Assembly: GCF_018424605.1 (NCBI RefSeq)
Contig: NZ_QTKT01000004.1
Location: 248,001 to 312,000, forward strand
Direction: 5' to 3'
Source of the DNA: Marinobacter lipolyticus
GTDB taxonomy: Bacteria; Pseudomonadota; Gammaproteobacteria; Pseudomonadales; Oleiphilaceae
Length of the DNA stretch: 64,000 nucleotides
The notes beneath the pieces were generated by a model. That model did not search any database. It saw only the letters and a program-made list of their open reading frames with translations, and was not told where the DNA came from. This document shows positions 1-64,000 of this stretch, piece after piece. The position numbers and the translations under genes were made by a program. Each line of letters starts with the position of its first letter. Within the stretch, counting starts at the first letter, position 1.

Positions 1-186
1 CTGGGTGACAACTCCGTCGACATCATGTTCCGCGCCTGGGTGGCCACCGACGATCTGTGGCCCTACTACTGGGACATGCAGGAAAAAGTGAAGAAGGCGT
101 TCGATGCCGAAGGCATCAGCATTCCCTTCCCGCAGCGCGATGTGCACCTGTACACCCACGGGGAATCGGGACAGACGTCTCAATAA
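1..186 (+). CDS. MscS-family mechanosensitive channel, C-terminal fragment
   Basis: This is the last 61 codons of a gene that begins before the window, read in frame 1 to a TAA at 184-186. The fragment ends in IPFPQRDVHLY, a tail typical of small-conductance mechanosensitive channels, and contains a segment rich in W, Y and charged residues (ATDDLWPYYWDMQEKVKKAF) that matches the cytoplasmic alpha/beta end of MscS. Such channels open under membrane tension and release solutes on hypo-osmotic shock. The pore helix and transmembrane part are not visible, so the exact subfamily cannot be set. Confidence 0.75.
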   Translation: MGDNSVDIMFRAWVATDDLWPYYWDMQEKVKKAFDAEGISIPFPQRDVHLYTHGESGQTSQ

Positions 187-236
187 ACCGGTTACCGGCT
201 CGCATTCTGTGCAACCTCAACTAAGCTGACGTTAAT

Positions 237-265
237 GGCGCCTGCCGGCCTTACCGGCGGGCGCC
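237..265. repeat. Short GC-rich inverted repeat after the MscS gene
   Basis: Twelve-base arms GGCGCCTGCCGG (237-248) and CCGGCGGGCGCC (254-265) pair with one G-T wobble around a 5-nt loop. The hairpin lies 51 nt after the MscS stop and about 70 nt before the next start. No T-run follows, so it is a weak candidate for an intrinsic terminator; it could also be an mRNA 3' end structure. Confidence 0.35.
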
Positions 266-338
266 AGGCCACCGGGGCCAGGCTCAGCGCAATCACCGGC
301 CCCCGCCCCGCTGTCATTGCTGGTAGGAGGTTGTCACT

Positions 339-896
339 ATGCCGGTACAGCAGTTGAAGGACTTTCTCGATCAGGCAGGCCTGGAATACATGTGCCTGTC
401 CCATCCCACGGCGTTCACCGCCCAACAACTAGCCCATCACGTTAAAATTGCCGGCGACCGGGTGGTGAAAACCGTCATCATCGAGCTCGATGGCAAGATG
501 GCCATGCTGGTGATGCCAGCCACCTGGCGCATTCGCTGGGACCGGCTTTCCGGCATTCTGGACACCGATTTTGTCGACCTCGCCGACGAGCAGGAATTCC
601 AGGACCGCTTTCCCGATTGCGAAGTGGGCGCTATGCCCCCCTTTGGCAACCTCTTTGGCATGTCGGTTTATTGCGCGGAGTCACTGACCGAGCAACCGGA
701 ACTGGCGTTCGCCGCCGGCAGCCACACCGAATCGGTGCATATGAAAACCGCCGATTTCCTGAACCTGGTGCAGCCCATGGTGCTGAATCAGGGTTTTGTG
801 AAACCGGGCGCGCAGAAACCGGCCTGGCTTGCCAAGCGGCGTCAGCGACCGGACGAGCTGGCCGACACCAGGGTATCGAGTCTGGCCGGTTACTGA
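339..896 (+). CDS. YbaK/EbsC-like aminoacyl-tRNA deacylase domain protein
   Basis: A 185-residue soluble protein that fits the YbaK/ProX family, which hydrolyses mischarged aminoacyl-tRNAs in trans. The family domain spans roughly residues 20-140, beginning with a HPTAFTAQQLAHH segment and a GDRVVKTVIIELDGK strand/turn, followed by a basic tail (KRRQRPDE). It is a little longer than a minimal YbaK (about 155 residues). The start is supported by a TAGGAGG ribosome site a few bases upstream. It is followed by a separate hydroxylase gene 62 nt away. The substrate tRNA cannot be read from sequence. Confidence 0.75.
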   Translation: MPVQQLKDFLDQAGLEYMCLSHPTAFTAQQLAHHVKIAGDRVVKTVIIELDGKMAMLVMPATWRIRWDRLSGILDTDFVDLADEQEFQDRFPDCEVGAMPPFGNLFGMSVYCAESLTEQPELAFAAGSHTESVHMKTADFLNLVQPMVLNQGFVKPGAQKPAWLAKRRQRPDELADTRVSSLAGY

Positions 897-958
897 AGCG
901 GGCTGCTTGTCTGAAATCCTCCATCGCGTAAACTGGGGATCTCAGACAGGAACCCGTT

Positions 959-2275
959 ATGACTCAAGCTTTTGACATGGTTGTGGTCGGTGCCGGCATG
1001 GTGGGTGCCGCCCTGGCCAGCGGACTTGGCCAGAATGGCTTTCGGGTTGCGCTGGTGGACAAGCAGAACGCCCCGCAGTTCGACGCAGAGGCGGCGCCGG
1101 ATATCCGGGTGTCGGCGCTCAGTGCCGGCAGCGAACGCTACCTGCAACAGCTGGGGGCGTGGTCCCCGATCCTCGACCTGCGTGCCACGGTGTACCGTCG
1201 CCTTGCGGTGTGGGATGCCGCCCGCCACCCGCTCAGCAACCTGATTCCCCGTACTGCCACCGAGGTGCTGTTCAACGCCGCGGACCTGTCCGCCACCCAC
1301 CTCGGCCACTCCGCCACCCACCTCGGCCACATTGTCGAAAACCGGATTACCCAACAGGCGTTATGGCAGTGCGCCGAAGCCCAGCCATCGGTAACGCTGC
1401 TGCCCGGCACCGGCGTGACGGCGCTGGAAAGCGCAGAGACCCATGCCACGGTGACTCTGGACAATGGCGACACCCTGACCTGCCAGCTGGTTATCGGCGC
1501 CGACGGCGCCCAGTCGCGGGTACGGGACCTGGCGGGCATTGGCGTGACCCGGGACCAGTATGCGCAACAGGCCATGGTCGTCTCTGTTCGTTACCGCGGC
1601 GAGGCGCAGGACATCACCTGGCAGGCCTTCCATCCGTCCGGGCCACGGGCATTTTTGCCGTTGCACAGCGCCGGCGATGCCCACCCCGGGGAAAGCTGGG
1701 CGTCCCTGGTCTGGTACGATGCGCCGGAGACCCTGGCGCGGCTGAAAACGCTGGATCACGAAGCGCTGTTGGCAGAAATCCAGAAGGGGTTTCCCGCGGA
1801 TCTGCCGCCATTGACCCACATCGACGCCCGCGCCAGCTTCCCCATCGCCCGCCAACACGCCAAACACTACCATCACCGTCGCGTCGTACTGGTCGGGGAC
1901 GCCGCCCACACCATCAACCCGCTGGCGGGCCAGGGCGTCAACCTCGGCTTTCAGGACGCCGCCTGCCTGCAGGCCATGCTCCGTGAAGCCCGGCGCAGCG
2001 GCGCGGACCTCGCGGACCGGCAATGGCTGGACCGCTACGAGCAGCAACGCCGCCCGGCCAATCGCCGCATGATGCTGGCCATGGACGCGTTCTATTACCT
2101 GTTCAGCAATCGCATCCCGCCGGTGCACCTGCTGCGCAACCTCGGCCTCGGGGCCGCCCGCGCCCTGCCCTTCGCCCGCAATCGGGTGGCGCGATACGCC
2201 ATGGGCATAGACGAGGAACTGCCGGCGATTCTCAAACAGATCACTTCCCGGTTGCCGGGGCTGAATCAGCTCTGA
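959..2275 (+). CDS. UbiH/UbiF-family FAD monooxygenase (ubiquinone ring hydroxylase)
   Basis: A 438-residue class A flavoprotein monooxygenase. The N-terminal GxGxxG dinucleotide-binding fold is VVVGAGMVGAALAS (about residues 8-21), the second FAD motif is GADGAQSRVR near 180, and the third is VGDAAHTINPLAGQG near 315, the order expected for the UbiH/UbiF/UbiM/COQ6 group that hydroxylates the benzoquinone ring during ubiquinone synthesis. Which ring carbon it attacks cannot be told from sequence alone. A perfect in-frame 21-bp duplication adds a second SATHLGH just before the conserved IVENR segment. AGGAA precedes the ATG. Confidence 0.85.
   Translation: MTQAFDMVVVGAGMVGAALASGLGQNGFRVALVDKQNAPQFDAEAAPDIRVSALSAGSERYLQQLGAWSPILDLRATVYRRLAVWDAARHPLSNLIPRTATEVLFNAADLSATHLGHSATHLGHIVENRITQQALWQCAEAQPSVTLLPGTGVTALESAETHATVTLDNGDTLTCQLVIGADGAQSRVRDLAGIGVTRDQYAQQAMVVSVRYRGEAQDITWQAFHPSGPRAFLPLHSAGDAHPGESWASLVWYDAPETLARLKTLDHEALLAEIQKGFPADLPPLTHIDARASFPIARQHAKHYHHRRVVLVGDAAHTINPLAGQGVNLGFQDAACLQAMLREARRSGADLADRQWLDRYEQQRRPANRRMMLAMDAFYYLFSNRIPPVHLLRNLGLGAARALPFARNRVARYAMGIDEELPAILKQITSRLPGLNQL
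1289..1330 (+). repeat. Perfect 21-bp tandem duplication inside the Ubi hydroxylase
   Basis: Positions 1289-1309 and 1310-1330 are identical, head to tail and in frame, so the protein carries SATHLGH twice. Family members normally have one short leucine-glycine-rich stretch ahead of the IVENR motif, so the second unit is probably a recent slippage event that lengthens a surface loop by seven residues. Confidence 0.9.
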
Positions 2276-2306
2276 CTCCGGCACACCAACACAGCAAGGA
2301 GCCACC

Positions 2307-2672
2307 ATGTCAGAAACGATTTTCACCAAGATCATCAACCGCGAGATCCCGGCGGACATCCTTTACGAGGACGACATCAGCCTCGCTTTCAGTGATATCA
2401 ATCCCCAGGCGCCGGTGCACTTTCTGGTGATCCCGAAAAAACCCATCGCGACGATCAACGACCTTACCGAAGCGGATCGGGAGCTTGTGGGGCACCTGTA
2501 CCTGGTGGCCGCAAAGATCGCCAAAGAGAAGGGTTTCGCGGACGACGGCTATCGCGTGGTGATGAACTGCGGCGAGAATTCGGGGCAGACGGTGTTTCAC
2601 ATCCACCTGCATGTGCTGGCCGGCAAGCCTCTGGGGTGGCCGCCTTATACGGACAAAATGAAGCAGGTCTGA
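2307..2672 (+). CDS. hinT: HIT-family purine nucleoside phosphoramidase HinT
   Basis: A 121-residue HIT protein. The histidine triad HIHLH lies at residues 98-102, preceded by the usual SGQTVFH, and the N-terminus ETIFTKIINREIPADILYED is a classic HINT-branch start. These cytosolic dimers hydrolyse adenosine or guanosine phosphoramidates such as aminoacyl- or lysyl-AMP. The length equals the usual bacterial HinT. AAGGAG lies upstream of the ATG. Downstream is a convergent gap with two large palindromes. Confidence 0.93.
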   Translation: MSETIFTKIINREIPADILYEDDISLAFSDINPQAPVHFLVIPKKPIATINDLTEADRELVGHLYLVAAKIAKEKGFADDGYRVVMNCGENSGQTVFHIHLHVLAGKPLGWPPYTDKMKQV

Positions 2673-2711
2673 TTCTTTTGTGGGTTGTTCCGGCGTTTGA
2701 CCTTGGGGGCG

Positions 2712-2821
2712 GCAAGCGGATTGGTCCTGCTATTTGGGACACGCTCAAGGCATCCATGCGCGCTTAGCTTTGGCCATCCATGGCCAAAGATAGTCCCAAA
2801 TAGCAGGACCAACCCACTTGC
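2712..2821. repeat. Palindromic intergenic element A
   Basis: Arms of 29 bp (2712-2740 and 2793-2821) pair with two mismatches; the inner 20 bp next to the core pair perfectly. They enclose a 52-nt core (2741-2792). The core contains ACGCTCAAG, CATCCATG, CGCTTA and an inner hairpin of 10-bp arms centred on CCATCCATGG (2768-2789). The element lies between convergent hinT and phoU. Its core matches that of element B (reverse strand) at 45 of 52 positions, but its arms have a different sequence. Confidence 0.85.
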
Positions 2822-2899
2822 TCGAACTGGGTGCCCATCCATCAAAGTAATTTGCGGTGCTTCAGTGGAAGCAGGCGGAAGCTACTCAAAGTTCCGGTT

Positions 2900-3009
2900 G
2901 GCCGGTGTGTGGTTCGGCTTTCCGGGACTATCTTTCGCCATGGATGGCGAAAGATAAGCGACCAGGGATGGCTTGAGCGTGTCCCGGAAAGCCGAACCAC
3001 ACACCGGCC
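2900..3009. repeat. Palindromic intergenic element B, inverted relative to A
   Basis: Perfect 29-bp arms (2900-2928 and 2981-3009) flank a 52-nt core (2929-2980), exactly the geometry of element A. Read on the minus strand the core has ACGCTCAAG, CATCCCTG, CGCTTA and an inner hairpin around CCATCCATGG. A C-G pair in the inner stem replaces the G-C pair of element A, a compensatory change. A and B are in opposite orientation, 78 nt apart; I see nothing else in the spacer or the flanks of this 362-nt gene-free stretch (2673-3034). Confidence 0.85.
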
Positions 3010-3034
3010 CTCCCCCCAAGCCTAAAAAACAAGA

Positions 3035-3757
3035 TCAGCGGCCGACGACTTTCTCAGCCTCTTCCACCGGCGTATGTCGAACGTCCTCGCCCTTGACCAT
3101 GAAGATCACGTTCTCGGCAATGTTGCAGGCGTGATCGCCCACTCGCTCGAGGGCTCGAAGCACCCACATCACTGACATGCAGCGGGAGATGTTACGGGTG
3201 TCTTCCATCATGAACGTCAGCAAAGTGCGCGTGGCCGCCTGGTATTCTTCGTCCACCCGTTTGTCTTCTTTCATGATCCGCAACGCCTGCTGTGAATCCA
3301 GACGGGCAAAGGCGTCCAGGGCATCGTGCAGCATGCTCAGCACATGGTTGCCGATGTGGCGGACTTCCACGTAGCCGCGGGGGGCCTGACCTTCCTCGTT
3401 GAGCTTGATGGCGAACTTGGCGATTTTCTTCGCTTCGTCCCCGACCCGCTCCAGATCCGCCACCATCTTGATGACCGAGATCACCAGCCGGAGATCCCGG
3501 GCAGTGGGCTGACGGCGGGCGATGATCAGGGTCGCCTCTTCGTCGATGTCCATTTCCATCTGGTCGACTTTCTTATCACCGGCGCGCACTTCGTCTGCCA
3601 GGTGACCATCGTTATCCACCAGTGCCTGGATGGCCCGGTCTACCTGGGCTTCCACCATACCGCCCATTTTCAGGAACTCGGTTTTGAGCTCCATCAGTTC
3701 GTCGTTGAACTTGTGGGAAATGTGGTCGCCGTACACATCGTCCTTTTTGGTTGGCAT
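3035..3757 (-). CDS. phoU: Phosphate signalling regulator PhoU
   Basis: A 240-residue, all-helical PhoU. It has the two tandem three-helix bundles with the repeated acidic metal-binding signatures (QMEMDIDEEA and LERVGDEAKKIAKF in the first; ISRCMSVMWVLRALERVGDHACNIAEN in the second). PhoU couples the Pst transporter to the PhoR kinase and represses the Pho regulon when phosphate is plentiful. The start is the ATG of MPTKKD, with GGAG upstream; an upstream in-frame TTG is less likely. It is the last gene of the pst operon, 33 nt after pstB. Confidence 0.95.
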   Translation of the reverse strand: MPTKKDDVYGDHISHKFNDELMELKTEFLKMGGMVEAQVDRAIQALVDNDGHLADEVRAGDKKVDQMEMDIDEEATLIIARRQPTARDLRLVISVIKMVADLERVGDEAKKIAKFAIKLNEEGQAPRGYVEVRHIGNHVLSMLHDALDAFARLDSQQALRIMKEDKRVDEEYQAATRTLLTFMMEDTRNISRCMSVMWVLRALERVGDHACNIAENVIFMVKGEDVRHTPVEEAEKVVGR

Positions 3758-3790
3758 AACTCTGTTCTCCAATATTCTGCAATAACCGGA

Positions 3791-4687
3791 TCAGCCGAAA
3801 CGACCGGTGATGTAGGATTCCGTCAGCTCGTGCTCGGGCGAGGTGAAAACCTTGGTGGTTTCGTTCACTTCCACCAGATGCCCCAGATGGAAATACGCGG
3901 TGCGGTGAGACACCCGCGCGGCCTGCTGCATGGAATGGGTTACGATCACGATGGTGTAGGTCTCCGACATTTCGGAGATCAGCTCTTCCACCTTCGCGGT
4001 CGCAATCGGGTCCAGTGCCGAACACGGCTCGTCCATCAGGATCACTTCCGGGCTGACCGCGATCGCACGCGCAATGCACAGGCGCTGCTGCTGACCACCG
4101 GACATGCCGGTGGCGGTCGCATCCAGACGGTCCTTCACTTCATCCCACAGGCCGGCCTTGCGCAGGCTGTTCTCGACAATCTCATCGAGATCCGATTTGC
4201 GGTTGGCCAGGCCGTGAATGCGTGGGCCGTAGGCCACGTTGTCGTAAATGGACTTCGGGAACGGGTTCGGTTTCTGGAACACCATTCCGACGCGGGCGCG
4301 CAGCTCCACCACGTCTTTCTTCGAGTGGTAGATGTCCTCGTCATCCAGCATCAGCTGACCTTTGACGCGGCAGATATCGATGCTGTCGTTCATGCGGTTG
4401 AGGCAGCGCAGGAAGGTGGACTTGCCGCAGCCGGACGGGCCGATGAACGAGATCACCTCGTTGCGGGCAATGTCCAGACTGATGTCCTTGATGGCGCGAT
4501 CCTCGCCGTAGAACACCTCCACGTTGCGGAGCTTGAACTTGGGGTCGTCGGCGTAGGGGACGCCGACGGTTTTGCCCTCTTCCACCTTGATGTCTTCCCG
4601 GCGGGTTTCTGCCTCCGGCTCCTGGGCACTCATCACGGTCTCATCCGAGTTGTCAGCTGCACGGGAAATCGACTCGTTCATATTCAT
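3791..4687 (-). CDS. pstB: Phosphate ABC transporter ATP-binding protein PstB
   Basis: The 298-residue ATPase of the Pst importer. Walker [10 protein letters not shown] is at residues 83-91, the signature SGGQQQR at 196-202 and Walker B ILMDEP at 216-221, followed by SALD and the H-loop VTHSMQQA. About 45 residues precede the ABC domain, an acidic extension that makes it longer than the 257-residue E. coli protein. The start ATG (MNMNES) has AAGGAG upstream; an upstream in-frame GTG is rejected. It begins 11 nt after the pstA stop. Confidence 0.96.
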
Positions 4688-4698
4688 AACTTTCTCCT

Positions 4699-5976
4699 TT
4701 ACCACCGGCGCTCAAGACGCTTTCGAAGCCAGATGGCCAATGCATTCATACTGATCATAAAGGCAAGCAGCACCATGATGCCGGCCGACGCCAGCTCAAC
4801 GAAGCCCTGCTCGGAACTGCTTGCCCAAAGGTAAATCTGTACCGGCAGTACCGTCGCGGAACTGAAGAATCCGTCCGGCACATCGACGATAAACGCCACC
4901 ATACCGATCAACAGCAGCGGTGCGGTTTCACCCAGCGCCTGCGCCATGCCGATGATGGAGCCGGTCAGCATGCCAGGCATCGCCAGGGGCACTACGTGGT
5001 GAAGCACCACCTGCATCTTCGAGGCGCCGATGCCCTCGGCGGCCTCGCGAATGGACGGCGGCACGCTCTTGATGGCGGCACGGCTGGAAATGATGATGGT
5101 TGGCAGGGTCATCAGGGCCAGCACCAGACCGCCCACCACCGGCACCGACCTTGGCATGCCGAACAGCCCGATAAACACCGCGAGACCCAGCAGACCGAAG
5201 ATGATCGAGGGCACAGCGGCCAGGTTGTTGATATTGACCTCGATGAAGTCAGTGATCCGGTTCTGGGGCGCGAACTCCTCCAGGTAAATCGCCGCCGCGA
5301 TGCCCATCGGAAACGAGATCGCCAGGGTGACCAGCATAGTCAGCAGCGAGCCCACGATGGCGCCGAGAATGCCGGCATTACCCGGCTCCCGCGAGTCGCC
5401 ACGGCTGAACAACACGTCGTTGAAACTGGTATCAATAACGCCTTTCTCCACCAGCTCATCCACCCAGCCCTGCTGGCGCTCTGACAGACGAATGCTGTAG
5501 CTGGGATTGTCCGCGTGTTTCACATACACCGACACCGTGTCGTGCGCGAGAAACTCCATGGTCTGGGTGGTGTTGAGCAGCTCCGGATTTTTCTCGAGCA
5601 ACCTGCGGACCTCACTGGGCGCGTAGCTGCCCACCATCCGCGCCAACTCGCGCCGGGCAGAACCGCCCTCGGCCTCCGGGAAGTGAGTCTGCAGTGCAGC
5701 GATGATTGGCGCAGAGAAATCCGCCATGGAGATCTGATCCTTGTCCGTCGGATCGTCGAGATACATGGCATCCGAGTTCAGCGGCACGTCCAGGGTGATG
5801 GTGGTTTTCACGAACCCAGTGTGGCCCTTGCCGATGATATCGGCGAACAGGATGAACAGAGACGCGAGCGCAATGAAGATCGCCAGAATGCCGTACAGGC
5901 GGAACCGGCGCTCCTTGCGATACCGGCGTTTCAGGGACTGACGGACTATCTCCGCCTGAGAACGTTGATCAGTCAT
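4699..5976 (-). CDS. pstA: Phosphate ABC transporter permease PstA (long form)
   Basis: A 425-residue inner-membrane permease. One transmembrane helix (about residues 26-50) is followed by a periplasmic segment of about 150 residues, and then the usual core with the permease EAA loop ([26 protein letters not shown]). E. coli PstA is about 296 residues, so the extra length lies in the first periplasmic loop. The chosen ATG gives MTDQRSQ, with AGGGA upstream, and overlaps the pstC stop by 8 nt, indicating translational coupling. It forms the translocation channel with PstC. Confidence 0.93.
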
Positions 5977-7357
5977 ACTGTTCCCTATATTTGCGAACAA
6001 TCTTGAGTGCAATGACGTTGAGCAGCAACGTGACCACGAACAGCATCATGCCCAGCGCGAAGGCGGACAGGGTCTTGGCGCTGTCGAATTCCTGGTCACC
6101 CACCAGCAGTGTGGCGATCTGAACCGTCACCGTAGTGACCGAATCCAGCGGATTTGCGGTCAGATTCGCCGCCAGGCCTGCGGCCATGACCACAATCATG
6201 GTTTCACCAATCGCCCGCGAAGCCGCCAGCAGAATACCCCCGATGATGCCGGGCAATGCGGCTGGGAAGATCACGTTCTTCATGGTTTCAGACTGGGTAG
6301 CCCCCAACGCGAGGGAGCCGTCGCGAAGCGTCTGGGGAACGGCGTTGATCACGTCATCTGACAGCGATGAAACAAACGGAATGATCATAACGCCCATCAC
6401 CAGCCCAGCCGCAAGGGCGCTCTGGGAAGAAGCTTCCAGGCCGATCATCTCCGCCAGATCGCGGATAAACGGTGCCACCGTCAGTGCTGCGAAGAAGCCG
6501 TACACAACCGTCGGCACCCCGGCGAGCATTTCCATTAACGGCTTCACCGTCGCGCGCACGCGCTTGGTGGCGTACTCCGAGAGGTAAATTGCCGAAAGCA
6601 GCCCCACCGGCACCGCCACCAGCAGCGCGATGGCCGATATCAACAGCGTGCCGGTAAACAGCGGGATCATACCGAAAGCGCCATCAGACCCTACCTGATC
6701 AGCGCGCAGGGCAGTCTGGGGACTCCAGGACGTACCGAACAAAAACTCGGTGATCGGCACCCGGCCAAAAAAACGAACGGTTTCAAAAATGACCGAGAAC
6801 ACGATGCCCACGGTCGTTAGCACCGCTACGGCGGCACACACAAAGAAAATTCGACGAAGGGTTCTCTCGACGCTTTCCCGGGCGTTGATATGGGGCGCAA
6901 CACGGGACCACGCAAACGCAGCGCCCAGAACCGCTATCAGCAGAACAAGAATCGCTTTAAAGGTTCGGCTTTGCTCCCGCAGGGTCTCCAGCAGGCCTGC
7001 AGCGCCTGCAATGTGCTCGGGCACGAAGTCGGGATTCAGTTTGCCCGCGGCCACGTTACTGATCTGGGAGAGAATCAGGCTGGCCTGCCCTGCTGACTCG
7101 GGCCAGACATCCTGAGGCAACGAGGCGATCACAATGCCCTGAATGACTTTGCCTTCAAAACCGGCCCACGCGGCCAGTACAACAAGCGCAGGAATGGCGG
7201 ACCAGAGTGCTGCCCTCGCCGCGTAATAGAAAGGAAGCGCCTTCAGGTTCCGGATTCCACCAAGCGGTGCTGCAACCGCCCTGGATCGCATGAATGCGAG
7301 TCCATAGGCAACCACCGCAAGAACCAGAACAAGGGGCAAAAGATTAGCCGTCTGCAT
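5969..7357 (-). CDS. pstC: Phosphate ABC transporter permease PstC (long form)
   Basis: A 462-residue permease, longer than E. coli PstC (319). Two N-terminal membrane helices (about 5-22 and 47-65) frame an extra region with a periplasmic segment (about 70-125) before the conserved permease core, which contains FLFGTSWSPQ and the EAA-type loop LRDGSLALGATQSETMKNVI. Both permeases of this operon share this enlargement, seen in many marine Pst systems. The gene begins 151 nt after pstS, beyond a stem-loop that probably lowers its expression relative to pstS. Confidence 0.93.
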   Translation of the reverse strand: MQTANLLPLVLVLAVVAYGLAFMRSRAVAAPLGGIRNLKALPFYYAARAALWSAIPALVVLAAWAGFEGKVIQGIVIASLPQDVWPESAGQASLILSQISNVAAGKLNPDFVPEHIAGAAGLLETLREQSRTFKAILVLLIAVLGAAFAWSRVAPHINARESVERTLRRIFFVCAAVAVLTTVGIVFSVIFETVRFFGRVPITEFLFGTSWSPQTALRADQVGSDGAFGMIPLFTGTLLISAIALLVAVPVGLLSAIYLSEYATKRVRATVKPLMEMLAGVPTVVYGFFAALTVAPFIRDLAEMIGLEASSQSALAAGLVMGVMIIPFVSSLSDDVINAVPQTLRDGSLALGATQSETMKNVIFPAALPGIIGGILLAASRAIGETMIVVMAAGLAANLTANPLDSVTTVTVQIATLLVGDQEFDSAKTLSAFALGMMLFVVTLLLNVIALKIVRKYREQYD

Positions 7358-7444
7358 AACAGTCTCTGTCGTGTTGGCGTGTTAATTCGCTAGGGGCATC
7401 TATTTTGCCAGCATACTGGCCATAAATATTGCTCTGAACGCAAT

Positions 7445-7478
7445 AAAAGGAACGCGGACCCAGGCCCGCGTTCCTTTT
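7445..7478 (-). terminator. Stem-loop between pstS and pstC
   Basis: Perfect 13-bp arms AAAAGGAACGCGG (7445-7457) and its complement (7466-7478) enclose an 8-nt loop, ending in TTTT on the minus strand. Placed just after pstS and before pstC, it probably acts as a partial terminator or an mRNA stabiliser, giving more binding protein than permease. Confidence 0.75.
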
Positions 7479-7508
7479 CGTCTTCCCTGACGTTACTCCT
7501 CAATAATC

Positions 7509-8567
7509 TTACAGTTCCTGGCCAGTCATCGGCTCCAGATCTTTTACACGCTTGGCCGTTGCCATGCGCTGCTCACGCGGGAGCGGGATCAGGCCCACGT
7601 CAACCAGGTAACCGTTGTCGCCCCAGGTACCTTCGCTGGTGAACTCAGCTACGTATTCCTGGATACCCGGAACCACACCAACGTGTGCTTTCTTGATGTA
7701 GAACCACAGGGAGCGGGCAACCGGGTACTCATCACCGGAAATGGACTCGGGCGTCGGCTCAACACCGTCGATGGTGGCGGCCTGGATCTGGCCCCGGTTT
7801 TCCATCAGGAAGCTGTAACCAAAGATACCCAGAGTTTCCGGATCCTGTACCAGACGCTGAACGATCAGGTTGTCGTTTTCACCGGCTTCAACAAAGGGAC
7901 CGTCCTCACGAATGCTGTGACACACACTCTTGAACTTGTCTTCGTTGGCATCTTCCATCGCAGCAATCATTTCGAACTGCTTGCAACCGCCTTCCATCGC
8001 CAGCTCAACAAACGCGTCGCGGGTACCGGAAGTCGGAGGGGGCCCCATGACGCTGATTTCCATATCCGGCAGGCTGGAATCGATTTCGCTCCAGTTCTGG
8101 TACGGGTTGGCAACCAGCTCGTTACCACCATCCGGGTTCGGAACGTCTTTCGCCAGTGCCAGGAACACGTGCTTCAGGCTCAGATCGATCTTTTCGCCCT
8201 CGCTGGAGTTAGCCATAACGATGCCGTCAGCGCCGATACGTACTTCAGTGATTTCCTTAACGCCGTTGGCCTGGCAGTTCTCGAATTCGCTGATCTTCAT
8301 GCGACGTGACGCGTTGGTGATGTCCGGGTGCTGAGTACCCACACCTTCGCAGAACAGCTTCAGACCGCCGCCGGAGCCGGTGGACTCAAGCTTCGGAGTC
8401 GGGAAATCGGTGTTACGACCAAAACGCTCGGCAACCACGGTGGCGAACGGGTAAACGGTCGAGGAACCTACAATGTTGATGGTGTCACGGGCCATGGCCG
8501 GCGTGGATACGGCGGCGATGCTGCCCGCCAATGCTACGGTTGTAAGGGCCGTTTTCAGTTTAATCAC
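7509..8567 (-). CDS. pstS: Periplasmic phosphate-binding protein PstS
   Basis: A 352-residue binding protein with a Sec signal peptide (cleavage likely after AMA, residue 26) and the phosphate-binding GSSTVYPF motif at about 34-41. A second ligand loop, STGSGGGLKLFCEG, and PTSGTRDAF also match the PstS/SphX type. It captures inorganic phosphate for PstCAB. It is the first gene of a five-gene operon and lies 75 nt below a Pho-box-like site. GGAGA precedes the ATG. Confidence 0.95.
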   Translation of the reverse strand: MIKLKTALTTVALAGSIAAVSTPAMARDTINIVGSSTVYPFATVVAERFGRNTDFPTPKLESTGSGGGLKLFCEGVGTQHPDITNASRRMKISEFENCQANGVKEITEVRIGADGIVMANSSEGEKIDLSLKHVFLALAKDVPNPDGGNELVANPYQNWSEIDSSLPDMEISVMGPPPTSGTRDAFVELAMEGGCKQFEMIAAMEDANEDKFKSVCHSIREDGPFVEAGENDNLIVQRLVQDPETLGIFGYSFLMENRGQIQAATIDGVEPTPESISGDEYPVARSLWFYIKKAHVGVVPGIQEYVAEFTSEGTWGDNGYLVDVGLIPLPREQRMATAKRVKDLEPMTGQEL

Positions 8568-8642
8568 GCTGAGTCTCCATTTTTCATTTGGACTTTTTTA
8601 GTCGGGTTGGCTTTACCGATGAGTGAAGACTACCGAGGCTCT

Positions 8643-8660
8643 ATGACAACTTTGTTACAG
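8643..8660 (-). promoter_or_regulatory. Pho box upstream of pstS
   Basis: On the minus strand the sequence CTGTAACAAAGTTGTCAT matches the E. coli Pho box consensus (two CTGTCAT-like half sites 11 nt apart) at 14 of 18 positions by my count. It lies 75 nt before the pstS start, where PhoB would bind to activate the operon in low phosphate. Confidence 0.7.
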
Positions 8661-8763
8661 CTACTGAAATATAGATTACCGGGTGCAAATTTTCTTGCAG
8701 ACTGCCGGCGGGCCGTTAACATGCGGGTATAACAATTGGCAGTACTATAATAAGGCAGGTTCC

Positions 8764-9165
8764 ATGACAGCGTTCGACGATGACAAGCCCACCCCTAAAG
8801 GCGAACTGACCCTTCAGATTGTTCCCCTCCCCTCCGACACCAACGCCAATGGCGATGTCTTCGCCGGCTGGCTGGTCAAACAGATGGACATTGCCGCCGC
8901 CACCATGGCCGGCCGGATTTCCCACGGGCGCAACGCCACCGTGGCCATGGACCGGATGGAGTTTCTGTCGCCGTTACGGGTGGGGTCCCAGGTCGGCTGC
9001 TATTGCGAACTGGTGGATATTGGCCGCAGTTCGATGAAGATCAAGGTGGAAGTCTGGACGCTCGACCGGGCGGCGAGACACCCCCGCAAGGTCACCGAAG
9101 GGCTGTTCGTGTACGTGGCCATTGATGAGCATGGCCGCATCCGGGAAGTACCGGAACAGGCCTGA
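8764..9165 (+). CDS. Hotdog-fold acyl-CoA thioesterase (YciA type)
   Basis: A 133-residue single-hotdog thioesterase. PSDTNANGDVFAGWLVKQMD is the hallmark active-site helix of the YciA/BACH group, with the Asn-Asp pair before the long helix, and VAMDRMEFLSPLRVG forms the substrate-facing strand. It hydrolyses acyl-CoA esters in the cytoplasm; chain-length preference cannot be read. The start ATG lies behind AGGCAGG, 196 nt from the divergent pstS. The modA signal-peptide start follows 13 nt after the stop. Confidence 0.85.
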   Translation: MTAFDDDKPTPKGELTLQIVPLPSDTNANGDVFAGWLVKQMDIAAATMAGRISHGRNATVAMDRMEFLSPLRVGSQVGCYCELVDIGRSSMKIKVEVWTLDRAARHPRKVTEGLFVYVAIDEHGRIREVPEQA

Positions 9166-9178
9166 TGGCGGCATCCTC

Positions 9179-9928
9179 ATGAGGCGTTGGCGGGCTGTTC
9201 TGCTTCTGGCCCTGCTGTGCTGGGCATCGCCAGCGCTGGCAGACCGGGTCCTTGTTGCGGCGGCCTCGGGGCTGAAATTTGCCATGGACGAGATACTTGC
9301 CCAATTCCGGGAGCGCCACTTCGGAGAGGCGATTGCCGTGGTGTATGGGTCATCCGGCAAGTTCAGTACCCAGATCGCCCAGGGAGCCCCCTACGACCTG
9401 TACTTTTCCGCCGATATCGCTTATCCCGAAAGACTCGCGGCCCAGGGGTTCGCCGCGTCCCCGGTCACCACCTATGCGACGGGCCGGATCGTGCTCTGGA
9501 GTGCCACACACGACGCCCGGGCGCTGCGGCTGGAGGATCTGACCCAGCCGGACATCCGCCGGGTCGCCATCGCCAACCCTCAGCACGCGCCCTATGGCGC
9601 CCGCGCTAAGGAAGCACTGCAAGGTGCTGGCGTGTGGGAGCAGTTGACCGGCAAACTGGTGCTTGGCAGCAATATCTCCCAGGCCGCGCAGTTTGTGGAA
9701 ACGGGCAATGCCGACGCCGGTATCCTGGCGCTGTCACTGGCGCTGAATCCTCGCCTGTCGGCCGCCGGCAGCCACTGGCTGATCCCCGAGAGCCTGCACC
9801 GTCCGCTGGAGCAGGCCTTCATCGTCACCCGGCACGGAGCTGACAAGCGTCTGGCCTGGCAGTTCGCCGACTTCATCGCCACCGACAAAGCCCAGGCCAT
9901 CCTCGCCCGCTACGGCTTTGCCGACTAG
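9179..9928 (+). CDS. modA: ModA-like molybdate-binding protein (orphan)
   Basis: A 249-residue periplasmic binding protein with a signal peptide ending ALA (about residue 21). The ModA oxyanion motifs are present: VAAASGLKFAMDEIL, VYGSSGKFSTQI and YDLYFSAD, plus NADAGILALS late in the protein. ModA delivers molybdate or tungstate to ModBC, but no permease or ATPase genes follow; the next gene is convergent uvrD. It may work with a transporter encoded elsewhere. Its TAG stop and the uvrD stop share one CTAG. Confidence 0.83.
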   Translation: MRRWRAVLLLALLCWASPALADRVLVAAASGLKFAMDEILAQFRERHFGEAIAVVYGSSGKFSTQIAQGAPYDLYFSADIAYPERLAAQGFAASPVTTYATGRIVLWSATHDARALRLEDLTQPDIRRVAIANPQHAPYGARAKEALQGAGVWEQLTGKLVLGSNISQAAQFVETGNADAGILALSLALNPRLSAAGSHWLIPESLHRPLEQAFIVTRHGADKRLAWQFADFIATDKAQAILARYGFAD

Positions 9929-12090
9929 CAGGCCTCCAGCGGGGCGTAGGCCAGCACCAGCCACTTGGCGCCCTCGTCGAAATTGACCTGCACACGGGTG
10001 TGATGCCCCGTGCCCTCGCTGTTCATGACAATGCCCTCGCCAAACTTGGGGTGCCGCACCCGCTGCCCCAGGCTGAACCCGGATTGCGCCGCGGAGTCCT
10101 GGCTGAACAGGCTTTCGTTGGGGCGCTCCATCATCATCGGGCGGCTGACCGTGTTGCGAAGACGCACTTCCTGGATGCAGTCGCCGGGAATCTCCCGCAC
10201 GAATCGGGACAGGGCGTTGAACTTTTCCTGGCCGTACAAACGCCGGGATTCCGCGTAAGTGAGCACCAGCTTTTTCATCGCCCGGGTTATCCCGACGTAC
10301 GCCAGGCGGCGCTCCTCTTCCATCCGCCCGGGCTCTTCCAGCGACATGCTATGGGGGAACAGGCCTTCCTCCACGCCGGCCAGGAACACCAGCGGGAACT
10401 CCAAGCCCTTGGCCGAATGCAGGGTCATCAGCTGAACGCTGTCCTCGTGGGACTCGGCCTGGGACTCACCCGCGTCCAGGGCCGCCTGGGCGATGAATTC
10501 CGCCAGCGGATCCACGCCTTCTTCCACCTCAAAATCCGACAGCGCGTTCACCAGTTCTTCCAGGTTCTCCACCCGGGCCTGTCCCTTCTCGCCTTTTTCG
10601 CTGGCGTGATAGTCCTTCAGCCCACTGGCCTCGATGACCTGCTTCATCAATCCATGCAGGGAGGCGTCGTCGGCCATTTCGGCCAGGTCATTGATGATCT
10701 GCATGAACGACTGCAGGCCGGTTTTGGCGCGGCCTTTCATGAGCCCCGCGTCCAGCAGCCGCTCGGCCGCCTCCCACAGGGAAATGCTCTGGCCGGTGGC
10801 CACTTCCCGCAGTTCCGCCAGACTCTTGGCACCGATGCCCCGCGTCGGGATGTTCACCACCCGCTCGAACGCGGCGTCGTCGCGGCGGTAATGCACCAGG
10901 CGCAGGTACGCCAGTGCGTTGCGAATCTCCTGGCGGTCGTAGAACCGCAAGCCACCGTAGACCCGGTAGGGGATGCCCTGGCGCATCAGGGATTCTTCCA
11001 GCACCCGGGACTGGGCGTTGGAGCGGTACAGAATGGCGGATTCGCTGCGCAGATTACCGTCCTGCACCCAACTGGAGATGGTGTCGGCGATGTAGTTGGC
11101 TTCGTCCTGCTCGTTGAAGGCCGCATACAGGCTGATGGGCTCGCCATCCGGCCCGTCGGTCCACAGCTCCTTGCCAAGACGGCCCTGGTTGTTGGCAATC
11201 ACCGAGTTGGCCGCTTTCAGGATCAGCTGAGTGGAGCGGTAATTCTGCTCCAGCCGCACCAGCCGGGCATTGGGAAAATCCCGCTGGTACTGCTGGATAT
11301 TTTCAATTTTCGCGCCGCGCCAGCCGTAGATGGACTGGTCGTCGTCCCCCACCACGGTCAGTGGCACCCGGTTGCTGGCCAGCACCTGAAGCCAGGCGTA
11401 CTGAATGGTGTTGGTGTCCTGGAACTCGTCCACCAGAATATGCTGGAAACGACTCTGGTAGTGAGCCAGAAGCTCCGGCCGGTGCAGCCACAGCTCGTGA
11501 GAGCGCAACAGCAGTTCGCCAAAGTCCACCAGCCCGCTTTGCTGGCACAGTTTTTCGTACTGGCGGTACACCGTCAGCATGGTGGAGGTGAACTGATCCC
11601 CCGGGTTCTCCTGAATATGATCCGCCCTCAGCCCTTCGTCTTTCTGACTGTTGATGAACCACTGCGCCTGTTTTGGCGGCCAGCGGCTCTCATCAATCTG
11701 CAGTTCCCGCATCACCCGCTTGATCAGCCGCAGCTGGTCGTCGCTGTCCAGCACCTGAAAATTCTCCGGCAGGCCCGCGTCCTGCCAGTGTGAACGCAGC
11801 AGGCGGTGGGCAATGCCGTGAAACGTGCCGAACCACAATCCCCGGGCCGGAATGTCCATCATCTGCTCGATGCGGTAGCGCATCTCCCGTGCGGCCTTGT
11901 TGGTGAAAGTTACCGCCAGAATCCCGGTGGGTGGCACCCGGTCCACCTGCATCAGCCACGCGATCCGATGCACCAGCACCCGGGTCTTGCCACTGCCGGC
12001 GCCAGCCAGCACCAGCAGGTGGTCATTCTGGGCGGTCACGGCCTCGCGCTGGGCGTCATTGAGGGCGTCGATAATGTGGGAGACATCCAT
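9925..12090 (-). CDS. uvrD: DNA helicase II UvrD
   Basis: A 721-residue SF1A helicase. Walker A GAGSGKT is at residues 30-36, motif Ia VTFTNKAAREM follows, motif II DEFQDT lies near 220, motif III GDDDQSIYGWRGA near 248, and motifs V-VI include TLHSAKGLEFP and YVGITRAMKKL. The C-terminal Tudor-like domain (GQRVRHPKFGEGIV) is intact. UvrD unwinds DNA in nucleotide excision and mismatch repair. The mapped ATG lacks a clear ribosome site. A LexA-type box lies 18 nt upstream. Confidence 0.95.
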   Translation of the reverse strand: MDVSHIIDALNDAQREAVTAQNDHLLVLAGAGSGKTRVLVHRIAWLMQVDRVPPTGILAVTFTNKAAREMRYRIEQMMDIPARGLWFGTFHGIAHRLLRSHWQDAGLPENFQVLDSDDQLRLIKRVMRELQIDESRWPPKQAQWFINSQKDEGLRADHIQENPGDQFTSTMLTVYRQYEKLCQQSGLVDFGELLLRSHELWLHRPELLAHYQSRFQHILVDEFQDTNTIQYAWLQVLASNRVPLTVVGDDDQSIYGWRGAKIENIQQYQRDFPNARLVRLEQNYRSTQLILKAANSVIANNQGRLGKELWTDGPDGEPISLYAAFNEQDEANYIADTISSWVQDGNLRSESAILYRSNAQSRVLEESLMRQGIPYRVYGGLRFYDRQEIRNALAYLRLVHYRRDDAAFERVVNIPTRGIGAKSLAELREVATGQSISLWEAAERLLDAGLMKGRAKTGLQSFMQIINDLAEMADDASLHGLMKQVIEASGLKDYHASEKGEKGQARVENLEELVNALSDFEVEEGVDPLAEFIAQAALDAGESQAESHEDSVQLMTLHSAKGLEFPLVFLAGVEEGLFPHSMSLEEPGRMEEERRLAYVGITRAMKKLVLTYAESRRLYGQEKFNALSRFVREIPGDCIQEVRLRNTVSRPMMMERPNESLFSQDSAAQSGFSLGQRVRHPKFGEGIVMNSEGTGHHTRVQVNFDEGAKWLVLAYAPLEAC

Positions 12091-12108
12091 AGGAGATTAG
12101 CTTCATCA

Positions 12109-12124
12109 CTGGTTAAATTTACAG
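12109..12124 (-). promoter_or_regulatory. LexA (SOS) box upstream of uvrD
   Basis: CTGTAAATTTAACCAG on the minus strand is a CTG-N10-CAG site with an AT-rich centre, as for the gammaproteobacterial LexA consensus. It sits just downstream of a TACAAT minus-10-like hexamer (12127-12132) and upstream of the uvrD start, a suitable position to block initiation until the SOS response. Confidence 0.7.
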
Positions 12125-12252
12125 GCATTGTATCAGGCCAGGCCAACGACGTCCTTGGTGCCCCGGCCGTAATCAGAAACACCTATATTGCACGAAATTT
12201 CAACAACTGCATTCAAGATGACGGCATTTACGCCGATACACCGCTTAACATA

Positions 12253-12298
12253 CTGACACATTAAATCTGTGTCAGGTTTCCCGCTAACGACCTAGAAT
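12253..12298 (+). promoter_or_regulatory. Palindromic operator over a possible promoter of the chemoreceptor operon
   Basis: A perfect inverted repeat, CTGACACA (12253-12260) and TGTGTCAG (12268-12275) with a 7-nt AT-rich centre, overlaps TGTCAG at 12270-12275, which is spaced 17 nt from TAGAAT (12293-12298). The hexamers suggest a modest sigma-70 promoter with a dimeric regulator site on its minus-35. The start codon is at 12343. The regulator is unknown. Confidence 0.5.
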
Positions 12299-12342
12299 GC
12301 CGCCAAATTTCAGCCTCCGTCTGGCAGGCAGGGACCTTACGC

Positions 12343-13956
12343 ATGCTTTCATCTCTGAAGATCTCTCACAAACTGGCGCTGCTGGTTACCGTAGCAATTG
12401 CCGCCTTCGTGATCAGCCAGAGCTTCTCCATCACTACGGAACGTGGTAACTCCGAGCGCCTCAGGGAAGTTCGAGACCAGCTTTATCCGTCCCTGGAGCT
12501 TTCCACGATCAACCGAGGCCTCCTGCAGCTGATCGAAAATCAAGTCAGCAGTGCGGTCACCACCGGTGACGATCAGCAGCTGGCAGCCACCCGCGAGCAA
12601 CGGGATGAGATTGCCAGCAACCTCGAAAAAATTGCAGCCCTCAATCCCGGTCTGAAGGAAAAGGCGGCGGCGCTGCGGACGGCCCTGAACACCTACTACG
12701 CCAATGCCACCCGCATGGCCAAGGCGATCATTGAAGGTACTGCCGATTTCGGTCGCATAGGCCAGGACGCTGCCGCCAACGCCGACCGGCTGGAAAAGCT
12801 GCGCGCTGACCTGGATCAGATGCGCAACACCATGGAGGCCCAGCTGACCGATGCCATCGATGACACCATTGCTGCGTCCAGCGAAGCCGGCACCCTGTCA
12901 TTGATTATTCTTGTCGTGGCTCTGCTGGTACTGGTGGTGTTGAGCCTGGTGATCGGGAAATCCATCTCCCGCAGTCTGGAGCAGATTATCCGTTCCCTGA
13001 GAAACATGGCCTCTGGGGAGGGCGACCTGACCTCACGTATTACCTACGACGGCAAGGACGAACTCCGCGAGCTGGTTAACCAGTTCAACCTGTTCGTTGA
13101 AAAACTGCACAAGTCGTTCGCCACCATCCAGCACGACATCGGTGAACTCAACGGCGTTGCCTCCCATCTTGCCGGCACCAGCCAGACCAACCTGCAACGA
13201 ATCAGCCAACAGGCGCAGGCGATTTCCTCCACCCGAAATTCCGTGGAAGAGCTGGTCAAGAGTGTTGAAGAGGTGGCGGGATTTGCCTCATCCGCGTCTG
13301 ATCAGACCCAGGACGCGGCGAAATCCGCCACCGCGGGCCAGCACAAGGTCAACGGCAACATCACCACGATTAACAAGCTGATGGCCGAGATCGAGAAAAC
13401 CGCGGGCCTGGTCAATCAGTTTGATGACTTCTCGGTGAAAGTGGGTGGCCTTCTGAACACCATCCAGACCGTGGCCGAACAGACAAACCTGCTGGCCCTG
13501 AACGCTGCGATTGAAGCCGCCCGGGCCGGCGAACACGGTCGCGGCTTTGCCGTGGTGGCAGACGAGGTTCGTGGCCTGGCGGTGCGTACCCACAAGGCGA
13601 CCGAAGAGATCCAAGGGGTTATCTCCGAGCTTTCCAAGCTGTCGGGCGATGCCGTTGCCTCCATGCAGGGCAGCGTCGGCATGGCCCGCCAGGGCGTGGA
13701 GGCCACCACCGAGTCCGGTGAAGTACTGAGCCAGATCCTCGACAGCGTTCAGCAGATCAGCGAGCTGAATGAGCAAATCGCCGCCGCCACCTACGAGCAG
13801 AGCACCACCTTCGGGGAGGTCACCGGCCACATGGGAGACATGCACCGCAACGCTGAAGCGGTGATGGAAAGTACCGATGAACTGGACAACGTAAGCCGCA
13901 AAATCCAGGACGTCAGTAATGGATTGCAGAGCGTCGCCGGCCAGTTCCGCGTTTAA
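12343..13956 (+). CDS. Methyl-accepting chemotaxis protein
   Basis: A 537-residue chemoreceptor. Transmembrane helices lie at about 11-29 and 184-205, framing a helical periplasmic sensor of about 150 residues; a HAMP domain follows (about 206-260), then a long coiled coil with the signalling hairpin [20 protein letters not shown]. No CheR-binding pentapeptide is present at the C-terminus (ends FRV). It leads a three-gene plus-strand operon with a porin and a phosphate-type mini binding protein, suggesting a role in nutrient taxis. The ligand is unknown. Confidence 0.93.
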
Positions 13957-13985
13957 AGCCCAACCAAAGAGTAAGGATTTTACTG

Positions 13986-15194
13986 ATGAAGAGATTTTTC
14001 TCAGTCGCGCCGCTGGCACTGGCCATCGCGACTGCGCCGACCATGGCTCAAGAGAGCACCGAAGACACTCTGGAGCGCATGCAGCAGCAGCTGAACTCCA
14101 TGCAGCAGCAGCTCAACTCGGCGAAAGATACCGGTGTGCGCTTTAACGGCTTTTTCAGCACCGGCTACGCCCGTGCCAGTAACGACGCCGGTTACGCCGG
14201 ATTCACCGAAGAGTCCGAAGTGAACGACCTGAGCCTGTTCGCACTGCAGGGCACCTTCGATGTCACCCCGAAAAGCCAGGTGGTCATGCAACTGGTCGGC
14301 CGCGGTGTCGACGACTGGGAGCCCCAGGTTGAATGGGCATACCTGAGCCACCGCCCCACCAACAACCTGCAAGTTCGTGCCGGCAAGATGCGCATCCCGT
14401 TCTTCATGTACTCGGATTCACTGGAAGTGGGTTACGCCCAGCCCTGGGTGCGTCCGCCCCAGAGCGTCTACGGCCCCATTGCGGTCACCAGCTATGTGGG
14501 TGCCGATGCCAGCTACAACTGGAACTTCGACAATTCGTCGCTGAACGCCAATTTCTTCACCGGCTTCACCGACGAAGATGGCAACTCCGGCGACGTACAG
14601 CTGCGCAACATTGCCGGCCTGAACCTGACATGGACCGACTATATCTGGACGTTCCGGGGTGTCGCCGCGACTGCCGAGGCAACGATTGATGCCACACGTC
14701 TGGGCGCGCTGGCAGCGCAGAGCGGCATTCAGCTGCCGGCGGGGACCACTCAGCTGGCGGATGGCGAGCGCGGTAACTTCTTTGGTCTTGGCGCCAGCTA
14801 CGACGACGGCAGCTGGCAGATCATTGCCGAGGTGACTCGCGTCGAGCTGGACGGCAAATTCGCCGATACAGATTCGGCTTACCTGTCCGTCGGCCACCGT
14901 TTTGGCAGCTGGACTCCGTATGTCGCCACCGGCTGGACCGAGAGCAAGGATGACGATGAGCGTACCGGCGCGTTTATTCCCGGCGCGGTACCTGAGTCTA
15001 TCCTCAACTACCAGCGCAACGAATACAGCGTAGGCACCCGCTGGGATATTACCCCGGGCGTTGCCATCAAAGCCGACGTCACCCATGTGCGCGGCCTCGA
15101 CAAGGGCTTTGGCAACCTCAATACCGCGTACATGCTGACCAGCGACACCGACAGCACCAACGTCTACACCCTCAAGATCGACTCGGCATTCTAA
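13986..15194 (+). CDS. Outer-membrane porin with N-terminal coiled-coil
   Basis: A 402-residue outer-membrane beta-barrel. A signal peptide (cleavage near TMAQ, residue 22) is followed by a short coiled coil in which MQQQLNS is repeated back to back (about 32-45), and then alternating beta strands ending in a terminal phenylalanine (KIDSAF), as needed for barrel assembly. It belongs to the general trimeric porin type; substrate is not readable. It lies 29 nt after the chemoreceptor and 9 nt before the binding-protein gene, so the three are very likely co-transcribed. Confidence 0.85.
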   Translation: MKRFFSVAPLALAIATAPTMAQESTEDTLERMQQQLNSMQQQLNSAKDTGVRFNGFFSTGYARASNDAGYAGFTEESEVNDLSLFALQGTFDVTPKSQVVMQLVGRGVDDWEPQVEWAYLSHRPTNNLQVRAGKMRIPFFMYSDSLEVGYAQPWVRPPQSVYGPIAVTSYVGADASYNWNFDNSSLNANFFTGFTDEDGNSGDVQLRNIAGLNLTWTDYIWTFRGVAATAEATIDATRLGALAAQSGIQLPAGTTQLADGERGNFFGLGASYDDGSWQIIAEVTRVELDGKFADTDSAYLSVGHRFGSWTPYVATGWTESKDDDERTGAFIPGAVPESILNYQRNEYSVGTRWDITPGVAIKADVTHVRGLDKGFGNLNTAYMLTSDTDSTNVYTLKIDSAF

Positions 15195-15203
15195 GGAGGC
15201 CCC

Positions 15204-15617
15204 ATGACAAAGCTAAGCCTGATTTTCGTGGCCAGCTTGCTGGCGAGCCCTCTGGCCGCGGCCGATGTGGTGGTGATTGGACACCCCGCGGGTCCGGACA
15301 GCATCAGCGCCAACGAGGTGCGGGATCTGTACCTGAACCGCAGCAAAGCGCTGCCCGACGGCCAGAGTGCCAGCCCCTATGAACTGCCCGAGGGCAACGG
15401 CGCCCGTGCCGAGTTTCACAGCAAGGTCACCGGCCGCAACGATGCCCAGTTGAAGGCGTTCTGGTCACAGCAGGTGTTCACCGGCCGCGGCCAGCCACCT
15501 GAGGAAGCCGGTAGTCCGGCCGCCATGAAAGCCCAGGTGTCTTCCACCCCCGGAGGCATTGGCTACATCGACGAGGCCGACGTTGACTCCACCGTGAAGG
15601 TTCTTCTGAAACCCTGA
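15204..15617 (+). CDS. Small phosphate-type periplasmic binding protein (PBP-like domain)
   Basis: A 137-residue secreted protein with a signal peptide ending near LAAA. HPAGPDSISANEVRDLYLNRSKALPDG and SSTPGGIGYIDEADVD match the short PstS-like domain that is often annotated as a phosphate ABC transporter substrate-binding protein, but it is less than half the size of real PstS and has no permease partner. AAGGAGG precedes the ATG 9 nt after the porin. It may pass a ligand from the porin to the upstream chemoreceptor; that is inference from gene order. Confidence 0.75.
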   Translation: MTKLSLIFVASLLASPLAAADVVVIGHPAGPDSISANEVRDLYLNRSKALPDGQSASPYELPEGNGARAEFHSKVTGRNDAQLKAFWSQQVFTGRGQPPEEAGSPAAMKAQVSSTPGGIGYIDEADVDSTVKVLLKP

Positions 15618-15634
15618 GAACCGGTGCGTGCATG

Positions 15635-15664
15635 AAAAAAGGCGAGCCACGGCTCGCCTTTTTT
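15635..15664. terminator. Bidirectional intrinsic terminator
   Basis: A-run, 8-bp GC-rich stem GGCGAGCC/GGCTCGCC with a 2-nt centre, and T-run (six A and six T): 14-bp arms in total. It lies between the convergent binding-protein gene and gabD and can stop transcripts from both sides. Confidence 0.9.
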
Positions 15665-15691
15665 CGTCACGATTGCTGTAGCAATGCCCCG

Positions 15692-17146
15692 TCAGAAACC
15701 TCTGGGCACCGTCTGCGCCTCAACAAACTCGAACAGGCCTTCCAGCCCACCCTCGCGGCCAATGCCAGACGCTTTCATGCCACCAAACGGCGCCTCGGGC
15801 GTCGGGCCTGTGCCGGTGTTCCAGCCCACATGGCCAAATCGCAGCCCGGCAGCAACGCGCTGGGCGCGCTCGGCGTCGTTGGTGAAGACGTAGGACGCCA
15901 GACCAAACTCGGTGTCGTTGCCGGCGTCGATAACCTCCTCTTCGGTACGGAACAGGGCCATGGGCACCAGCGGACCAAAGGTTTCCTCGCGGTAGCAGCA
16001 CATCTCCCGGTTAACGTCGGTGATGACGGTTGGCGGGAAGAACAGGTGGCCATCGCCAAGGTCCTCCGGTTTCTTGCCGGCAACCAGTGACGCACCGTTC
16101 GCCAGTGCATCCTCCAGATGCCGTTTCACCTTGTCGAAGCCGGCCTTGTTAATCAGCGGCCCGAGATCCACATCCTCTTTCAGGCCGTCACCAACGGTCA
16201 TGCGGTTGACCCGCTCCGCCAGTTTCTCGCCGAACGCCTCGGCCACTTTCTCATGCACGAAAATCCGGTTGGCGCAGACGCAGGTCTGGCCGCCGCCACG
16301 GAATTTGTTGGCGATCAGGTTGTCCGCGGCCGAATCCAGGTCGGCGTCGTCAAATACGATGAATGGCGCGTTGCCACCCAGTTCCAGGGCCAGTTTCTTC
16401 ACCTGTTCGGCGGTGTCCACCACCAGTTTGCGACCCACTTCGGTGGAACCGGTAAAGCTCAGCATTGGCACATCCGGGCTCTCACACAGCACCTTGCCAA
16501 TCACGCTGGCCTTGCCCATCACCAGATTGACCATGCCATCGGGCATATCCACGTGCTTGTCGATCAGGCTGAACAGGGCAATCATCGTCAGTGGGGTTTC
16601 GCTGGCCGGTTTGATCACCGACGGACAGCCAGCCGCAAGGGCAGCGGACAACTTCTTGGCGATCATGCCGATGGGAAAGTTCCAGGGCGTGATCAGCCCC
16701 GCCACGCCAATCGGACGGTAGTGCACCGTCCAGGTACAGTCTTTGGGCTTTTCGGTCAGGGTGTGAGCGTCCAGTGCCTGGATGTGCTTCGAGCAGTAAT
16801 CGAAGAAGCCGGCGGCGTAGTCCACTTCACCCTGGGCTTCTTTCAGCGGCTTGCCGTGCTCCATGCACAGGATACGGCCCACCTCTTCCTTGTTGTTTTT
16901 CAACGCGTCGCGGATGCCCTCCAGCCATTTCCGGCGGGTTTCCAGCGTGTAGGGGCTGGTCAGGCGCAGCGCCGATTTACCCGCCGCCACGGCGGCCACT
17001 ACGTCCGCCTCGGGCATGGAGGGAACCTTGGCAATAACCTCACCCGTCGCCGGGTTGTAGACGTCAAAGGTGTTGCCCTGGGAAGAATCGGTCCAGCGAC
17101 CTCCGATATAGCCAGTCAGCTTTTCAAGCAGGGGTGACTCGATCAT
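15692..17146 (-). CDS. gabD: Succinate-semialdehyde dehydrogenase GabD
   Basis: A 484-residue aldehyde dehydrogenase. The catalytic cysteine sits in GGGQTCVCANR and the general-base glutamate in LALELGGNAPF; TGSTEVGRKL forms the cofactor loop. Length and motifs (TPWNFPIGMIAKKLSAALAA) fit the GabD branch that oxidises succinate semialdehyde to succinate with NAD(P). The ATG of MIESPLL, behind AAAGGAG, is the start; 63 codons upstream in frame are rejected. It is divergent from an acetylpolyamine amidohydrolase gene, which suggests a polyamine/GABA route. Confidence 0.9.
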   Translation of the reverse strand: MIESPLLEKLTGYIGGRWTDSSQGNTFDVYNPATGEVIAKVPSMPEADVVAAVAAGKSALRLTSPYTLETRRKWLEGIRDALKNNKEEVGRILCMEHGKPLKEAQGEVDYAAGFFDYCSKHIQALDAHTLTEKPKDCTWTVHYRPIGVAGLITPWNFPIGMIAKKLSAALAAGCPSVIKPASETPLTMIALFSLIDKHVDMPDGMVNLVMGKASVIGKVLCESPDVPMLSFTGSTEVGRKLVVDTAEQVKKLALELGGNAPFIVFDDADLDSAADNLIANKFRGGGQTCVCANRIFVHEKVAEAFGEKLAERVNRMTVGDGLKEDVDLGPLINKAGFDKVKRHLEDALANGASLVAGKKPEDLGDGHLFFPPTVITDVNREMCCYREETFGPLVPMALFRTEEEVIDAGNDTEFGLASYVFTNDAERAQRVAAGLRFGHVGWNTGTGPTPEAPFGGMKASGIGREGGLEGLFEFVEAQTVPRGF

Positions 17147-17251
17147 CTCGGCTCCTTTCAATGGTGAGAGGTTGTTGATCAGCGATGAAAAAGGGCGTTT
17201 GCATCTCACAGATATGCCTTCCATAGTGGATGCAGAAGTACGGGCTGTAAA

Positions 17252-17295
17252 GTCAGACCAGGGTGTTTTGACCAGCCGGTCTGACTGCTTATACT
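17252..17295 (+). promoter_or_regulatory. Sigma-70 promoter with an inverted repeat, upstream of the amidohydrolase gene
   Basis: TTGACC (17268-17273) and TATACT (17290-17295) are spaced 16 nt apart, a good sigma-70 promoter 31 nt from the next start codon. A perfect inverted repeat GTCAGACC (17252-17259) and GGTCTGAC (17278-17285) brackets the minus-35, with 26 nt between half-site centres. This looks like an operator that could also control gabD on the other side. Confidence 0.6.
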
Positions 17296-17325
17296 CGAAG
17301 AATGACTTTTTCAGGAGGCCGGTAG

Positions 17326-18342
17326 ATGAAAGCATTTTTCCACCCAGCTCAGGACCAGCACATTCCGAAGACGTACTTCACCCGTGGGCAGATGCGTCAG
17401 CCCCAGGAAGTGCCTGATCGCACCGGGCAGATGCTCGACGGCCTCAAAGCCATGGGCATTCCGGTGCTGCAGCCTGCGGACCAGGGCGCGGCGCCGATTT
17501 CGAAGGTGCACGATCTGGGGTATCTGCGGTTTCTCGAGTCCGCCCACCGGCGCTGGATGGAGATCCCCGAGGATTGGGGCGAGGAGGTGATGTCCAACAT
17601 CTTCGTGCGCTCGCCCAACGCCATGAAAGGCATTCTGGCCGAGGCGGCGCGCTACCTGGCCGATGGCAGCTGCCCCATCGGCGCCAATACCTGGAGTGCC
17701 GCCTACTGGTCCGCCCAGACCGCCCTCGGCGCCGCCGATGCGCTGATTGCCGGTGAACGCACCTCCTACGCGGTCTGTCGCCCCCCGGGCCACCACGCCC
17801 GCAAGGACGCCGCCGGTGGCTTCTGCTACCTGAATAACGCCGCCATTGCCGCCGAGCACATGAAAAGCCGGTTTCCACGGATCGTGATCCTCGATACCGA
17901 CATGCACCACGGACAGGGCATTCAAGAGATTTTCTACGATCGCAGTGACGTGCTGTACATCTCGATCCACGGCGATCCCACCAACTTCTACCCGGTGGTC
18001 AGCGGCTTTGAGGACGAGCGCGGCGAGGGTGAGGGTTACGGGTACAACATCAATATGCCGATGGCTCATGGTTCATCGGAAGAGGATTTCTTCCGCAAAC
18101 TGGATGAAGCGGTCGCCGCGATCCGGCTGTTCCAGCCGGACGCACTGGTTTTGACGCTGGGCTTTGACATCTACAAGGACGACCCGCAGGCCAAGGTCTC
18201 GGTGTCCTCGGAGGGGTTTGCACGGCTCGGCAATCACCTTCGCCAGACCGGCCTGCCCACCCTGGTGGTGCAGGAAGGCGGCTATGACCTGGAGACCCTG
18301 AGCGCCAACGTCCAGCAGTTTTTCAAGGGCCTGCAGGGCTGA
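17326..18342 (+). CDS. Acetylpolyamine amidohydrolase / histone-deacetylase-family protein
   Basis: A 338-residue zinc hydrolase of the arginase/deacetylase fold. The catalytic histidine pair is in RPPGHHAR (156-157), zinc ligands are D192 and H194 in DTDMHHGQG and D281 in LGFDIYKDD, and a catalytic tyrosine follows in EGGYD. This residue pattern and the overall length (about 340) fit bacterial acetylpolyamine amidohydrolases, which remove acetyl groups from acetylputrescine or acetylspermidine. AGGAGG precedes the ATG. The neighbour gabD supports a role in polyamine breakdown. Histones are not expected substrates. Confidence 0.85.
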   Translation: MKAFFHPAQDQHIPKTYFTRGQMRQPQEVPDRTGQMLDGLKAMGIPVLQPADQGAAPISKVHDLGYLRFLESAHRRWMEIPEDWGEEVMSNIFVRSPNAMKGILAEAARYLADGSCPIGANTWSAAYWSAQTALGAADALIAGERTSYAVCRPPGHHARKDAAGGFCYLNNAAIAAEHMKSRFPRIVILDTDMHHGQGIQEIFYDRSDVLYISIHGDPTNFYPVVSGFEDERGEGEGYGYNINMPMAHGSSEEDFFRKLDEAVAAIRLFQPDALVLTLGFDIYKDDPQAKVSVSSEGFARLGNHLRQTGLPTLVVQEGGYDLETLSANVQQFFKGLQG

Positions 18343-18355
18343 CGCCGCACTCCAC

Positions 18356-19810
18356 TCAGGACGCCGGGGCGTACACCTTGATGTTGGTGTGGCCCTCGGC
18401 TTTCAGGTGGCCGGCGTGCATGCGGCTCATGGTGCCGCGATCACAGTACAGCAGGTACTGTTTTTCCGCCGGCAGCGTCCCGATGTGCTGGTTCAGCTCG
18501 TAGAACGGAATCTGCATGACCCGGTTGTTGGTCATTCTCAGCGGTGACTGTTCACCCTCGGCGGGGTGGCGAACGTCAATGATGATGTCGTCCACCTCCG
18601 GTGTGTGCACCAGCTCCACGTCTTCCGGCGTGGTGGTGGTTTCCAGCAGCTTCGGCACCGGCGTGTCCTCGCGGCGGTCAATCGCCTGCTGCAGCACTTC
18701 CGCATCCATCTGCGCCTCGTCCTCTTCCACCCGATGCAGCCTGGCCCGGGTTGCGGGCTTCTGGGAAATCACCCCGCAATACTCCGGCATGGTGCGGGCG
18801 TAGGGCTCGGTGCCGATCTCCCGGGCAATGCGGATGATCGATTCCTTGTCCATACTCACCAGCGGGCGCAACACCACTTCGTCACTGGCGCGATCCACCA
18901 CATTGAGGTTGGTCAGGGTCTGGCTCGACACCTGCGCCACCGCATCGCCCGTCACCAGGCCGATCGCATTGTTCTGCTGAGCAATGGCGGAGGCGGCCTT
19001 CAGCATCTGGCGCTTGAGCACCACGCCCCAGTGACGGTGGCTGACAGTACGCATGATCTCGCTGACCACGCCGTCGAATGGCACGGAAATGAACTTCGCC
19101 CCGTGGGACGAGCCGTAACGCTCCCAGATGTAGTGCACCACCTGACGCACCCCCACCTCATGGGCGGTGCCACCGAGATTGAAAAACAGGAAGTGGCTGC
19201 GCAGACCCCGCCGCATCATCAGGTAAGCGGCCACCGAGGAATCGTAGCCGCCGGAAACCAGGGTCATAACGGTTTCCACGCTGCCCAGCGGGTAGCCGCC
19301 CAGGCCGCGGTGTTTGCGATGGGCGATATGGTAACTGTCGTCGTTCACCTCGATGCGTACTTCCACCTGCGGCGATTTCAGGTTGACCCCGGCCGGGCTC
19401 GAGGCCTGCATCAGCGCCGCGCCCACCTCGCGCTCCAGATCAATGGAACGGAAACCCTGGTCCCCATGACGGCGGACCCGCACCGCGAAGGTTTTACCGC
19501 GGATGCGCTCAGCAAAGGCAGCAACCGCCCTGTCCGCCACATCGTTCATGCTGACAAACGGGAACACCCCGATTTCCTGAATGGTGGAAATGCCCGGCAC
19601 CCGCAGCAGTTCGTTAATCACCACACCCGACAGCCCGCGGCCTTCCGGCACCTCGACGTCGACACGGTCCCAGCTGCCCTCAACGCGAATGTCCGCGTCC
19701 AGGCGCGCCAGTATCTTGCGCACGTTCTGGCGCAGGTGGCGCATCTGCTGACGACGTACAGGTTTGCTTTTGATGGCTACTTCCGGGGCGGGACGTATAA
19801 GGAGTTTCAT
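18356..19810 (-). CDS. thiI: tRNA 4-thiouridine synthetase ThiI (with rhodanese domain)
   Basis: A 484-residue protein with the gammaproteobacterial ThiI layout: ferredoxin-like and THUMP domains (about 1-165), PP-loop SGGYDSS at 186-192, the conserved disulphide-forming cysteine in MPEYCGVIS, and a C-terminal rhodanese domain with the persulphide cysteine in YCDRGTMSRMHAG. It adenylates U8 of tRNA and transfers sulphur to make s4U, and also serves thiamine thiazole synthesis. The start MKLLIRPAPE matches the family; the upstream 37 in-frame codons are rejected. It is convergent with the amidohydrolase gene. Confidence 0.95.
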   Translation of the reverse strand: MKLLIRPAPEVAIKSKPVRRQQMRHLRQNVRKILARLDADIRVEGSWDRVDVEVPEGRGLSGVVINELLRVPGISTIQEIGVFPFVSMNDVADRAVAAFAERIRGKTFAVRVRRHGDQGFRSIDLEREVGAALMQASSPAGVNLKSPQVEVRIEVNDDSYHIAHRKHRGLGGYPLGSVETVMTLVSGGYDSSVAAYLMMRRGLRSHFLFFNLGGTAHEVGVRQVVHYIWERYGSSHGAKFISVPFDGVVSEIMRTVSHRHWGVVLKRQMLKAASAIAQQNNAIGLVTGDAVAQVSSQTLTNLNVVDRASDEVVLRPLVSMDKESIIRIAREIGTEPYARTMPEYCGVISQKPATRARLHRVEEDEAQMDAEVLQQAIDRREDTPVPKLLETTTTPEDVELVHTPEVDDIIIDVRHPAEGEQSPLRMTNNRVMQIPFYELNQHIGTLPAEKQYLLYCDRGTMSRMHAGHLKAEGHTNIKVYAPAS

Positions 19811-19969
19811 AAATCGGAATTTTGTCGGGTGGCGTATTGAGTAGAATGCGCTTAGTCTAACGTTTTTAGCGGGGGCCTCAAAATCAGGCATTGCCGAAAC
19901 AGGATGTTGACCGGCGGGCAACCCGCCCCAGACTTCGTCCCTGCGTAACGTTCAGGAGTTCTACTGTTC

Positions 19970-21349
19970 ATGACCGAACCGACCATCAATGCCCTGGTGT
20001 CTCCCGAGGGCAGCCTGGAAATTCTATCCAACGACGAAGTCAACCGACTGAAAGACCGGAGCGAGGGCGGTCTTTATCGATTATTTCGTCAGTGCGCTCT
20101 GGCGGTGCTGAACACCGGCGTTGAAACCGATGACTGCAAGACGCTGATGGAAGCCCATGCGGATTTCGACGTGCGCCTGGTACCACAGCCACGGGGCCTG
20201 AAACTGGAGCTGGTGAACGCACCCGCCCACGCCTTTGTCGACGGCGAAATGCTGCGCGCCATCCGCGAACACCTGTTTTCGGTACTGAGGGACATTATTT
20301 ATTCCTACTCGATCCCCCAGTCAGCAGCGGGTTTCCGCCGCGATGATCCGGAGGACATCACCAACCTGATCTTTCACATCCTGCGTAACGCCCGGGTGCT
20401 GCAGGCCGGGCGGCAGCCGGATCTGGTGGTGTGCTGGGGCGGTCACTCCATCAATCAGCGGGAATATCAGTACAGCAAGGAAGTCGGCCACCAGCTGGGC
20501 CTGCGCGGACTGAGCATCTGCACCGGTTGCGGCCCCGGCGCCATGAAAGGCCCGATGAAAGGCGCCACCATCGGTCACGCCAAGCAACGGGTGAAAAATG
20601 GCCGCTACATCGGCCTGACCGAACCGGGCATTATCGGCGCGGAGGCACCGAACCCGATCGTCAATGAACTGGTGATCATGCCGGACATCGAAAAGCGCCT
20701 GGAGGCATTCGTTCGCACCGGCCACGGTGTCATTGTCTTCCCCGGGGGCGTGGGTACCGCGGAGGAAATCCTGTACCTGCTGGGCATCCTGCTGCACCCG
20801 GACAACGCTGACCTGCCGTTCCCGGTGGTGTTCACCGGGCAGCAGGAGAATGCCGAATACTTCGAGATGATCGACAGCTTCATCCGCAATGCGCTGGGAG
20901 ACGAGGCCGCCAGCAAGTACGAAATCATCATCGATGACCCGGAACGGGTGGCGCAGACCATGAAACAGGGAATGAAGGACGTCGAAACCTTCCGCCGCGC
21001 CATGCAGGATGCTTACTACTTTAACTGGATGCTGAAGATCGATCCGGTGTTCCAACTGCCCTTCGAACCGAATCACGACAACATGCGCGCTCTGGAGCTG
21101 CACCGTGACCAGCCTGTGCATCTGATTGCGGCGAATCTACGCAAGGCGTTCAGCGGCATTGTGGCGGGCAATGTGAAGGAGAGCGGCATTCGCCAGGTGC
21201 AGGAAAAAGGGCCCTTCGAAATTGCCGGCGACCCCAGCCTGATCAAACCGCTGGAAGCCATGCTGGAGCAGTTTGTCGCCCAGGATCGCATGAAACTGCC
21301 GGGCTCGAGCGCCTATAAACCCAGCTACCGGATCGTCAGCGGGGCCTGA
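19970..21349 (+). CDS. ppnN: Nucleotide 5'-monophosphate nucleosidase PpnN (YgdH)
   Basis: A 459-residue LOG-family enzyme. The hallmark PGGxGTxxE motif appears as FPGGVGTAEEI and the GCGPGAMKGPMKGA loop precedes it. The long N-terminal part (INALVSPEGSLEILSNDEV) and C-terminal helices match E. coli PpnN, which cleaves purine nucleoside monophosphates and is stimulated by (p)ppGpp. CAGGAG lies upstream of the ATG. It is divergent from thiI across 159 nt that contain a GGCGGG/CCCGCC mini hairpin. Confidence 0.92.
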   Translation: MTEPTINALVSPEGSLEILSNDEVNRLKDRSEGGLYRLFRQCALAVLNTGVETDDCKTLMEAHADFDVRLVPQPRGLKLELVNAPAHAFVDGEMLRAIREHLFSVLRDIIYSYSIPQSAAGFRRDDPEDITNLIFHILRNARVLQAGRQPDLVVCWGGHSINQREYQYSKEVGHQLGLRGLSICTGCGPGAMKGPMKGATIGHAKQRVKNGRYIGLTEPGIIGAEAPNPIVNELVIMPDIEKRLEAFVRTGHGVIVFPGGVGTAEEILYLLGILLHPDNADLPFPVVFTGQQENAEYFEMIDSFIRNALGDEAASKYEIIIDDPERVAQTMKQGMKDVETFRRAMQDAYYFNWMLKIDPVFQLPFEPNHDNMRALELHRDQPVHLIAANLRKAFSGIVAGNVKESGIRQVQEKGPFEIAGDPSLIKPLEAMLEQFVAQDRMKLPGSSAYKPSYRIVSGA

Positions 21350-21383
21350 GCCCCGCTGTTCCGGCTACGGTGGCGTCGGCCGT

Positions 21384-21716
21384 TTACTGGCCGCCTGCGG
21401 GCAGGCTGGCGTAGTACGCCGCCAGGTTGGCAATGTCCTCATCGCTCAGCGCCATCGCCTGGCCCTGCATGATCGCAGCCTGGCCACCGGAACGCTGCTT
21501 GTTCTTGTAGGCTTTCAGAGCCGAAACCAGATACTGCTCGTTCTGTCCCGCCAGGTTGGGGTAACCCGGAATCGCGGCAATACCGTTCTTGCCGTGGCAC
21601 GCTGCGCATACAGCCGCCTTGGCTTTGCCCGCTTCTGCATCAGCCGCCGCAACAACGGCGGGCGCCGTGGCGCCAAGTGCAAACAGAGCGGCAATGGTAT
21701 AGTGTTTCAAGCTCAT
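21384..21716 (-). CDS. Periplasmic class I cytochrome c
   Basis: A 110-residue cytochrome with a signal peptide ([25 protein letters not shown]) and one haem site CAACH; the distal Met is in [13 protein letters not shown]. It resembles cytochrome c4/c5-type single-haem electron carriers in the periplasm of respiratory gammaproteobacteria. The ATG of MSLKHY is chosen because it directly precedes the signal peptide; 33 in-frame upstream codons are not used. Convergent with ppnN by 34 nt. Confidence 0.88.
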
Positions 21717-21848
21717 TGGTTTTACCCTCTCATCGTTTTGATTTACGGCGTCCGACAACCCCGTGCCAGACATCAAACTGCGTGAACTTATAGCACAGTG
21801 CCTTTGAACCACCAATGCGTTATGTCAAGGCAATGCGGAGACCCGACT

Positions 21849-22952
21849 ATGCCCATCAAGGTCCAAGAACTCGAGTGCCTGGAAGGCCGGATCGGCCTGC
21901 TCACCCTGGACTCGCCCGCCACCCTCAACGCCCTGTCCGGCGACATGATCGATACCGCGCAACAGACGCTGGATGCCTGGGCCGACGACGACCGCATTGC
22001 CCTGGTGGTGCTTCAGGGAGCCGGCGACCGCGCATTCTGCGCCGGCGGCGACATCCGTCAGTTGTACGACGCGATGGCCAACGCCGATGAGTCGGTGCCG
22101 GCAGCGGACTTTTTCGCCCGCGAGTACCGGCTGGATTATGCCCTGCACCGCTTCCCCAAACCGGTGGTGGGCATCGGCCACGGAGTGGTGATGGGCGGCG
22201 GTCTGGGGCTGCTGACCGGCTGCCGCTACCGGCTGATCACCCCGGACGTCACCATGGCAATGCCGGAAGTGGCGATCGGGCTGTTTCCGGATGTCGGCTC
22301 CAGCTGGTTCCTGAATCGGCTGCCGGGGCGGCTGGGGCTGTTCATGGGATTGACCGGCTGCCGCCTGAATGCCTCGGATGCCATCCGCGTAGGTTTGGCG
22401 GATATGGCCATTCGCCCGGAAGACCGCGCCACCCTGCTCGACCGTCTGCAGAGTGAGCGCTGGACCGGCGGCGCGGCGGCCAACGACAATCGTCTGTTCC
22501 GCCTGCTCAATCAGCTCAGTGCCGTGGATTACCGGGCTCTGGACGCCAGCATGCTGGCTGCCCACGAGCAGGCCATCGCCAGACTGGGGGCCGGCGATGA
22601 CCTGCCGGCCATTGTCGATCGGCTGATCTCGGCCGACATCAGCAGCGAATGGTGGCAGGCGGCGGTCGACACCCTCAAAACCGGGTGCCCGGTGTCCATG
22701 TGGCTGGTGTGGACGCAGTTGAAGCGGGCCCAGCAGATGTCGCTCAAGGACGTGTTCCGCATGGAGCTGGCGATGGCGTCAGAATGCACACGCCGGCCGG
22801 ATTTGCAGGAAGGCATTCGGGCGCGGCTGATCGACCGAGATCAGAACCCGCAATGGTCGTTCTCCATACTGGAAGACGTGCCGGACGCCGTGATTGAGGC
22901 TCATTTCCAGCCGGAGTGGGACGACGCCACCGATCCAATGCAGCTGGACTGA
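21849..22952 (+). CDS. Enoyl-CoA hydratase family, 3-hydroxyisobutyryl-CoA hydrolase-like
   Basis: A 367-residue crotonase-fold protein. AFCAGGDIRQLYD is the oxyanion-hole loop, VVMGGGLGLL the second, and MPEVAIGLFPDVGSSWFLNRLPG, with its Glu and Asp, is the signature that separates 3-hydroxyisobutyryl-CoA hydrolases from plain hydratases. Length (about 360) also fits that branch, which works in valine catabolism. GGAGA lies upstream of the ATG of MPIKVQ. Neighbours do not include the rest of a valine pathway, so the in vivo substrate is uncertain. Confidence 0.82.
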   Translation: MPIKVQELECLEGRIGLLTLDSPATLNALSGDMIDTAQQTLDAWADDDRIALVVLQGAGDRAFCAGGDIRQLYDAMANADESVPAADFFAREYRLDYALHRFPKPVVGIGHGVVMGGGLGLLTGCRYRLITPDVTMAMPEVAIGLFPDVGSSWFLNRLPGRLGLFMGLTGCRLNASDAIRVGLADMAIRPEDRATLLDRLQSERWTGGAAANDNRLFRLLNQLSAVDYRALDASMLAAHEQAIARLGAGDDLPAIVDRLISADISSEWWQAAVDTLKTGCPVSMWLVWTQLKRAQQMSLKDVFRMELAMASECTRRPDLQEGIRARLIDRDQNPQWSFSILEDVPDAVIEAHFQPEWDDATDPMQLD

Positions 22953-22974
22953 ACCAGCGCGGCGGTTTACGTGG

Positions 22975-23673
22975 CTAGAGTTCAGCGCCCGCCTGGATCA
23001 GCAGCATTTCCAGATCCCGGTTGCCGTTCTCCCGGGCCACGTCGAGCGCGGTCACGCCGCGCTCGGAACGGTAGTTAACGTCGGCACCGGCGGCCAGCAG
23101 CATTTCTGCAGTCAGCATGTCGCCACTGTCGACAATGTGCATCAACAGCGAGCGGCCATCCTGACTGACATTGACGTTGGCGCCGGCGGCCAGCAACACC
23201 TTGACCACGGACAGATGGCCGTTCCCCGCCGCGCGGATCACCGGGGTCGAACCTGCGGCATCCGTCGCGTTCACCCGCGCTCCGGCTGACAGAAGTAACT
23301 GGACCAGCCGCCGGCTGCCGTTCTCGGCGGCCACCATCAACGCGGTTTCGCCGTTGCTGCCGGCGCGTTCCGGATTGGCACCCTCCGACAGCAGATACCA
23401 GGCGATGCGATCCTGGTTTTCCGTCACCGCCACGGTCAGCGGGGTGCCCGCCTCGGTCACGGTGTTCAATGAAGCGCCGTCAGCCGCCAGAGCCTGCACC
23501 CGCTCCAGATCGCCGGCCCGCACCGCCGCCACCATCGGGGTGTCAGCAACACTGGCCTCGCGGGCCGACAGGTTGATGGGCTGCTGCGGATCGGAAGCAC
23601 AGCCGCCGACAAACAGGGTCAGTGTCAGCAATACGAACAATACGGGAGAGGTGATGCCGGTTCCCTTGGCCAT
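22975..23673 (-). CDS. Ankyrin-repeat lipoprotein
   Basis: A 232-residue protein with a type II signal peptide (LFVGGC, lipid cysteine at 25) followed by about six ankyrin repeats, e.g. GETALMVAAENGSRRLVQLL and GSTPVIRAAGNGHLSVVKVL. Residue +2 after the cysteine is Ser, which does not predict inner-membrane retention. Ankyrin repeats mediate protein binding; the partner is unknown. It follows tmcA on the same strand after 69 nt and converges with the crotonase gene. Confidence 0.88.
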   Translation of the reverse strand: MAKGTGITSPVLFVLLTLTLFVGGCASDPQQPINLSAREASVADTPMVAAVRAGDLERVQALAADGASLNTVTEAGTPLTVAVTENQDRIAWYLLSEGANPERAGSNGETALMVAAENGSRRLVQLLLSAGARVNATDAAGSTPVIRAAGNGHLSVVKVLLAAGANVNVSQDGRSLLMHIVDSGDMLTAEMLLAAGADVNYRSERGVTALDVARENGNRDLEMLLIQAGAEL

Positions 23674-23742
23674 GATGAGGTCTCTGGTGGTGTTTTTTGA
23701 CGGTATTCTGCTCAGGTCCGGGCAGGAATTAAATCGAGCGGG

Positions 23743-25890
23743 TCACAAGTTACGGGAGTCACGCAGAATGTTGCCGGCCATCTGACGCAATCGCCGCTCA
23801 CCGTCTTTCTGTCCATCACACAGACCGGCACCCTGCACCTGCGCCCAGGGCCAGGCCTGCAGCACACAACGCAGCCACAGTTCACTGTCTGCCGCCTGCG
23901 CGAGCACACGGGCCGCGGCGGGGCTGAGAGTCACTTTGCGCAACACCGGCACCGTCAGCTCGAAGCCCCGATAGCCCGCGGCAAAGCTGTCCAGATCGCG
24001 GCGATCGTCTTCTCCCGGGGCCTGCGCCTGTGTCAGCTCCGCGGTCAGCAGGCGCAGCAGAGCCGGCTCCATCTGCTGCCAGTACAGCGGCACCAGGGTC
24101 AGCCAGTGCTCCGCCAGGCGCTGGCGCACCCTGAACGCCACGGTCTCGCCACGGTCGGAGACGGCCCGCAGCATCTGCACCGGGTACTCGCCGGTGCTGG
24201 TTTCCCGGCTCAGGCCCGGGCGCGCCAGCGTCAGACCGGCCCGCTGCCAGAACCGCAGCAGGGGCTCATTGCCACCGAAACTGGTCCCGACACCGTCGTA
24301 TCCCGCGTTGACGGCGTGGGTGCAGGCCGCCTCCACCAGACGCTTTCCGAACCCGCGGGCGCGACACTGCTCACTGACAGCAACCCGCACCACCCGTAAC
24401 CAGGTGCAGCTGGCCGCTTCTGCGAACCCGCTGTGATTGGCCAGGGACTGGGCCAGCAGATGCCCGCGGATACGGCGCTGGCCCCGCATCACCTGTTCCG
24501 CCAGTGCCGGTTCCAGGCCGCCTTCGCGGGCGGCCCAGAGTATGCCCGCCAGCTTGCCGTCAACGGTCAGCCGCCAGCTCACCGCGCGGGGATCATCCAG
24601 CCACTGGCGCAGATCCGCCGGGGTGGTGCGATAGTGGGCGTTGACCAGCAGGCCGAACGCCTCGGATAGTTCCTGTTCACTGGCGCTCGCCGGGCTCCAG
24701 CGCTCGACGGTGACCTCGCCGCCCTCCGGTTCCGCCTGCGGGGCGTCGGCATTCAGCAAAAACAGGTCGGCGATCAAGGGCTCCAGCGGATCGGCCGCCG
24801 ACCAGCGGATCGGAGCCTTGAGCGTTATCTGCCGCCACTGGGGCGTGCGGGTGTCGAGTACCTGGCGGAAGCGAATGGCAAACCCACGGCCCGAACCTTC
24901 ATAGCCGTGTACCGTGGAAGCAAACACCACCCGGGGCCAACCGCCGAGGATTCGCGCCAGGCGCTCCACCGGCAGCGCCGCCGCTTCGTCCACCAGCACC
25001 AGTTCCGCCTCCGGCGCCTGCGCCAGCAGTTGCTCCGGCGGCAGATAGCTCAGCCGGCCGCCGTCAGCCAAGTGCAGCTCGCCCGGGAGATCCCCTTCGC
25101 ACACGGCCTCGCCGGCAGCCACGCGGGCATGGTGAAACAGGGTTTCCACGGATTCCGCGCTGGGGGCGGTGACCACCACATGACGTCGCCCCTGTTGCAG
25201 CAAACGCACCGCCGCCATACCCAGGGCCGCCGACTTGCCCCGCCCCCGGTCGGCGGTGATCACCAGCGGACGTCGCCGGCGACCCAGTCCGGTGCGCACA
25301 ATCGCCTCAATGGCCCGTTGCTGATCGACAGTCTGGGCCACTTCAAATGGCTGCCCCGCCTCGTTCAGCGCCGGCAACTCGGTTGTCTCATCCCGGGCCG
25401 GGTTGACCCGGATGACCGAGGGCGATGCCGCGAGAATCGTCGCGAGCCGGGTGGCAAAGGCATGCGAATTACTGCCGTCGAGGCCGGTTCTGGGGTAATC
25501 GGGATCGTCGAAGGTGGGCCATTGCGACAACGGCGGCATCAGCCAGAACCACAGGCCGCCTGCTTTGAGCGTGCCAGCCAGCGCCGCGAGACTGTCCGGC
25601 GGGTTGCCCTGCCAGCCGTCCCAGACCACCACGTCCAGTTCCCGCCCAAGCCACTGGCGGGCCTTGCGGGGTGGCAGCACCGCCAACCGTGGATCAGGGA
25701 CAGCCGCGGGGGCGCCCGTCCACACCCCGCTCCGTAGGGTCAGCGCCGGCAGCCGGTGCCGCAGCCAGTCAATCGCGCCGGCCTGCTCACCTTCCAGCAA
25801 CACAAGGCGGCGTTCGCCTCGCGCCGCCAACTGCAACTGAAGCTGGCGCCAGGCGCTGATATCCGCTGCCCGGGGGGCGGGGGTCGCCAT
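23743..25890 (-). CDS. tmcA: tRNA(Met) cytidine acetyltransferase TmcA
   Basis: A 715-residue fusion of a DUF1726-like N-terminal region, an RNA-helicase-like ATPase (Walker A ADRGRGKSAALG near 210; DEAAALPVE as Walker B) and a GNAT acetyltransferase (VAVSEQCRARGFGKRLVEAA). TmcA makes N4-acetylcytidine at the wobble C34 of elongator tRNA-Met using acetyl-CoA and ATP. The length equals the family norm. Its ATG overlaps the stop of the upstream DUF2237 gene by one base, suggesting translational coupling. Confidence 0.92.
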   Translation of the reverse strand: MATPAPRAADISAWRQLQLQLAARGERRLVLLEGEQAGAIDWLRHRLPALTLRSGVWTGAPAAVPDPRLAVLPPRKARQWLGRELDVVVWDGWQGNPPDSLAALAGTLKAGGLWFWLMPPLSQWPTFDDPDYPRTGLDGSNSHAFATRLATILAASPSVIRVNPARDETTELPALNEAGQPFEVAQTVDQQRAIEAIVRTGLGRRRRPLVITADRGRGKSAALGMAAVRLLQQGRRHVVVTAPSAESVETLFHHARVAAGEAVCEGDLPGELHLADGGRLSYLPPEQLLAQAPEAELVLVDEAAALPVERLARILGGWPRVVFASTVHGYEGSGRGFAIRFRQVLDTRTPQWRQITLKAPIRWSAADPLEPLIADLFLLNADAPQAEPEGGEVTVERWSPASASEQELSEAFGLLVNAHYRTTPADLRQWLDDPRAVSWRLTVDGKLAGILWAAREGGLEPALAEQVMRGQRRIRGHLLAQSLANHSGFAEAASCTWLRVVRVAVSEQCRARGFGKRLVEAACTHAVNAGYDGVGTSFGGNEPLLRFWQRAGLTLARPGLSRETSTGEYPVQMLRAVSDRGETVAFRVRQRLAEHWLTLVPLYWQQMEPALLRLLTAELTQAQAPGEDDRRDLDSFAAGYRGFELTVPVLRKVTLSPAAARVLAQAADSELWLRCVLQAWPWAQVQGAGLCDGQKDGERRLRQMAGNILRDSRNL

Positions 25891-26267
25891 CAGCTGAGGT
25901 CGGTGCCATGGACTTTAAGGTCCGCCAGAGCGCACTTGTCCAGTGCCGCTTGATGGGTTGCCCGCAACCGCACCCGCGGCGCACAGCCAGCCTCGAACGC
26001 TTCCTGCCAGCGGGCGGCGCACAGGCACCAGCTGTCGCCGGCCTTGAGACCGGGAAATCCGAACTCCGGCCTGGGCGTGCTGAGTTCGTTGCCGCGGGCT
26101 TTCGAGAAGGCAAGGAAGTCCTCGGTGACCACGGCACACACCGTGTGGGAGCCGACATCGTCGGGGCCGGTGTTGCAGCAGCCGTCGCGGTAAAAGCCGG
26201 TCACCGGATCGGTGCCACAGGCCTCCAGCGTTTCGCCGAGTACGTTGATGGATTCCTCAAACTGCAT
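25890..26267 (-). CDS. DUF2237 family protein
   Basis: A 125-residue cysteine-rich protein (eight Cys) that I recognise as DUF2237: it starts with NVLGETLEACGTDPVTGFYRDG, followed by the CCNTGPDDVGSH and GDSWCLCAARWQEAFEAG segments characteristic of the family. No function is known. The cysteine spacing suggests metal binding or disulphides, but there is no signal peptide. It is the first gene of a minus-strand unit with tmcA and an ankyrin lipoprotein. Confidence 0.83.
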   Translation of the reverse strand: MQFEESINVLGETLEACGTDPVTGFYRDGCCNTGPDDVGSHTVCAVVTEDFLAFSKARGNELSTPRPEFGFPGLKAGDSWCLCAARWQEAFEAGCAPRVRLRATHQAALDKCALADLKVHGTDLS

Positions 26268-26369
26268 GGATGTGTCCTTTTTGCTTTATAGTGCCAACCA
26301 GGCAACCGCATGCTACAGAAGATACAACGCTCCCTGTAGCCCCATGTACCCGGAACCCGCACCTCCATT

Positions 26370-27494
26370 ATGGCAAATTCCAGATCGCAGCGTTCAGGCG
26401 ATGCGCCCCGTGTCTTGCTGCTGTCGGGCTACGACGCGACCAGCCATCAACGCTGGCGGGAGCAGCTCACCGCCCTGTTGCCAGAGTATGCCTGGCATAC
26501 GCTGACGCTGCCCCCGCGATTTTTTCGCTGGCGTATCCGCGGTAACCCGCTGAGCTGGCTGAATGAGCCGGCCTTTCGCGAATCCTGGGATCTGGTGGTT
26601 GCCACCTCCATGGTCGACCTCGCCTCGCTGCGCAGTTTTCATCCGCAATTGACGAAAACGCCCTGCCTGCTTTATATGCACGAAAACCAGTTCGCCTTCC
26701 CGGTATCCGGAACGCAGGCCGCCAGTGTCGATCCGCAAATGGTGAATCTGTACAGCGCCATCTCCGCCGACCGCGTCGTTTACAACAGCGCCTGGAACCG
26801 TGACAGCTTTCTCGACGGTGCCCGGGACTTCCTCGACAAGATGCCCGACGGTGTGCCCGGGGGCCTGATCGAGGCGCTGCGGGAAAAGTCCGAGGTGATC
26901 CCGGTACCGATTGAAGACCGGCTGTTTACCGAGCCGGCGGCGGCGACAAACTGGGCCTGCCCCCATCTGCTGTGGAATCACCGCTGGGAATACGACAAAG
27001 GGCCGGAGCGGCTGCTGAAACTCCTGCAGGCGCTGGACCGGCGCTCGGTTCCGTTTCGCCTGAGCGTTGTCGGTGAGCGCTTCCGCAGCCATCCGCCAGC
27101 GTTTGAGCAAATCCGCGAGCAGTTCGCAGGCCATCTGGAGCACTGGGGGTTTCTGCCGCGCCGTGCGGATTATGACCGGCTGTTGGCCGAGGCCGACGTC
27201 GTGCTCTCGACGGCACTCCACGATTTCCAGGGGCTGTCGATGCTCGAAGCCATGGCGTCCGGCTGCCTGCCGCTGGCCCCGGATCGCCTGGCCTACCGTG
27301 AGTATGTACCGGATCGTTGCCGCTATGACAGCGACCCTCAGAACGCGGAAGCGGAGGGCGAAGCCGCCGCAGCCTGCCTCCAAGGCCTGCTACAGAGCCA
27401 GCCGCCCCGATGCCCGCCAACTCCCTGGCGGGCGTCAGCGCTGGCCGACGCCTACCGGGCACTGTTTGACCACATGCTGCGGCCGGTACAATAA
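26370..27494 (+). CDS. GT4 glycosyltransferase, tRNA-queuosine mannosyltransferase-like (DUF3524)
   Basis: A 374-residue protein with a DUF3524-type N-terminus (VLLLSGYDATSHQRW, LYMHENQFAFP) and a GT4 nucleotide-sugar domain (WNHRWEYDKGPE, then HDFQGLSMLEAMASGCLPLAP). The same architecture is found in the animal enzyme QTMAN/GTDC1, which adds mannose to queuosine-34 of tRNA-Asp; the bacterial members' substrate is not settled as far as I know. No clear ribosome site precedes the ATG. The next gene starts 5 nt after the stop. Confidence 0.75.
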   Translation: MANSRSQRSGDAPRVLLLSGYDATSHQRWREQLTALLPEYAWHTLTLPPRFFRWRIRGNPLSWLNEPAFRESWDLVVATSMVDLASLRSFHPQLTKTPCLLYMHENQFAFPVSGTQAASVDPQMVNLYSAISADRVVYNSAWNRDSFLDGARDFLDKMPDGVPGGLIEALREKSEVIPVPIEDRLFTEPAAATNWACPHLLWNHRWEYDKGPERLLKLLQALDRRSVPFRLSVVGERFRSHPPAFEQIREQFAGHLEHWGFLPRRADYDRLLAEADVVLSTALHDFQGLSMLEAMASGCLPLAPDRLAYREYVPDRCRYDSDPQNAEAEGEAAAACLQGLLQSQPPRCPPTPWRASALADAYRALFDHMLRPVQ

Positions 27495-27499
27495 CGCTC

Positions 27500-29782
27500 A
27501 TGCCTTATATGCCTGATCATCCCGAGCACACCAATGCTGCGCAGCTGCCGGATTTTCTCACCGAGGAGCAACGCGCCATCATCACCGCCGGCTACGAGCA
27601 CTCGGTGATTACCGCCGTGGCCGGCAGTGGCAAAACCTCCACCCTGGCCTGGCGTATCCGTTATCTGCTGCAACAGGGCCACGACCCGGATCGCATGCTG
27701 GTGCTGATGTTCAACCGCAGTGCGCGGGTGGATTTCGAGCGCAAGCTGCGGGACGTCACCCGCAACCTGGGGCTGGCGACACCGGAGATCCGCACTTATC
27801 ACGCCATGGGTCTGCGGCTGTACAAGCGGTTCGTGCGCGAAGGCTATCTGCCGGGGTTCTCCGACAAGATCCTGACCGAGCAGGAGATCAGCTTTCAGGC
27901 CTGGCTGCTGACCCGACGGCTGGCGCCGGAAGATCTGGCCGATGAGATTCGCCGCAACAAGAAGGACTTTGTGGAAACGGCAACCGGCTTTATTGATCGG
28001 GTGAAAACTACCTTGTCACCGGCCGAGGTGGTGTTTGAAGAACTCGGTTATTCCGACAAGCACCGATACCTGATCGACCTGTTCCACAGTTTCGAGCAAT
28101 GGCGCAAAAGCCAGGGGCGGATCAGCTACGCGGACATGCTCTACGAGCCGGTGATGGCGATTCACCAGAACCCGCCATTGCAGCGCCTGGTGGCCAACAA
28201 GATGGACCTGATTCTGGTGGACGAATATCAGGACACCAACGAGATCCAGCACCTGCTGCTCCGCTATGTGGCCGGCGAACGGGCGCGGGTCACCGTGGTG
28301 GGTGACCCCGACCAGACCATTTATGAGTTCCGCGGCGCGCGGCCGGAATTCATCCTCAAGCGCTTCAGTGACGAGTTCGAGAGCCCGCTGGAACAGACCC
28401 TGAGCTACAGCTTCCGCTACGGCCACCGGGTGGCCCTGCTGGCGAACCATCTGATCTGTCACAACACCGGGCGCAAGGATGTGCTTTGCCACGCCCACCC
28501 CTCCACACCGGACACCGGCATTACCCTGCACGAATCCGAGCACGACGACGAAACCGTGGTGCAACTGCTGCATCAGCAGCCCGCCGAGGCGCTGGCCAAC
28601 ACCGCCATTCTGTTCCGGGTCTGGAGCCAGAGCGTGCCGATCGAGCTGAAGCTGCTGTCGCGGCAGATTCCCTACCGCATCGACGCCGGCAAAGGGGCCC
28701 TGTTCAGCCGCGAGGTTCAGGCGGTCACCGCCCTGCTGACGGTGATTGCCGGCAAGCTGGGCAACCTGCCAGTGGAGGATCGGCTGGACACGGCCCGCCA
28801 GTTATTGCGGTTCCCCCATGTCGGGTTAAAAGAACCGGAACTGGAGCAGCTGGCAGGCTTTCTGGCCGGGTTCGACCATGACTGGCACCAGCGCCTGCTG
28901 GCGATGGATTTCGACGCCCTGGCTCCCATGGCGGCCCGCAAGCTGCGCAAACTGGGTGAGGTGCTGGCGCGTCTGCGCGGCTACAGCGGGCCGGTCAGCA
29001 ATGCCATCAGCGTGTACGCCGAACACACCGATCTGTACGAGGGTATTCGCAGCCTGGCGCTGACCCACGAGGCGGCCGATGAACGCATCGACACCGTCGA
29101 TGGCTTCCGCGCTTACCTCAGCGGCCTGAAGGTGGACGCCGCGGCTGCCCTGGCGCACCTGAAGACCCTGAAACAGCAGGCCGGTGAGCGGGCCGGCCAC
29201 GGCGTGCTGCTGTCGACCATCCACCGCACCAAGGGCCTGGAGTGGCCGGTGGTGATTCTGCCGGGCCTTCAGGAAAAATACCTGCCCTACACCCCCCGGC
29301 CACAGGACAACCCACGGGCCTTTCTGGAAAGTGAGCGACGGCTGCTTTATGTGGCGATGACCCGCACCCGACAGCAACTGCACCTGATCACCCGCCCTGC
29401 CGGCTCTGCGCGACACCTCGAGGGCGATCTCGGCCGCAGCCGGTTTGTCGACGAACTCTGTTACGACCTGTCTGCCGCACTGGGGGAATGGCTCGACCAG
29501 CGCTCTGCAACCGACTCGCCGATTTTTTGCTCTGAACAGCCACTGACGCCGGTGGCACATCGCTACGCCGGGCGTGAAGACGTGGTACTGGAAGGGCAGG
29601 AGGCCGCCAACAGCACTGGAAGCGGACCGCTGTGGGCCAACCCGCGGCTCAGCCACGCCATTTTCGGTGCCGGCACCGTCACCAGCGAGGACGAAAGCGC
29701 GTTCGAAGTGCGTTTCGATTCCGGGGAAGCCCTGAACTTCAGCAAGAAAAGCGCCCACCTCTACTTCACCCCGGTGCCCTGA
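27500..29782 (+). CDS. UvrD/Rep-type ATP-dependent helicase
   Basis: A 760-residue SF1A helicase distinct from uvrD at 9925. Walker A is AVAGSGKTSTLAW (about 39-50), motif II VDEYQDTNE, motif III GDPDQTIYEFRGARPE, motif V STIHRTKGLEWPVV, motif VI YVAMTRTRQQL. A small beta domain ends the protein (HAIFGAGTVTSEDESAFEVRF), similar to the Tudor-like tail of UvrD. Role in repair or replication restart is probable but not specified. Two starts three codons apart (MPY and MPD) are both possible. It closely follows the glycosyltransferase gene. Confidence 0.88.
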   Translation: MPYMPDHPEHTNAAQLPDFLTEEQRAIITAGYEHSVITAVAGSGKTSTLAWRIRYLLQQGHDPDRMLVLMFNRSARVDFERKLRDVTRNLGLATPEIRTYHAMGLRLYKRFVREGYLPGFSDKILTEQEISFQAWLLTRRLAPEDLADEIRRNKKDFVETATGFIDRVKTTLSPAEVVFEELGYSDKHRYLIDLFHSFEQWRKSQGRISYADMLYEPVMAIHQNPPLQRLVANKMDLILVDEYQDTNEIQHLLLRYVAGERARVTVVGDPDQTIYEFRGARPEFILKRFSDEFESPLEQTLSYSFRYGHRVALLANHLICHNTGRKDVLCHAHPSTPDTGITLHESEHDDETVVQLLHQQPAEALANTAILFRVWSQSVPIELKLLSRQIPYRIDAGKGALFSREVQAVTALLTVIAGKLGNLPVEDRLDTARQLLRFPHVGLKEPELEQLAGFLAGFDHDWHQRLLAMDFDALAPMAARKLRKLGEVLARLRGYSGPVSNAISVYAEHTDLYEGIRSLALTHEAADERIDTVDGFRAYLSGLKVDAAAALAHLKTLKQQAGERAGHGVLLSTIHRTKGLEWPVVILPGLQEKYLPYTPRPQDNPRAFLESERRLLYVAMTRTRQQLHLITRPAGSARHLEGDLGRSRFVDELCYDLSAALGEWLDQRSATDSPIFCSEQPLTPVAHRYAGREDVVLEGQEAANSTGSGPLWANPRLSHAIFGAGTVTSEDESAFEVRFDSGEALNFSKKSAHLYFTPVP

Positions 29783-29826
29783 TCACTACGCTTTGCCATG
29801 ATGGCCCCAGGCGTACAATCACCTAT

Positions 29827-29845
29827 CCGGTATTTGCCGGTTTTT
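29827..29845 (+). terminator. Weak terminator after the helicase gene
   Basis: A minimal CCGG/CCGG hairpin with a 6-nt loop is followed by TTTTT and, after a few bases, a longer T-run. It fits the end of the helicase transcript but the stem has only four base pairs. Confidence 0.35.
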
Positions 29846-29946
29846 CTTTGTTTTTTTTGAATCCATCCCGTAAATTGCCCGTAAGTCTGCAGTAACGACA
29901 ACACCGAAAAAGTGGTAAACAACTACAACCGAACAGGAGGTTCAGC

Positions 29947-31140
29947 ATGAACATCATGCGCCCACTTACCGTAGCCGCCCTGGCTGCGTCCCTTGCCACC
30001 CCAGCCCTTGCCGATCGTGTACAGAGCATCTACCTCAACCCGTTCGCCGGCTATCAGCTGTTTGACGACAAGCGCGATCTGAGTGAAACCGGAACGTTTG
30101 GCGTGGGCGCTGAGTACCGTTTCCTGCCCAACTGGTCGGTTGAGGCGGTGTTCTCTCGCGCCGACGCGGATCGGAAATACCGGCCGGGCTCCTCGGACTT
30201 TGAAGAATTCCGCCTTGACGGCACCTACTATTTTGCCGGTCAGGACGAAGCCTGGAACCCATACCTGTCTCTGGGTGCCGGCCATGCCGATTTCGGCGAT
30301 GACGTGCTGGCGGTACAGACCGCGGGTTCCGACCACGATGAAACCCGCGTTAACGTGGGCGCCGGCGTGCGTTACAACGTGACCGACACCGTCTCCATCC
30401 GCGGTGACCTGCGCGAATTCCATGGCATCGACGAGAGCACCTTTGACACCATGGTGTCGCTGGGCCTGAGCTTTGCCTTTAATCGCACGCAGTCTGATCC
30501 CGAGCCGGCCGACGCCGATGGTGACGGCGTGCCTGACAGCCGCGACCAGTGCCCGGGCACTGCGGCAGGTGCCAGCGTCGACAGCACCGGCTGTGAACGC
30601 GATGCCGACAACGACGGCGTGGTCGACAGCCGCGATAACTGCCCCAACACGCCGGCCGGCGCCAGGGTGAACAGCAGCGGCTGCGAACTGGACAGTGACA
30701 ACGACGGCGTGGTCAACACCATGGATCTGTGTCCGGGCACCGCAGCGGGTGCCGAGGTGGACGAGACCGGTTGTGAAGGCGTGACCGAAACGGTCGAGAC
30801 CATTGAGCTGCGCGTTCAGTTCCCCAACAACAGCTCCGTGATCGGCAACGCCTACGATGAGGAAATCCGCCGGGTGGCCGACTTCATGGCCGAATACCCG
30901 GAAACCACGGTGGAAATTGCCGGTCATTCAGACAGCACCGGTGATGCGGAGTACAACCGCTTCCTGTCACAGCGTCGTGCCGAAGCCGTGGCCGATCGCC
31001 TGACCCAGTCGCTGGGTGTGGCTGAAGACCGCGTCAGTGCCACCGGCTACGGGGAATCCGAGCCGATTGCCAGCAACGACACCGCCGCCGGCCGTGCCGA
31101 AAACCGTCGCGTCGAGGCCCGCATTCAGGTCAGCCGCTGA
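29947..31140 (+). CDS. OmpA-family outer-membrane protein with TSP type-3 repeats
   Basis: A 397-residue OmpA protein. Signal peptide ends near ALA (about residue 22); an eight-strand barrel occupies about 25-180; three calcium-binding thrombospondin type-3 repeats follow (DADGDGVPDSRDQCPGT, DADNDGVVDSRDNCPNT, DSDNDGVVNTMDLCPGT); the C-terminal peptidoglycan-binding OmpA domain holds EIAGHSDSTGDAEYNRFLSQ and RAENRRVEARI. It links outer membrane to cell wall. AGGAGG precedes the ATG. A strong terminator ends the transcript. Confidence 0.93.
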   Translation: MNIMRPLTVAALAASLATPALADRVQSIYLNPFAGYQLFDDKRDLSETGTFGVGAEYRFLPNWSVEAVFSRADADRKYRPGSSDFEEFRLDGTYYFAGQDEAWNPYLSLGAGHADFGDDVLAVQTAGSDHDETRVNVGAGVRYNVTDTVSIRGDLREFHGIDESTFDTMVSLGLSFAFNRTQSDPEPADADGDGVPDSRDQCPGTAAGASVDSTGCERDADNDGVVDSRDNCPNTPAGARVNSSGCELDSDNDGVVNTMDLCPGTAAGAEVDETGCEGVTETVETIELRVQFPNNSSVIGNAYDEEIRRVADFMAEYPETTVEIAGHSDSTGDAEYNRFLSQRRAEAVADRLTQSLGVAEDRVSATGYGESEPIASNDTAAGRAENRRVEARIQVSR

Positions 31141-31164
31141 TTCTCCAGCGCGCTACCCTGATTG

Positions 31165-31191
31165 AAAAGGCGCCTTCGGGCGCCTTTTTTT
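31165..31191 (+). terminator. Intrinsic terminator after the OmpA gene
   Basis: AAAA, GGCGCC, TTCG tetraloop, GGCGCC and seven T: a textbook rho-independent terminator. The next gene's ribosome site begins only about 8 nt later, so that gene must be transcribed from its own weak promoter or by read-through. Confidence 0.93.
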
Positions 31192-31209
31192 CTGGACCAG
31201 GAGTTTGTC

Positions 31210-31689
31210 ATGGGCCGTCTTTTATCACTGCTGTTGCTGCTGTCCCTGCCTGCGGTTCTGCCGGCGCAGGTCTATCGCTGCAGCACCGACAGCGGCACCC
31301 GCTTTGCCGATCAGCCCTGCGGCGACAACGCTGAAACCATCACCATCCGCGACAATCGCATTGGCGGCAGTTTCGCGGACAACCTGCCTGAGACCGAACC
31401 CCCCTCCATCGACGCCGACAATGATCAACAGGCGGCGCGCCCGCAGGAGGAAACGACCTGTCGTTTTATCAACTCGACCGATCTGCGCACCTACCTGAGC
31501 CGCAATCAGGTGGTGAAAGGAATGACTAAAGATCATGTGCTGAGAGCCTTCGGACGCCCCCCGGAAACCTACCCGACGCCTCAGGAGACCTGGGTCTACC
31601 AGACCAGATACTATGGCGCGCTCTACGAGCTCACCTACGTGTACTTCAAGGATGGCTGTGTTGAGCGGGTGGATTACCGCAAACCCTGA
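31210..31689 (+). CDS. DUF4124-type envelope protein with SmpA-like C-terminus
   Basis: A 159-residue secreted protein. The signal peptide (MGRLLSLLLLLSLPAVLPA) is followed by QVYRCSTDSGTRFADQPCG, the DUF4124 pattern with its cysteine pair, and later by KGMTKDHVLRAFGRPPE, a turn also found in SmpA/BamE-like domains. Function is unknown, but the fold suggests an envelope assembly or regulatory factor. AGGAG lies upstream of the ATG at 31210; an earlier ATG inside the terminator is rejected. Its last 44 nt overlap a convergent methyltransferase gene. Confidence 0.78.
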   Translation: MGRLLSLLLLLSLPAVLPAQVYRCSTDSGTRFADQPCGDNAETITIRDNRIGGSFADNLPETEPPSIDADNDQQAARPQEETTCRFINSTDLRTYLSRNQVVKGMTKDHVLRAFGRPPETYPTPQETWVYQTRYYGALYELTYVYFKDGCVERVDYRKP

Positions 31690-32920
31690 TCGCGTCCACC
31701 AGCAGGTTGCGGGGCGTGAGCGCGCGCTCGCAGAAGGTACCCAGCTTCACCTCATAGCCCTGCTCTTCAAGGAACAGCGCGTAATCCAGCACCATCCAAA
31801 GTTCCAGTGGCCGGCGGAACAGATGGCGCACCAACTCATGGCGACGGACCTGGGCAAAACGCCGCTCACCATGCCGCTGCCAACGGGCAAAGTCGGTTTC
31901 AGCCGGCAGGCTCAGGCCTTTTTTTCCGGCCGCCCAGCGACAGAATCCTTCGAAGTCTCCGCCCGCCAGATGAGCCGGGTGAGAGGGCACCGGCAGGTAG
32001 TCATCAACCTCCCGCAGTTCACGCTGCAAGCCATCGAACCCCAGGCGCCAGCAGCTGACCTGCGCGGTCTGCGACCGTACCCGCGCCGGCGCCGTGACGG
32101 TCTCCTGAACCGCCAGCCGTAACTCCGCGCGCTGGAGGTTGAGGGCCTCCTCGCAGCCGTTCACCCGGTCTGAGAGCGGCTGGTAGAATTCGGTTGCGGT
32201 CAGGTGATAACAACAGGGAGAGAAACTGACCCGAGACAGGCCGTCTTCGCTGGCCCTGCGGATCAAGCGACGGTGCAGATCACCACAGGCGTGCAGCGCC
32301 ACACCGTGAGAGTCGGGAGCCAACCTGAGATCGGCGGCCATGACGTCCTGGCTTCGCAGCGTGACCCGGTCCTGATACTGACGAGCCAGGCGATTGCCGT
32401 CGACTACCAGCGACTCGTCCCATTCCAGCCCGGTGACCTGGGACGGGCAGCGGGCCGCCAGGGTTCGGGCCAGATGTCCTTTGCCGCAGCACCAATCGAT
32501 CACCGGTTCGCTCAGGGGCAGGAGCGCCGCGGTGAAGGCGCCGGCCTGCAGGCGTTTGCGCCCGGGCATGTCCGTGGCGCGGGTCTCTGGCAGGGTGCTC
32601 GCCGCCACCGCGGTCGCCCCTTCGGTCATGGTCGGCAGCGACACCAGGGCGTGTCGCTCGGCCAGCGATGGTAGCCATCCGCTCAGGCATTGCGCCAGCC
32701 GCCCAGGGTTATCTTCAAAACCATCACAGTCGTGATCGCTGAAACTGGCCACCACACCGGCAAGCTCGGGGTAACGCTCCGTCCAGCCGGGACGCGGTTC
32801 CATGAACGGCGCTGGCCGCCACAGCGGCTGGTGCACCTGCAGCCACCGATTGAGCCGCTGCCAGTGGCTGTAAACACTTTCTGCGCTCTGGTGTAAACTC
32901 GCCGCCGGAGGTAACGTCAT
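31646..32920 (-). CDS. SAM-dependent methyltransferase (Methyltransf_32 type)
   Basis: A 424-residue protein with the SAM motif VIDWCCGKGHLARTLA (about 139-154), acidic motif GLEWDE, LHACGDLHRRLI and VSFSPCCYHL, which together are typical of the Methyltransf_32 group. Substrate unknown; RNA is the usual guess. The chosen ATG shares two bases with the start codon of the divergent methyltransferase gene (a CATG arrangement), and its ribosome site is weak. The 3' end overlaps a convergent gene by 44 nt. Confidence 0.75.
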   Translation of the reverse strand: MTLPPAASLHQSAESVYSHWQRLNRWLQVHQPLWRPAPFMEPRPGWTERYPELAGVVASFSDHDCDGFEDNPGRLAQCLSGWLPSLAERHALVSLPTMTEGATAVAASTLPETRATDMPGRKRLQAGAFTAALLPLSEPVIDWCCGKGHLARTLAARCPSQVTGLEWDESLVVDGNRLARQYQDRVTLRSQDVMAADLRLAPDSHGVALHACGDLHRRLIRRASEDGLSRVSFSPCCYHLTATEFYQPLSDRVNGCEEALNLQRAELRLAVQETVTAPARVRSQTAQVSCWRLGFDGLQRELREVDDYLPVPSHPAHLAGGDFEGFCRWAAGKKGLSLPAETDFARWQRHGERRFAQVRRHELVRHLFRRPLELWMVLDYALFLEEQGYEVKLGTFCERALTPRNLLVDAIRVCGNPPAQHSHP

Positions 32921-33632
32921 GCAACTGGCCTTTGTACTTGTTGAACCCAAGGTTCCGGAAAATGTCGGAGCGGCTGCCCGCGCCCTGTGCACCATGGGCT
33001 TTGGCGAGCTGTGGCTGGTCAATTCGGACCTGCACACCCGGCCCGAGGCCCACTGGCTTGCCCACGGCAGCGATCACATTCTGGAGAACGCGCGCATTTT
33101 CCCCAATCTGGCGGCGGTAAGAAACTCCGTAGACCTGCTGATGGGCACGTCGGCCAAACCGCGGCACCAACGGCAGGACTGGCACGAGCCCGCCCGTTTG
33201 CGTGACGTACTGGCCAGCAAAGGCGCTTCGGTTGCCACGGCCGCTCTGGTGTTCGGAAGGGAAGACCGGGGCCTGTCCAATGAGGAGCTGGCGCTGTGCG
33301 ACCTGCTGACCGGCATCCCGATGAAAGTGCCTTATCCCTCGTTGAATCTTGCGCAAGCGGTCATGCTGTACGCCTGGGAGATGTCCGGGCTGTCCGTCAC
33401 CGCAACGACCGATGCCACCGGCGCGCAGGATGGCGCACGGCTCGGGGCGCTCCGTCAGCGGCTGGAAGCCCTGTTACCGGAACTGGACACACCGGCTGAG
33501 GGTAAATTGTTCCAGTGGGTTTTTCAGCGGCTGCCGTTGCTCTCCGGCCGGGATGTCGGCTTTGTTCACACGCTGTGCGGTAATGTGGAGCGCGCCATCA
33601 CCCGCAGCAAGCGCCCGCCAGACAAGCCCTGA
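32919..33632 (+). CDS. lasT: SPOUT-family tRNA/rRNA methyltransferase, LasT (YjtD)-like
   Basis: A 237-residue TrmH/SPOUT methyltransferase. LVEPKVPENVGAAARALCTMGF is the family N-terminus, and LVFGREDRGLSNEELALCD plus VPYPSLNLAQAV form the trefoil-knot SAM site. The HWLAHGSDHILENARIFP segment and C-terminal WVFQRLPLLSGRD are closer to E. coli LasT than to TrmJ (from my memory of those proteins). It probably methylates 2'-O of an RNA nucleotide; the target is not known. GGAGG precedes the ATG. Confidence 0.82.
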   Translation: MQLAFVLVEPKVPENVGAAARALCTMGFGELWLVNSDLHTRPEAHWLAHGSDHILENARIFPNLAAVRNSVDLLMGTSAKPRHQRQDWHEPARLRDVLASKGASVATAALVFGREDRGLSNEELALCDLLTGIPMKVPYPSLNLAQAVMLYAWEMSGLSVTATTDATGAQDGARLGALRQRLEALLPELDTPAEGKLFQWVFQRLPLLSGRDVGFVHTLCGNVERAITRSKRPPDKP

Positions 33633-33642
33633 GCCCGGCCGA

Positions 33643-34914
33643 TTATTCCGCGAATCGACCGGGGCGGAAGGCATCCAGGCAGACCGCCGGTTCCTCCCCG
33701 TCAATAACCTGGGCAATCACATCGGCGCTGGCGGCGGAGAGCGTCCAGCCGAAGGTGCCGTGACCGGTATTCAGGTAGAGATTGTCCCGCGGTCCCCGGC
33801 CAATGATGGCAGGGCCGTCCGGGGTCATCGGGCGGAAGCCGGTCCAGGCTTCGGCGGCGTCCAGGTCGGCGCAGCCGGGAAATCTCGATTCCACCGATTT
33901 GCGGATGGTGGCCAGCCTTGCCGCGGGGATATCCCGGTTGAAGTCGGCAAGCTCCACGAACCCGGTGGCCCGCAGGCGGTTGCCGAGGCGGGTGGACACC
34001 ACTTTGAAGTTGTCATCGTGGATGGTCGACGTCGGGGCGCGCTGCGGGTCCTTGAGTGGAACCGTCAGGCTGTATCCCTTGACCGGGTAAATCGGCAGCG
34101 CCAGCCCCAGCGGTTTGACCAGATGATTTGACCAGCACCCGGCGCTGATCACAAAAGCATCGGCCTTCAGGGTTTCCAGGCCGCCATCCCCGGTTCGCAG
34201 GGTGATGGCTTTCACCCGCTTGGCATCCGCCAGCAATGCCTCAGCTTCCACGTTATAACGGAGAACCACACCCTGCGCCTCACAGGCCCGGGCCAGCTCC
34301 CGGGAAAACAGGTGGCAGTCACCGGTGCCGTCGGTGTCAAAACTCAGCGCTCCGTAAAGCGGGCCGTCGCCGACCATTCCGGGCTCGGCTTGCCGTACCT
34401 GCTCGGGGCTCAGCAGGCGGGCCGGAATCCCGAGCTCGGCAAGAAGCTCACAGGTAGCGCGGTAGGTGTCCATGGCCTCCGGTGTGCTGGCCAGGTGCAG
34501 CAGGCCCTGGTGCGCACCGTCGAAGGCCAGGCCCAGCTCGCTTTCCAGAGCCAGAAACCGTTCCCGGCTGTGTATACCCAGGCGCAGCATGGCCCGGCGG
34601 TTCAGACCAAAAAGACCCGGTGACCAGGCGTAGCGCAGGGTCGCGAACATGAAATTGAGGGTTTCCAGCGAGGGCGGCATCCGCAACTTCAGCGGTCCAT
34701 CCTGTTTGAAAATCCAGGGCAGCGCCTTGAACACCATGGCGTGGTCCGCCCAGGGATAGACCACGCCGTATGAGCGCTGGGCGGCATTGCCTTTGCTGGT
34801 TTCGTTTCCGGCGATGTCATGGCGTTCCAGCACCGTGACCTGATGGCCCCGGCGGTTGAGCTCATAGGCGGTGGTTATACCCACCACGCCGCCACCGACA
34901 ACAATAATGTGCAT
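33643..34914 (-). CDS. dadA: D-amino-acid dehydrogenase (DadA-like FAD oxidoreductase)
   Basis: A 423-residue flavoprotein. The N-terminus MHIIVVGGGVVGITTAYELNRRGHQVTVLE is the FAD-binding Rossmann fold, and the C-terminal GTFGWTLSAASADVIAQ loop plus GFRPMTPDGPAIIGRGP are hallmarks of DadA. DadA oxidises D-amino acids such as D-alanine and feeds electrons to the quinone pool. The start has GGAGAGG upstream; 32 in-frame codons further upstream are rejected. No alanine racemase lies next to it. It converges with lasT, 10 nt apart. Confidence 0.88.
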   Translation of the reverse strand: MHIIVVGGGVVGITTAYELNRRGHQVTVLERHDIAGNETSKGNAAQRSYGVVYPWADHAMVFKALPWIFKQDGPLKLRMPPSLETLNFMFATLRYAWSPGLFGLNRRAMLRLGIHSRERFLALESELGLAFDGAHQGLLHLASTPEAMDTYRATCELLAELGIPARLLSPEQVRQAEPGMVGDGPLYGALSFDTDGTGDCHLFSRELARACEAQGVVLRYNVEAEALLADAKRVKAITLRTGDGGLETLKADAFVISAGCWSNHLVKPLGLALPIYPVKGYSLTVPLKDPQRAPTSTIHDDNFKVVSTRLGNRLRATGFVELADFNRDIPAARLATIRKSVESRFPGCADLDAAEAWTGFRPMTPDGPAIIGRGPRDNLYLNTGHGTFGWTLSAASADVIAQVIDGEEPAVCLDAFRPGRFAE

Positions 34915-35087
34915 GCGCCTCTCCGTTACCTCCCACAACTGCCCTCTGACAGCCTGCCCGCGGGCAAATGGCTGCGCGGCTATTACCGCCATGCAGGTCA
35001 ACAATCGCACGAACTGTTAAACTGACGGCACCAAACTTTCAGGATAGCAGCCAAACCTCTGGTTGCGATGGAGCGTTGTGAGCCGCA

Positions 35088-35891
35088 ATGAGCAAGAAAC
35101 GTCGTGAGATTCCCGTTTTCGATCTTCCGATCATCGAGACCCACTGTCATCTGGATTACCTCAAGGATCGTCCGTTAGCAGAGACGCTGGCCGAAGCCCA
35201 GCGGGTCAATATCGAGAAAGTGATCACCATAGCGGTGTCTCCTGACAACCTCGCCCGCGTCCGCGAGCTCAGCCAGATTGCGCCGTGGGTCTATGGTACC
35301 CAGGGTATCCACCCTCACGACGCGGAAAGCTACTCTGACGAGGTGGAAGCAGAGATTCGCGCTCACGCCGGTGACGAAAAGATCGTCGCGGTGGGCGAAA
35401 TCGGCCTGGACTACTTCTACGACAACGCCGACCGTGACGTACAGCGCCAGGTGTTCCGTCGCCAGTTGCAGATCGCCTGCGACAGCGACCGCCCGGTGGT
35501 GATCCACAGTCGCGAAGCCGATGAAGACACCATTGCCATCCTGGGGGAGTTCGAGGCCACGCTGAAACGCCGCGGGGTTATCCACAGCTTTACGTCCGGC
35601 CCCGGTCTGGCCCGGTACGCGCTGGATCAGGGCTGGTGCCTGGGCTTCAACGGCATCACCACATTCAACAAGGCAGAAAATGTGCGGGATATTGTGCGGT
35701 TGGCACCCATTGAGCAGATTCTGCTGGAGACCGACTCGCCGTTTCTGACCCCGGTGCCCTATCGCGGCCGGGAAAATGCGCCCTTCTACATCCCCTTTGT
35801 GGCGGAGAAAATCGCAGAAGTGAAAGACCTGCCGCTGGAGCAGGTGCTACGGCAGACTTACGCCAACAGCCTGCGAACCTTCTTCGGTTAA
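35088..35891 (+). CDS. TatD-family metal-dependent hydrolase
   Basis: A 267-residue TIM-barrel hydrolase. Metal ligands: ETHCHLD (HxH) near residue 20, VGEIGLDYFYD (Glu), PVVIHSREADED (His), and a late LETDSPFLTPVPYRG (Asp). This is the complete TatD set, seen in 3'-5' DNA exonucleases and D-aminoacyl-tRNA deacylase relatives. Its TAA overlaps the stop of the convergent cyclase gene in a shared TTAA. A clear ribosome site is not seen. Confidence 0.9.
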   Translation: MSKKRREIPVFDLPIIETHCHLDYLKDRPLAETLAEAQRVNIEKVITIAVSPDNLARVRELSQIAPWVYGTQGIHPHDAESYSDEVEAEIRAHAGDEKIVAVGEIGLDYFYDNADRDVQRQVFRRQLQIACDSDRPVVIHSREADEDTIAILGEFEATLKRRGVIHSFTSGPGLARYALDQGWCLGFNGITTFNKAENVRDIVRLAPIEQILLETDSPFLTPVPYRGRENAPFYIPFVAEKIAEVKDLPLEQVLRQTYANSLRTFFG

Positions 35892-38164
35892 GCTTCGATG
35901 CCGGTGGTTTCGAACAGGCAATAGCCGTTTCTGCCGCCTTGCTTGGCACGGTACATTGCCTGATCGGCCTGCCTCAGTAGCTGGTCGCCATCCAGCTCCA
36001 CGGTCTGGGGATACAGCGCCACGCCAATGCTGGCCGACACCTCGACCAGGTGATCCGCCACCCACACCGGCTCGGCAATGTCCGCCAGCAGCCGTTTCAG
36101 CAGATTCTCCAGGCTGGCGCGATCCTCCACGTTGACGATGATGGCCGCAAATTCGTCACCCCCCAGCCTGGCCAGAGTGTCTTCTTCCCTCAGGGTGGAG
36201 CGCATGCGGCTGGCAACCTCCACCAGCAAGTCGTCGCCCGCACTGTGCCCGAACGCATCGTTCACCGGCTTGAAGTGATCCAGATCGATATAGACGACCG
36301 CGAGATGGTCGTTCTGGCGCCGGGCCTGGGCCATCGTCTGCTGTAGCCGGTCGGCAAACAGCGAGCGGTTGGAGAGCCCGGTCAGCGCATCATAGTGTGC
36401 CATGGTCCGCAGCTGGTCTTCCTGTTTCTTGATGGCACTGATATCACTGTAGATGCCCACAAAGTGGGTGACGTTGCCCTGCTCGTCATAAACGGCGCTC
36501 ATGGTCAGGGCAAGGTTGAGGGGGGGGCCATCGGATCGCTTCCATTCGAACTCGCCCGACCAGAACCCGCGTTCCCGGGTGGCCTGGAGAACCCCCGACC
36601 CTTCTTCCAGCGGCAATGGCGGCAACCGTCCCGCAGTCTGTGCGCGAGTGCGGCCGGTCATTGCGCCATAGGCGGTATTCACCTCAACCACCATGCCATG
36701 CTCGTCGGTAATCACGATGGCTTCGCCCACATGATCGAAAACGCTGGCAGCCAGCCGTTGTCGCTTTTCGGCCTGCTTTCGCCGGGTAATGTCATAGAGC
36801 GCGCACAGCAGCACATGCTCGTTCTCGCCGCCCCCGTCGATCGGCGCCAGCGTCATTTCCACCCATAGCTCTGAGGTGTCGGCCCGCTGAAACAGCCATT
36901 CGCCAGTTTCAACCGCGCCGCGGTGGACCCGGTTCATCGTGTCGGAAATTTTCCCCGTGGAGCTCAGACCATCGGGCTGCAATGACGGCAGAAACGACGC
37001 TACCGATTTGTTCGTCAGCGACGCCCAGGACTCGTAACGTAGCAATTCCACCGCCGCGCGGTTGGTATAGAGGAACTTGCCGTCGCGGATCATCACCATT
37101 GGTTGCGGCCAGCTCAGGATAAGCCGTCGCAGTCGCCGTTGCGACGTGGCAAGCTGACGTTTCTTGCGGCCCAGCCAGAGAGACGATGCCAGCAACAGCG
37201 TCATCAGCACGGCAATGGCAATCACCCACAGCCGGTACTGATGAAACGCGTCCAGCCAGGTAAGCTGAGGGGCCTGATCGTAGGGCGCTACCCGGATATC
37301 CCGCGCCAGCTGCTCCACCGACTGATAGTCCGCCGGCGGTGCAAACCCCGCGATGCCCGCGGCTCGGGCCGCCGGATCGTTCCGATTCAATGAAAACAGC
37401 GCCGCAGCAACGCGCCGGACAAGGCGCTGGTCCACGTGGGGCAACGCCACCAGAGGCCATTCCGGATAGAGTCGGGTCGAAACCCGGAAAGGAAAACCGG
37501 TCAGATTCTGCGGATTCAGCACCTTGAGCTGATCGCCCAGGCGGGGGTTTTCCGTCAACATGTCCTCGATAATGCCGGTGCGGATGAAACCCGCCGCCAC
37601 GTCACCGTCCACCACCGCACGAACCACCCGGTCGTGACTGCCCAGCAATTTGATGCGACTGCCCCGGCGGACGTCGATGCCCGCCTCCTTCAGCTCCAGC
37701 AACTGGCTCTGATATCCCCCCAGAAAATGAATGCCGGGGCTGGCAATCATCTGCCCGGCCAGGTCTGTCAGCTCATTAAGATCGTCGCGCTGGCTGCGGG
37801 TAATAATCACGCCCCCGACACTCGCCGTGCTGGTGGCCCCGGACCGTCTTAGCACGGTGGCCAGCACGCCGGTGACGCTACGCTCACTGCGGATCACCAG
37901 AAAATGGCTGGGGTTAGTCAGAAACAGGTCGAGCTGGTTTGCCGCCAGCGCACGATTCATATCCTCCTGGCCGAGCACCTGAAGCCGCACAGTCAGCCCG
38001 GTTTTCTCACTCAGGTACTCCGCCAGCGGCTGGTATTTGCTCATCACGATGTCGACGGGGCGATAGGCAAAGACGCCAAGGGTCAGTTCATCCGCGGCCA
38101 GGGCAAGGGGGGCCTTCACCGCCATACTCAGCCCCAGCATCAGCAACAGGAGGAGGCGTTTCAC
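35888..38164 (-). CDS. Diguanylate cyclase with periplasmic PhnD-like sensor and PAS domains
   Basis: A 758-residue sensor. After a signal peptide comes a PhnD-like binding domain (about 25-260; LTLGVFAYRPVDIVMSKYQPLAEYL), a transmembrane helix (about 313-335), two PAS domains, and a GGDEF domain with GGDEF at 668-672 and an RxxD inhibitory site (REED, 659-662). It should make c-di-GMP in response to a periplasmic ligand, by similarity a phosphonate- or phosphate-like anion. GTG is the preferred start, overlapping the upstream lipoprotein stop by 4 nt (GTGA); an in-frame ATG 11 codons earlier is the alternative. Confidence 0.88.
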   Translation of the reverse strand: MKRLLLLLMLGLSMAVKAPLALAADELTLGVFAYRPVDIVMSKYQPLAEYLSEKTGLTVRLQVLGQEDMNRALAANQLDLFLTNPSHFLVIRSERSVTGVLATVLRRSGATSTASVGGVIITRSQRDDLNELTDLAGQMIASPGIHFLGGYQSQLLELKEAGIDVRRGSRIKLLGSHDRVVRAVVDGDVAAGFIRTGIIEDMLTENPRLGDQLKVLNPQNLTGFPFRVSTRLYPEWPLVALPHVDQRLVRRVAAALFSLNRNDPAARAAGIAGFAPPADYQSVEQLARDIRVAPYDQAPQLTWLDAFHQYRLWVIAIAVLMTLLLASSLWLGRKKRQLATSQRRLRRLILSWPQPMVMIRDGKFLYTNRAAVELLRYESWASLTNKSVASFLPSLQPDGLSSTGKISDTMNRVHRGAVETGEWLFQRADTSELWVEMTLAPIDGGGENEHVLLCALYDITRRKQAEKRQRLAASVFDHVGEAIVITDEHGMVVEVNTAYGAMTGRTRAQTAGRLPPLPLEEGSGVLQATRERGFWSGEFEWKRSDGPPLNLALTMSAVYDEQGNVTHFVGIYSDISAIKKQEDQLRTMAHYDALTGLSNRSLFADRLQQTMAQARRQNDHLAVVYIDLDHFKPVNDAFGHSAGDDLLVEVASRMRSTLREEDTLARLGGDEFAAIIVNVEDRASLENLLKRLLADIAEPVWVADHLVEVSASIGVALYPQTVELDGDQLLRQADQAMYRAKQGGRNGYCLFETTGIEA

Positions 38165-39120
38165 ACCGGACTCCGCGGCAGGAAGGAGGCATTGCACAAG
38201 CGGTCAAGATCCACCGGTTGCGCCATCAGGCCTTCTTTGAGCAACAGCGCCTGGAGATTTCCCGCCGCCTTGTCGACCTGTCCCTCAGGGGCCAGGTAGC
38301 GCTGGTTGGTGGAGAGATCCGGGAGGGTGACCGTTCCCAGCGCGTGGCGTACCGCTTCCGGGGTAACCTCCTGGCGGGTGGCCACCCGATAGACTGCGTC
38401 GTGAAAATTCCGTACCAGATGGTTCAGCCCCTTGAAATGCGACACCAGCAGGGACCTCAGGGCACCTTTTCGCTGGCTGATGCGGTCGCGGCGGACCACC
38501 AGCACATCGAAGATGGTTTCCGGCAGGGAACGGCTGTCAAATAACCGTTTCGCCCCCAGGGATTCCAGCACAGAGGCCATGGGTTCGTAGCTGACCGAGG
38601 CGTCAATCTCATTGCGTCGCCAGGCCTGCGCATGCTGGTCAACCGGCAGATCAATCTCCTCAATATCCGCACGCGTCAGCCCCGCTTCCTCAAGCACCTT
38701 CAACAGCATGACCGCCGACACCGCCTGCAGCTCGACGGCCACTCGCCGCCCTTTCAGGTCCCTCAGGCCGGTAATCTCGGGCCTGACCATGACGGCGTCT
38801 GCCCCGGCGGAGACGTTCATCACCGCAATCACCGTCAGCGGTACGCCCTGGGATGACACCCGCAGCGCCTCGTCCAGAGTCATACCGCCAGCATCCAGGC
38901 TGCCATTGAGCAGCCCGGTAATGGTCTCGGATCCGGACGCCGTGCGCGTGAGCGCCACCGAATCACCCAGCCAGCCAAATTCTTTGGCCACGAACAGGGG
39001 TTCGTATCCAATCCAGTGGATCATTCCGACCCGCAACGGCGTTTCCCGCGCGCACCCCGGAATCACGGCACCGGCGAGGGAGGCGGAAGCCAGAAGACCC
39101 ATAAATTGGCGACGGTGCAT
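38161..39120 (-). CDS. SsuA/NMT1-like substrate-binding lipoprotein
   Basis: A 319-residue lipoprotein (lipobox AVIPGC, Cys at 23) of the NrtA/SsuA/ThiY binding-protein type: LRVGMIHWIGYEPLFVAKEFGW and ASGSETITGLLNGSLDAGGMTLDEAL. Such proteins bind sulphonates, nitrate or thiamine precursors, normally for an ABC importer. No permease or ATPase genes lie nearby; instead the gene is translationally coupled to the diguanylate cyclase, so it may present ligand to that sensor. The ligand is not readable. Confidence 0.87.
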   Translation of the reverse strand: MHRRQFMGLLASASLAGAVIPGCARETPLRVGMIHWIGYEPLFVAKEFGWLGDSVALTRTASGSETITGLLNGSLDAGGMTLDEALRVSSQGVPLTVIAVMNVSAGADAVMVRPEITGLRDLKGRRVAVELQAVSAVMLLKVLEEAGLTRADIEEIDLPVDQHAQAWRRNEIDASVSYEPMASVLESLGAKRLFDSRSLPETIFDVLVVRRDRISQRKGALRSLLVSHFKGLNHLVRNFHDAVYRVATRQEVTPEAVRHALGTVTLPDLSTNQRYLAPEGQVDKAAGNLQALLLKEGLMAQPVDLDRLCNASFLPRSPV

Positions 39121-39217
39121 GGAGCGGGCTCCGAAAAGCGGCTGAATTCCAGTGGATTTCCTACCTCATTATGGGTGGGGATTCCCCAGTGCGCCACCGC
39201 TATCATTCTGTTCCTGT

Positions 39218-40132
39218 TCAGAATTCGTTTATTGCCAGGAACAGGCCCATCAATACCGGCGAGAGAAATGACAGTACGAAGCCCGAGGCGATGGCCACCG
39301 GCACGCAGGCCAACCCGCCACTGCTGCGGATGACCGGCAAGGTGAAATCCATGGCGGTGGCGCCGCCGTAACCGATGGCCATGGCCGGACGGCGGCCGAT
39401 GAGCAGGGGGATGATCGCCAGGGCGATGATTTCCCGGATGACATCGTTGAGAAACGCCACACCGCCCCAGGCGGGTCCGAGCGCATCGCCCACCACAATG
39501 CCGGACAGTGAGTACCAGCCAAACCCTGACGCCAGCGCCAGGGTGTGCTGCCAGGGCAAGGCGAATAACGGGGCAAGGGCCAAGCCGGCCAGCAGTGAAC
39601 TGCCAGCCATGGCCAGGGCGATGCCCAGCCCCTGCCGGTTCATCAGCAACTTGCGCAGTGACAGGCCGGCATTGCGGAGCTGGATACCGATCAGAAACAA
39701 CAGCAGCATCAATGACCAGGTCGCCAGGGCTTCCGCCATCGGCAGGGCGGGGAGCAGGAAATAGCCGGCAAGACCTCCGGCGGCCACCGCCGCCAGCGGT
39801 TTCAGGCCAGCCAGAAACAGGCGCTGGTATCCGGGGCGGGGTGCGCTGTCATCCCCGGTCACCGTCATCGGCTGCCAGTGATGAAACAGCCACAGGCCTG
39901 CCAGATTGGCCAGCAGCAGTGCCACCACCAGAGTGGCCACTTGAATGGCCATATCCCCCAGTTGCTCGGCCAACCCCTCCATCTGCCCGAGGCCCAGCCC
40001 CAGCAGGGCGAGAATAAAGTAGACCAGCGCTTCCACGGTGTAATGAATCGCGGTCATCACGCCCCGGTTGTGCAACGGCAGCGCAAAGCCTACGAATAAC
40101 GGGGCAAGAATCAGCAGGGCGCCGGTCAGCAT
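39218..40132 (-). CDS. lysO: LysO-family lysine exporter
   Basis: A 304-residue, about eight-helix membrane protein. GFGWYSLSGIVVGDALGPAW, FLNDVIREIIALAIIPLL and GYGGATAMDFTLPVIRSSGG are the diagnostic segments of the LysO (DUF340) family, which exports L-lysine and its toxic analogue thialysine. It lacks the usual riboswitch-like leader, and lies downstream of two small genes and acnA on the same strand. Confidence 0.88.
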   Translation of the reverse strand: MLTGALLILAPLFVGFALPLHNRGVMTAIHYTVEALVYFILALLGLGLGQMEGLAEQLGDMAIQVATLVVALLLANLAGLWLFHHWQPMTVTGDDSAPRPGYQRLFLAGLKPLAAVAAGGLAGYFLLPALPMAEALATWSLMLLLFLIGIQLRNAGLSLRKLLMNRQGLGIALAMAGSSLLAGLALAPLFALPWQHTLALASGFGWYSLSGIVVGDALGPAWGGVAFLNDVIREIIALAIIPLLIGRRPAMAIGYGGATAMDFTLPVIRSSGGLACVPVAIASGFVLSFLSPVLMGLFLAINEF

Positions 40133-40164
40133 GGTGTCCTCGAAACAGAGTGGGCAGGGGGCAA

Positions 40165-40542
40165 TCAGCCGATGGGTTCGTACTGATCAGGATCAAACAG
40201 ATAGCGGGCATCGATGGCCATGCTGTCGGTGCGGAGGCTGCGGGCCAGCCGCTGCGCCATGACCGACCAGACCACATGGTCTGCAGGCCGGGGATCGTAG
40301 TCGTCTTCCAGAAGCGCACCGGCAATGGCGCGGAGCACCGCTTCCGCCCGACCGACGCTGTGGTAGGGTCCCTGACAACGCTGCTTCTGCGGCTGGCCGG
40401 CGTCGGTACCCGTCAGTGCCACCACCGCCCAGGTGCTTTCGCCCACCTGCTTCACATACAGCTCAACCCGCCGTTCTTCGCGCACCAGCACCAGTGCCCG
40501 CAACGGCGCGCGGCCATGGAAGTAATGAAGTTTCACCGTCAT
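40165..40542 (-). CDS. Uncharacterised 125-residue protein
   Basis: I do not recognise this family. It is soluble, mixed alpha/beta, with aromatic-rich N-terminal MTVKLHYFHGR and a basic central strand (EERRVELYVKQ). Coding appears real: it fills the gap between lysO and the DUF2288 gene, on the same strand, 12 and 32 nt from its neighbours, with normal codon composition. No signal peptide or membrane helix is seen. Confidence 0.65.
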   Translation of the reverse strand: MTVKLHYFHGRAPLRALVLVREERRVELYVKQVGESTWAVVALTGTDAGQPQKQRCQGPYHSVGRAEAVLRAIAGALLEDDYDPRPADHVVWSVMAQRLARSLRTDSMAIDARYLFDPDQYEPIG

Positions 40543-40554
40543 ACCCAGGGACCG

Positions 40555-40875
40555 TCAGTGCAGCGCATCGTCACCCCGATCCTGCACCAGCACCCAGGGC
40601 GCCACTACCACCGCCCACAACTCGGTGTTGGCGTCGTACCAGGCGCGGGCGCGCTCCGGGGACACATCGCCAATGCGGTTCTCTGCCATCCAGCGCTGGA
40701 ACTGACCCGCATTGTCCGCCGCCAGTTCCGCGGCGACATCCAGCAGGTCCAGATCGGGTTCCACCCGCACCACGTGACCGCGGGCGTAATAGGTCTGCAG
40801 GTCATGCCAGCCGATCCGCGAGGTTTCCAGGTTCAGTTTTGCAAGCAGTTCGTCCCGGGACGAGGTAGACGACAT
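40555..40875 (-). CDS. DUF2288 family protein
   Basis: A 106-residue small soluble protein. ELLAKLNLETSRIGWHDLQTYYARGHVV and LWAVVVAPWVLVQDRG match DUF2288, a conserved gammaproteobacterial family without known function. It is the second gene after acnA (49 nt gap) in the same direction, so it may be made from the acnA transcript. Confidence 0.8.
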   Translation of the reverse strand: MSSTSSRDELLAKLNLETSRIGWHDLQTYYARGHVVRVEPDLDLLDVAAELAADNAGQFQRWMAENRIGDVSPERARAWYDANTELWAVVVAPWVLVQDRGDDALH

Positions 40876-40924
40876 GGTGATGCCTCGGCAACGTCAGTGT
40901 TTCTGTGTTGCCTTCAGCTTACCA

Positions 40925-43687
<2,763 letters not shown>

Positions 43688-44025
43688 GTGGTGCCTCCTT
43701 GTTCTTTGGAATCCAGTGTATCCGGAAGGCTGGGAGACGGTTGCCGCGTGGCGTTCCGGCAAGGCTCCGCGATGGCCCGTAAGCGTCACGAATTCATTAC
43801 GGTTTTTGAAGTTACTAATAACTATTGCACCGATTGGTCAGAGTTCAACCCAAGCACGGTGAATGTTCGGTATAGGCCCGGGAAATACTGTGTTACAACA
43901 GGCAAACAATTCCTACGGCGAACCGAGCGATAGGTCGCTACTATAATAATTGCCACCGACAGGTATTCCCTGGCCGGCATTCGTTCGTATGGTGCCTCCC
44001 CGTTGATCCATTGCAGAGGTGGGTT
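43688..44025. other. Divergent intergenic region between acnA and the MHYT kinase
   Basis: 338 nt with no ORF I can support. TATAAT at 43942-43947 is a strong minus-10-like hexamer reading toward the kinase, just after a small AGCGA/TCGCT hairpin (43926-43939), but no convincing minus-35 is present at 16-18 nt. Nothing else was recognised. Confidence 0.35.
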
Positions 44026-46932
44026 TTGTCGTTGCTGTCCGCATTTTTCATTGTCTCTGATACCTCGCCGTCACAGCGGGTGTCCGGCGAGTACGATCCC
44101 TGGCTGGTGGCCCTCTCTCTGCTGATTGCGGTCGGTGCCTCTTATATGGCGTTGACCCTCGCCAGCACTGCACGCCGCAGTGGCACACCGTTTATGGAAC
44201 GGTTACACCTGGCCAGCGGCGCGGTGGCTTTGGGGTTCGGCATCTGGTCCATGCACTTTATCGGTATGCTGGCGTTCGAAATGCCGGCCCAGGTGAGTTA
44301 CCTGCCGGGCCTGACCATGTTATCGGCGCTGCCCAGCCTGCTGGCCTCCTGGGTCACACTCAGCCTGCTCGGTCGCCATCAGCTCACCGGATTCCGACTG
44401 GTCAGCGGCGGTGTGGCCGTGGGCGCGGGCATCGGCACCATGCACTATCTGGGCATGGCGGCGATGGAAACCGGGCCTACCCTGCGTTACCAACCCGGCT
44501 TGTTTGTGCTGTCCCTGGTGGTCGCGGTGCTGCTGGGCACCCTGGCCCTGTGGATAAGTTTTGGCCTGCGCCAGAAAACCCGACTCCGTGGCTTCCAGCG
44601 CCGTTTGCTGGCGGGCCTGGTGATGGGGCTGGCCATCGCAGGGATGCATTACACCGCCATGGAAGCGGCGCAGTTTATCGGCACAGCGGACCCCACGCTC
44701 TCCCCCGGTGACACTCGCCAGACCACCCTTGCCCTGGTGGTGGCGTTGATCACCGTCGCCCTCAGCCTTATGGCAGCCGGGGTCAATGCCATCGCCCGCT
44801 ATCGGGCACTGTTCCGTCGCAGCGAAGAAACCGCCAGCGAGCTGCAGACCGTGATTGATGCGGCGGTGGATGGCATCGTCAAGATATCGGATCGCGGGGT
44901 GGTGCTGTCGTTCAATGAGTCCGCCGAGCGGATGCTTGGTTACACCGCCGCGGAAGTGGTGGGCCGCAATGTCAGCATGCTGATGCCCAATCCTCATCGC
45001 GATGCCCACGATGGCTACCTGAAAAACTACCTGCGTACCGGTGAACGCAAGATCATCGGTTCCGGCCGTGAGGTCTGGGCGCTGCACAAAGACGGACACC
45101 AGTTCCCGGTTCGCCTGGCCATTGGCGAATCCCGGCTCGGCGGCGTCAGCACTTTTGTCGGCTTTCTGACCGACATTTCCGAGCGCTACCGCATGGAGAC
45201 GGACCTGCGTCAGGCCAAGGATGCGGCGGAAGCGGCCGCCGCCGCCAAAACCGCCTTCCTGGCGAACATGAGCCACGAAATCCGCACCCCGATGAACGCC
45301 ATCATCGGCTTCACCGAGCTGGTGCTGGACACGCCGTTGAGCGAACCGCAAGTCCGGCATCTGGGCATCGTCCGCAACTCGGCCAGGTCGCTGCTGGCGC
45401 TGCTGAACGATATTCTTGATACCGCCAAGCTGGACAGCGGTCGAACCGAGCTGGAAATCCGTGACTTCAGCCTGCGTTCCGTGTGCGAGCAGATCCTGGC
45501 CACGCAATCTCTGAACGCGACCCGCAAGGGCCTGCAGCTTGAGCTCGATTACCGGGTGTCCGAGTTTTTCAAAGGCGACCCCCTTCGCATCCAGCAGGTG
45601 GTGCTGAACCTGGTCAGCAACGCCGTCAAATTCACCAACGCCGGCAGAGTGACTCTGGGGGTGGAGCAGTCGACACCGGATGACGTGGTGATCACCGTCG
45701 CGGACACCGGCATTGGCATTCCCGCGGATCGCATCGGCAGTATCTTCGAGCCCTTCACCCAGGCCGACTCCAGCATGACCCGCCGGTTTGGCGGCACCGG
45801 CCTGGGCACCACCATCGCGCGTCAGCTCACCGAACTGATGGGCGGGCAAATCTCGGTCACCAGCAGCCCCGGAGAGGGCAGCACCTTCCGGGTTGTCCTG
45901 CCATTGCCGGCGGGCGCGGCGGTCAGCGCTGACGGAAACACGGATCTGGAAACCGACCTGCCACCGCTGGCCGTGCTGGTGGCCGATGACGTGCCGCAGA
46001 ACCTGGAGCTGCTGTCGACGCTGCTGACTCAGCGGGGCCACTCGGTAGTCACTGCCAGTAACGGCCGGGAAGCGCTGGCGCAGTGTGAGACCCGACGCTT
46101 CGATGTGGTGCTGATGGATGTGCAGATGCCGGAGATGAACGGACACGAGGCGACCCGGGCTCTGCGCCACCTTGAAACCGAACACCACTGGCCACCGACA
46201 CCGGTTATCGCGATGACCGCCAGTGTGCTGGAAGAGGATCGGCGCGCGGCGATCGAGGCCGGCATGGACGGATTTGCCACCAAGCCCATCAACCTGCCGG
46301 AGCTGTCGGCCGAGATTGGGCGGCTGCTGGGGATCGACGTCGCCCGCGCCAGCCGGCCAGGGGCCAGCGACAATCCGCTCATTGATGAGCAAACCGTGGC
46401 GACGCTCTGGCCCGATACCGCTGAGCATCGGGAGGCGGCGAAACGTTTCCTGCAAGCGCCCGAGAACCAGCCAGACACCCTCAACCTGGACTCTGACCCG
46501 GACAGCCGCGGCGCTCAGGCCCACCGCCTGCGGGGCGTTGCCGCCAACCTCGGGTTTTCCGCCCTGGCCTCAGCGCTGGCGGAGATGGAGCGGGCCCTGC
46601 GACAGGACGGTACGGTCAGTGCCCGCCAATGGCAGACCCTGCTCGACCAATTCCAGGCCGCGACGGACTGGACGATCGCCGGCGCCGACCCGCGCGAGGC
46701 CGGCCAGGCCGCACCTCCGGCCGCCGGACCCACAACGCTCGCGGCCCTCGATGCGCTGATCACCCAGTTGCAACAGGGCGAAATTCCCGAACAGGCGTTC
46801 CGGCGGTTGCAGACCGCTTTGCCCGAGCACTGTGCCGCACCCGCTGCACAGGCACTCGACAACTTTGAACCGGAGAAAGCCGCCGAAATTCTTGCGGTCT
46901 ACCGGCAGACCCTCGCGGAGTCAGAATGCTGA
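44026..46932 (+). CDS. MHYT-sensor hybrid histidine kinase
   Basis: A multi-domain kinase of about 968 residues. The seven-helix MHYT sensor (motifs MHFIGM, MHYLGM, MHYTAM, thought to bind copper and sense a gas or redox signal) is followed by PAS, HisKA (H417 in SHEIRTPMN), HATPase (DTGIGI, GTGLGTTIA), a receiver (D698 in LMDVQMPEMNG) and an HPt domain (H833 in AHRLRGV). A complete internal phosphorelay is therefore present. Start is uncertain: TTG at 44026 with AGAGG upstream is preferred over TTG at 44011. The next gene overlaps by 7 nt. Confidence 0.88.
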   Translation: MSLLSAFFIVSDTSPSQRVSGEYDPWLVALSLLIAVGASYMALTLASTARRSGTPFMERLHLASGAVALGFGIWSMHFIGMLAFEMPAQVSYLPGLTMLSALPSLLASWVTLSLLGRHQLTGFRLVSGGVAVGAGIGTMHYLGMAAMETGPTLRYQPGLFVLSLVVAVLLGTLALWISFGLRQKTRLRGFQRRLLAGLVMGLAIAGMHYTAMEAAQFIGTADPTLSPGDTRQTTLALVVALITVALSLMAAGVNAIARYRALFRRSEETASELQTVIDAAVDGIVKISDRGVVLSFNESAERMLGYTAAEVVGRNVSMLMPNPHRDAHDGYLKNYLRTGERKIIGSGREVWALHKDGHQFPVRLAIGESRLGGVSTFVGFLTDISERYRMETDLRQAKDAAEAAAAAKTAFLANMSHEIRTPMNAIIGFTELVLDTPLSEPQVRHLGIVRNSARSLLALLNDILDTAKLDSGRTELEIRDFSLRSVCEQILATQSLNATRKGLQLELDYRVSEFFKGDPLRIQQVVLNLVSNAVKFTNAGRVTLGVEQSTPDDVVITVADTGIGIPADRIGSIFEPFTQADSSMTRRFGGTGLGTTIARQLTELMGGQISVTSSPGEGSTFRVVLPLPAGAAVSADGNTDLETDLPPLAVLVADDVPQNLELLSTLLTQRGHSVVTASNGREALAQCETRRFDVVLMDVQMPEMNGHEATRALRHLETEHHWPPTPVIAMTASVLEEDRRAAIEAGMDGFATKPINLPELSAEIGRLLGIDVARASRPGASDNPLIDEQTVATLWPDTAEHREAAKRFLQAPENQPDTLNLDSDPDSRGAQAHRLRGVAANLGFSALASALAEMERALRQDGTVSARQWQTLLDQFQAATDWTIAGADPREAGQAAPPAAGPTTLAALDALITQLQQGEIPEQAFRRLQTALPEHCAAPAAQALDNFEPEKAAEILAVYRQTLAESEC

Positions 46933-47909
46933 ACACGAACAAGACACTGCTGCTGGTGGACGACGAACCCGCCAACCTTCAGGTGCTGAGAAACATCCTG
47001 TCGGATCATTACCGGCTGCTGTTCGCCCGTGACGGTGAACGGGCGCTGGAGCTGGCGCGCCAGGAACGGCCGGATCTTATCCTGCTGGATGTGATGATGC
47101 CCGGCCTGTCGGGGTATGACGTTTGCGAAGCGCTGAAACAGCACGACAGCACCGCCGGCATTCCGGTGATCTTCGTGACCGCGCTGGCCGCCGCCGAGGA
47201 TGAAGCCCGGGGCTTTGATCTCGGCGCCGTGGATTACATCACCAAGCCGGTGAGCGCACCTATTGTCCGCGCCAGAGTGAGGAATCACCTGTCCCTGGTG
47301 CGGGTGGACGAACTGGTACAGACCCGGCTTGCGGTGGTCCAGCGCCTGGGCCGGGCAGCGGAATACAAAGACAACGAAACCGGCCTGCACGTCATTCGCA
47401 TGAGCCATTTCTCGCGCCTGATTGCGCTGGAAGCCGGCATGGGCGAGGCCTGGGCCGACACCCTGCTCAACGCTGCGCCCATGCACGACGTGGGCAAGAT
47501 CGGCATTCCCGATGCCATCCTGCAGAAACCCGGCAAGCTGGACGCCGCCGAATGGGCAGTCATGCAGAGCCACGCGGAAATTGGTGCGGAGATCATCGGG
47601 GCCGACGGTTCGGAGCTGCTGAACATGGCGCGGGAGGTGGCCCTCTCCCACCATGAGAAATGGGATGGCAGTGGCTACCCCCGCGGTCTGCAAGGCGAAG
47701 CCATTCCCATTGCCGCGCGCATCGTGGCGCTGGCCGACGTTTTCGATGCGTTGACCAGTGAGCGGCCCTACAAGAAGGCCTGGAGCGTGGACGATGCCGT
47801 CGCCCTGATCCGGGACCAGAGCGGCCACCACTTCGATCCACGCCTGGTGGACGCCTTTCTGCGCTGCCTGCCCGCGATCCTGGAGGTGCGGGAGCGCTGG
47901 CATGAGTGA
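46926..47909 (+). CDS. Response regulator with HD-GYP c-di-GMP phosphodiesterase
   Basis: A 327-residue receiver (phospho-acceptor D55 in LILLDVMMPG) joined to an HD-GYP domain with intact metal ligands: HVIRMSHF, MHDVGKIGIPD, MQSHAEIG, SHHEKWDGSGYPRGL and LADVFDAL. It should hydrolyse c-di-GMP when phosphorylated, most probably by the kinase whose 3' end it overlaps by 7 nt. Together they form a phosphorelay that lowers c-di-GMP. Confidence 0.93.
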   Translation: MLNTNKTLLLVDDEPANLQVLRNILSDHYRLLFARDGERALELARQERPDLILLDVMMPGLSGYDVCEALKQHDSTAGIPVIFVTALAAAEDEARGFDLGAVDYITKPVSAPIVRARVRNHLSLVRVDELVQTRLAVVQRLGRAAEYKDNETGLHVIRMSHFSRLIALEAGMGEAWADTLLNAAPMHDVGKIGIPDAILQKPGKLDAAEWAVMQSHAEIGAEIIGADGSELLNMAREVALSHHEKWDGSGYPRGLQGEAIPIAARIVALADVFDALTSERPYKKAWSVDDAVALIRDQSGHHFDPRLVDAFLRCLPAILEVRERWHE

Positions 47910-47930
47910 GCCGCAGCGCGGGCGGGTTGC

Positions 47931-49763
47931 TCAACTGAGCTGGTGGTCGCCGTAGAGCTGCGCGTATAGCCCGTCGCGGCGAATCAGCTCATCGTGATGC
48001 CCCTCTTCGATAATGCGACCGTCCTCAAACACGCAGGCGCGATCGGCCTTTCTCACCGCGCTCAGGCGGTGGGCGATGATCAGCGTGGTGCGCTGGCTGA
48101 GGAATTCATCCAGCGCCTCGTGAAGCCGGTGCTCGGTGTACGAATCCAGTGCCGAGGTGGCCTCATCAAGAATGACAATGGACGGCTCTGACAGCACCAT
48201 GCGGGCAATCGCCAGACGCTGGCGCTGGCCGCCGGAGAGCCGCACGCCCTGCCGGCCAATCATGGTATCCAGTTGCTGCGGCATGGCGGCAATGGTGTCA
48301 TCCAGCTGAGCGATGGCCAGCGCCTGCCAGAGCGCGTGGTCCGGCTTGTCCCGCCCCAATGTGAGGTTCTGCCGCACCGAATCGTTGAACAGCGCCGGGT
48401 GCTGCAATACGGTGGCAACATGCTCCCGCAAGCATGGAAGACCGATGCGCTGCACCGGCACACCATCAATCAAAACCTCCCCCTGCTGCGGCGTGTACAT
48501 ACCCAGAATAAGCTGCACCAGGGTGGATTTGCCGCCGCCACTGGCGCCGACCACCGCTACCTTTTCCCCCGCCGCCAGATGTAGATTGATGCCCCGCAGC
48601 ACCGGTTCATCCCCATAGCGGAAATGAATATCCCGCAGCGTCAGGCTGACCGTATGCCGATCGCGGAACGGATTCTCCAGCGCCGGGTAACGGGGCTCCT
48701 CGTCCAGTTCCAGCAAACGGTTGATGCGGCCCAGCGCGGCGTTGGCGGCAAACCAGGCGTACTGCATGTTGAGCATTTCCTGCACCGGGGTGAGCATGAA
48801 CCAGAGATACCCGAAGATCGCGAACATCATGCCGATGCTGAGATCGCTGAACAGCACCGTGACCATCGCCGCGGCGCGAAAGGCATCCACCCCGAACTGA
48901 AACAGCCCAAAGCTGGCGCGGGAGGCGGCATCGCTGCGCCACTCGAACTGGATGGCATGATCACGGACGTTTCGGGCCCGGCCGATGAGCTGACGCAGGT
49001 AATGCTGCTCGCGGTTCGCGGCCCGCAACTGATGAATGGCGTCAAGGGTTTCGGTCAGGTCGCCCTGAAAATCCTCGTAGGCACTGTTTTCCCGGCGCTT
49101 GAGGTCCTTGACCCGCTTGCCGATCAGAATGGTGGCAAAGATCACCAGGGGATTGAGCAGCAGAATCAGCAGCGCCAGCTGCCAGTGCACCCACAGCAGC
49201 ACCACGGCCGTGCCCGCCACGGTCAGGCTGGCGACCAGGAAGCGGCTGATGGTGCTGCCGAGGAACTGGTCGATGGTGTCCAGATCGGTGATGAAGTGGC
49301 TGCTGATGGCCCCCGAACCCCGGGTTTCGTACTCCGCCATGGCCACCCGTTGCAAGCGCCCCAGCAGGCGGGAGCGGATGCGAAACACCACGTCCTTGGA
49401 AATCTTGGAGAATTCCCGCGATTGCAGCACGTTGAACGCCAACGCCGACAAGCGCAGCAGGAAGGCCGCCAGCACCATCAGAGCAATATAGACCACCGGT
49501 TGCTGCCAACCCGCGGGTAATAGCTGGTTGAGGACCGGGAGCACCGGCCCGCTCTCCTCCAGCAGCACCTCATCCACCAACACCGGTAACAGCAGGGGCA
49601 CCGGCACACTCATCAGGGTGGCCAGGATCGCCAGCAGGTTGGCACGAACCAGCCGCGGCTTGTGCTTCAGCGCCAGTGCCAGAATGCCCCGCCAGTGGTA
49701 ATGGGCCGGATGGGTGGCGGATGTCGGCTCGACCGTGCCCGACTGTGCCGAATGATGTGCCAA
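47931..49763 (-). CDS. ABC exporter, fused permease/ATPase
   Basis: A half-transporter of about 610 residues: six transmembrane helices (about residues 25-320), then an ABC domain with Walker A GASGGGKST, signature RLSGGQRQRLAIARM, Walker B IVILDEA and the H-loop AHRLSAV. It is an MsbA/HlyB-type exporter without a C39 peptidase domain. The substrate cannot be told. TTG at 49763, behind GGGAGG, is the likely start; GTG 17 codons upstream is possible. The stop lies 21 nt beyond the convergent HD-GYP gene. Confidence 0.83.
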   Translation of the reverse strand: MAHHSAQSGTVEPTSATHPAHYHWRGILALALKHKPRLVRANLLAILATLMSVPVPLLLPVLVDEVLLEESGPVLPVLNQLLPAGWQQPVVYIALMVLAAFLLRLSALAFNVLQSREFSKISKDVVFRIRSRLLGRLQRVAMAEYETRGSGAISSHFITDLDTIDQFLGSTISRFLVASLTVAGTAVVLLWVHWQLALLILLLNPLVIFATILIGKRVKDLKRRENSAYEDFQGDLTETLDAIHQLRAANREQHYLRQLIGRARNVRDHAIQFEWRSDAASRASFGLFQFGVDAFRAAAMVTVLFSDLSIGMMFAIFGYLWFMLTPVQEMLNMQYAWFAANAALGRINRLLELDEEPRYPALENPFRDRHTVSLTLRDIHFRYGDEPVLRGINLHLAAGEKVAVVGASGGGKSTLVQLILGMYTPQQGEVLIDGVPVQRIGLPCLREHVATVLQHPALFNDSVRQNLTLGRDKPDHALWQALAIAQLDDTIAAMPQQLDTMIGRQGVRLSGGQRQRLAIARMVLSEPSIVILDEATSALDSYTEHRLHEALDEFLSQRTTLIIAHRLSAVRKADRACVFEDGRIIEEGHHDELIRRDGLYAQLYGDHQLS

Positions 49764-49901
49764 ATGGCCTCCCGGTTCTTGGATCTGATCTCTGCCATAC
49801 GTGCCAGGCAGCACAATAGTCTACCTGCCACGTTGTGGCCGGGGCAGGGGTTCTGTCATTATTGACGCCCGATTCTCTGACGGACCAGACCCAGGCTCAC
49901 T

Positions 49902-51356
49902 GTGAAACACGATTGTCATTACCACCCCGGCGACGCCGCCAAGTGGCACTGCGGCGAATGCCAGGTGCATTACTGCACCCGCTGCATGCCCGATGCCGAT
50001 AACCGCAAGCGCCACGCCCTTTGTCCCCGTTGCAGCCGCGCCATGCGCTATCTCGGCGCCGCCACCGAGGTGGTCCCGTTCTGGAACCGGCTGGGTGCCT
50101 TTTTCCGTTACCCGTTTCATACCGACCCGCTGATCGTTATCGCCATCTGCACGCTGGTGCCACTGCTGGTAAAGCCCAACATTGTCGGCATCGTGATCAC
50201 GCTGGTGCTGGCGCTGGCATTGCTCAAATACACCTACGACGTCATCCGCCACACCGCCGAAGGCCATATGAAACCACCCCCGGTCTCGGCGGCGTTCACC
50301 GGCGGCGGCTTCGACATTGTTTTCCTGCAGTTGCTCGTGTTTGTGCTGATGGGCGGCCTGGTGGGCGCAGCGGCGATGATCGGCGGCGGCCTGTTGATGA
50401 TGCTGGCGCTGGCCTTTGTCATCCTTGCCCTGCCGGCCAGCATCATGGTGCTGGCCATGGAGCGCTCGGTGGGTGCGGCGGTGAATCCGATGAACCTGGC
50501 CGTGCTGATCTCACGGATCGGCAGCCCCTATTTCCTGCTGTACGGTTACCTGATCCTGCTGACACTGGCCTCCGGCGCAGCCCAGGATTTCGCGGTGAAT
50601 CACTTTCCCCTGTGGTTCTCCCAGCCGCTGGCGGGCTTTCTCAACAGTACCTTTACCCTGATCCTGTTTCACATGCTGGGCTACCTGCTGTTCCAGTACC
50701 AGGAAGAGCTTGGCTTTGCCAGCGACCTGCAGGACGGCGATGAGCCCGGCGAGGTTCAGCATCGGGACCGCAGCGCCCGCTTTGACGCCGACATCGACAT
50801 GAACCTCAAGGACGGCAACTACGACCGGGTGCAGTCGATGCTCAAGGAAGCCCTGAAAAAAGACCCCCAGAATCCCCAGCGCCTCGGCCAGCTGTTCCAG
50901 CTGCTGAGCGCTCGCAACGACACCGCCGACCTTTACCGTTACCATCCCCGCCTGCTGGGCTGGCTGGCGGCCCGCAATGACGGCGATAGCGTTGCGACAC
51001 TGCTAAACAGCCTGGAAAACGTGGAACCGGGCTTTCGCCTCGACGACCCTGAGCTGGCCGTGCTTTGCGCCCGCACCCTGTACCAGCGCGGCCACTACAA
51101 AGCGGTGCTGAAGCTTCTGCAGGATTTCCACAAGCGCTTCCCGGACAGCCAGGAACTGGCGCCGGCCTATCTGCTGGTGGCGCAAGCGCTGGCCAATGGC
51201 CTGAACCAGTGGGAAAAAGCCACGGCGTTTCTCAACTTCATCCAGAAGCGCTGTAGCAATCACCCGCTGCATGAACAGATCGACGCTTATCGGAATCAGG
51301 CAGAAAATCGCGAGCCACTGAAGGGGCCGAAGGCGTCGTTTGTGGTTCAGGAGTAA
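49902..51356 (+). CDS. Zinc-finger membrane protein with a helical repeat tail
   Basis: A 484-residue protein with three parts: an N-terminal B-box-like zinc finger (Cys/His in DCHYHPGDAAKWHCGECQ, YCTRCMP, CPRCSRAM), about six membrane helices (about 75-280), and a soluble C-terminal region (about 290-484) with TPR-like helices (YDRVQSMLKEALKKDPQNP, RALYQRGHYKAVLKLLQDF-like). The middle resembles DUF4013. Function unknown; it could act in membrane protein quality control. GTG is the start. It faces a rhomboid gene across a palindromic element. Confidence 0.78.
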   Translation: MKHDCHYHPGDAAKWHCGECQVHYCTRCMPDADNRKRHALCPRCSRAMRYLGAATEVVPFWNRLGAFFRYPFHTDPLIVIAICTLVPLLVKPNIVGIVITLVLALALLKYTYDVIRHTAEGHMKPPPVSAAFTGGGFDIVFLQLLVFVLMGGLVGAAAMIGGGLLMMLALAFVILALPASIMVLAMERSVGAAVNPMNLAVLISRIGSPYFLLYGYLILLTLASGAAQDFAVNHFPLWFSQPLAGFLNSTFTLILFHMLGYLLFQYQEELGFASDLQDGDEPGEVQHRDRSARFDADIDMNLKDGNYDRVQSMLKEALKKDPQNPQRLGQLFQLLSARNDTADLYRYHPRLLGWLAARNDGDSVATLLNSLENVEPGFRLDDPELAVLCARTLYQRGHYKAVLKLLQDFHKRFPDSQELAPAYLLVAQALANGLNQWEKATAFLNFIQKRCSNHPLHEQIDAYRNQAENREPLKGPKASFVVQE

Positions 51357-51467
51357 GGCACTTGGTTAGCAGGGCTTTCCAAAACACGCTGTGAATACAT
51401 CCCTGTACGCTCCGCTCCGCCATCCATGGCTCCGCAGGGTTTTGGAAAGCCCTGCCAACCAAGCGCC
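51357..51467. repeat. Palindromic intergenic element C
   Basis: Arms of 29 bp (51357-51385 and 51439-51467, two mismatches) flank a 53-nt core with ACGCT, CATCCCTG, ACGCT and CCATCCATGG in the same order as elements A and B. The inner stem is shorter (GCCAT/ATGGC). It lies between two convergent genes, the zinc-finger membrane protein and the rhomboid; one arm begins right at the end of the first gene's stop codon. Confidence 0.8.
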
Positions 51468-51476
51468 CCGGACTTC

Positions 51477-52925
51477 TCAGCCAGCCTGCAACATTTGTTT
51501 GTAATGACGCGCTTTTGGCGTCATCTGGCGCTTTTCAAATTCCTCCGCCAGCAGCCGACAGGCTTCGGTGGTCAGCAGTTCATCACCGCAGCTGCGCAGG
51601 CGTTCAAACGCTTTTTCTGCGGCTTTCAGGTCGTCGTGGCGAAGGCTGGTGAACAGCACGCGGTTGTGATCCTCCGCCGCCAGCGGTGCATAACCCTCGC
51701 CCTTGCCCAGGTACTCCCGCCAGACTTCGATCAGGCGCTCTGGCTGCTTGCGGGTCAGGGTCTCGTTCATCAGTTCGCGGGTACGCTCCCGGTAAAGCGG
51801 CAAATCCGGTCGTAGTTTGGCCAGTTGATACAAATGTTCAAGCAGCACCAGGCGCTCGGGGTGCCTTTGCCAGAGCGCCTCGAACTGGCGTTGCGCCACC
51901 TCGAACTCCATGCGACCAAGGCTGCCCATGGCCTGGGCGTAGGCGGTGGTGAATCGCTCGTCCTGCTCTTCCACCTCCGGCTCGAAAAACGTGTCACGCA
52001 CCTGGAACACGCTTTTGCCCAGCAGCCATACCAGCCCCGCACCGGCCACCAGCCCGCCGGCGTGAGCCATGTAGGCAATGCCGGTGGCGCCGGCAAACCA
52101 GTAATCGTAGATCTCTTTGCCCAGCCAGACCGGCAACAACGCCAGTGCTGGCGCCCGGAAATAGTTGAAGTAGACGCCGACAAAATAGAAAAAACGGATC
52201 TTCTGCAGGCCGTAGATGGCCACATACATGCCCATCAGCCCGGAAATTGACCCGGATGCGCCCACCAGTGGTATCGGGCTTCCAACGGAAAACGCGGTAA
52301 ATACCAGCCCGGACAAGGCACCGCAAAGCAGGTAAGCAAGCAAATACTTACCGGGCCCCAACGCTTTCTCCACCGTAAAGCCGAGCAGGAACAGGAACAC
52401 CAGGTTACCGATGATGTGACCCCAGCCCCCATGCAGGAACTGGTAGGTGATCAGGTCGGACAGTGACAGCTCCGCCGGCACCAGGCCCAGCTGATTGGCA
52501 CTGAGCCGGTCCATGTAGCTGTCCTGGATGACGCCCCGCTGTTCGGCCCAACGCTGCCGGTCGGCGGGCGCCCACAACAGTTCGCGGTTCTGCTGCATGT
52601 AATGGTAGAACTCGGGGTCCATCAGCAGGCTCACCGCCACCCACACGGAATCGTCGGAAGCCCGCAATTCCTGGAAATCCTGCAGCTCCAGGATGCGTTC
52701 GGACTCGCCTTCGAAGCGGATCTGCCGTTGCAGGTAATCCTCGTAGACCGGCGCCTCCAGTTCGATGAGGCCGGACTCCAGGTAGGCCTCGATGGCGCCT
52801 TCAAGCTTGCGGCTGTCATCCCCCTGGTAGAACAGGAAAACCAGCAGGCAGGTCATGATCAGGCCCAGGGTGACCCAGGGCGGGCGGCGCCAGTTGACGG
52901 CGTTTTCAGCAGGAATAATCAGCAT
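51477..52925 (-). CDS. Rhomboid intramembrane serine protease with helical repeat tail
   Basis: A 482-residue rhomboid. Catalytic Ser is in LVGASGSISGLMG and catalytic His in AYMAHAGGLVAG; the TYQFLHGGWGHIIGNLVFLFLLG stretch is the conserved helix-1/L1 region. A long periplasmic segment (about 35-155) follows the first helix, and the C-terminal 160 residues form TPR-like helices, as in other proteobacterial long rhomboids. It cleaves transmembrane substrates within the membrane. Substrate unknown. The neighbour facing it is also a membrane protein with a TPR-like tail. Confidence 0.88.
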   Translation of the reverse strand: MLIIPAENAVNWRRPPWVTLGLIMTCLLVFLFYQGDDSRKLEGAIEAYLESGLIELEAPVYEDYLQRQIRFEGESERILELQDFQELRASDDSVWVAVSLLMDPEFYHYMQQNRELLWAPADRQRWAEQRGVIQDSYMDRLSANQLGLVPAELSLSDLITYQFLHGGWGHIIGNLVFLFLLGFTVEKALGPGKYLLAYLLCGALSGLVFTAFSVGSPIPLVGASGSISGLMGMYVAIYGLQKIRFFYFVGVYFNYFRAPALALLPVWLGKEIYDYWFAGATGIAYMAHAGGLVAGAGLVWLLGKSVFQVRDTFFEPEVEEQDERFTTAYAQAMGSLGRMEFEVAQRQFEALWQRHPERLVLLEHLYQLAKLRPDLPLYRERTRELMNETLTRKQPERLIEVWREYLGKGEGYAPLAAEDHNRVLFTSLRHDDLKAAEKAFERLRSCGDELLTTEACRLLAEEFEKRQMTPKARHYKQMLQAG

Positions 52926-53187
52926 GGGCGGTCACAATTCATCACAATTCGTCCCTGAAAAAGTGCTTTTTACCACAGCGGGGCCAGCTTTTCGCGCTCT
53001 AATGGCTGACAGGGTGATTCGGAAAGGCCAGTGTCATACCAGCTTCACATAAATGTCATTCAATCATGACTGCCGGCAAACCGTGAATCACCCGCTATCG
53101 ACCATTCGCCAATTGCCGTTGTTGCCGCCTGCGCCAATAGTAGTCGGCAACAACAAGAAACCGGATACCGGAAACAAGGAAACTGAC

Positions 53188-53631
53188 ATGACCGTACTCG
53201 TACTGGACAACCCGGAAATGCTGGCCAGAGCCGCAATAGAGGCGGGCCAGTTGCTGTCTGCGACGGCAGCAAGCGAAATCCGCAAGCCGCACCGGATGCG
53301 TTTCCACTATGGTTTCAACAAACACACTCTGGATCAGCAGGGCATGGACATCTTGCGTCAGCACGCCGCCTACCTGCGGCAACAACCGGGTGTTCGGGTG
53401 CACATCCACGGCCATGCGGACAATTTCGGGTCAGAGGACTACAACCGCTTCCTGTCCCGGCTGCGGGCCAGTGCCGCCGCCCGCGTGCTGATGGAGGAAG
53501 GCGTCAGGGAATCCCGCATCACCACCTCCGGCTGGGGCAGCGACCGGCCACTGGCGCGCCCGGAAGACCGGGCGGCGAACCGCCGCCTTGAGCTGGAATA
53601 CATCACCCAGGAAATGGCCGCGGCGCTGTAG
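53188..53631 (+). CDS. OmpA-domain protein without an export signal
   Basis: A 147-residue protein that is mostly an OmpA/MotB peptidoglycan-binding domain (FHYGFNKHTLDQQGMDIL, HIHGHADNFGSEDYNRFLSR, SGWGSDRPLARPEDRAANRRLELEYI), including the conserved Asp and Arg that grip diaminopimelate. Unlike normal members it has neither a signal peptide, lipobox nor transmembrane helix at either plausible start (MTVLVL or further upstream). AAGGA precedes the chosen ATG. It may be cytoplasmic, exported in an unusual way, or start further upstream than I can see. MAPEG gene is convergent. Confidence 0.8.
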   Translation: MTVLVLDNPEMLARAAIEAGQLLSATAASEIRKPHRMRFHYGFNKHTLDQQGMDILRQHAAYLRQQPGVRVHIHGHADNFGSEDYNRFLSRLRASAAARVLMEEGVRESRITTSGWGSDRPLARPEDRAANRRLELEYITQEMAAAL

Positions 53632-53643
53632 GCGCCGACGGCT

Positions 53644-54045
53644 CTACCCGTAGACCTGGTAAACGTTCGCCAGCAGCAGGATGGCGGCAACCAGGATTGC
53701 AAGCCAGGTCAGCACGACCCCCAGGATACGGGCCTTGTGAGGCCCGCCGCGGCCATTGATCATGCCCCAGGCGTGCAGTATCCGCCCCACCACCAGCGCC
53801 ATGCCGGTCCAGTAAATCAGGCTGGCCGCCACGCCATTGAGCTCCGCCAGACCCAGCATGATCAGGCACAGCGGTGCGTACTCCACCAGGTTGGCCTGGG
53901 CACGCACGGTGGCGTGGAACTCACGATCGTCAGTCACCCCCAGACCTTTGCGGTACTTCAGCCGGAAACGCACCACCTGGAACGACAGGACCAGTAACAG
54001 TAAGCCGGTAACTGCGGCGAAGATCGCCGTGACGGGTACAATCAT
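53644..54045 (-). CDS. MAPEG-family membrane protein
   Basis: A 133-residue protein with four transmembrane helices. FHATVRAQANLVEYAPLCLIMLGLAELNG and GRILHAWGMINGRG match the bacterial MAPEG family, related to eukaryotic glutathione-dependent membrane enzymes; bacterial function is not established. It starts 2 nt after the GlsB-like gene stop, so the two are co-transcribed. Confidence 0.88.
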   Translation of the reverse strand: MIVPVTAIFAAVTGLLLLVLSFQVVRFRLKYRKGLGVTDDREFHATVRAQANLVEYAPLCLIMLGLAELNGVAASLIYWTGMALVVGRILHAWGMINGRGGPHKARILGVVLTWLAILVAAILLLANVYQVYG

Positions 54046-54047
54046 GG

Positions 54048-54290
54048 TCAGGCCTTCTTGATCGCGCTGACGATCGCCAGCAACAGCACCGCGCCCACTG
54101 TCGCGGTCACCAGTTCACCCACCGCGCCCTGGGCGGCAAGGCCGAGCAGGCGGAAGACGAAACCACCCAGGAACGACCCGACAATACCGATACCGATGTT
54201 GGCCAGTACACCAAAGCCGCGCCCCTTCATGATCAGCCCGGCCAGCCAGCCGGCGACACCACCAATAATCAGAAACAGAATCAGATTCAT
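54048..54290 (-). CDS. GlsB/YeaQ/YmgE-type small membrane protein
   Basis: An 80-residue transglycosylase-associated family protein: three membrane helices with glycine-rich motifs GGVAGWLAGLIMKGRGFGVLAN and GIVGSFLGGFVFRLLG. Often stress-induced; molecular role unknown. The ATG of MNLILF is favoured because GGGAG lies 9 nt upstream, whereas the ATG three codons earlier would sit directly on it. Confidence 0.87.
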   Translation of the reverse strand: MNLILFLIIGGVAGWLAGLIMKGRGFGVLANIGIGIVGSFLGGFVFRLLGLAAQGAVGELVTATVGAVLLLAIVSAIKKA

Positions 54291-54386
54291 AACACGCATC
54301 TCCCTGCCGTTCGGACGAATAATTCAGACCCGGAAAGACTGCCCTGTTTTCCGTTCTGCTTCAAGCACATCCGAATCAGGGCCGGG

Positions 54387-55088
54387 TCAGGCCATGGCGG
54401 CGATGGCGGCTTCCATCTCACGACGGCAGCGCGCCATCAGTTCGGGAATGTCGTCGCTGGTAAGGTGCGCGGTCTCGATGGGCGGCAGGATCCGGATCGA
54501 CACCGGCTCCCGGCGCCCGGTCCAGCCGAGGGTGCCGTCCTGATACTGGCGGGCACAGACCATGGTGATGGGGGCGCCGGAAGCAACAGCGGCATGGAAG
54601 GCGCCTTTCTTGAACTTCTGCAGGCCGAGTCCGCGGCTGCGGGTGCCCTCAGGAAACACCCACAGGCTCTTGCGATCGCGGGCGATGGCGTCGCTGGTGG
54701 CCTGCATCACCGCGATGGCCTTGTGTGAGCGGGCGCGGTTGAGAATCACGTTGCCACCGAGCCAGAACACCTGGCCGAAAAATGGCAGCCACACCAGCGA
54801 CGACTTGCCCACGGTCACGGTCCGCGGCGGCAGCAGGTCCCCCATCACGAACAGGTCATCGTTGTGCTGGTGGTTGGCAATCATCACCGTGGGGCGGTCC
54901 AGCGGCACGTGTTCCCGCCCACTCAAAGGGCGCTCCATACCCAGCAGAAAACGCCCGACTCTGGCCACCGCAAACCCCAGTAACCGGTTATTGTCAGGAT
55001 TGAAGGGACGGGCCAGATACAGAGCCAAGGCAAAAAAACAGATAACCGGCACACTCAGCCAGGCCAGGAATTTTCTCAGAACACCCAT
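54387..55088 (-). CDS. 1-acyl-sn-glycerol-3-phosphate acyltransferase (PlsC-like)
   Basis: A 233-residue membrane acyltransferase. NHQHNDD (the NHxxxxD catalytic motif, here NHQHND) and VFPEGTRSRG are the acyl-acceptor motifs; a membrane helix lies near the N-terminus. It adds the second fatty acid to make phosphatidic acid. No clear ribosome site precedes the ATG of MGVLRK; a GTG five codons upstream is possible. Confidence 0.87.
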   Translation of the reverse strand: MGVLRKFLAWLSVPVICFFALALYLARPFNPDNNRLLGFAVARVGRFLLGMERPLSGREHVPLDRPTVMIANHQHNDDLFVMGDLLPPRTVTVGKSSLVWLPFFGQVFWLGGNVILNRARSHKAIAVMQATSDAIARDRKSLWVFPEGTRSRGLGLQKFKKGAFHAAVASGAPITMVCARQYQDGTLGWTGRREPVSIRILPPIETAHLTSDDIPELMARCRREMEAAIAAMA

Positions 55089-55135
55089 GCAACACGAACT
55101 CACTGATTAAATTGGCGCACAAGTGTAAGCCAAAC

Positions 55136-55747
55136 CTACAGCCCGGCAACAGTATCGATTTGTACCTGTTCGTTACCTGCCACGGCCGCCGGCTCAGGGT
55201 CCGAGGTCGCCTCGACCACGTAGCGCAAGGGCCCGTCGGAATCGAGGCTGTCGAAGGGGTAGCAGGTCACCAGTAGCAGGGTATCGTCCGCCAGCTGGCC
55301 GGTGTCGATCTGCTCGTAACGGCTATCGACAACGCGAATCGTCTCGACCCGATAGCGATACCAGTTGCCGGAGCGCGTTTGCAGTTTCAGCTGGCTGCCG
55401 GCCTGCAGATGACGCAGCCCGGTGAAATGGGTGTCCCGGTGGCCGGCGATGATCACCGGACCGGAACCCGCGGCATTGCCCAGAACCTGTCCCGGCCCGA
55501 ACGCCAGGCTCTCACCGTGGGCGCCGTCCAGCACGAGCATCGACTGGCCCAGATCCGGCAGCGCCAACCGCGCCACCGGCCAGGTGTCCGCCCATGGCCA
55601 CGGCCGGGCCTCGGACTGCCGCGCCTGACTTTCTGCCCAGGCCAGTTCCAGCAACTCCTGGGCCACCAGCGCCTTGAATGGAATCCACAAGCCCACAGCC
55701 AGCACGGCGGCGAAGACCATGGTCAACAACCCCAGCAAACGGCTCAT
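55136..55747 (-). CDS. Proteobacterial dedicated sortase
   Basis: A 203-residue class of sortase seen in marine proteobacteria. A membrane helix (about 5-25) precedes the catalytic domain with His103 (AGHRDTHF), Cys162 (LLVTCYPF) and Arg175 (GPLRYVV), the complete sortase triad. It should cut and anchor its single neighbouring target. Its ATG overlaps the target gene's stop by 4 nt (ATGA), so the two are translationally coupled. Confidence 0.92.
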   Translation of the reverse strand: MSRLLGLLTMVFAAVLAVGLWIPFKALVAQELLELAWAESQARQSEARPWPWADTWPVARLALPDLGQSMLVLDGAHGESLAFGPGQVLGNAAGSGPVIIAGHRDTHFTGLRHLQAGSQLKLQTRSGNWYRYRVETIRVVDSRYEQIDTGQLADDTLLLVTCYPFDSLDSDGPLRYVVEATSDPEPAAVAGNEQVQIDTVAGL

Positions 55748-57873
55748 GGGAATACCCTCCTGTGCAGCATCCAGGCGGCAGCCGAGAACATCAGGCCGAG
55801 CAGTCCCAGGGCAATCAGCAGCGGCGACACCGTCGCTGTTTGGGGATACCGCAACAAGGTGTTGCTGCTTCGCGCCGGCAACAGGGTGGGTACGTGGTCG
55901 GTTTTCAGCGGCTTCGACGTTGCCCGCACCGGCGTCTGGTCCACCGCCACAAAACTGGTGAAACGGGTGACCAGCTGGTGGGCCAGCGCCAGCTCGATAA
56001 CCTGCTGCTGTTGGTCGTCAACCTGGCCCGACAATCCCTGATCCATCAGGCTGTCGATCTTCTCACGCCCCCAGTGGCGGTGCAGACCGCTGCCCTGGGC
56101 GGCGCGTGACAGTTCCAGTTCGGTGCGCCAGCGTTTGCCATCCGGCATGCGACCGGACATTTCCAGGCTGCCCTGTGGGCGAACACCCCGGATCACCTGC
56201 ACCAGCGGCTCGCCGGCAAACAGGTCTCCGGGCCTGGCCGGGTAGGCTTCGACATTATCCGCCGATGGCGGAACGGCCACGGCGATGTCCGTCAGTACCG
56301 GGGCCCGCATCTTGGCAAACAGATCGTCCAGTGGTCCGCTCACCCCGGCGGTGTCGCTGATCGCGGTATAGCTGCCACGCCCGTACCGGGCCGCCTCCCG
56401 CATGAAATGCATGTTCGGGGCCGAGCCGATGCCGACGGTGAACAACCGTTGATCACCCAGTTGCTGGTGGATCTGCGCGAACAGCGCATTCTCATTGCCC
56501 ACCGCGCCGTCGGTAATAAACACCACCTGACGCACATGGTCGCCCGCCGCTTCACCCGTCCTGGCTTCGTCGTTCAGCGCCAGGCTCAGTGCCGGCGCCA
56601 TTTCGGTACCGCCATTGGCCTCCAGCCCCTCCACGTAGCGTCGGGCCCGGGCCAGGTTGCGGCCGTTGGCGGGCACTGCCTGCATGAACAGGGCGTGGGT
56701 CTGGCTGTTGAACTGAATGACGTTAAAGCGATCCGCCGGCGACAGCGTGCCCAGCCCCCGCAACAACGAGCTGCGCGCCTGAGCGATGGGCGCGCCCGCC
56801 ATGGAGCCGGACGTATCGATCACGAACACCAGTTCGCGGGGCAGGGACTGATCAGGCGTGACGCCCGGCACCAGCAGCGCCAGAAGATAATCCTCCCCCT
56901 GCCACCGCTCGTGGAACACCGCCGCAGACGGCGCCTGCCCCCGCTCCGGCGCCCAGCGCACCACCAGATCCCGGTCCATCGGCACGGTCTGCTGCTCCGG
57001 TTCGACCCACAGGCGGTTGCCGTCACGCCGACTGGTCAGTGCGTGACTGGGGCTGCTAACGAGTGCTAACGGCATGCCCGCCTGGATGTCGAGACGGATC
57101 GAGGCGCGATGGCTTCCCGCCGGCACGTCCTCCGCCAACACGGTGAACGGGCTGATGGCGTCGGCATCCGGCACCTGGCGGGTGGGGCTGGCCCAGCCGC
57201 CCTGCCATTGCCGCGGCGCATCGGTGAGCGGTGCTCCGGGCATGTACCGCGGAGTGAGCGTGGTGGGCAGACGCAGTTCGAACTCGCCAGACTGGTAGCG
57301 CACGGTCTCCTGGTAACTGAGCTCCACGGTGACGGTTTCACCCGGCGGAATATTGGCAACGTGGGTGGTAAACAGGTTGGGGCGCTGCCGATCCACCCGG
57401 GCGGCGTGTTTGCCGTCTTTTTTGGCCTCCTCGTAGCGACGTTTGGCCTCCTGCTTCTCGCGCACTTCGCCGACAATGACCCGCTCCCCCACGCGCAGGG
57501 TCATGCCATAAACGCTGGCCTTCTCCGGCAGCGGGAACACAAACACCCCTTCGCGCCAGTGCTCGCTGGCGTTGCGGAAACTCTGGGTAAGCCGGGTATC
57601 GGCCATCAGCCCGCTGATCCGGACCTGATAATCGGTGCTGAGCAGCGTGGCCTGGGCCTGTCGCTGCCCTGCGGCATCGACCAGCTCCAGCGTGCCGGCG
57701 CCCGCTTCGTCGGCTGTCGGCGGCTGCGCCGCGTCGGCGTACAGAGGGTGCACAAACAACAGCAGCAGCATTGCCAGCCACAGGGACACCCCTTCGCAGC
57801 AGCGCCTCACGCGGGTTTGGCTCAGTCGGGGTTTGCGGCATTCCAGTCGTAGCAGGGTCGTTGGTAGCATCAT
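55744..57873 (-). CDS. Sortase target protein with VIT and VWA domains
   Basis: A 709-residue secreted protein. After the signal peptide (ends near YADA) comes a VIT domain (about 60-190), then a VWA domain with MIDAS DTSGS at 353-357, and a C-terminal sorting signal: YPQTAT at 676-681, a hydrophobic stretch and terminal HRR. The motif departs from the Gram-positive LPxTG form. This is the cognate target of the dedicated sortase, presumably anchored at the cell surface. ATG has AAGGA upstream. Confidence 0.9.
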   Translation of the reverse strand: MMLPTTLLRLECRKPRLSQTRVRRCCEGVSLWLAMLLLLFVHPLYADAAQPPTADEAGAGTLELVDAAGQRQAQATLLSTDYQVRISGLMADTRLTQSFRNASEHWREGVFVFPLPEKASVYGMTLRVGERVIVGEVREKQEAKRRYEEAKKDGKHAARVDRQRPNLFTTHVANIPPGETVTVELSYQETVRYQSGEFELRLPTTLTPRYMPGAPLTDAPRQWQGGWASPTRQVPDADAISPFTVLAEDVPAGSHRASIRLDIQAGMPLALVSSPSHALTSRRDGNRLWVEPEQQTVPMDRDLVVRWAPERGQAPSAAVFHERWQGEDYLLALLVPGVTPDQSLPRELVFVIDTSGSMAGAPIAQARSSLLRGLGTLSPADRFNVIQFNSQTHALFMQAVPANGRNLARARRYVEGLEANGGTEMAPALSLALNDEARTGEAAGDHVRQVVFITDGAVGNENALFAQIHQQLGDQRLFTVGIGSAPNMHFMREAARYGRGSYTAISDTAGVSGPLDDLFAKMRAPVLTDIAVAVPPSADNVEAYPARPGDLFAGEPLVQVIRGVRPQGSLEMSGRMPDGKRWRTELELSRAAQGSGLHRHWGREKIDSLMDQGLSGQVDDQQQQVIELALAHQLVTRFTSFVAVDQTPVRATSKPLKTDHVPTLLPARSSNTLLRYPQTATVSPLLIALGLLGLMFSAAAWMLHRRVFP

Positions 57874-58010
57874 CGGGCATCCTTTCTTTTTCGCAGCCAA
57901 TCGGGCCGGGTTATCGTGGATGCTGCTATTTCAACCTGGCGAACCGACGCGCAGGTGGCGGAATCTGGCCATCGTGCGGTAAAAAAATGATGAATTGTGG
58001 CAAACCCCGC

Positions 58011-58057
58011 GGTTGGCCTTGTGCTGGCCCGACAGCGTGGTTAGCCTTGTTCTGGCC
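58011..58057 (+). promoter_or_regulatory. Tandem direct repeats in the divergent sortase-system promoter
   Basis: GGTTGGCCTTGTGCTGGCC (58011-58029) and GGTTAGCCTTGTTCTGGCC (58039-58057) match at 17 of 19 positions and repeat with a 28-nt period. They lie 50 nt before the response regulator start and in the region shared with the sortase-target operon, the usual place for binding sites of an OmpR-type regulator dimer. The rest of the 233-nt gap holds a minus-10-like TAAATA near 58069 but no strong promoter. Confidence 0.6.
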
Positions 58058-58106
58058 TTCCAGCATGATTAAATAGAGCCTGTCATTCACCGGAACCCAG
58101 CTATCC

Positions 58107-58808
58107 ATGAAACGACACATCGCCCTGATTGAAGACGAGCCGGCCATCCGGGAAAACTACCGGGATGCGTTCGAACGTCGCGGTTTCCGCGTCTCGGCCT
58201 ACGGCGACCGCAAGACCGCCTACCAGGCGCTGCGCACCGCCCTGCCCGATCTGGCCATCATTGATGTTGGCCTGGGCGACGAGCCGGAAGGCGGATTCAC
58301 CCTGTGCCAGGATTTGCGTCTGCTGTCGGCGACCGTGCCCATCATCTTCCTGACCGCACGGGACAGTGACATTGATTCGGTGCACGGCCTGCGCCTGGGA
58401 GCGGACGATTACGTCACCAAGGACATGAGCCTGGACCATTTGCTGGCGCGGGTGACCGCCCTGCTGCGCCGCGCCGATGCCTGGGCGGAAGCCCTGAAAA
58501 AACCGGACGAAGTACTTCAGCGCGGCAAGCTGACCCTGAACGTGGACCGCATGACCGCCGACTGGCAGGACCAGCCGGTGGATCTCACGGTGACCGAATT
58601 CTGGATGCTGCACGCGCTGGTCCGGCACCCCGGCCATGTGCGCAGCCGCGACCAGCTGATGGAGGCCGCCAGCACCGTGCTTGATGACAACACGGTGACC
58701 TCCCACATCAAACGCATCCGCCGTAAATTCCAGCAACTGGACAGTGCCTTTGACGGCATACAGACCGCCTACGGCATGGGCTATCGCTGGAATGCCCATG
58801 AGGTTTAG
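58107..58808 (+). CDS. pdsR: Dedicated sortase system response regulator PdsR
   Basis: A 233-residue OmpR/PhoB-type regulator: receiver with D10/D53 (LAIIDVGLGDE) and Lys in TKDM (VTKDMSLD instead of the usual TKPF), then a winged-helix DNA-binding domain (TVTEFWMLHALVRHPGHVRSRDQLM; HIKRIRRKFQQ). The context, next to the kinase and divergent from the sortase and its target, matches the proteobacterial dedicated sortase system. The start ATG is at 58107. Confidence 0.92.
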   Translation: MKRHIALIEDEPAIRENYRDAFERRGFRVSAYGDRKTAYQALRTALPDLAIIDVGLGDEPEGGFTLCQDLRLLSATVPIIFLTARDSDIDSVHGLRLGADDYVTKDMSLDHLLARVTALLRRADAWAEALKKPDEVLQRGKLTLNVDRMTADWQDQPVDLTVTEFWMLHALVRHPGHVRSRDQLMEAASTVLDDNTVTSHIKRIRRKFQQLDSAFDGIQTAYGMGYRWNAHEV

Positions 58809-58811
58809 GTC

Positions 58812-60809
58812 TTGAACCTCAAGCGCCAGCTGTTCCTTGCCAGCCTGCTGATGCTGCTGATTCCCTGGGCCGGGCTGCAGTTCGTCCTGGAACTGGACGA
58901 AGCGTTACGCACACAGGCCGCGGAGCAGGTGCAGGAACAAGCCAGGCGCATGGCACAAACCACCGGCGATCTGCTGATCGGCACCGACGTGGTCGAGCAG
59001 GGTACGCCGGTGATCTATGCACAGCCGGTCGATCAGCCGCCACGGCTTGACGGGTACGGTGACGACTGGCCGGGGTACGATGAGGAACTGTCCCATCAGC
59101 AATGGCAGGCGCTGCCTGCGACAACGGAAAACTCGGCCCTGCGCTGGCAGGCGGTCACCGATCAGCGCCATTTGTATCTGCTGGTACGGGTGCAACGCCC
59201 GGACATCACCTACTTTGATCCCGGTTCGCCTGCCCGCCTCCATGACCGGCTGCGGCTGATCCAGCAGACGAATGGTGAGGTCTCGGAACGGCTGATCCGC
59301 ACCCCCGCGCCCGGCAGCCTTTACGCCTCAATCCCCGGGCAGGACGACGAACCGGATTATCGGGTAACCGGTCGCTGGGAAACCGTGGAACAGGGTTATC
59401 AACTGGAACTGCAGCTGCCGTTACCGCCACGGGGCAGCCGTCTGGGCCTGGTGGCCGAGTGGCCGCAGGACGGCGGCTATGGTTCCGCCGGCACAGAGCT
59501 TGACCCGCCTCCGGTGGTGGTCAGGCGCCTGCCCGCCGTGGAACGGGAGCTGGCCAGCCAGTTGGCCGGCGGCCAGCATCTGCAGGTTGTGGAACCCGAT
59601 GGCTGGGTGATCGCCCGGCAAACGCTGGCGAGCCGCAACCGGCGACCGGAATTCGATACCTTGAGCCCGTTGCAGGTAGTGGAACAGATCGCGCTCAACG
59701 GCCTGCGGGCGCTGGTCCGGTTTTATCAGCCCGAGCCGCAGCCCGTGGACAACACCGCCAACCTGCTGGACCCGCACACACTGCCGCAGCAGGGGTTGGT
59801 GCGCCACCGCGATGGCGAAACCCTGCTGATGGTGACGCAACCGGTGTTCAATGGCCGCACGCTGGTGCTGGAACAATCGCTGAACCAGTTATTGGCGTTG
59901 TCCGGTAACGCTCTGGGTTCGGTCATCGCGCGCAGCACGCTGCTGGTGGTGGCCTTGATGCTGATACTGCTGGGCTACGTCAGCTGGTTGTCGTGGCGGA
60001 TCACCCGGCTGCAGCGGGCGGTGAGCGCCAGCGTAGATGACGACGGGCGCATCGTCGGCACCCTGCCGCCAACCCGTGCCCGCGACGAGCTCGGCCAGCT
60101 GCACCAGCATTTCGGGCAGATGGTCAATCGCCTGCACGGATACAATGATTACCTGGAAAGCTTTTCCCGCCGCCTTTCCCACGAGTTGAAAACGCCGGTG
60201 GCGGTGGTGCGGTCGTCGCTGGACAACCTGCGGCACGCCGACTCCGCCCAGGACCGGGACAGCTACATTGCGCGCGCCGCCTCGGCGACCGATCGGCTGA
60301 GCCAGATTCTCAATGGCATGAGCGAGGCGGCCAGACTGGAACAAAGCTTTGACCACGCCGAGAAAGAGCACTTCGACCTGGCGGAGGTCCTGGCTCAGGC
60401 CACCCGCGCCTATCAGGAGCTGGACCGCACGCACCGGATTAGCTATCAGGGGCCGCCCGCTGGCGCCCCGATGAATGGCTCTCCCGAGCTGATCGTGCAA
60501 TTGCTGGACAAACTGGTGGATAACGCCCGCGATTTCACCCCCGCCGACGGGCGGATTCAGGTCACCCTCGCGGTCTCCGCCCGCTGGCTGGATCTGAGCG
60601 TGTTCAACGAAGGTTCGCAATTACCGGACCGTCCCGGCTCGGACATCTTCGCGCCGTTCATTTCCCACCGAAACCGGTCCCAGGATGGCCACCTCGGCCA
60701 GGGGCTGCTGATCGTGCGGCTGATCACCGAGCATCACGGCGGGCGGGTGCGGGCAGACAATGACACCGATGGTGTGCGTTTTACCGTCTCCCTGCCCCGT
60801 CAATCCTGA
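58812..60809 (+). CDS. pdsS: Dedicated sortase system histidine kinase PdsS
   Basis: A 665-residue kinase. One membrane helix (about 6-25), a large periplasmic sensor (about 30-375, with beta-rich repeats such as PPRLDGYGDDWPGYDEEL), a second helix (about 380-402), HAMP, HisKA with H457 in SHELKTPVAVV, and an HATPase with N-box LVDNARDF. TTG is the start, 3 nt after the regulator stop. The sensor presumably reads envelope or sortase-target status. Confidence 0.9.
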   Translation: MNLKRQLFLASLLMLLIPWAGLQFVLELDEALRTQAAEQVQEQARRMAQTTGDLLIGTDVVEQGTPVIYAQPVDQPPRLDGYGDDWPGYDEELSHQQWQALPATTENSALRWQAVTDQRHLYLLVRVQRPDITYFDPGSPARLHDRLRLIQQTNGEVSERLIRTPAPGSLYASIPGQDDEPDYRVTGRWETVEQGYQLELQLPLPPRGSRLGLVAEWPQDGGYGSAGTELDPPPVVVRRLPAVERELASQLAGGQHLQVVEPDGWVIARQTLASRNRRPEFDTLSPLQVVEQIALNGLRALVRFYQPEPQPVDNTANLLDPHTLPQQGLVRHRDGETLLMVTQPVFNGRTLVLEQSLNQLLALSGNALGSVIARSTLLVVALMLILLGYVSWLSWRITRLQRAVSASVDDDGRIVGTLPPTRARDELGQLHQHFGQMVNRLHGYNDYLESFSRRLSHELKTPVAVVRSSLDNLRHADSAQDRDSYIARAASATDRLSQILNGMSEAARLEQSFDHAEKEHFDLAEVLAQATRAYQELDRTHRISYQGPPAGAPMNGSPELIVQLLDKLVDNARDFTPADGRIQVTLAVSARWLDLSVFNEGSQLPDRPGSDIFAPFISHRNRSQDGHLGQGLLIVRLITEHHGGRVRADNDTDGVRFTVSLPRQS

Positions 60810-61576
60810 GCATTCGCCCCGACGTGGCGGAAAAACTGCTGGGCGGTTCGGCCATTGCGCACGCCCTTGGCGGTGGCAAACCGAACCGCCTCGCGGTGGA
60901 GTTCGGCGCGGTCGGCAACCTCCGGAAACAGCGCATCGACCGCCTGCAGATACACGTCCTGGGCGAACGGATAGAACGACAGCTGCAACCCGAACCGATC
61001 CGCCAGCGACACCTGCTCCTCGATCGCTTCGGCCGGGTGCAACTCACCGTCTCGCATCTGACTTTTCAGGTTGTCGGCCATAAACTCCGGCATCAGGTGC
61101 CGGCGATTGGAGGTCGCATAAACACGGACGTTCTCCGGCGGTAATTCCAAAGACCCTTCCAGCACGCTTTTCAACGCTTTGTAGCTGGATTCGCCGACAT
61201 CAAACGACAGGTCATCGCAGAAAATCACGAAGCGGAACGGCAGCTCGCAGATGTCATCCACAATTTCCGGAAGGTTCACCAGATCGTCCTTGTCCACCTC
61301 AATCATCCGCAGGCCGCTGTCCCGATAGCGGTTCAGTAACGCCTTGATCAGCGACGACTTGCCGGTACCCCTGGCACCCCAGAGCAACGCGTTGTTGGAC
61401 GGTTCGCCGGCCAGGAAGCGCTCGGTGTTGCGGGCCAGCGCCTGCTGCTGACGCTCGATACCCGTCAACGCCTGCCACTGTATCGGATCGAGCCGCCGGA
61501 TGACCCGAAGACCGGATCGGTGACGGCGCCACACCGCCGCCGGTGTGGTCGCCCAATCGATGTTTGTTGCCTGCAT
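60800..61576 (-). CDS. DUF815 ATPase
   Basis: A 258-residue AAA-type ATPase: Walker A GARGTGKS at 67-74, Walker B FVIFCDDLSF, sensor-1 VYATSNRRHL. This is the DUF815 family, conserved in bacteria, function unknown. ATG of MQATN has GAGGT upstream; 14 in-frame codons further upstream are not used. The stop overlaps the convergent kinase gene by 10 nt. Confidence 0.87.
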   Translation of the reverse strand: MQATNIDWATTPAAVWRRHRSGLRVIRRLDPIQWQALTGIERQQQALARNTERFLAGEPSNNALLWGARGTGKSSLIKALLNRYRDSGLRMIEVDKDDLVNLPEIVDDICELPFRFVIFCDDLSFDVGESSYKALKSVLEGSLELPPENVRVYATSNRRHLMPEFMADNLKSQMRDGELHPAEAIEEQVSLADRFGLQLSFYPFAQDVYLQAVDALFPEVADRAELHREAVRFATAKGVRNGRTAQQFFRHVGANAQD

Positions 61577-61731
61577 TTTACCTCCGCGCGGTTGCTCTCT
61601 GGCTGACCGATGGTTCACCGTTGAGGAGACTTTACCCGATCCGCAGCCGTGTGACGTCCCGCTGTACAGGAAAATCCCGAACGGGGCGTCTACACTGACG
61701 ATTCAGGATACCAAGGATTGCGAATAGCCCG

Positions 61732-64000
61732 ATGAGCGCCTCCCTCCCCCAGCGCCACCGCCCAACGGATATGGGCCACACAGTATCCGCCATGGTGTTG
61801 TTGCTTCTGATGCTGGTCAGTCCACTGGTCACGGCCGAAGACGCCGATACCGTCTCCATTGGCATCGTTTCCGACAATAAACCCTACTCATCGATCAGCG
61901 GGCGGGAAGCCACCGGCTTTTCGATCGACGTGCTCCACGAGGTCGAACGCCACGCCGGGCTCAAGTTCAATTTCCGCGCCGGCAGCTGGCCGGAAATCTA
62001 CAACGCCTTCCTCAATGGCGAACTCGATGCCATCGACGGTATCTCCTACAGTGAGGAACGGGCCGAAGAGATTCTGTTCACCCCGCCTTACCACGTTCGC
62101 CAGACCTACCTGATGCATGACCGCGAGCGCCCGGTTGGCGACATCGAGTCGCTGGACCAGCTCCGCCCGCTGAAAGTGGGCGTGGTCGACAACATTTACT
62201 ACCGCGACCTGCTCATCGATAACGACATCGATCTGAACACCTACGATTCGCTGCCGAGCCTGATCCGTGCCCTGGCGTTTGGCTGGGTTGACGTGATAAT
62301 TGGCCCGGAGCTGACACTGAACTATTACGCCAATATCGCGGGCTTCCGCTTTCTCGAGGTCGCCGGCCCGGCGCCGCTCGGCACCCTGTCTCAGGAGGAT
62401 TTCCGTATCGGCGTGCTGAAGTCGAACGAGGCCCTGTTCGAACGGCTGCGCACGGGACTGCAGGCGGTGCCCAGGGCGCGCATCAATGAGCTGCTGGAGC
62501 GCTGGCAGCAATTCGGCGGCGCCCGCGTCGCCGAGCCGGAGGGTTTCGCCCTCAGCACCCTGGACCGGGTTTACGTGCAGCAACTCGGACCGATTCGCGT
62601 AGGGATCATGCGGGACTATGCACCGTTCAGTTTCGAAGATGGCGGAAGACTGCAGGGCCTGACGGTTGATGTGCTGAACCGGGTAACGGACCTCACCGGC
62701 CTGCAGGTCATCCCCATCAGCGGTCAGTGGACCGAACTGTTCGAGCTGTTCCGCCAGGGTGACATCGACGTCATGGCCAACATGTCGAGGAATGAAGAAC
62801 GGCAGGCCTATACCCTGTTCACCGAACCCTACCACATCATTCCCAATGTGGCGTTTACCCGCCGGGAAGAGCTTTTTTTCCGCTCCCTGAGTGACGTGGA
62901 AGGGCTGAGTGTGGGCTTCGGTGCCGGCATTTACTACGCTGCTGCACTCAAGGAAAAGCTGGGCGACTATGCCCAGCCCTTCGCCTCCCAGCGTGCGATG
63001 TTCGAGGCCCTGGCCGACGGCACGGTGGATGTTGCTCTCGCGGCATTGCCAAATGGCAACTACTGGGTGCGGGAGCTGGGCATCACCGGCAGCCGCATTG
63101 CCGGCGAATTATCCATCGGCGACGTGGCCGGCGAAGACCTGCGCTTTGGCATCCGCCCGACCATGACGCCACTGGTGGACATATTCAATCAGGCGCTGGC
63201 CGCCATCAGCCCCACGGAAAAGCGCACCATCGAGGACCGCTGGCTGGGTGCCGCGTTTAACAATCCTGCCGACCAGCCCGGCCGCATCAACCTGACGGAA
63301 CAGGAGCAGGAGTGGCTGCGTCAACGGGAACGGCAACTCACCCTGTGCGTGGATCCTGACTGGCTGCCGCTTGAAGGTATCGATGCCCAGGGTCGCCATA
63401 TCGGTGTGTCGGCGGAGCTGTTCCGGCTGTTCTCAGAGCGATCAGGCATACTGTTTGACGTCTACCCGGCGGACGACTGGCAAACGGCGGTCGACGCCGC
63501 CCGTGAACGACGCTGCGACCTGTTCTCACTGGCCATGAAAACCCCCATGCGCTCACGCTACATGAGTTTCACCGATCCCTACCTGACCATTCCCAACGTG
63601 GTGATCGGGCGTATCGAGGCTCCGTTCATCGAGAACCTGCAGGATCTCAGAGGGCAACCGGTGGGCATTGTGGGCGACTACGCCTTTGCGGAATTGCTGC
63701 GGCAACGGCAACCGGCCGTTGAGCTGGTGGAAGTCGAGAATGAACACGAGGGCCTCCGGTTGCTGCAGGAGGGGGAACTGGGCGGATATGTTACAACGCT
63801 GGCCACAGCCAGCCATTATATGCAGGAACTGGGACTGGCTGACCTCAAGGTCATTGGGCGCATCCCCCTCGATTGGTCCCTGTCCGTAGCCACCCGGAAT
63901 GACGAACCGGTGTTGCTGGACATCATGCAGAAGCTGGTCGCCAGCCTCACCACGGCAGAACGGAAGCGTCTCGATGACCAGTGGCGAACTCTGCAGCTGG
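61732..64000 (+). CDS. Multi-Venus-flytrap sensor protein, 5' part (runs off the window)
   Basis: An open frame of 756 codons without a stop. A signal peptide or anchor (MVLLLLMLVSPLVTA) is followed by three tandem family-3 periplasmic binding domains: about residues 42-265 (VSIGIVSDNKPYS), 286-505 (IRVGIMRDYAPFSFED) and 535-756 (LTLCVDPDWLPLEGI). This is the architecture of BvgS-like kinases or of sensor diguanylate cyclases; the output domain lies beyond the window. ATG at 61732 or at 61771 (MGHTVS) may be the start; neither has a strong ribosome site. Confidence 0.88.
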   Translation, partial: MSASLPQRHRPTDMGHTVSAMVLLLLMLVSPLVTAEDADTVSIGIVSDNKPYSSISGREATGFSIDVLHEVERHAGLKFNFRAGSWPEIYNAFLNGELDAIDGISYSEERAEEILFTPPYHVRQTYLMHDRERPVGDIESLDQLRPLKVGVVDNIYYRDLLIDNDIDLNTYDSLPSLIRALAFGWVDVIIGPELTLNYYANIAGFRFLEVAGPAPLGTLSQEDFRIGVLKSNEALFERLRTGLQAVPRARINELLERWQQFGGARVAEPEGFALSTLDRVYVQQLGPIRVGIMRDYAPFSFEDGGRLQGLTVDVLNRVTDLTGLQVIPISGQWTELFELFRQGDIDVMANMSRNEERQAYTLFTEPYHIIPNVAFTRREELFFRSLSDVEGLSVGFGAGIYYAAALKEKLGDYAQPFASQRAMFEALADGTVDVALAALPNGNYWVRELGITGSRIAGELSIGDVAGEDLRFGIRPTMTPLVDIFNQALAAISPTEKRTIEDRWLGAAFNNPADQPGRINLTEQEQEWLRQRERQLTLCVDPDWLPLEGIDAQGRHIGVSAELFRLFSERSGILFDVYPADDWQTAVDAARERRCDLFSLAMKTPMRSRYMSFTDPYLTIPNVVIGRIEAPFIENLQDLRGQPVGIVGDYAFAELLRQRQPAVELVEVENEHEGLRLLQEGELGGYVTTLATASHYMQELGLADLKVIGRIPLDWSLSVATRNDEPVLLDIMQKLVASLTTAERKRLDDQWRTLQL

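Follow-up and report, generated by a model that had tools for sequence, protein, structure and literature searches.

Dispersed Marinobacter palindromes with paired hexaloops resemble TwoAYGGAY RNAs and are candidate two-site CsrA/RsmA-binding clamps

Within the window, by which we mean the whole 64-kb stretch of Marinobacter lipolyticus DNA analysed here, a HinT-type histidine triad gene (2307..2672, + strand) lies upstream of the convergent phoU gene (3035..3772, − strand). The former has its best NCBIfam HinT-family match at E 5.5e-41, below the curated cut-offs, and the latter scores 252.9 bits against TIGR02135 (cut-off 130). The gap between them is occupied by two palindromic elements, A (2712..2821) and B (2900..3009), each assembled from a 29-bp arm, a 52-nt core and a second 29-bp arm, and separated by a spacer to which no strand is assigned (2822..2899). 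We define the sense strand as the one bearing the ANGGA loops, which is the − strand in A and the + strand in B. The arms of A (2712-2740 and 2793-2821) form Watson-Crick pairs at 27/29 positions, the remaining two being G.U on the sense strand, and those of B (2900-2928 and 2981-3009) at 29/29. The core of A (2741..2792, −) displays loop 1 at 2775..2782, an A(N)GGAX hexaloop with a C-G closing pair, and loop 2 at 2751..2758, both reading CATGGATG on the − strand. The core of B (2929..2980, +) displays loop 1 (CATGGATG, 2939..2946) and loop 2 (CAGGGATG, 2963..2970) on the + strand.

These coordinates, the shared 29/52/29 geometry and the agreement of the two cores at 45/52 positions on opposite strands reproduce the first-pass annotation of this DNA, which had also reported one compensatory G-C to C-G swap. 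The swap is real and the count is not: four of the seven core differences make up two such swaps, one in each inner hairpin, and one further difference falls at N, the free position of loop 2. In A and B hairpin 1 pairs throughout; main-type copies carry a GGA/GGA internal loop there (read by eye). RNA folding of the two elements, tested on four strands, gave z scores between −11.0 and −15.8 (−11.1 for A and −15.5 for B as listed for each element), with 0/200 shuffles as good, and the folding energy of A was −75.4 kcal/mol on the sense strand versus −66.9 kcal/mol on the other. The hairpins of A and B are not a product of chance, and a palindrome finder detected three palindromes in the real window versus one in 30 triplet-shuffled copies of it.

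A gathering-level Rfam scan of the window yielded zero matches. Among the matches of a 501-base stretch, A and B were the top two, both to RF01731 TwoAYGGAY (E 8e-5 and 8e-4), and each covers model positions 1-168 of 168, comprising both AYGGAY hairpins and the external stem. Neither A (39.1 bits, − strand) nor B (34.8 bits, + strand) reaches the gathering score of 43 bits, and RF01731 gives 37 rows (E up to 10) in the host genome as a whole, the highest of which (42.7 bits) also stays below that cut-off. With these end-to-end, sub-threshold matches, the earlier remark that no named family with this design was known is not supported. TwoAYGGAY is listed in a table of Weinberg et al. 2010 with taxa that include Gammaproteobacteria (PMC2864571); a 2014 text pointed out its likeness to CsrA motifs, proposed CsrA binding and recorded its external stem as poorly conserved (PMC4333381), and the family is named among those with a revised structure in Rfam 15 (PMC11701678). 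The "private arms" of A and B are this poorly conserved external stem. A and B share with RF01731 the two AYGGAY hairpin loops and the ill-conserved external stem, but differ from it in scoring below the cut-off and in the full pairing of hairpin 1, where main-type copies have the GGA/GGA internal loop. Inspection by eye for the tandem G.A that marks one inner stem of RF01731 showed GGA facing GGA in main-type copies and complete pairing in A and B. Further differences are that the host-genome elements are present in dozens of dispersed copies with rapidly changing arms and that a relative has long forms with nested inserts. Among the titles and abstract openings listed for the family name, the accession, or CsrA together with repeats or intergenic elements, none describes the copy number, arm turnover or pairs.

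We built a covariance model, R1, from 51 copies, including A and B, which score 90.5 and 97.8 bits against the model they helped to train. A third copy in the window (51357..51467, − strand; 102.9 bits) has a main-type core and private arms. R1 matched 82 rows in the host genome, corresponding to 77 distinct places. Of the first-pass reading, many copies, a conserved core and private, self-complementary arms hold up. By PhoU, the closest named relatives belong mostly to Marinobacter. Across the genus, 118/120 genomes contain a match, several of them with fewer than ten copies. Four Marinobacter genomes gave 6, 9, 99 and 109 model rows, the two larger numbers (genomes G510 and G511) not being cleared of opposite-strand echoes of the kind that reduce the 82 host rows to 77 places. 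At E up to 1e-4, R1 matched 67/369 genomes of the class, a count that is partly unconfirmed as the model can match other palindromes. The palindrome finder confirmed 25/29 loci of other genera, where the core plan is the same and the arms are mostly private, and was negative in 7 of 20 further stretches (three of the 20 from the host or its genus), including 4/4 from genome G388.

We then described the loops with a loop-blind palindrome search (arm score of at least 18, spacer of 44-65 bases) covering the window and parts of two further Marinobacter genomes (~0.69 and ~0.66 Mb) that share orthologs, so that their elements are not independent cases. Of the 85 palindromes recovered, 78 have two CANGGAYG loops on one strand and the remaining seven depart from this in a single loop, where Y is replaced by A or G; CANGGANG is present in 170/170 loops. 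Shuffled cores (900 in all) never contained two CANGGAYG loops, and 12 contained a single one. CANGGANG is the CsrA/RsmE hexaloop. RsmE structures associate high affinity with an A(N)GGAX hexaloop whose N and X loop out and which sits immediately on a stem closed by C-G (PMC4005645). In the elements, the variable loop positions are precisely N and X, and C, A, GGA and G are fixed. At least two A(N)GGAX loops closed by C-G, as looked for in a CsrA-binding RNA, were found in the elements of three Marinobacter genomes. The rule is looser outside Marinobacter, with a pentaloop at one locus (L183) and a U-A-closed loop at another (L189), both read by eye.

The host genome encodes csrA. Joining two lists by eye, we found csrA in 54/55 element-bearing versus 226/259 element-free genomes that are at least 90% complete (p 0.015, kinship ignored), and in 62/67 versus 251/302 when all genomes are included (p 0.06, kinship ignored). 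A csrA match was absent from five element-bearing genomes, one of which (G335) is 98% complete. CsrB and RsmX/Y/Z are sRNA genes with several CsrA sites each. The elements are like them in that short stems carry A(N)GGAX loops (PMC4005645), and E. coli CsrB belongs to the same Rfam clan as RF01731 (CL00106). They are unlike these sRNAs, of which RsmZ combines several sites in one molecule (PMC4005645), in being distributed over many loci with two sites each and in the negative outcome of the promoter and terminator searches.

Pairing of the arms is nearly complete despite their diversity. Over the 51 copies, standard pairs of many types fill 98.7% of 1325 arm cells, double changes occur in 25/26 arm pairs, and 489 arm cells are changed on both sides versus 132 in shuffles. 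The inner ~11 arm bases follow a common pattern (about CTTTCCRAAAC), as does a GGG 17-19 bases from the core, each base of which is present in 75-90% of host copies, and positions beyond these are nearly free. The arms are therefore self-complementary and mostly unlike one another, as first described, but not wholly unrelated.

The rare departures from Watson-Crick pairing are asymmetric. In the host, 37/1216 arm pairs are non-Watson-Crick, with 25 G.U versus 0 A.C on the sense strand and 6 G.G versus 0 C.C. The G.U:A.C ratio is 18:0 and 22:0 in the two other genomes with common orthologs and 11:2 in 31 elements of other genera. Since equal G.U and A.C counts would be expected if a cruciform, or both strands alike, were under selection, this excess suggests that the target of selection is likely a single-stranded hairpin of the sense strand, most simply RNA. 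A strand-biased mutation process could also yield such an excess. The first-pass proposal that RNA or cruciform structure is selected is retained for structure, with the cruciform disfavoured by the strand-specific mismatches.

On the family resemblance, copy number, loop rule, pairing and strand-specific wobble established above at the level of sequence, we consider it probable that the elements are dispersed two-site CsrA/RsmA-binding RNA clamps of the sense strand, whose transcription, CsrA binding and effect, as a sponge or on mRNA, we infer. Each element would act as a structured RNA of about 95-120 nt, with two CANGGANG hexaloops presented by the core at a distance of about 23-25 nt, a form that would suit a single CsrA/RsmA dimer with its two sites. 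Outside the core, the long stem would serve as a clamp that closes and stabilises the loop platform; if it is such a generic clamp, its sequence should be nearly free as long as it stays paired. Dispersed copies may provide CsrA/RsmA sites to whichever transcripts contain them and, jointly, form a CsrA/RsmA sponge. Copying between the arms, by template switching at the palindrome, may help to make and mend them, as we infer, and selection on the sense RNA would purge unpaired arm states. The near-random orientation of the elements relative to their neighbours and the negative promoter searches are the weakest point of the model, as they bear on how the sense strand would be transcribed.

REP/BIME elements and MITEs are dispersed intergenic palindromes that form inverted pairs, and the elements are likewise dispersed, intergenic, palindromic and found in inverted pairs. 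Where two copies lie no more than 400 bases apart, they are arranged − then +, sense strands outward, in 13/14 cases in the host and in 5/5 and 8/8 in the other two genomes (26/27), and the ten classed host pairs lie in colinear or convergent gaps, never in divergent ones. Conserved boxes lie directly outside both arms of host copies (a first flank motif search had been mixed with another repeat). The one before the element is about ACTCnnAAGTC and the one after it about CACCnAAGC; together they recall an imperfect direct repeat and are unlike promoters. Together with the many copies in many genomes, presence/absence and orientation that differ between species (read by eye) and a G.T tolerance that would also suit a single-stranded DNA hairpin, these features would fit a selfish palindrome of the REP kind that a transposase moves in single-stranded DNA form, and whose loops and clamp would serve a mobility protein rather than CsrA. 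We regard this explanation as unlikely. It leaves out that the loops obey a protein-type rule, that of CsrA, down to the variable positions, and copying of such a palindrome should bring the arms along. Paralogs with a core edit distance of 0-2 have a mean arm identity of 0.54-0.56 (108 comparisons, three genomes), barely above the 0.51-0.53 of distant cores (>5), and reach an arm identity of at least 0.7 in 7/108 versus 67/2718 comparisons. Same-site pairs between species with equally close cores, on the other hand, average 0.84 and reach at least 0.7 in 11/15. Arms are thus not simply copied with the core, as had been argued from A and B alone, and by paralog arm identity the copies lack the common terminal repeats of REP elements and MITEs. 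One exception is genome G207, in which a larger repeated unit carries the arms unchanged, implying that arms persist when the DNA around an element is truly duplicated.

The tempo of arm change is evident in syntenic DNA of M. maroccanus and Marinobacter sp. EhC06 (stretches L092 and L094), where the finder identified 42 and 43 elements, respectively (one of the 43 being a chance palindrome), forming 29 same-site, same-strand pairs. Neighbouring DNA of these pairs is 89-98% identical (about 93%), whereas arm identity ranges from 1.00 to 0.42, with at least 0.95 in 10/29 pairs and less than 0.7 in 14/29. The core is at least 88% identical in 24/29 pairs, including 10/14 of those with different arms. 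The four other different-arm pairs differ in the core too, and their members may be distinct elements; one or more of the four, among them that at hinT-phoU, opposes an A-type to a B-type element. Near flanks are mostly altered as well in the 14 pairs, and intergenic identity averages 91% without an element (n=186) versus 74% with an element, the element being masked (n=30). Where arms are at least 70% identical, 37 positions are altered on both sides, 19 by transversion-type and 18 by transition-type changes against a background of 62% transitions, and 10 of the 15 one-sided changes are G.U. The double changes are without the transition-type excess predicted for pair evolution via G.U, which copying between the arms would explain. 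Template switching has been proposed as a maker of such double changes (PMC8794818), and the elements are like the hairpins described in that paper in having perfect stems that arise and are repaired through paired changes; they are unlike them in forming one dispersed bacterial family, for which the source of new arms was not found. Comparison of new arms with the old locus flanks (150 bases per side, 16 low-identity pairs) gave a longest match of 6.25 versus 6.40 expected; derivation of arms from the local flank through template switching was not supported, the shared strings being no longer than at mismatched loci.

In the same comparison, 23 element rows had no same-strand partner and four were unanchored. 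We read 22 of the 23 by eye, excepting one with a 1049-base gap: several were nested inserts or elements missed by the finder in the other genome, one was a chance palindrome, a few were deletions and a few were empty sites without arm sequence. One site, accounting for two rows, is flipped between species with different outer arms (G510:C33 ~32321 versus G511:C23). At several hinT-phoU loci, the arms of A-type or B-type elements are recognisably the same in several species, with paired changes (read by eye). In the close genomes of ELB17 and M. gelidimuriae, only 2/15 elements stand at common sites (L212/L215 and L214/L217), and the arms of these orthologs are strongly diverged yet paired.

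Gene context, obtained with a crude codon-bias gene caller, does not confine the elements to convergent genes, as the site of A and B had suggested: among the 49 host copies classed out of 51, 15 lie in convergent, 28 in colinear and 6 in divergent gaps. In colinear gaps the element strand is close to random, matching the neighbours in 16 cases and opposing them in 12. Stretches of another Marinobacter genome show enrichment of convergent gaps (9/36 with an element versus 31/352 without, p 0.006) and no depletion of divergent ones (10/36 versus 68/352). The enrichment would fit a 3′-end insulator or transcription terminator between neighbouring genes, as would the scarcity of T-tailed terminators in hinT-phoU gaps with an element (3/24 versus 6/13 long gaps without, p 0.04). 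The latter contrast fades when 24 short element-free gaps, four of them with a terminator, are added (3/24 versus 10/37, p 0.22). We judge this function improbable: colinear gaps hold many of the copies and divergent gaps some, and the GGA loops and their strand would go unexplained. An intrinsic terminator, including the bidirectional one first suggested, was rejected: a T-run follows the stem in 0/51 copies on the sense strand and 2/51 on the other, no more than in shuffled flanks. Searches for a sigma-70-like promoter in 2500-3200 and for a promoter-like motif in the element flanks were likewise negative.

If template switching during replication were all that keeps the palindrome or DNA cruciform perfect, and the RNA had no function, this would account for the rapid paired changes in arms and nearby flanks and would recall imperfect inverted repeats described as mutational hot spots (PMC7202029), but it is the least probable explanation and already disfavoured by the host strand asymmetry (G.U and G.G each without their A.C and C.C counterparts), the fixed loop letters C, A, GGA and G and the retention of the core in pairs with different arms.

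Returning to the two-site RNA clamp, a bolder and more tentative extension is that the host harbours a genome-wide distributed CsrA sponge of dozens of clamps, in which hypermutation rewrites both arms in step and spares the core; related species would then bear the same core at the same site with different stems. The usual picture of Csr regulation has a small number of sponge sRNAs beside mRNA leaders. Dozens of dispersed two-site elements would shift the amount and location of free CsrA in the cell, and paired arm rewriting around a stable core would offer many replicates per genome pair for studying the origin and upkeep of perfect stems.

Several variants accompany the elements. Long forms (L260 ~1700-1900, G510:C1; similar in L256-L323) carry an insert of ~80 nt, itself structured, in the hairpin-2 loop. 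Similar inserts occupy seven sites whose counterparts in the other Marinobacter genome are short forms (read by eye), with both arms nearly unchanged at three and one arm at one more, and the insert may be a second mobile element targeting these loops. At row 172722 (G511:C23 side), the hairpin-1 loop contains an insert of another kind, which has a GGA-loop hairpin of its own. Among 80 phoU loci, those adjoined by hinT have gaps of ~30 bases, one or two elements, or other hairpins; reading by eye distinguished an inverted pair (L093), a half-and-half fused element (L082) and an orphan arm (L081), and the gaps of other Marinobacter species (L105, L107 and L118) contain T-tailed hairpins of the form GGGGTCAGA...TCTGACCCC. 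Near some elements, several intergenic gaps (L256-L323) also contain another dispersed palindrome, about GTAGGTCGGATTAGGCGAAGCCGTAATCCGACA.
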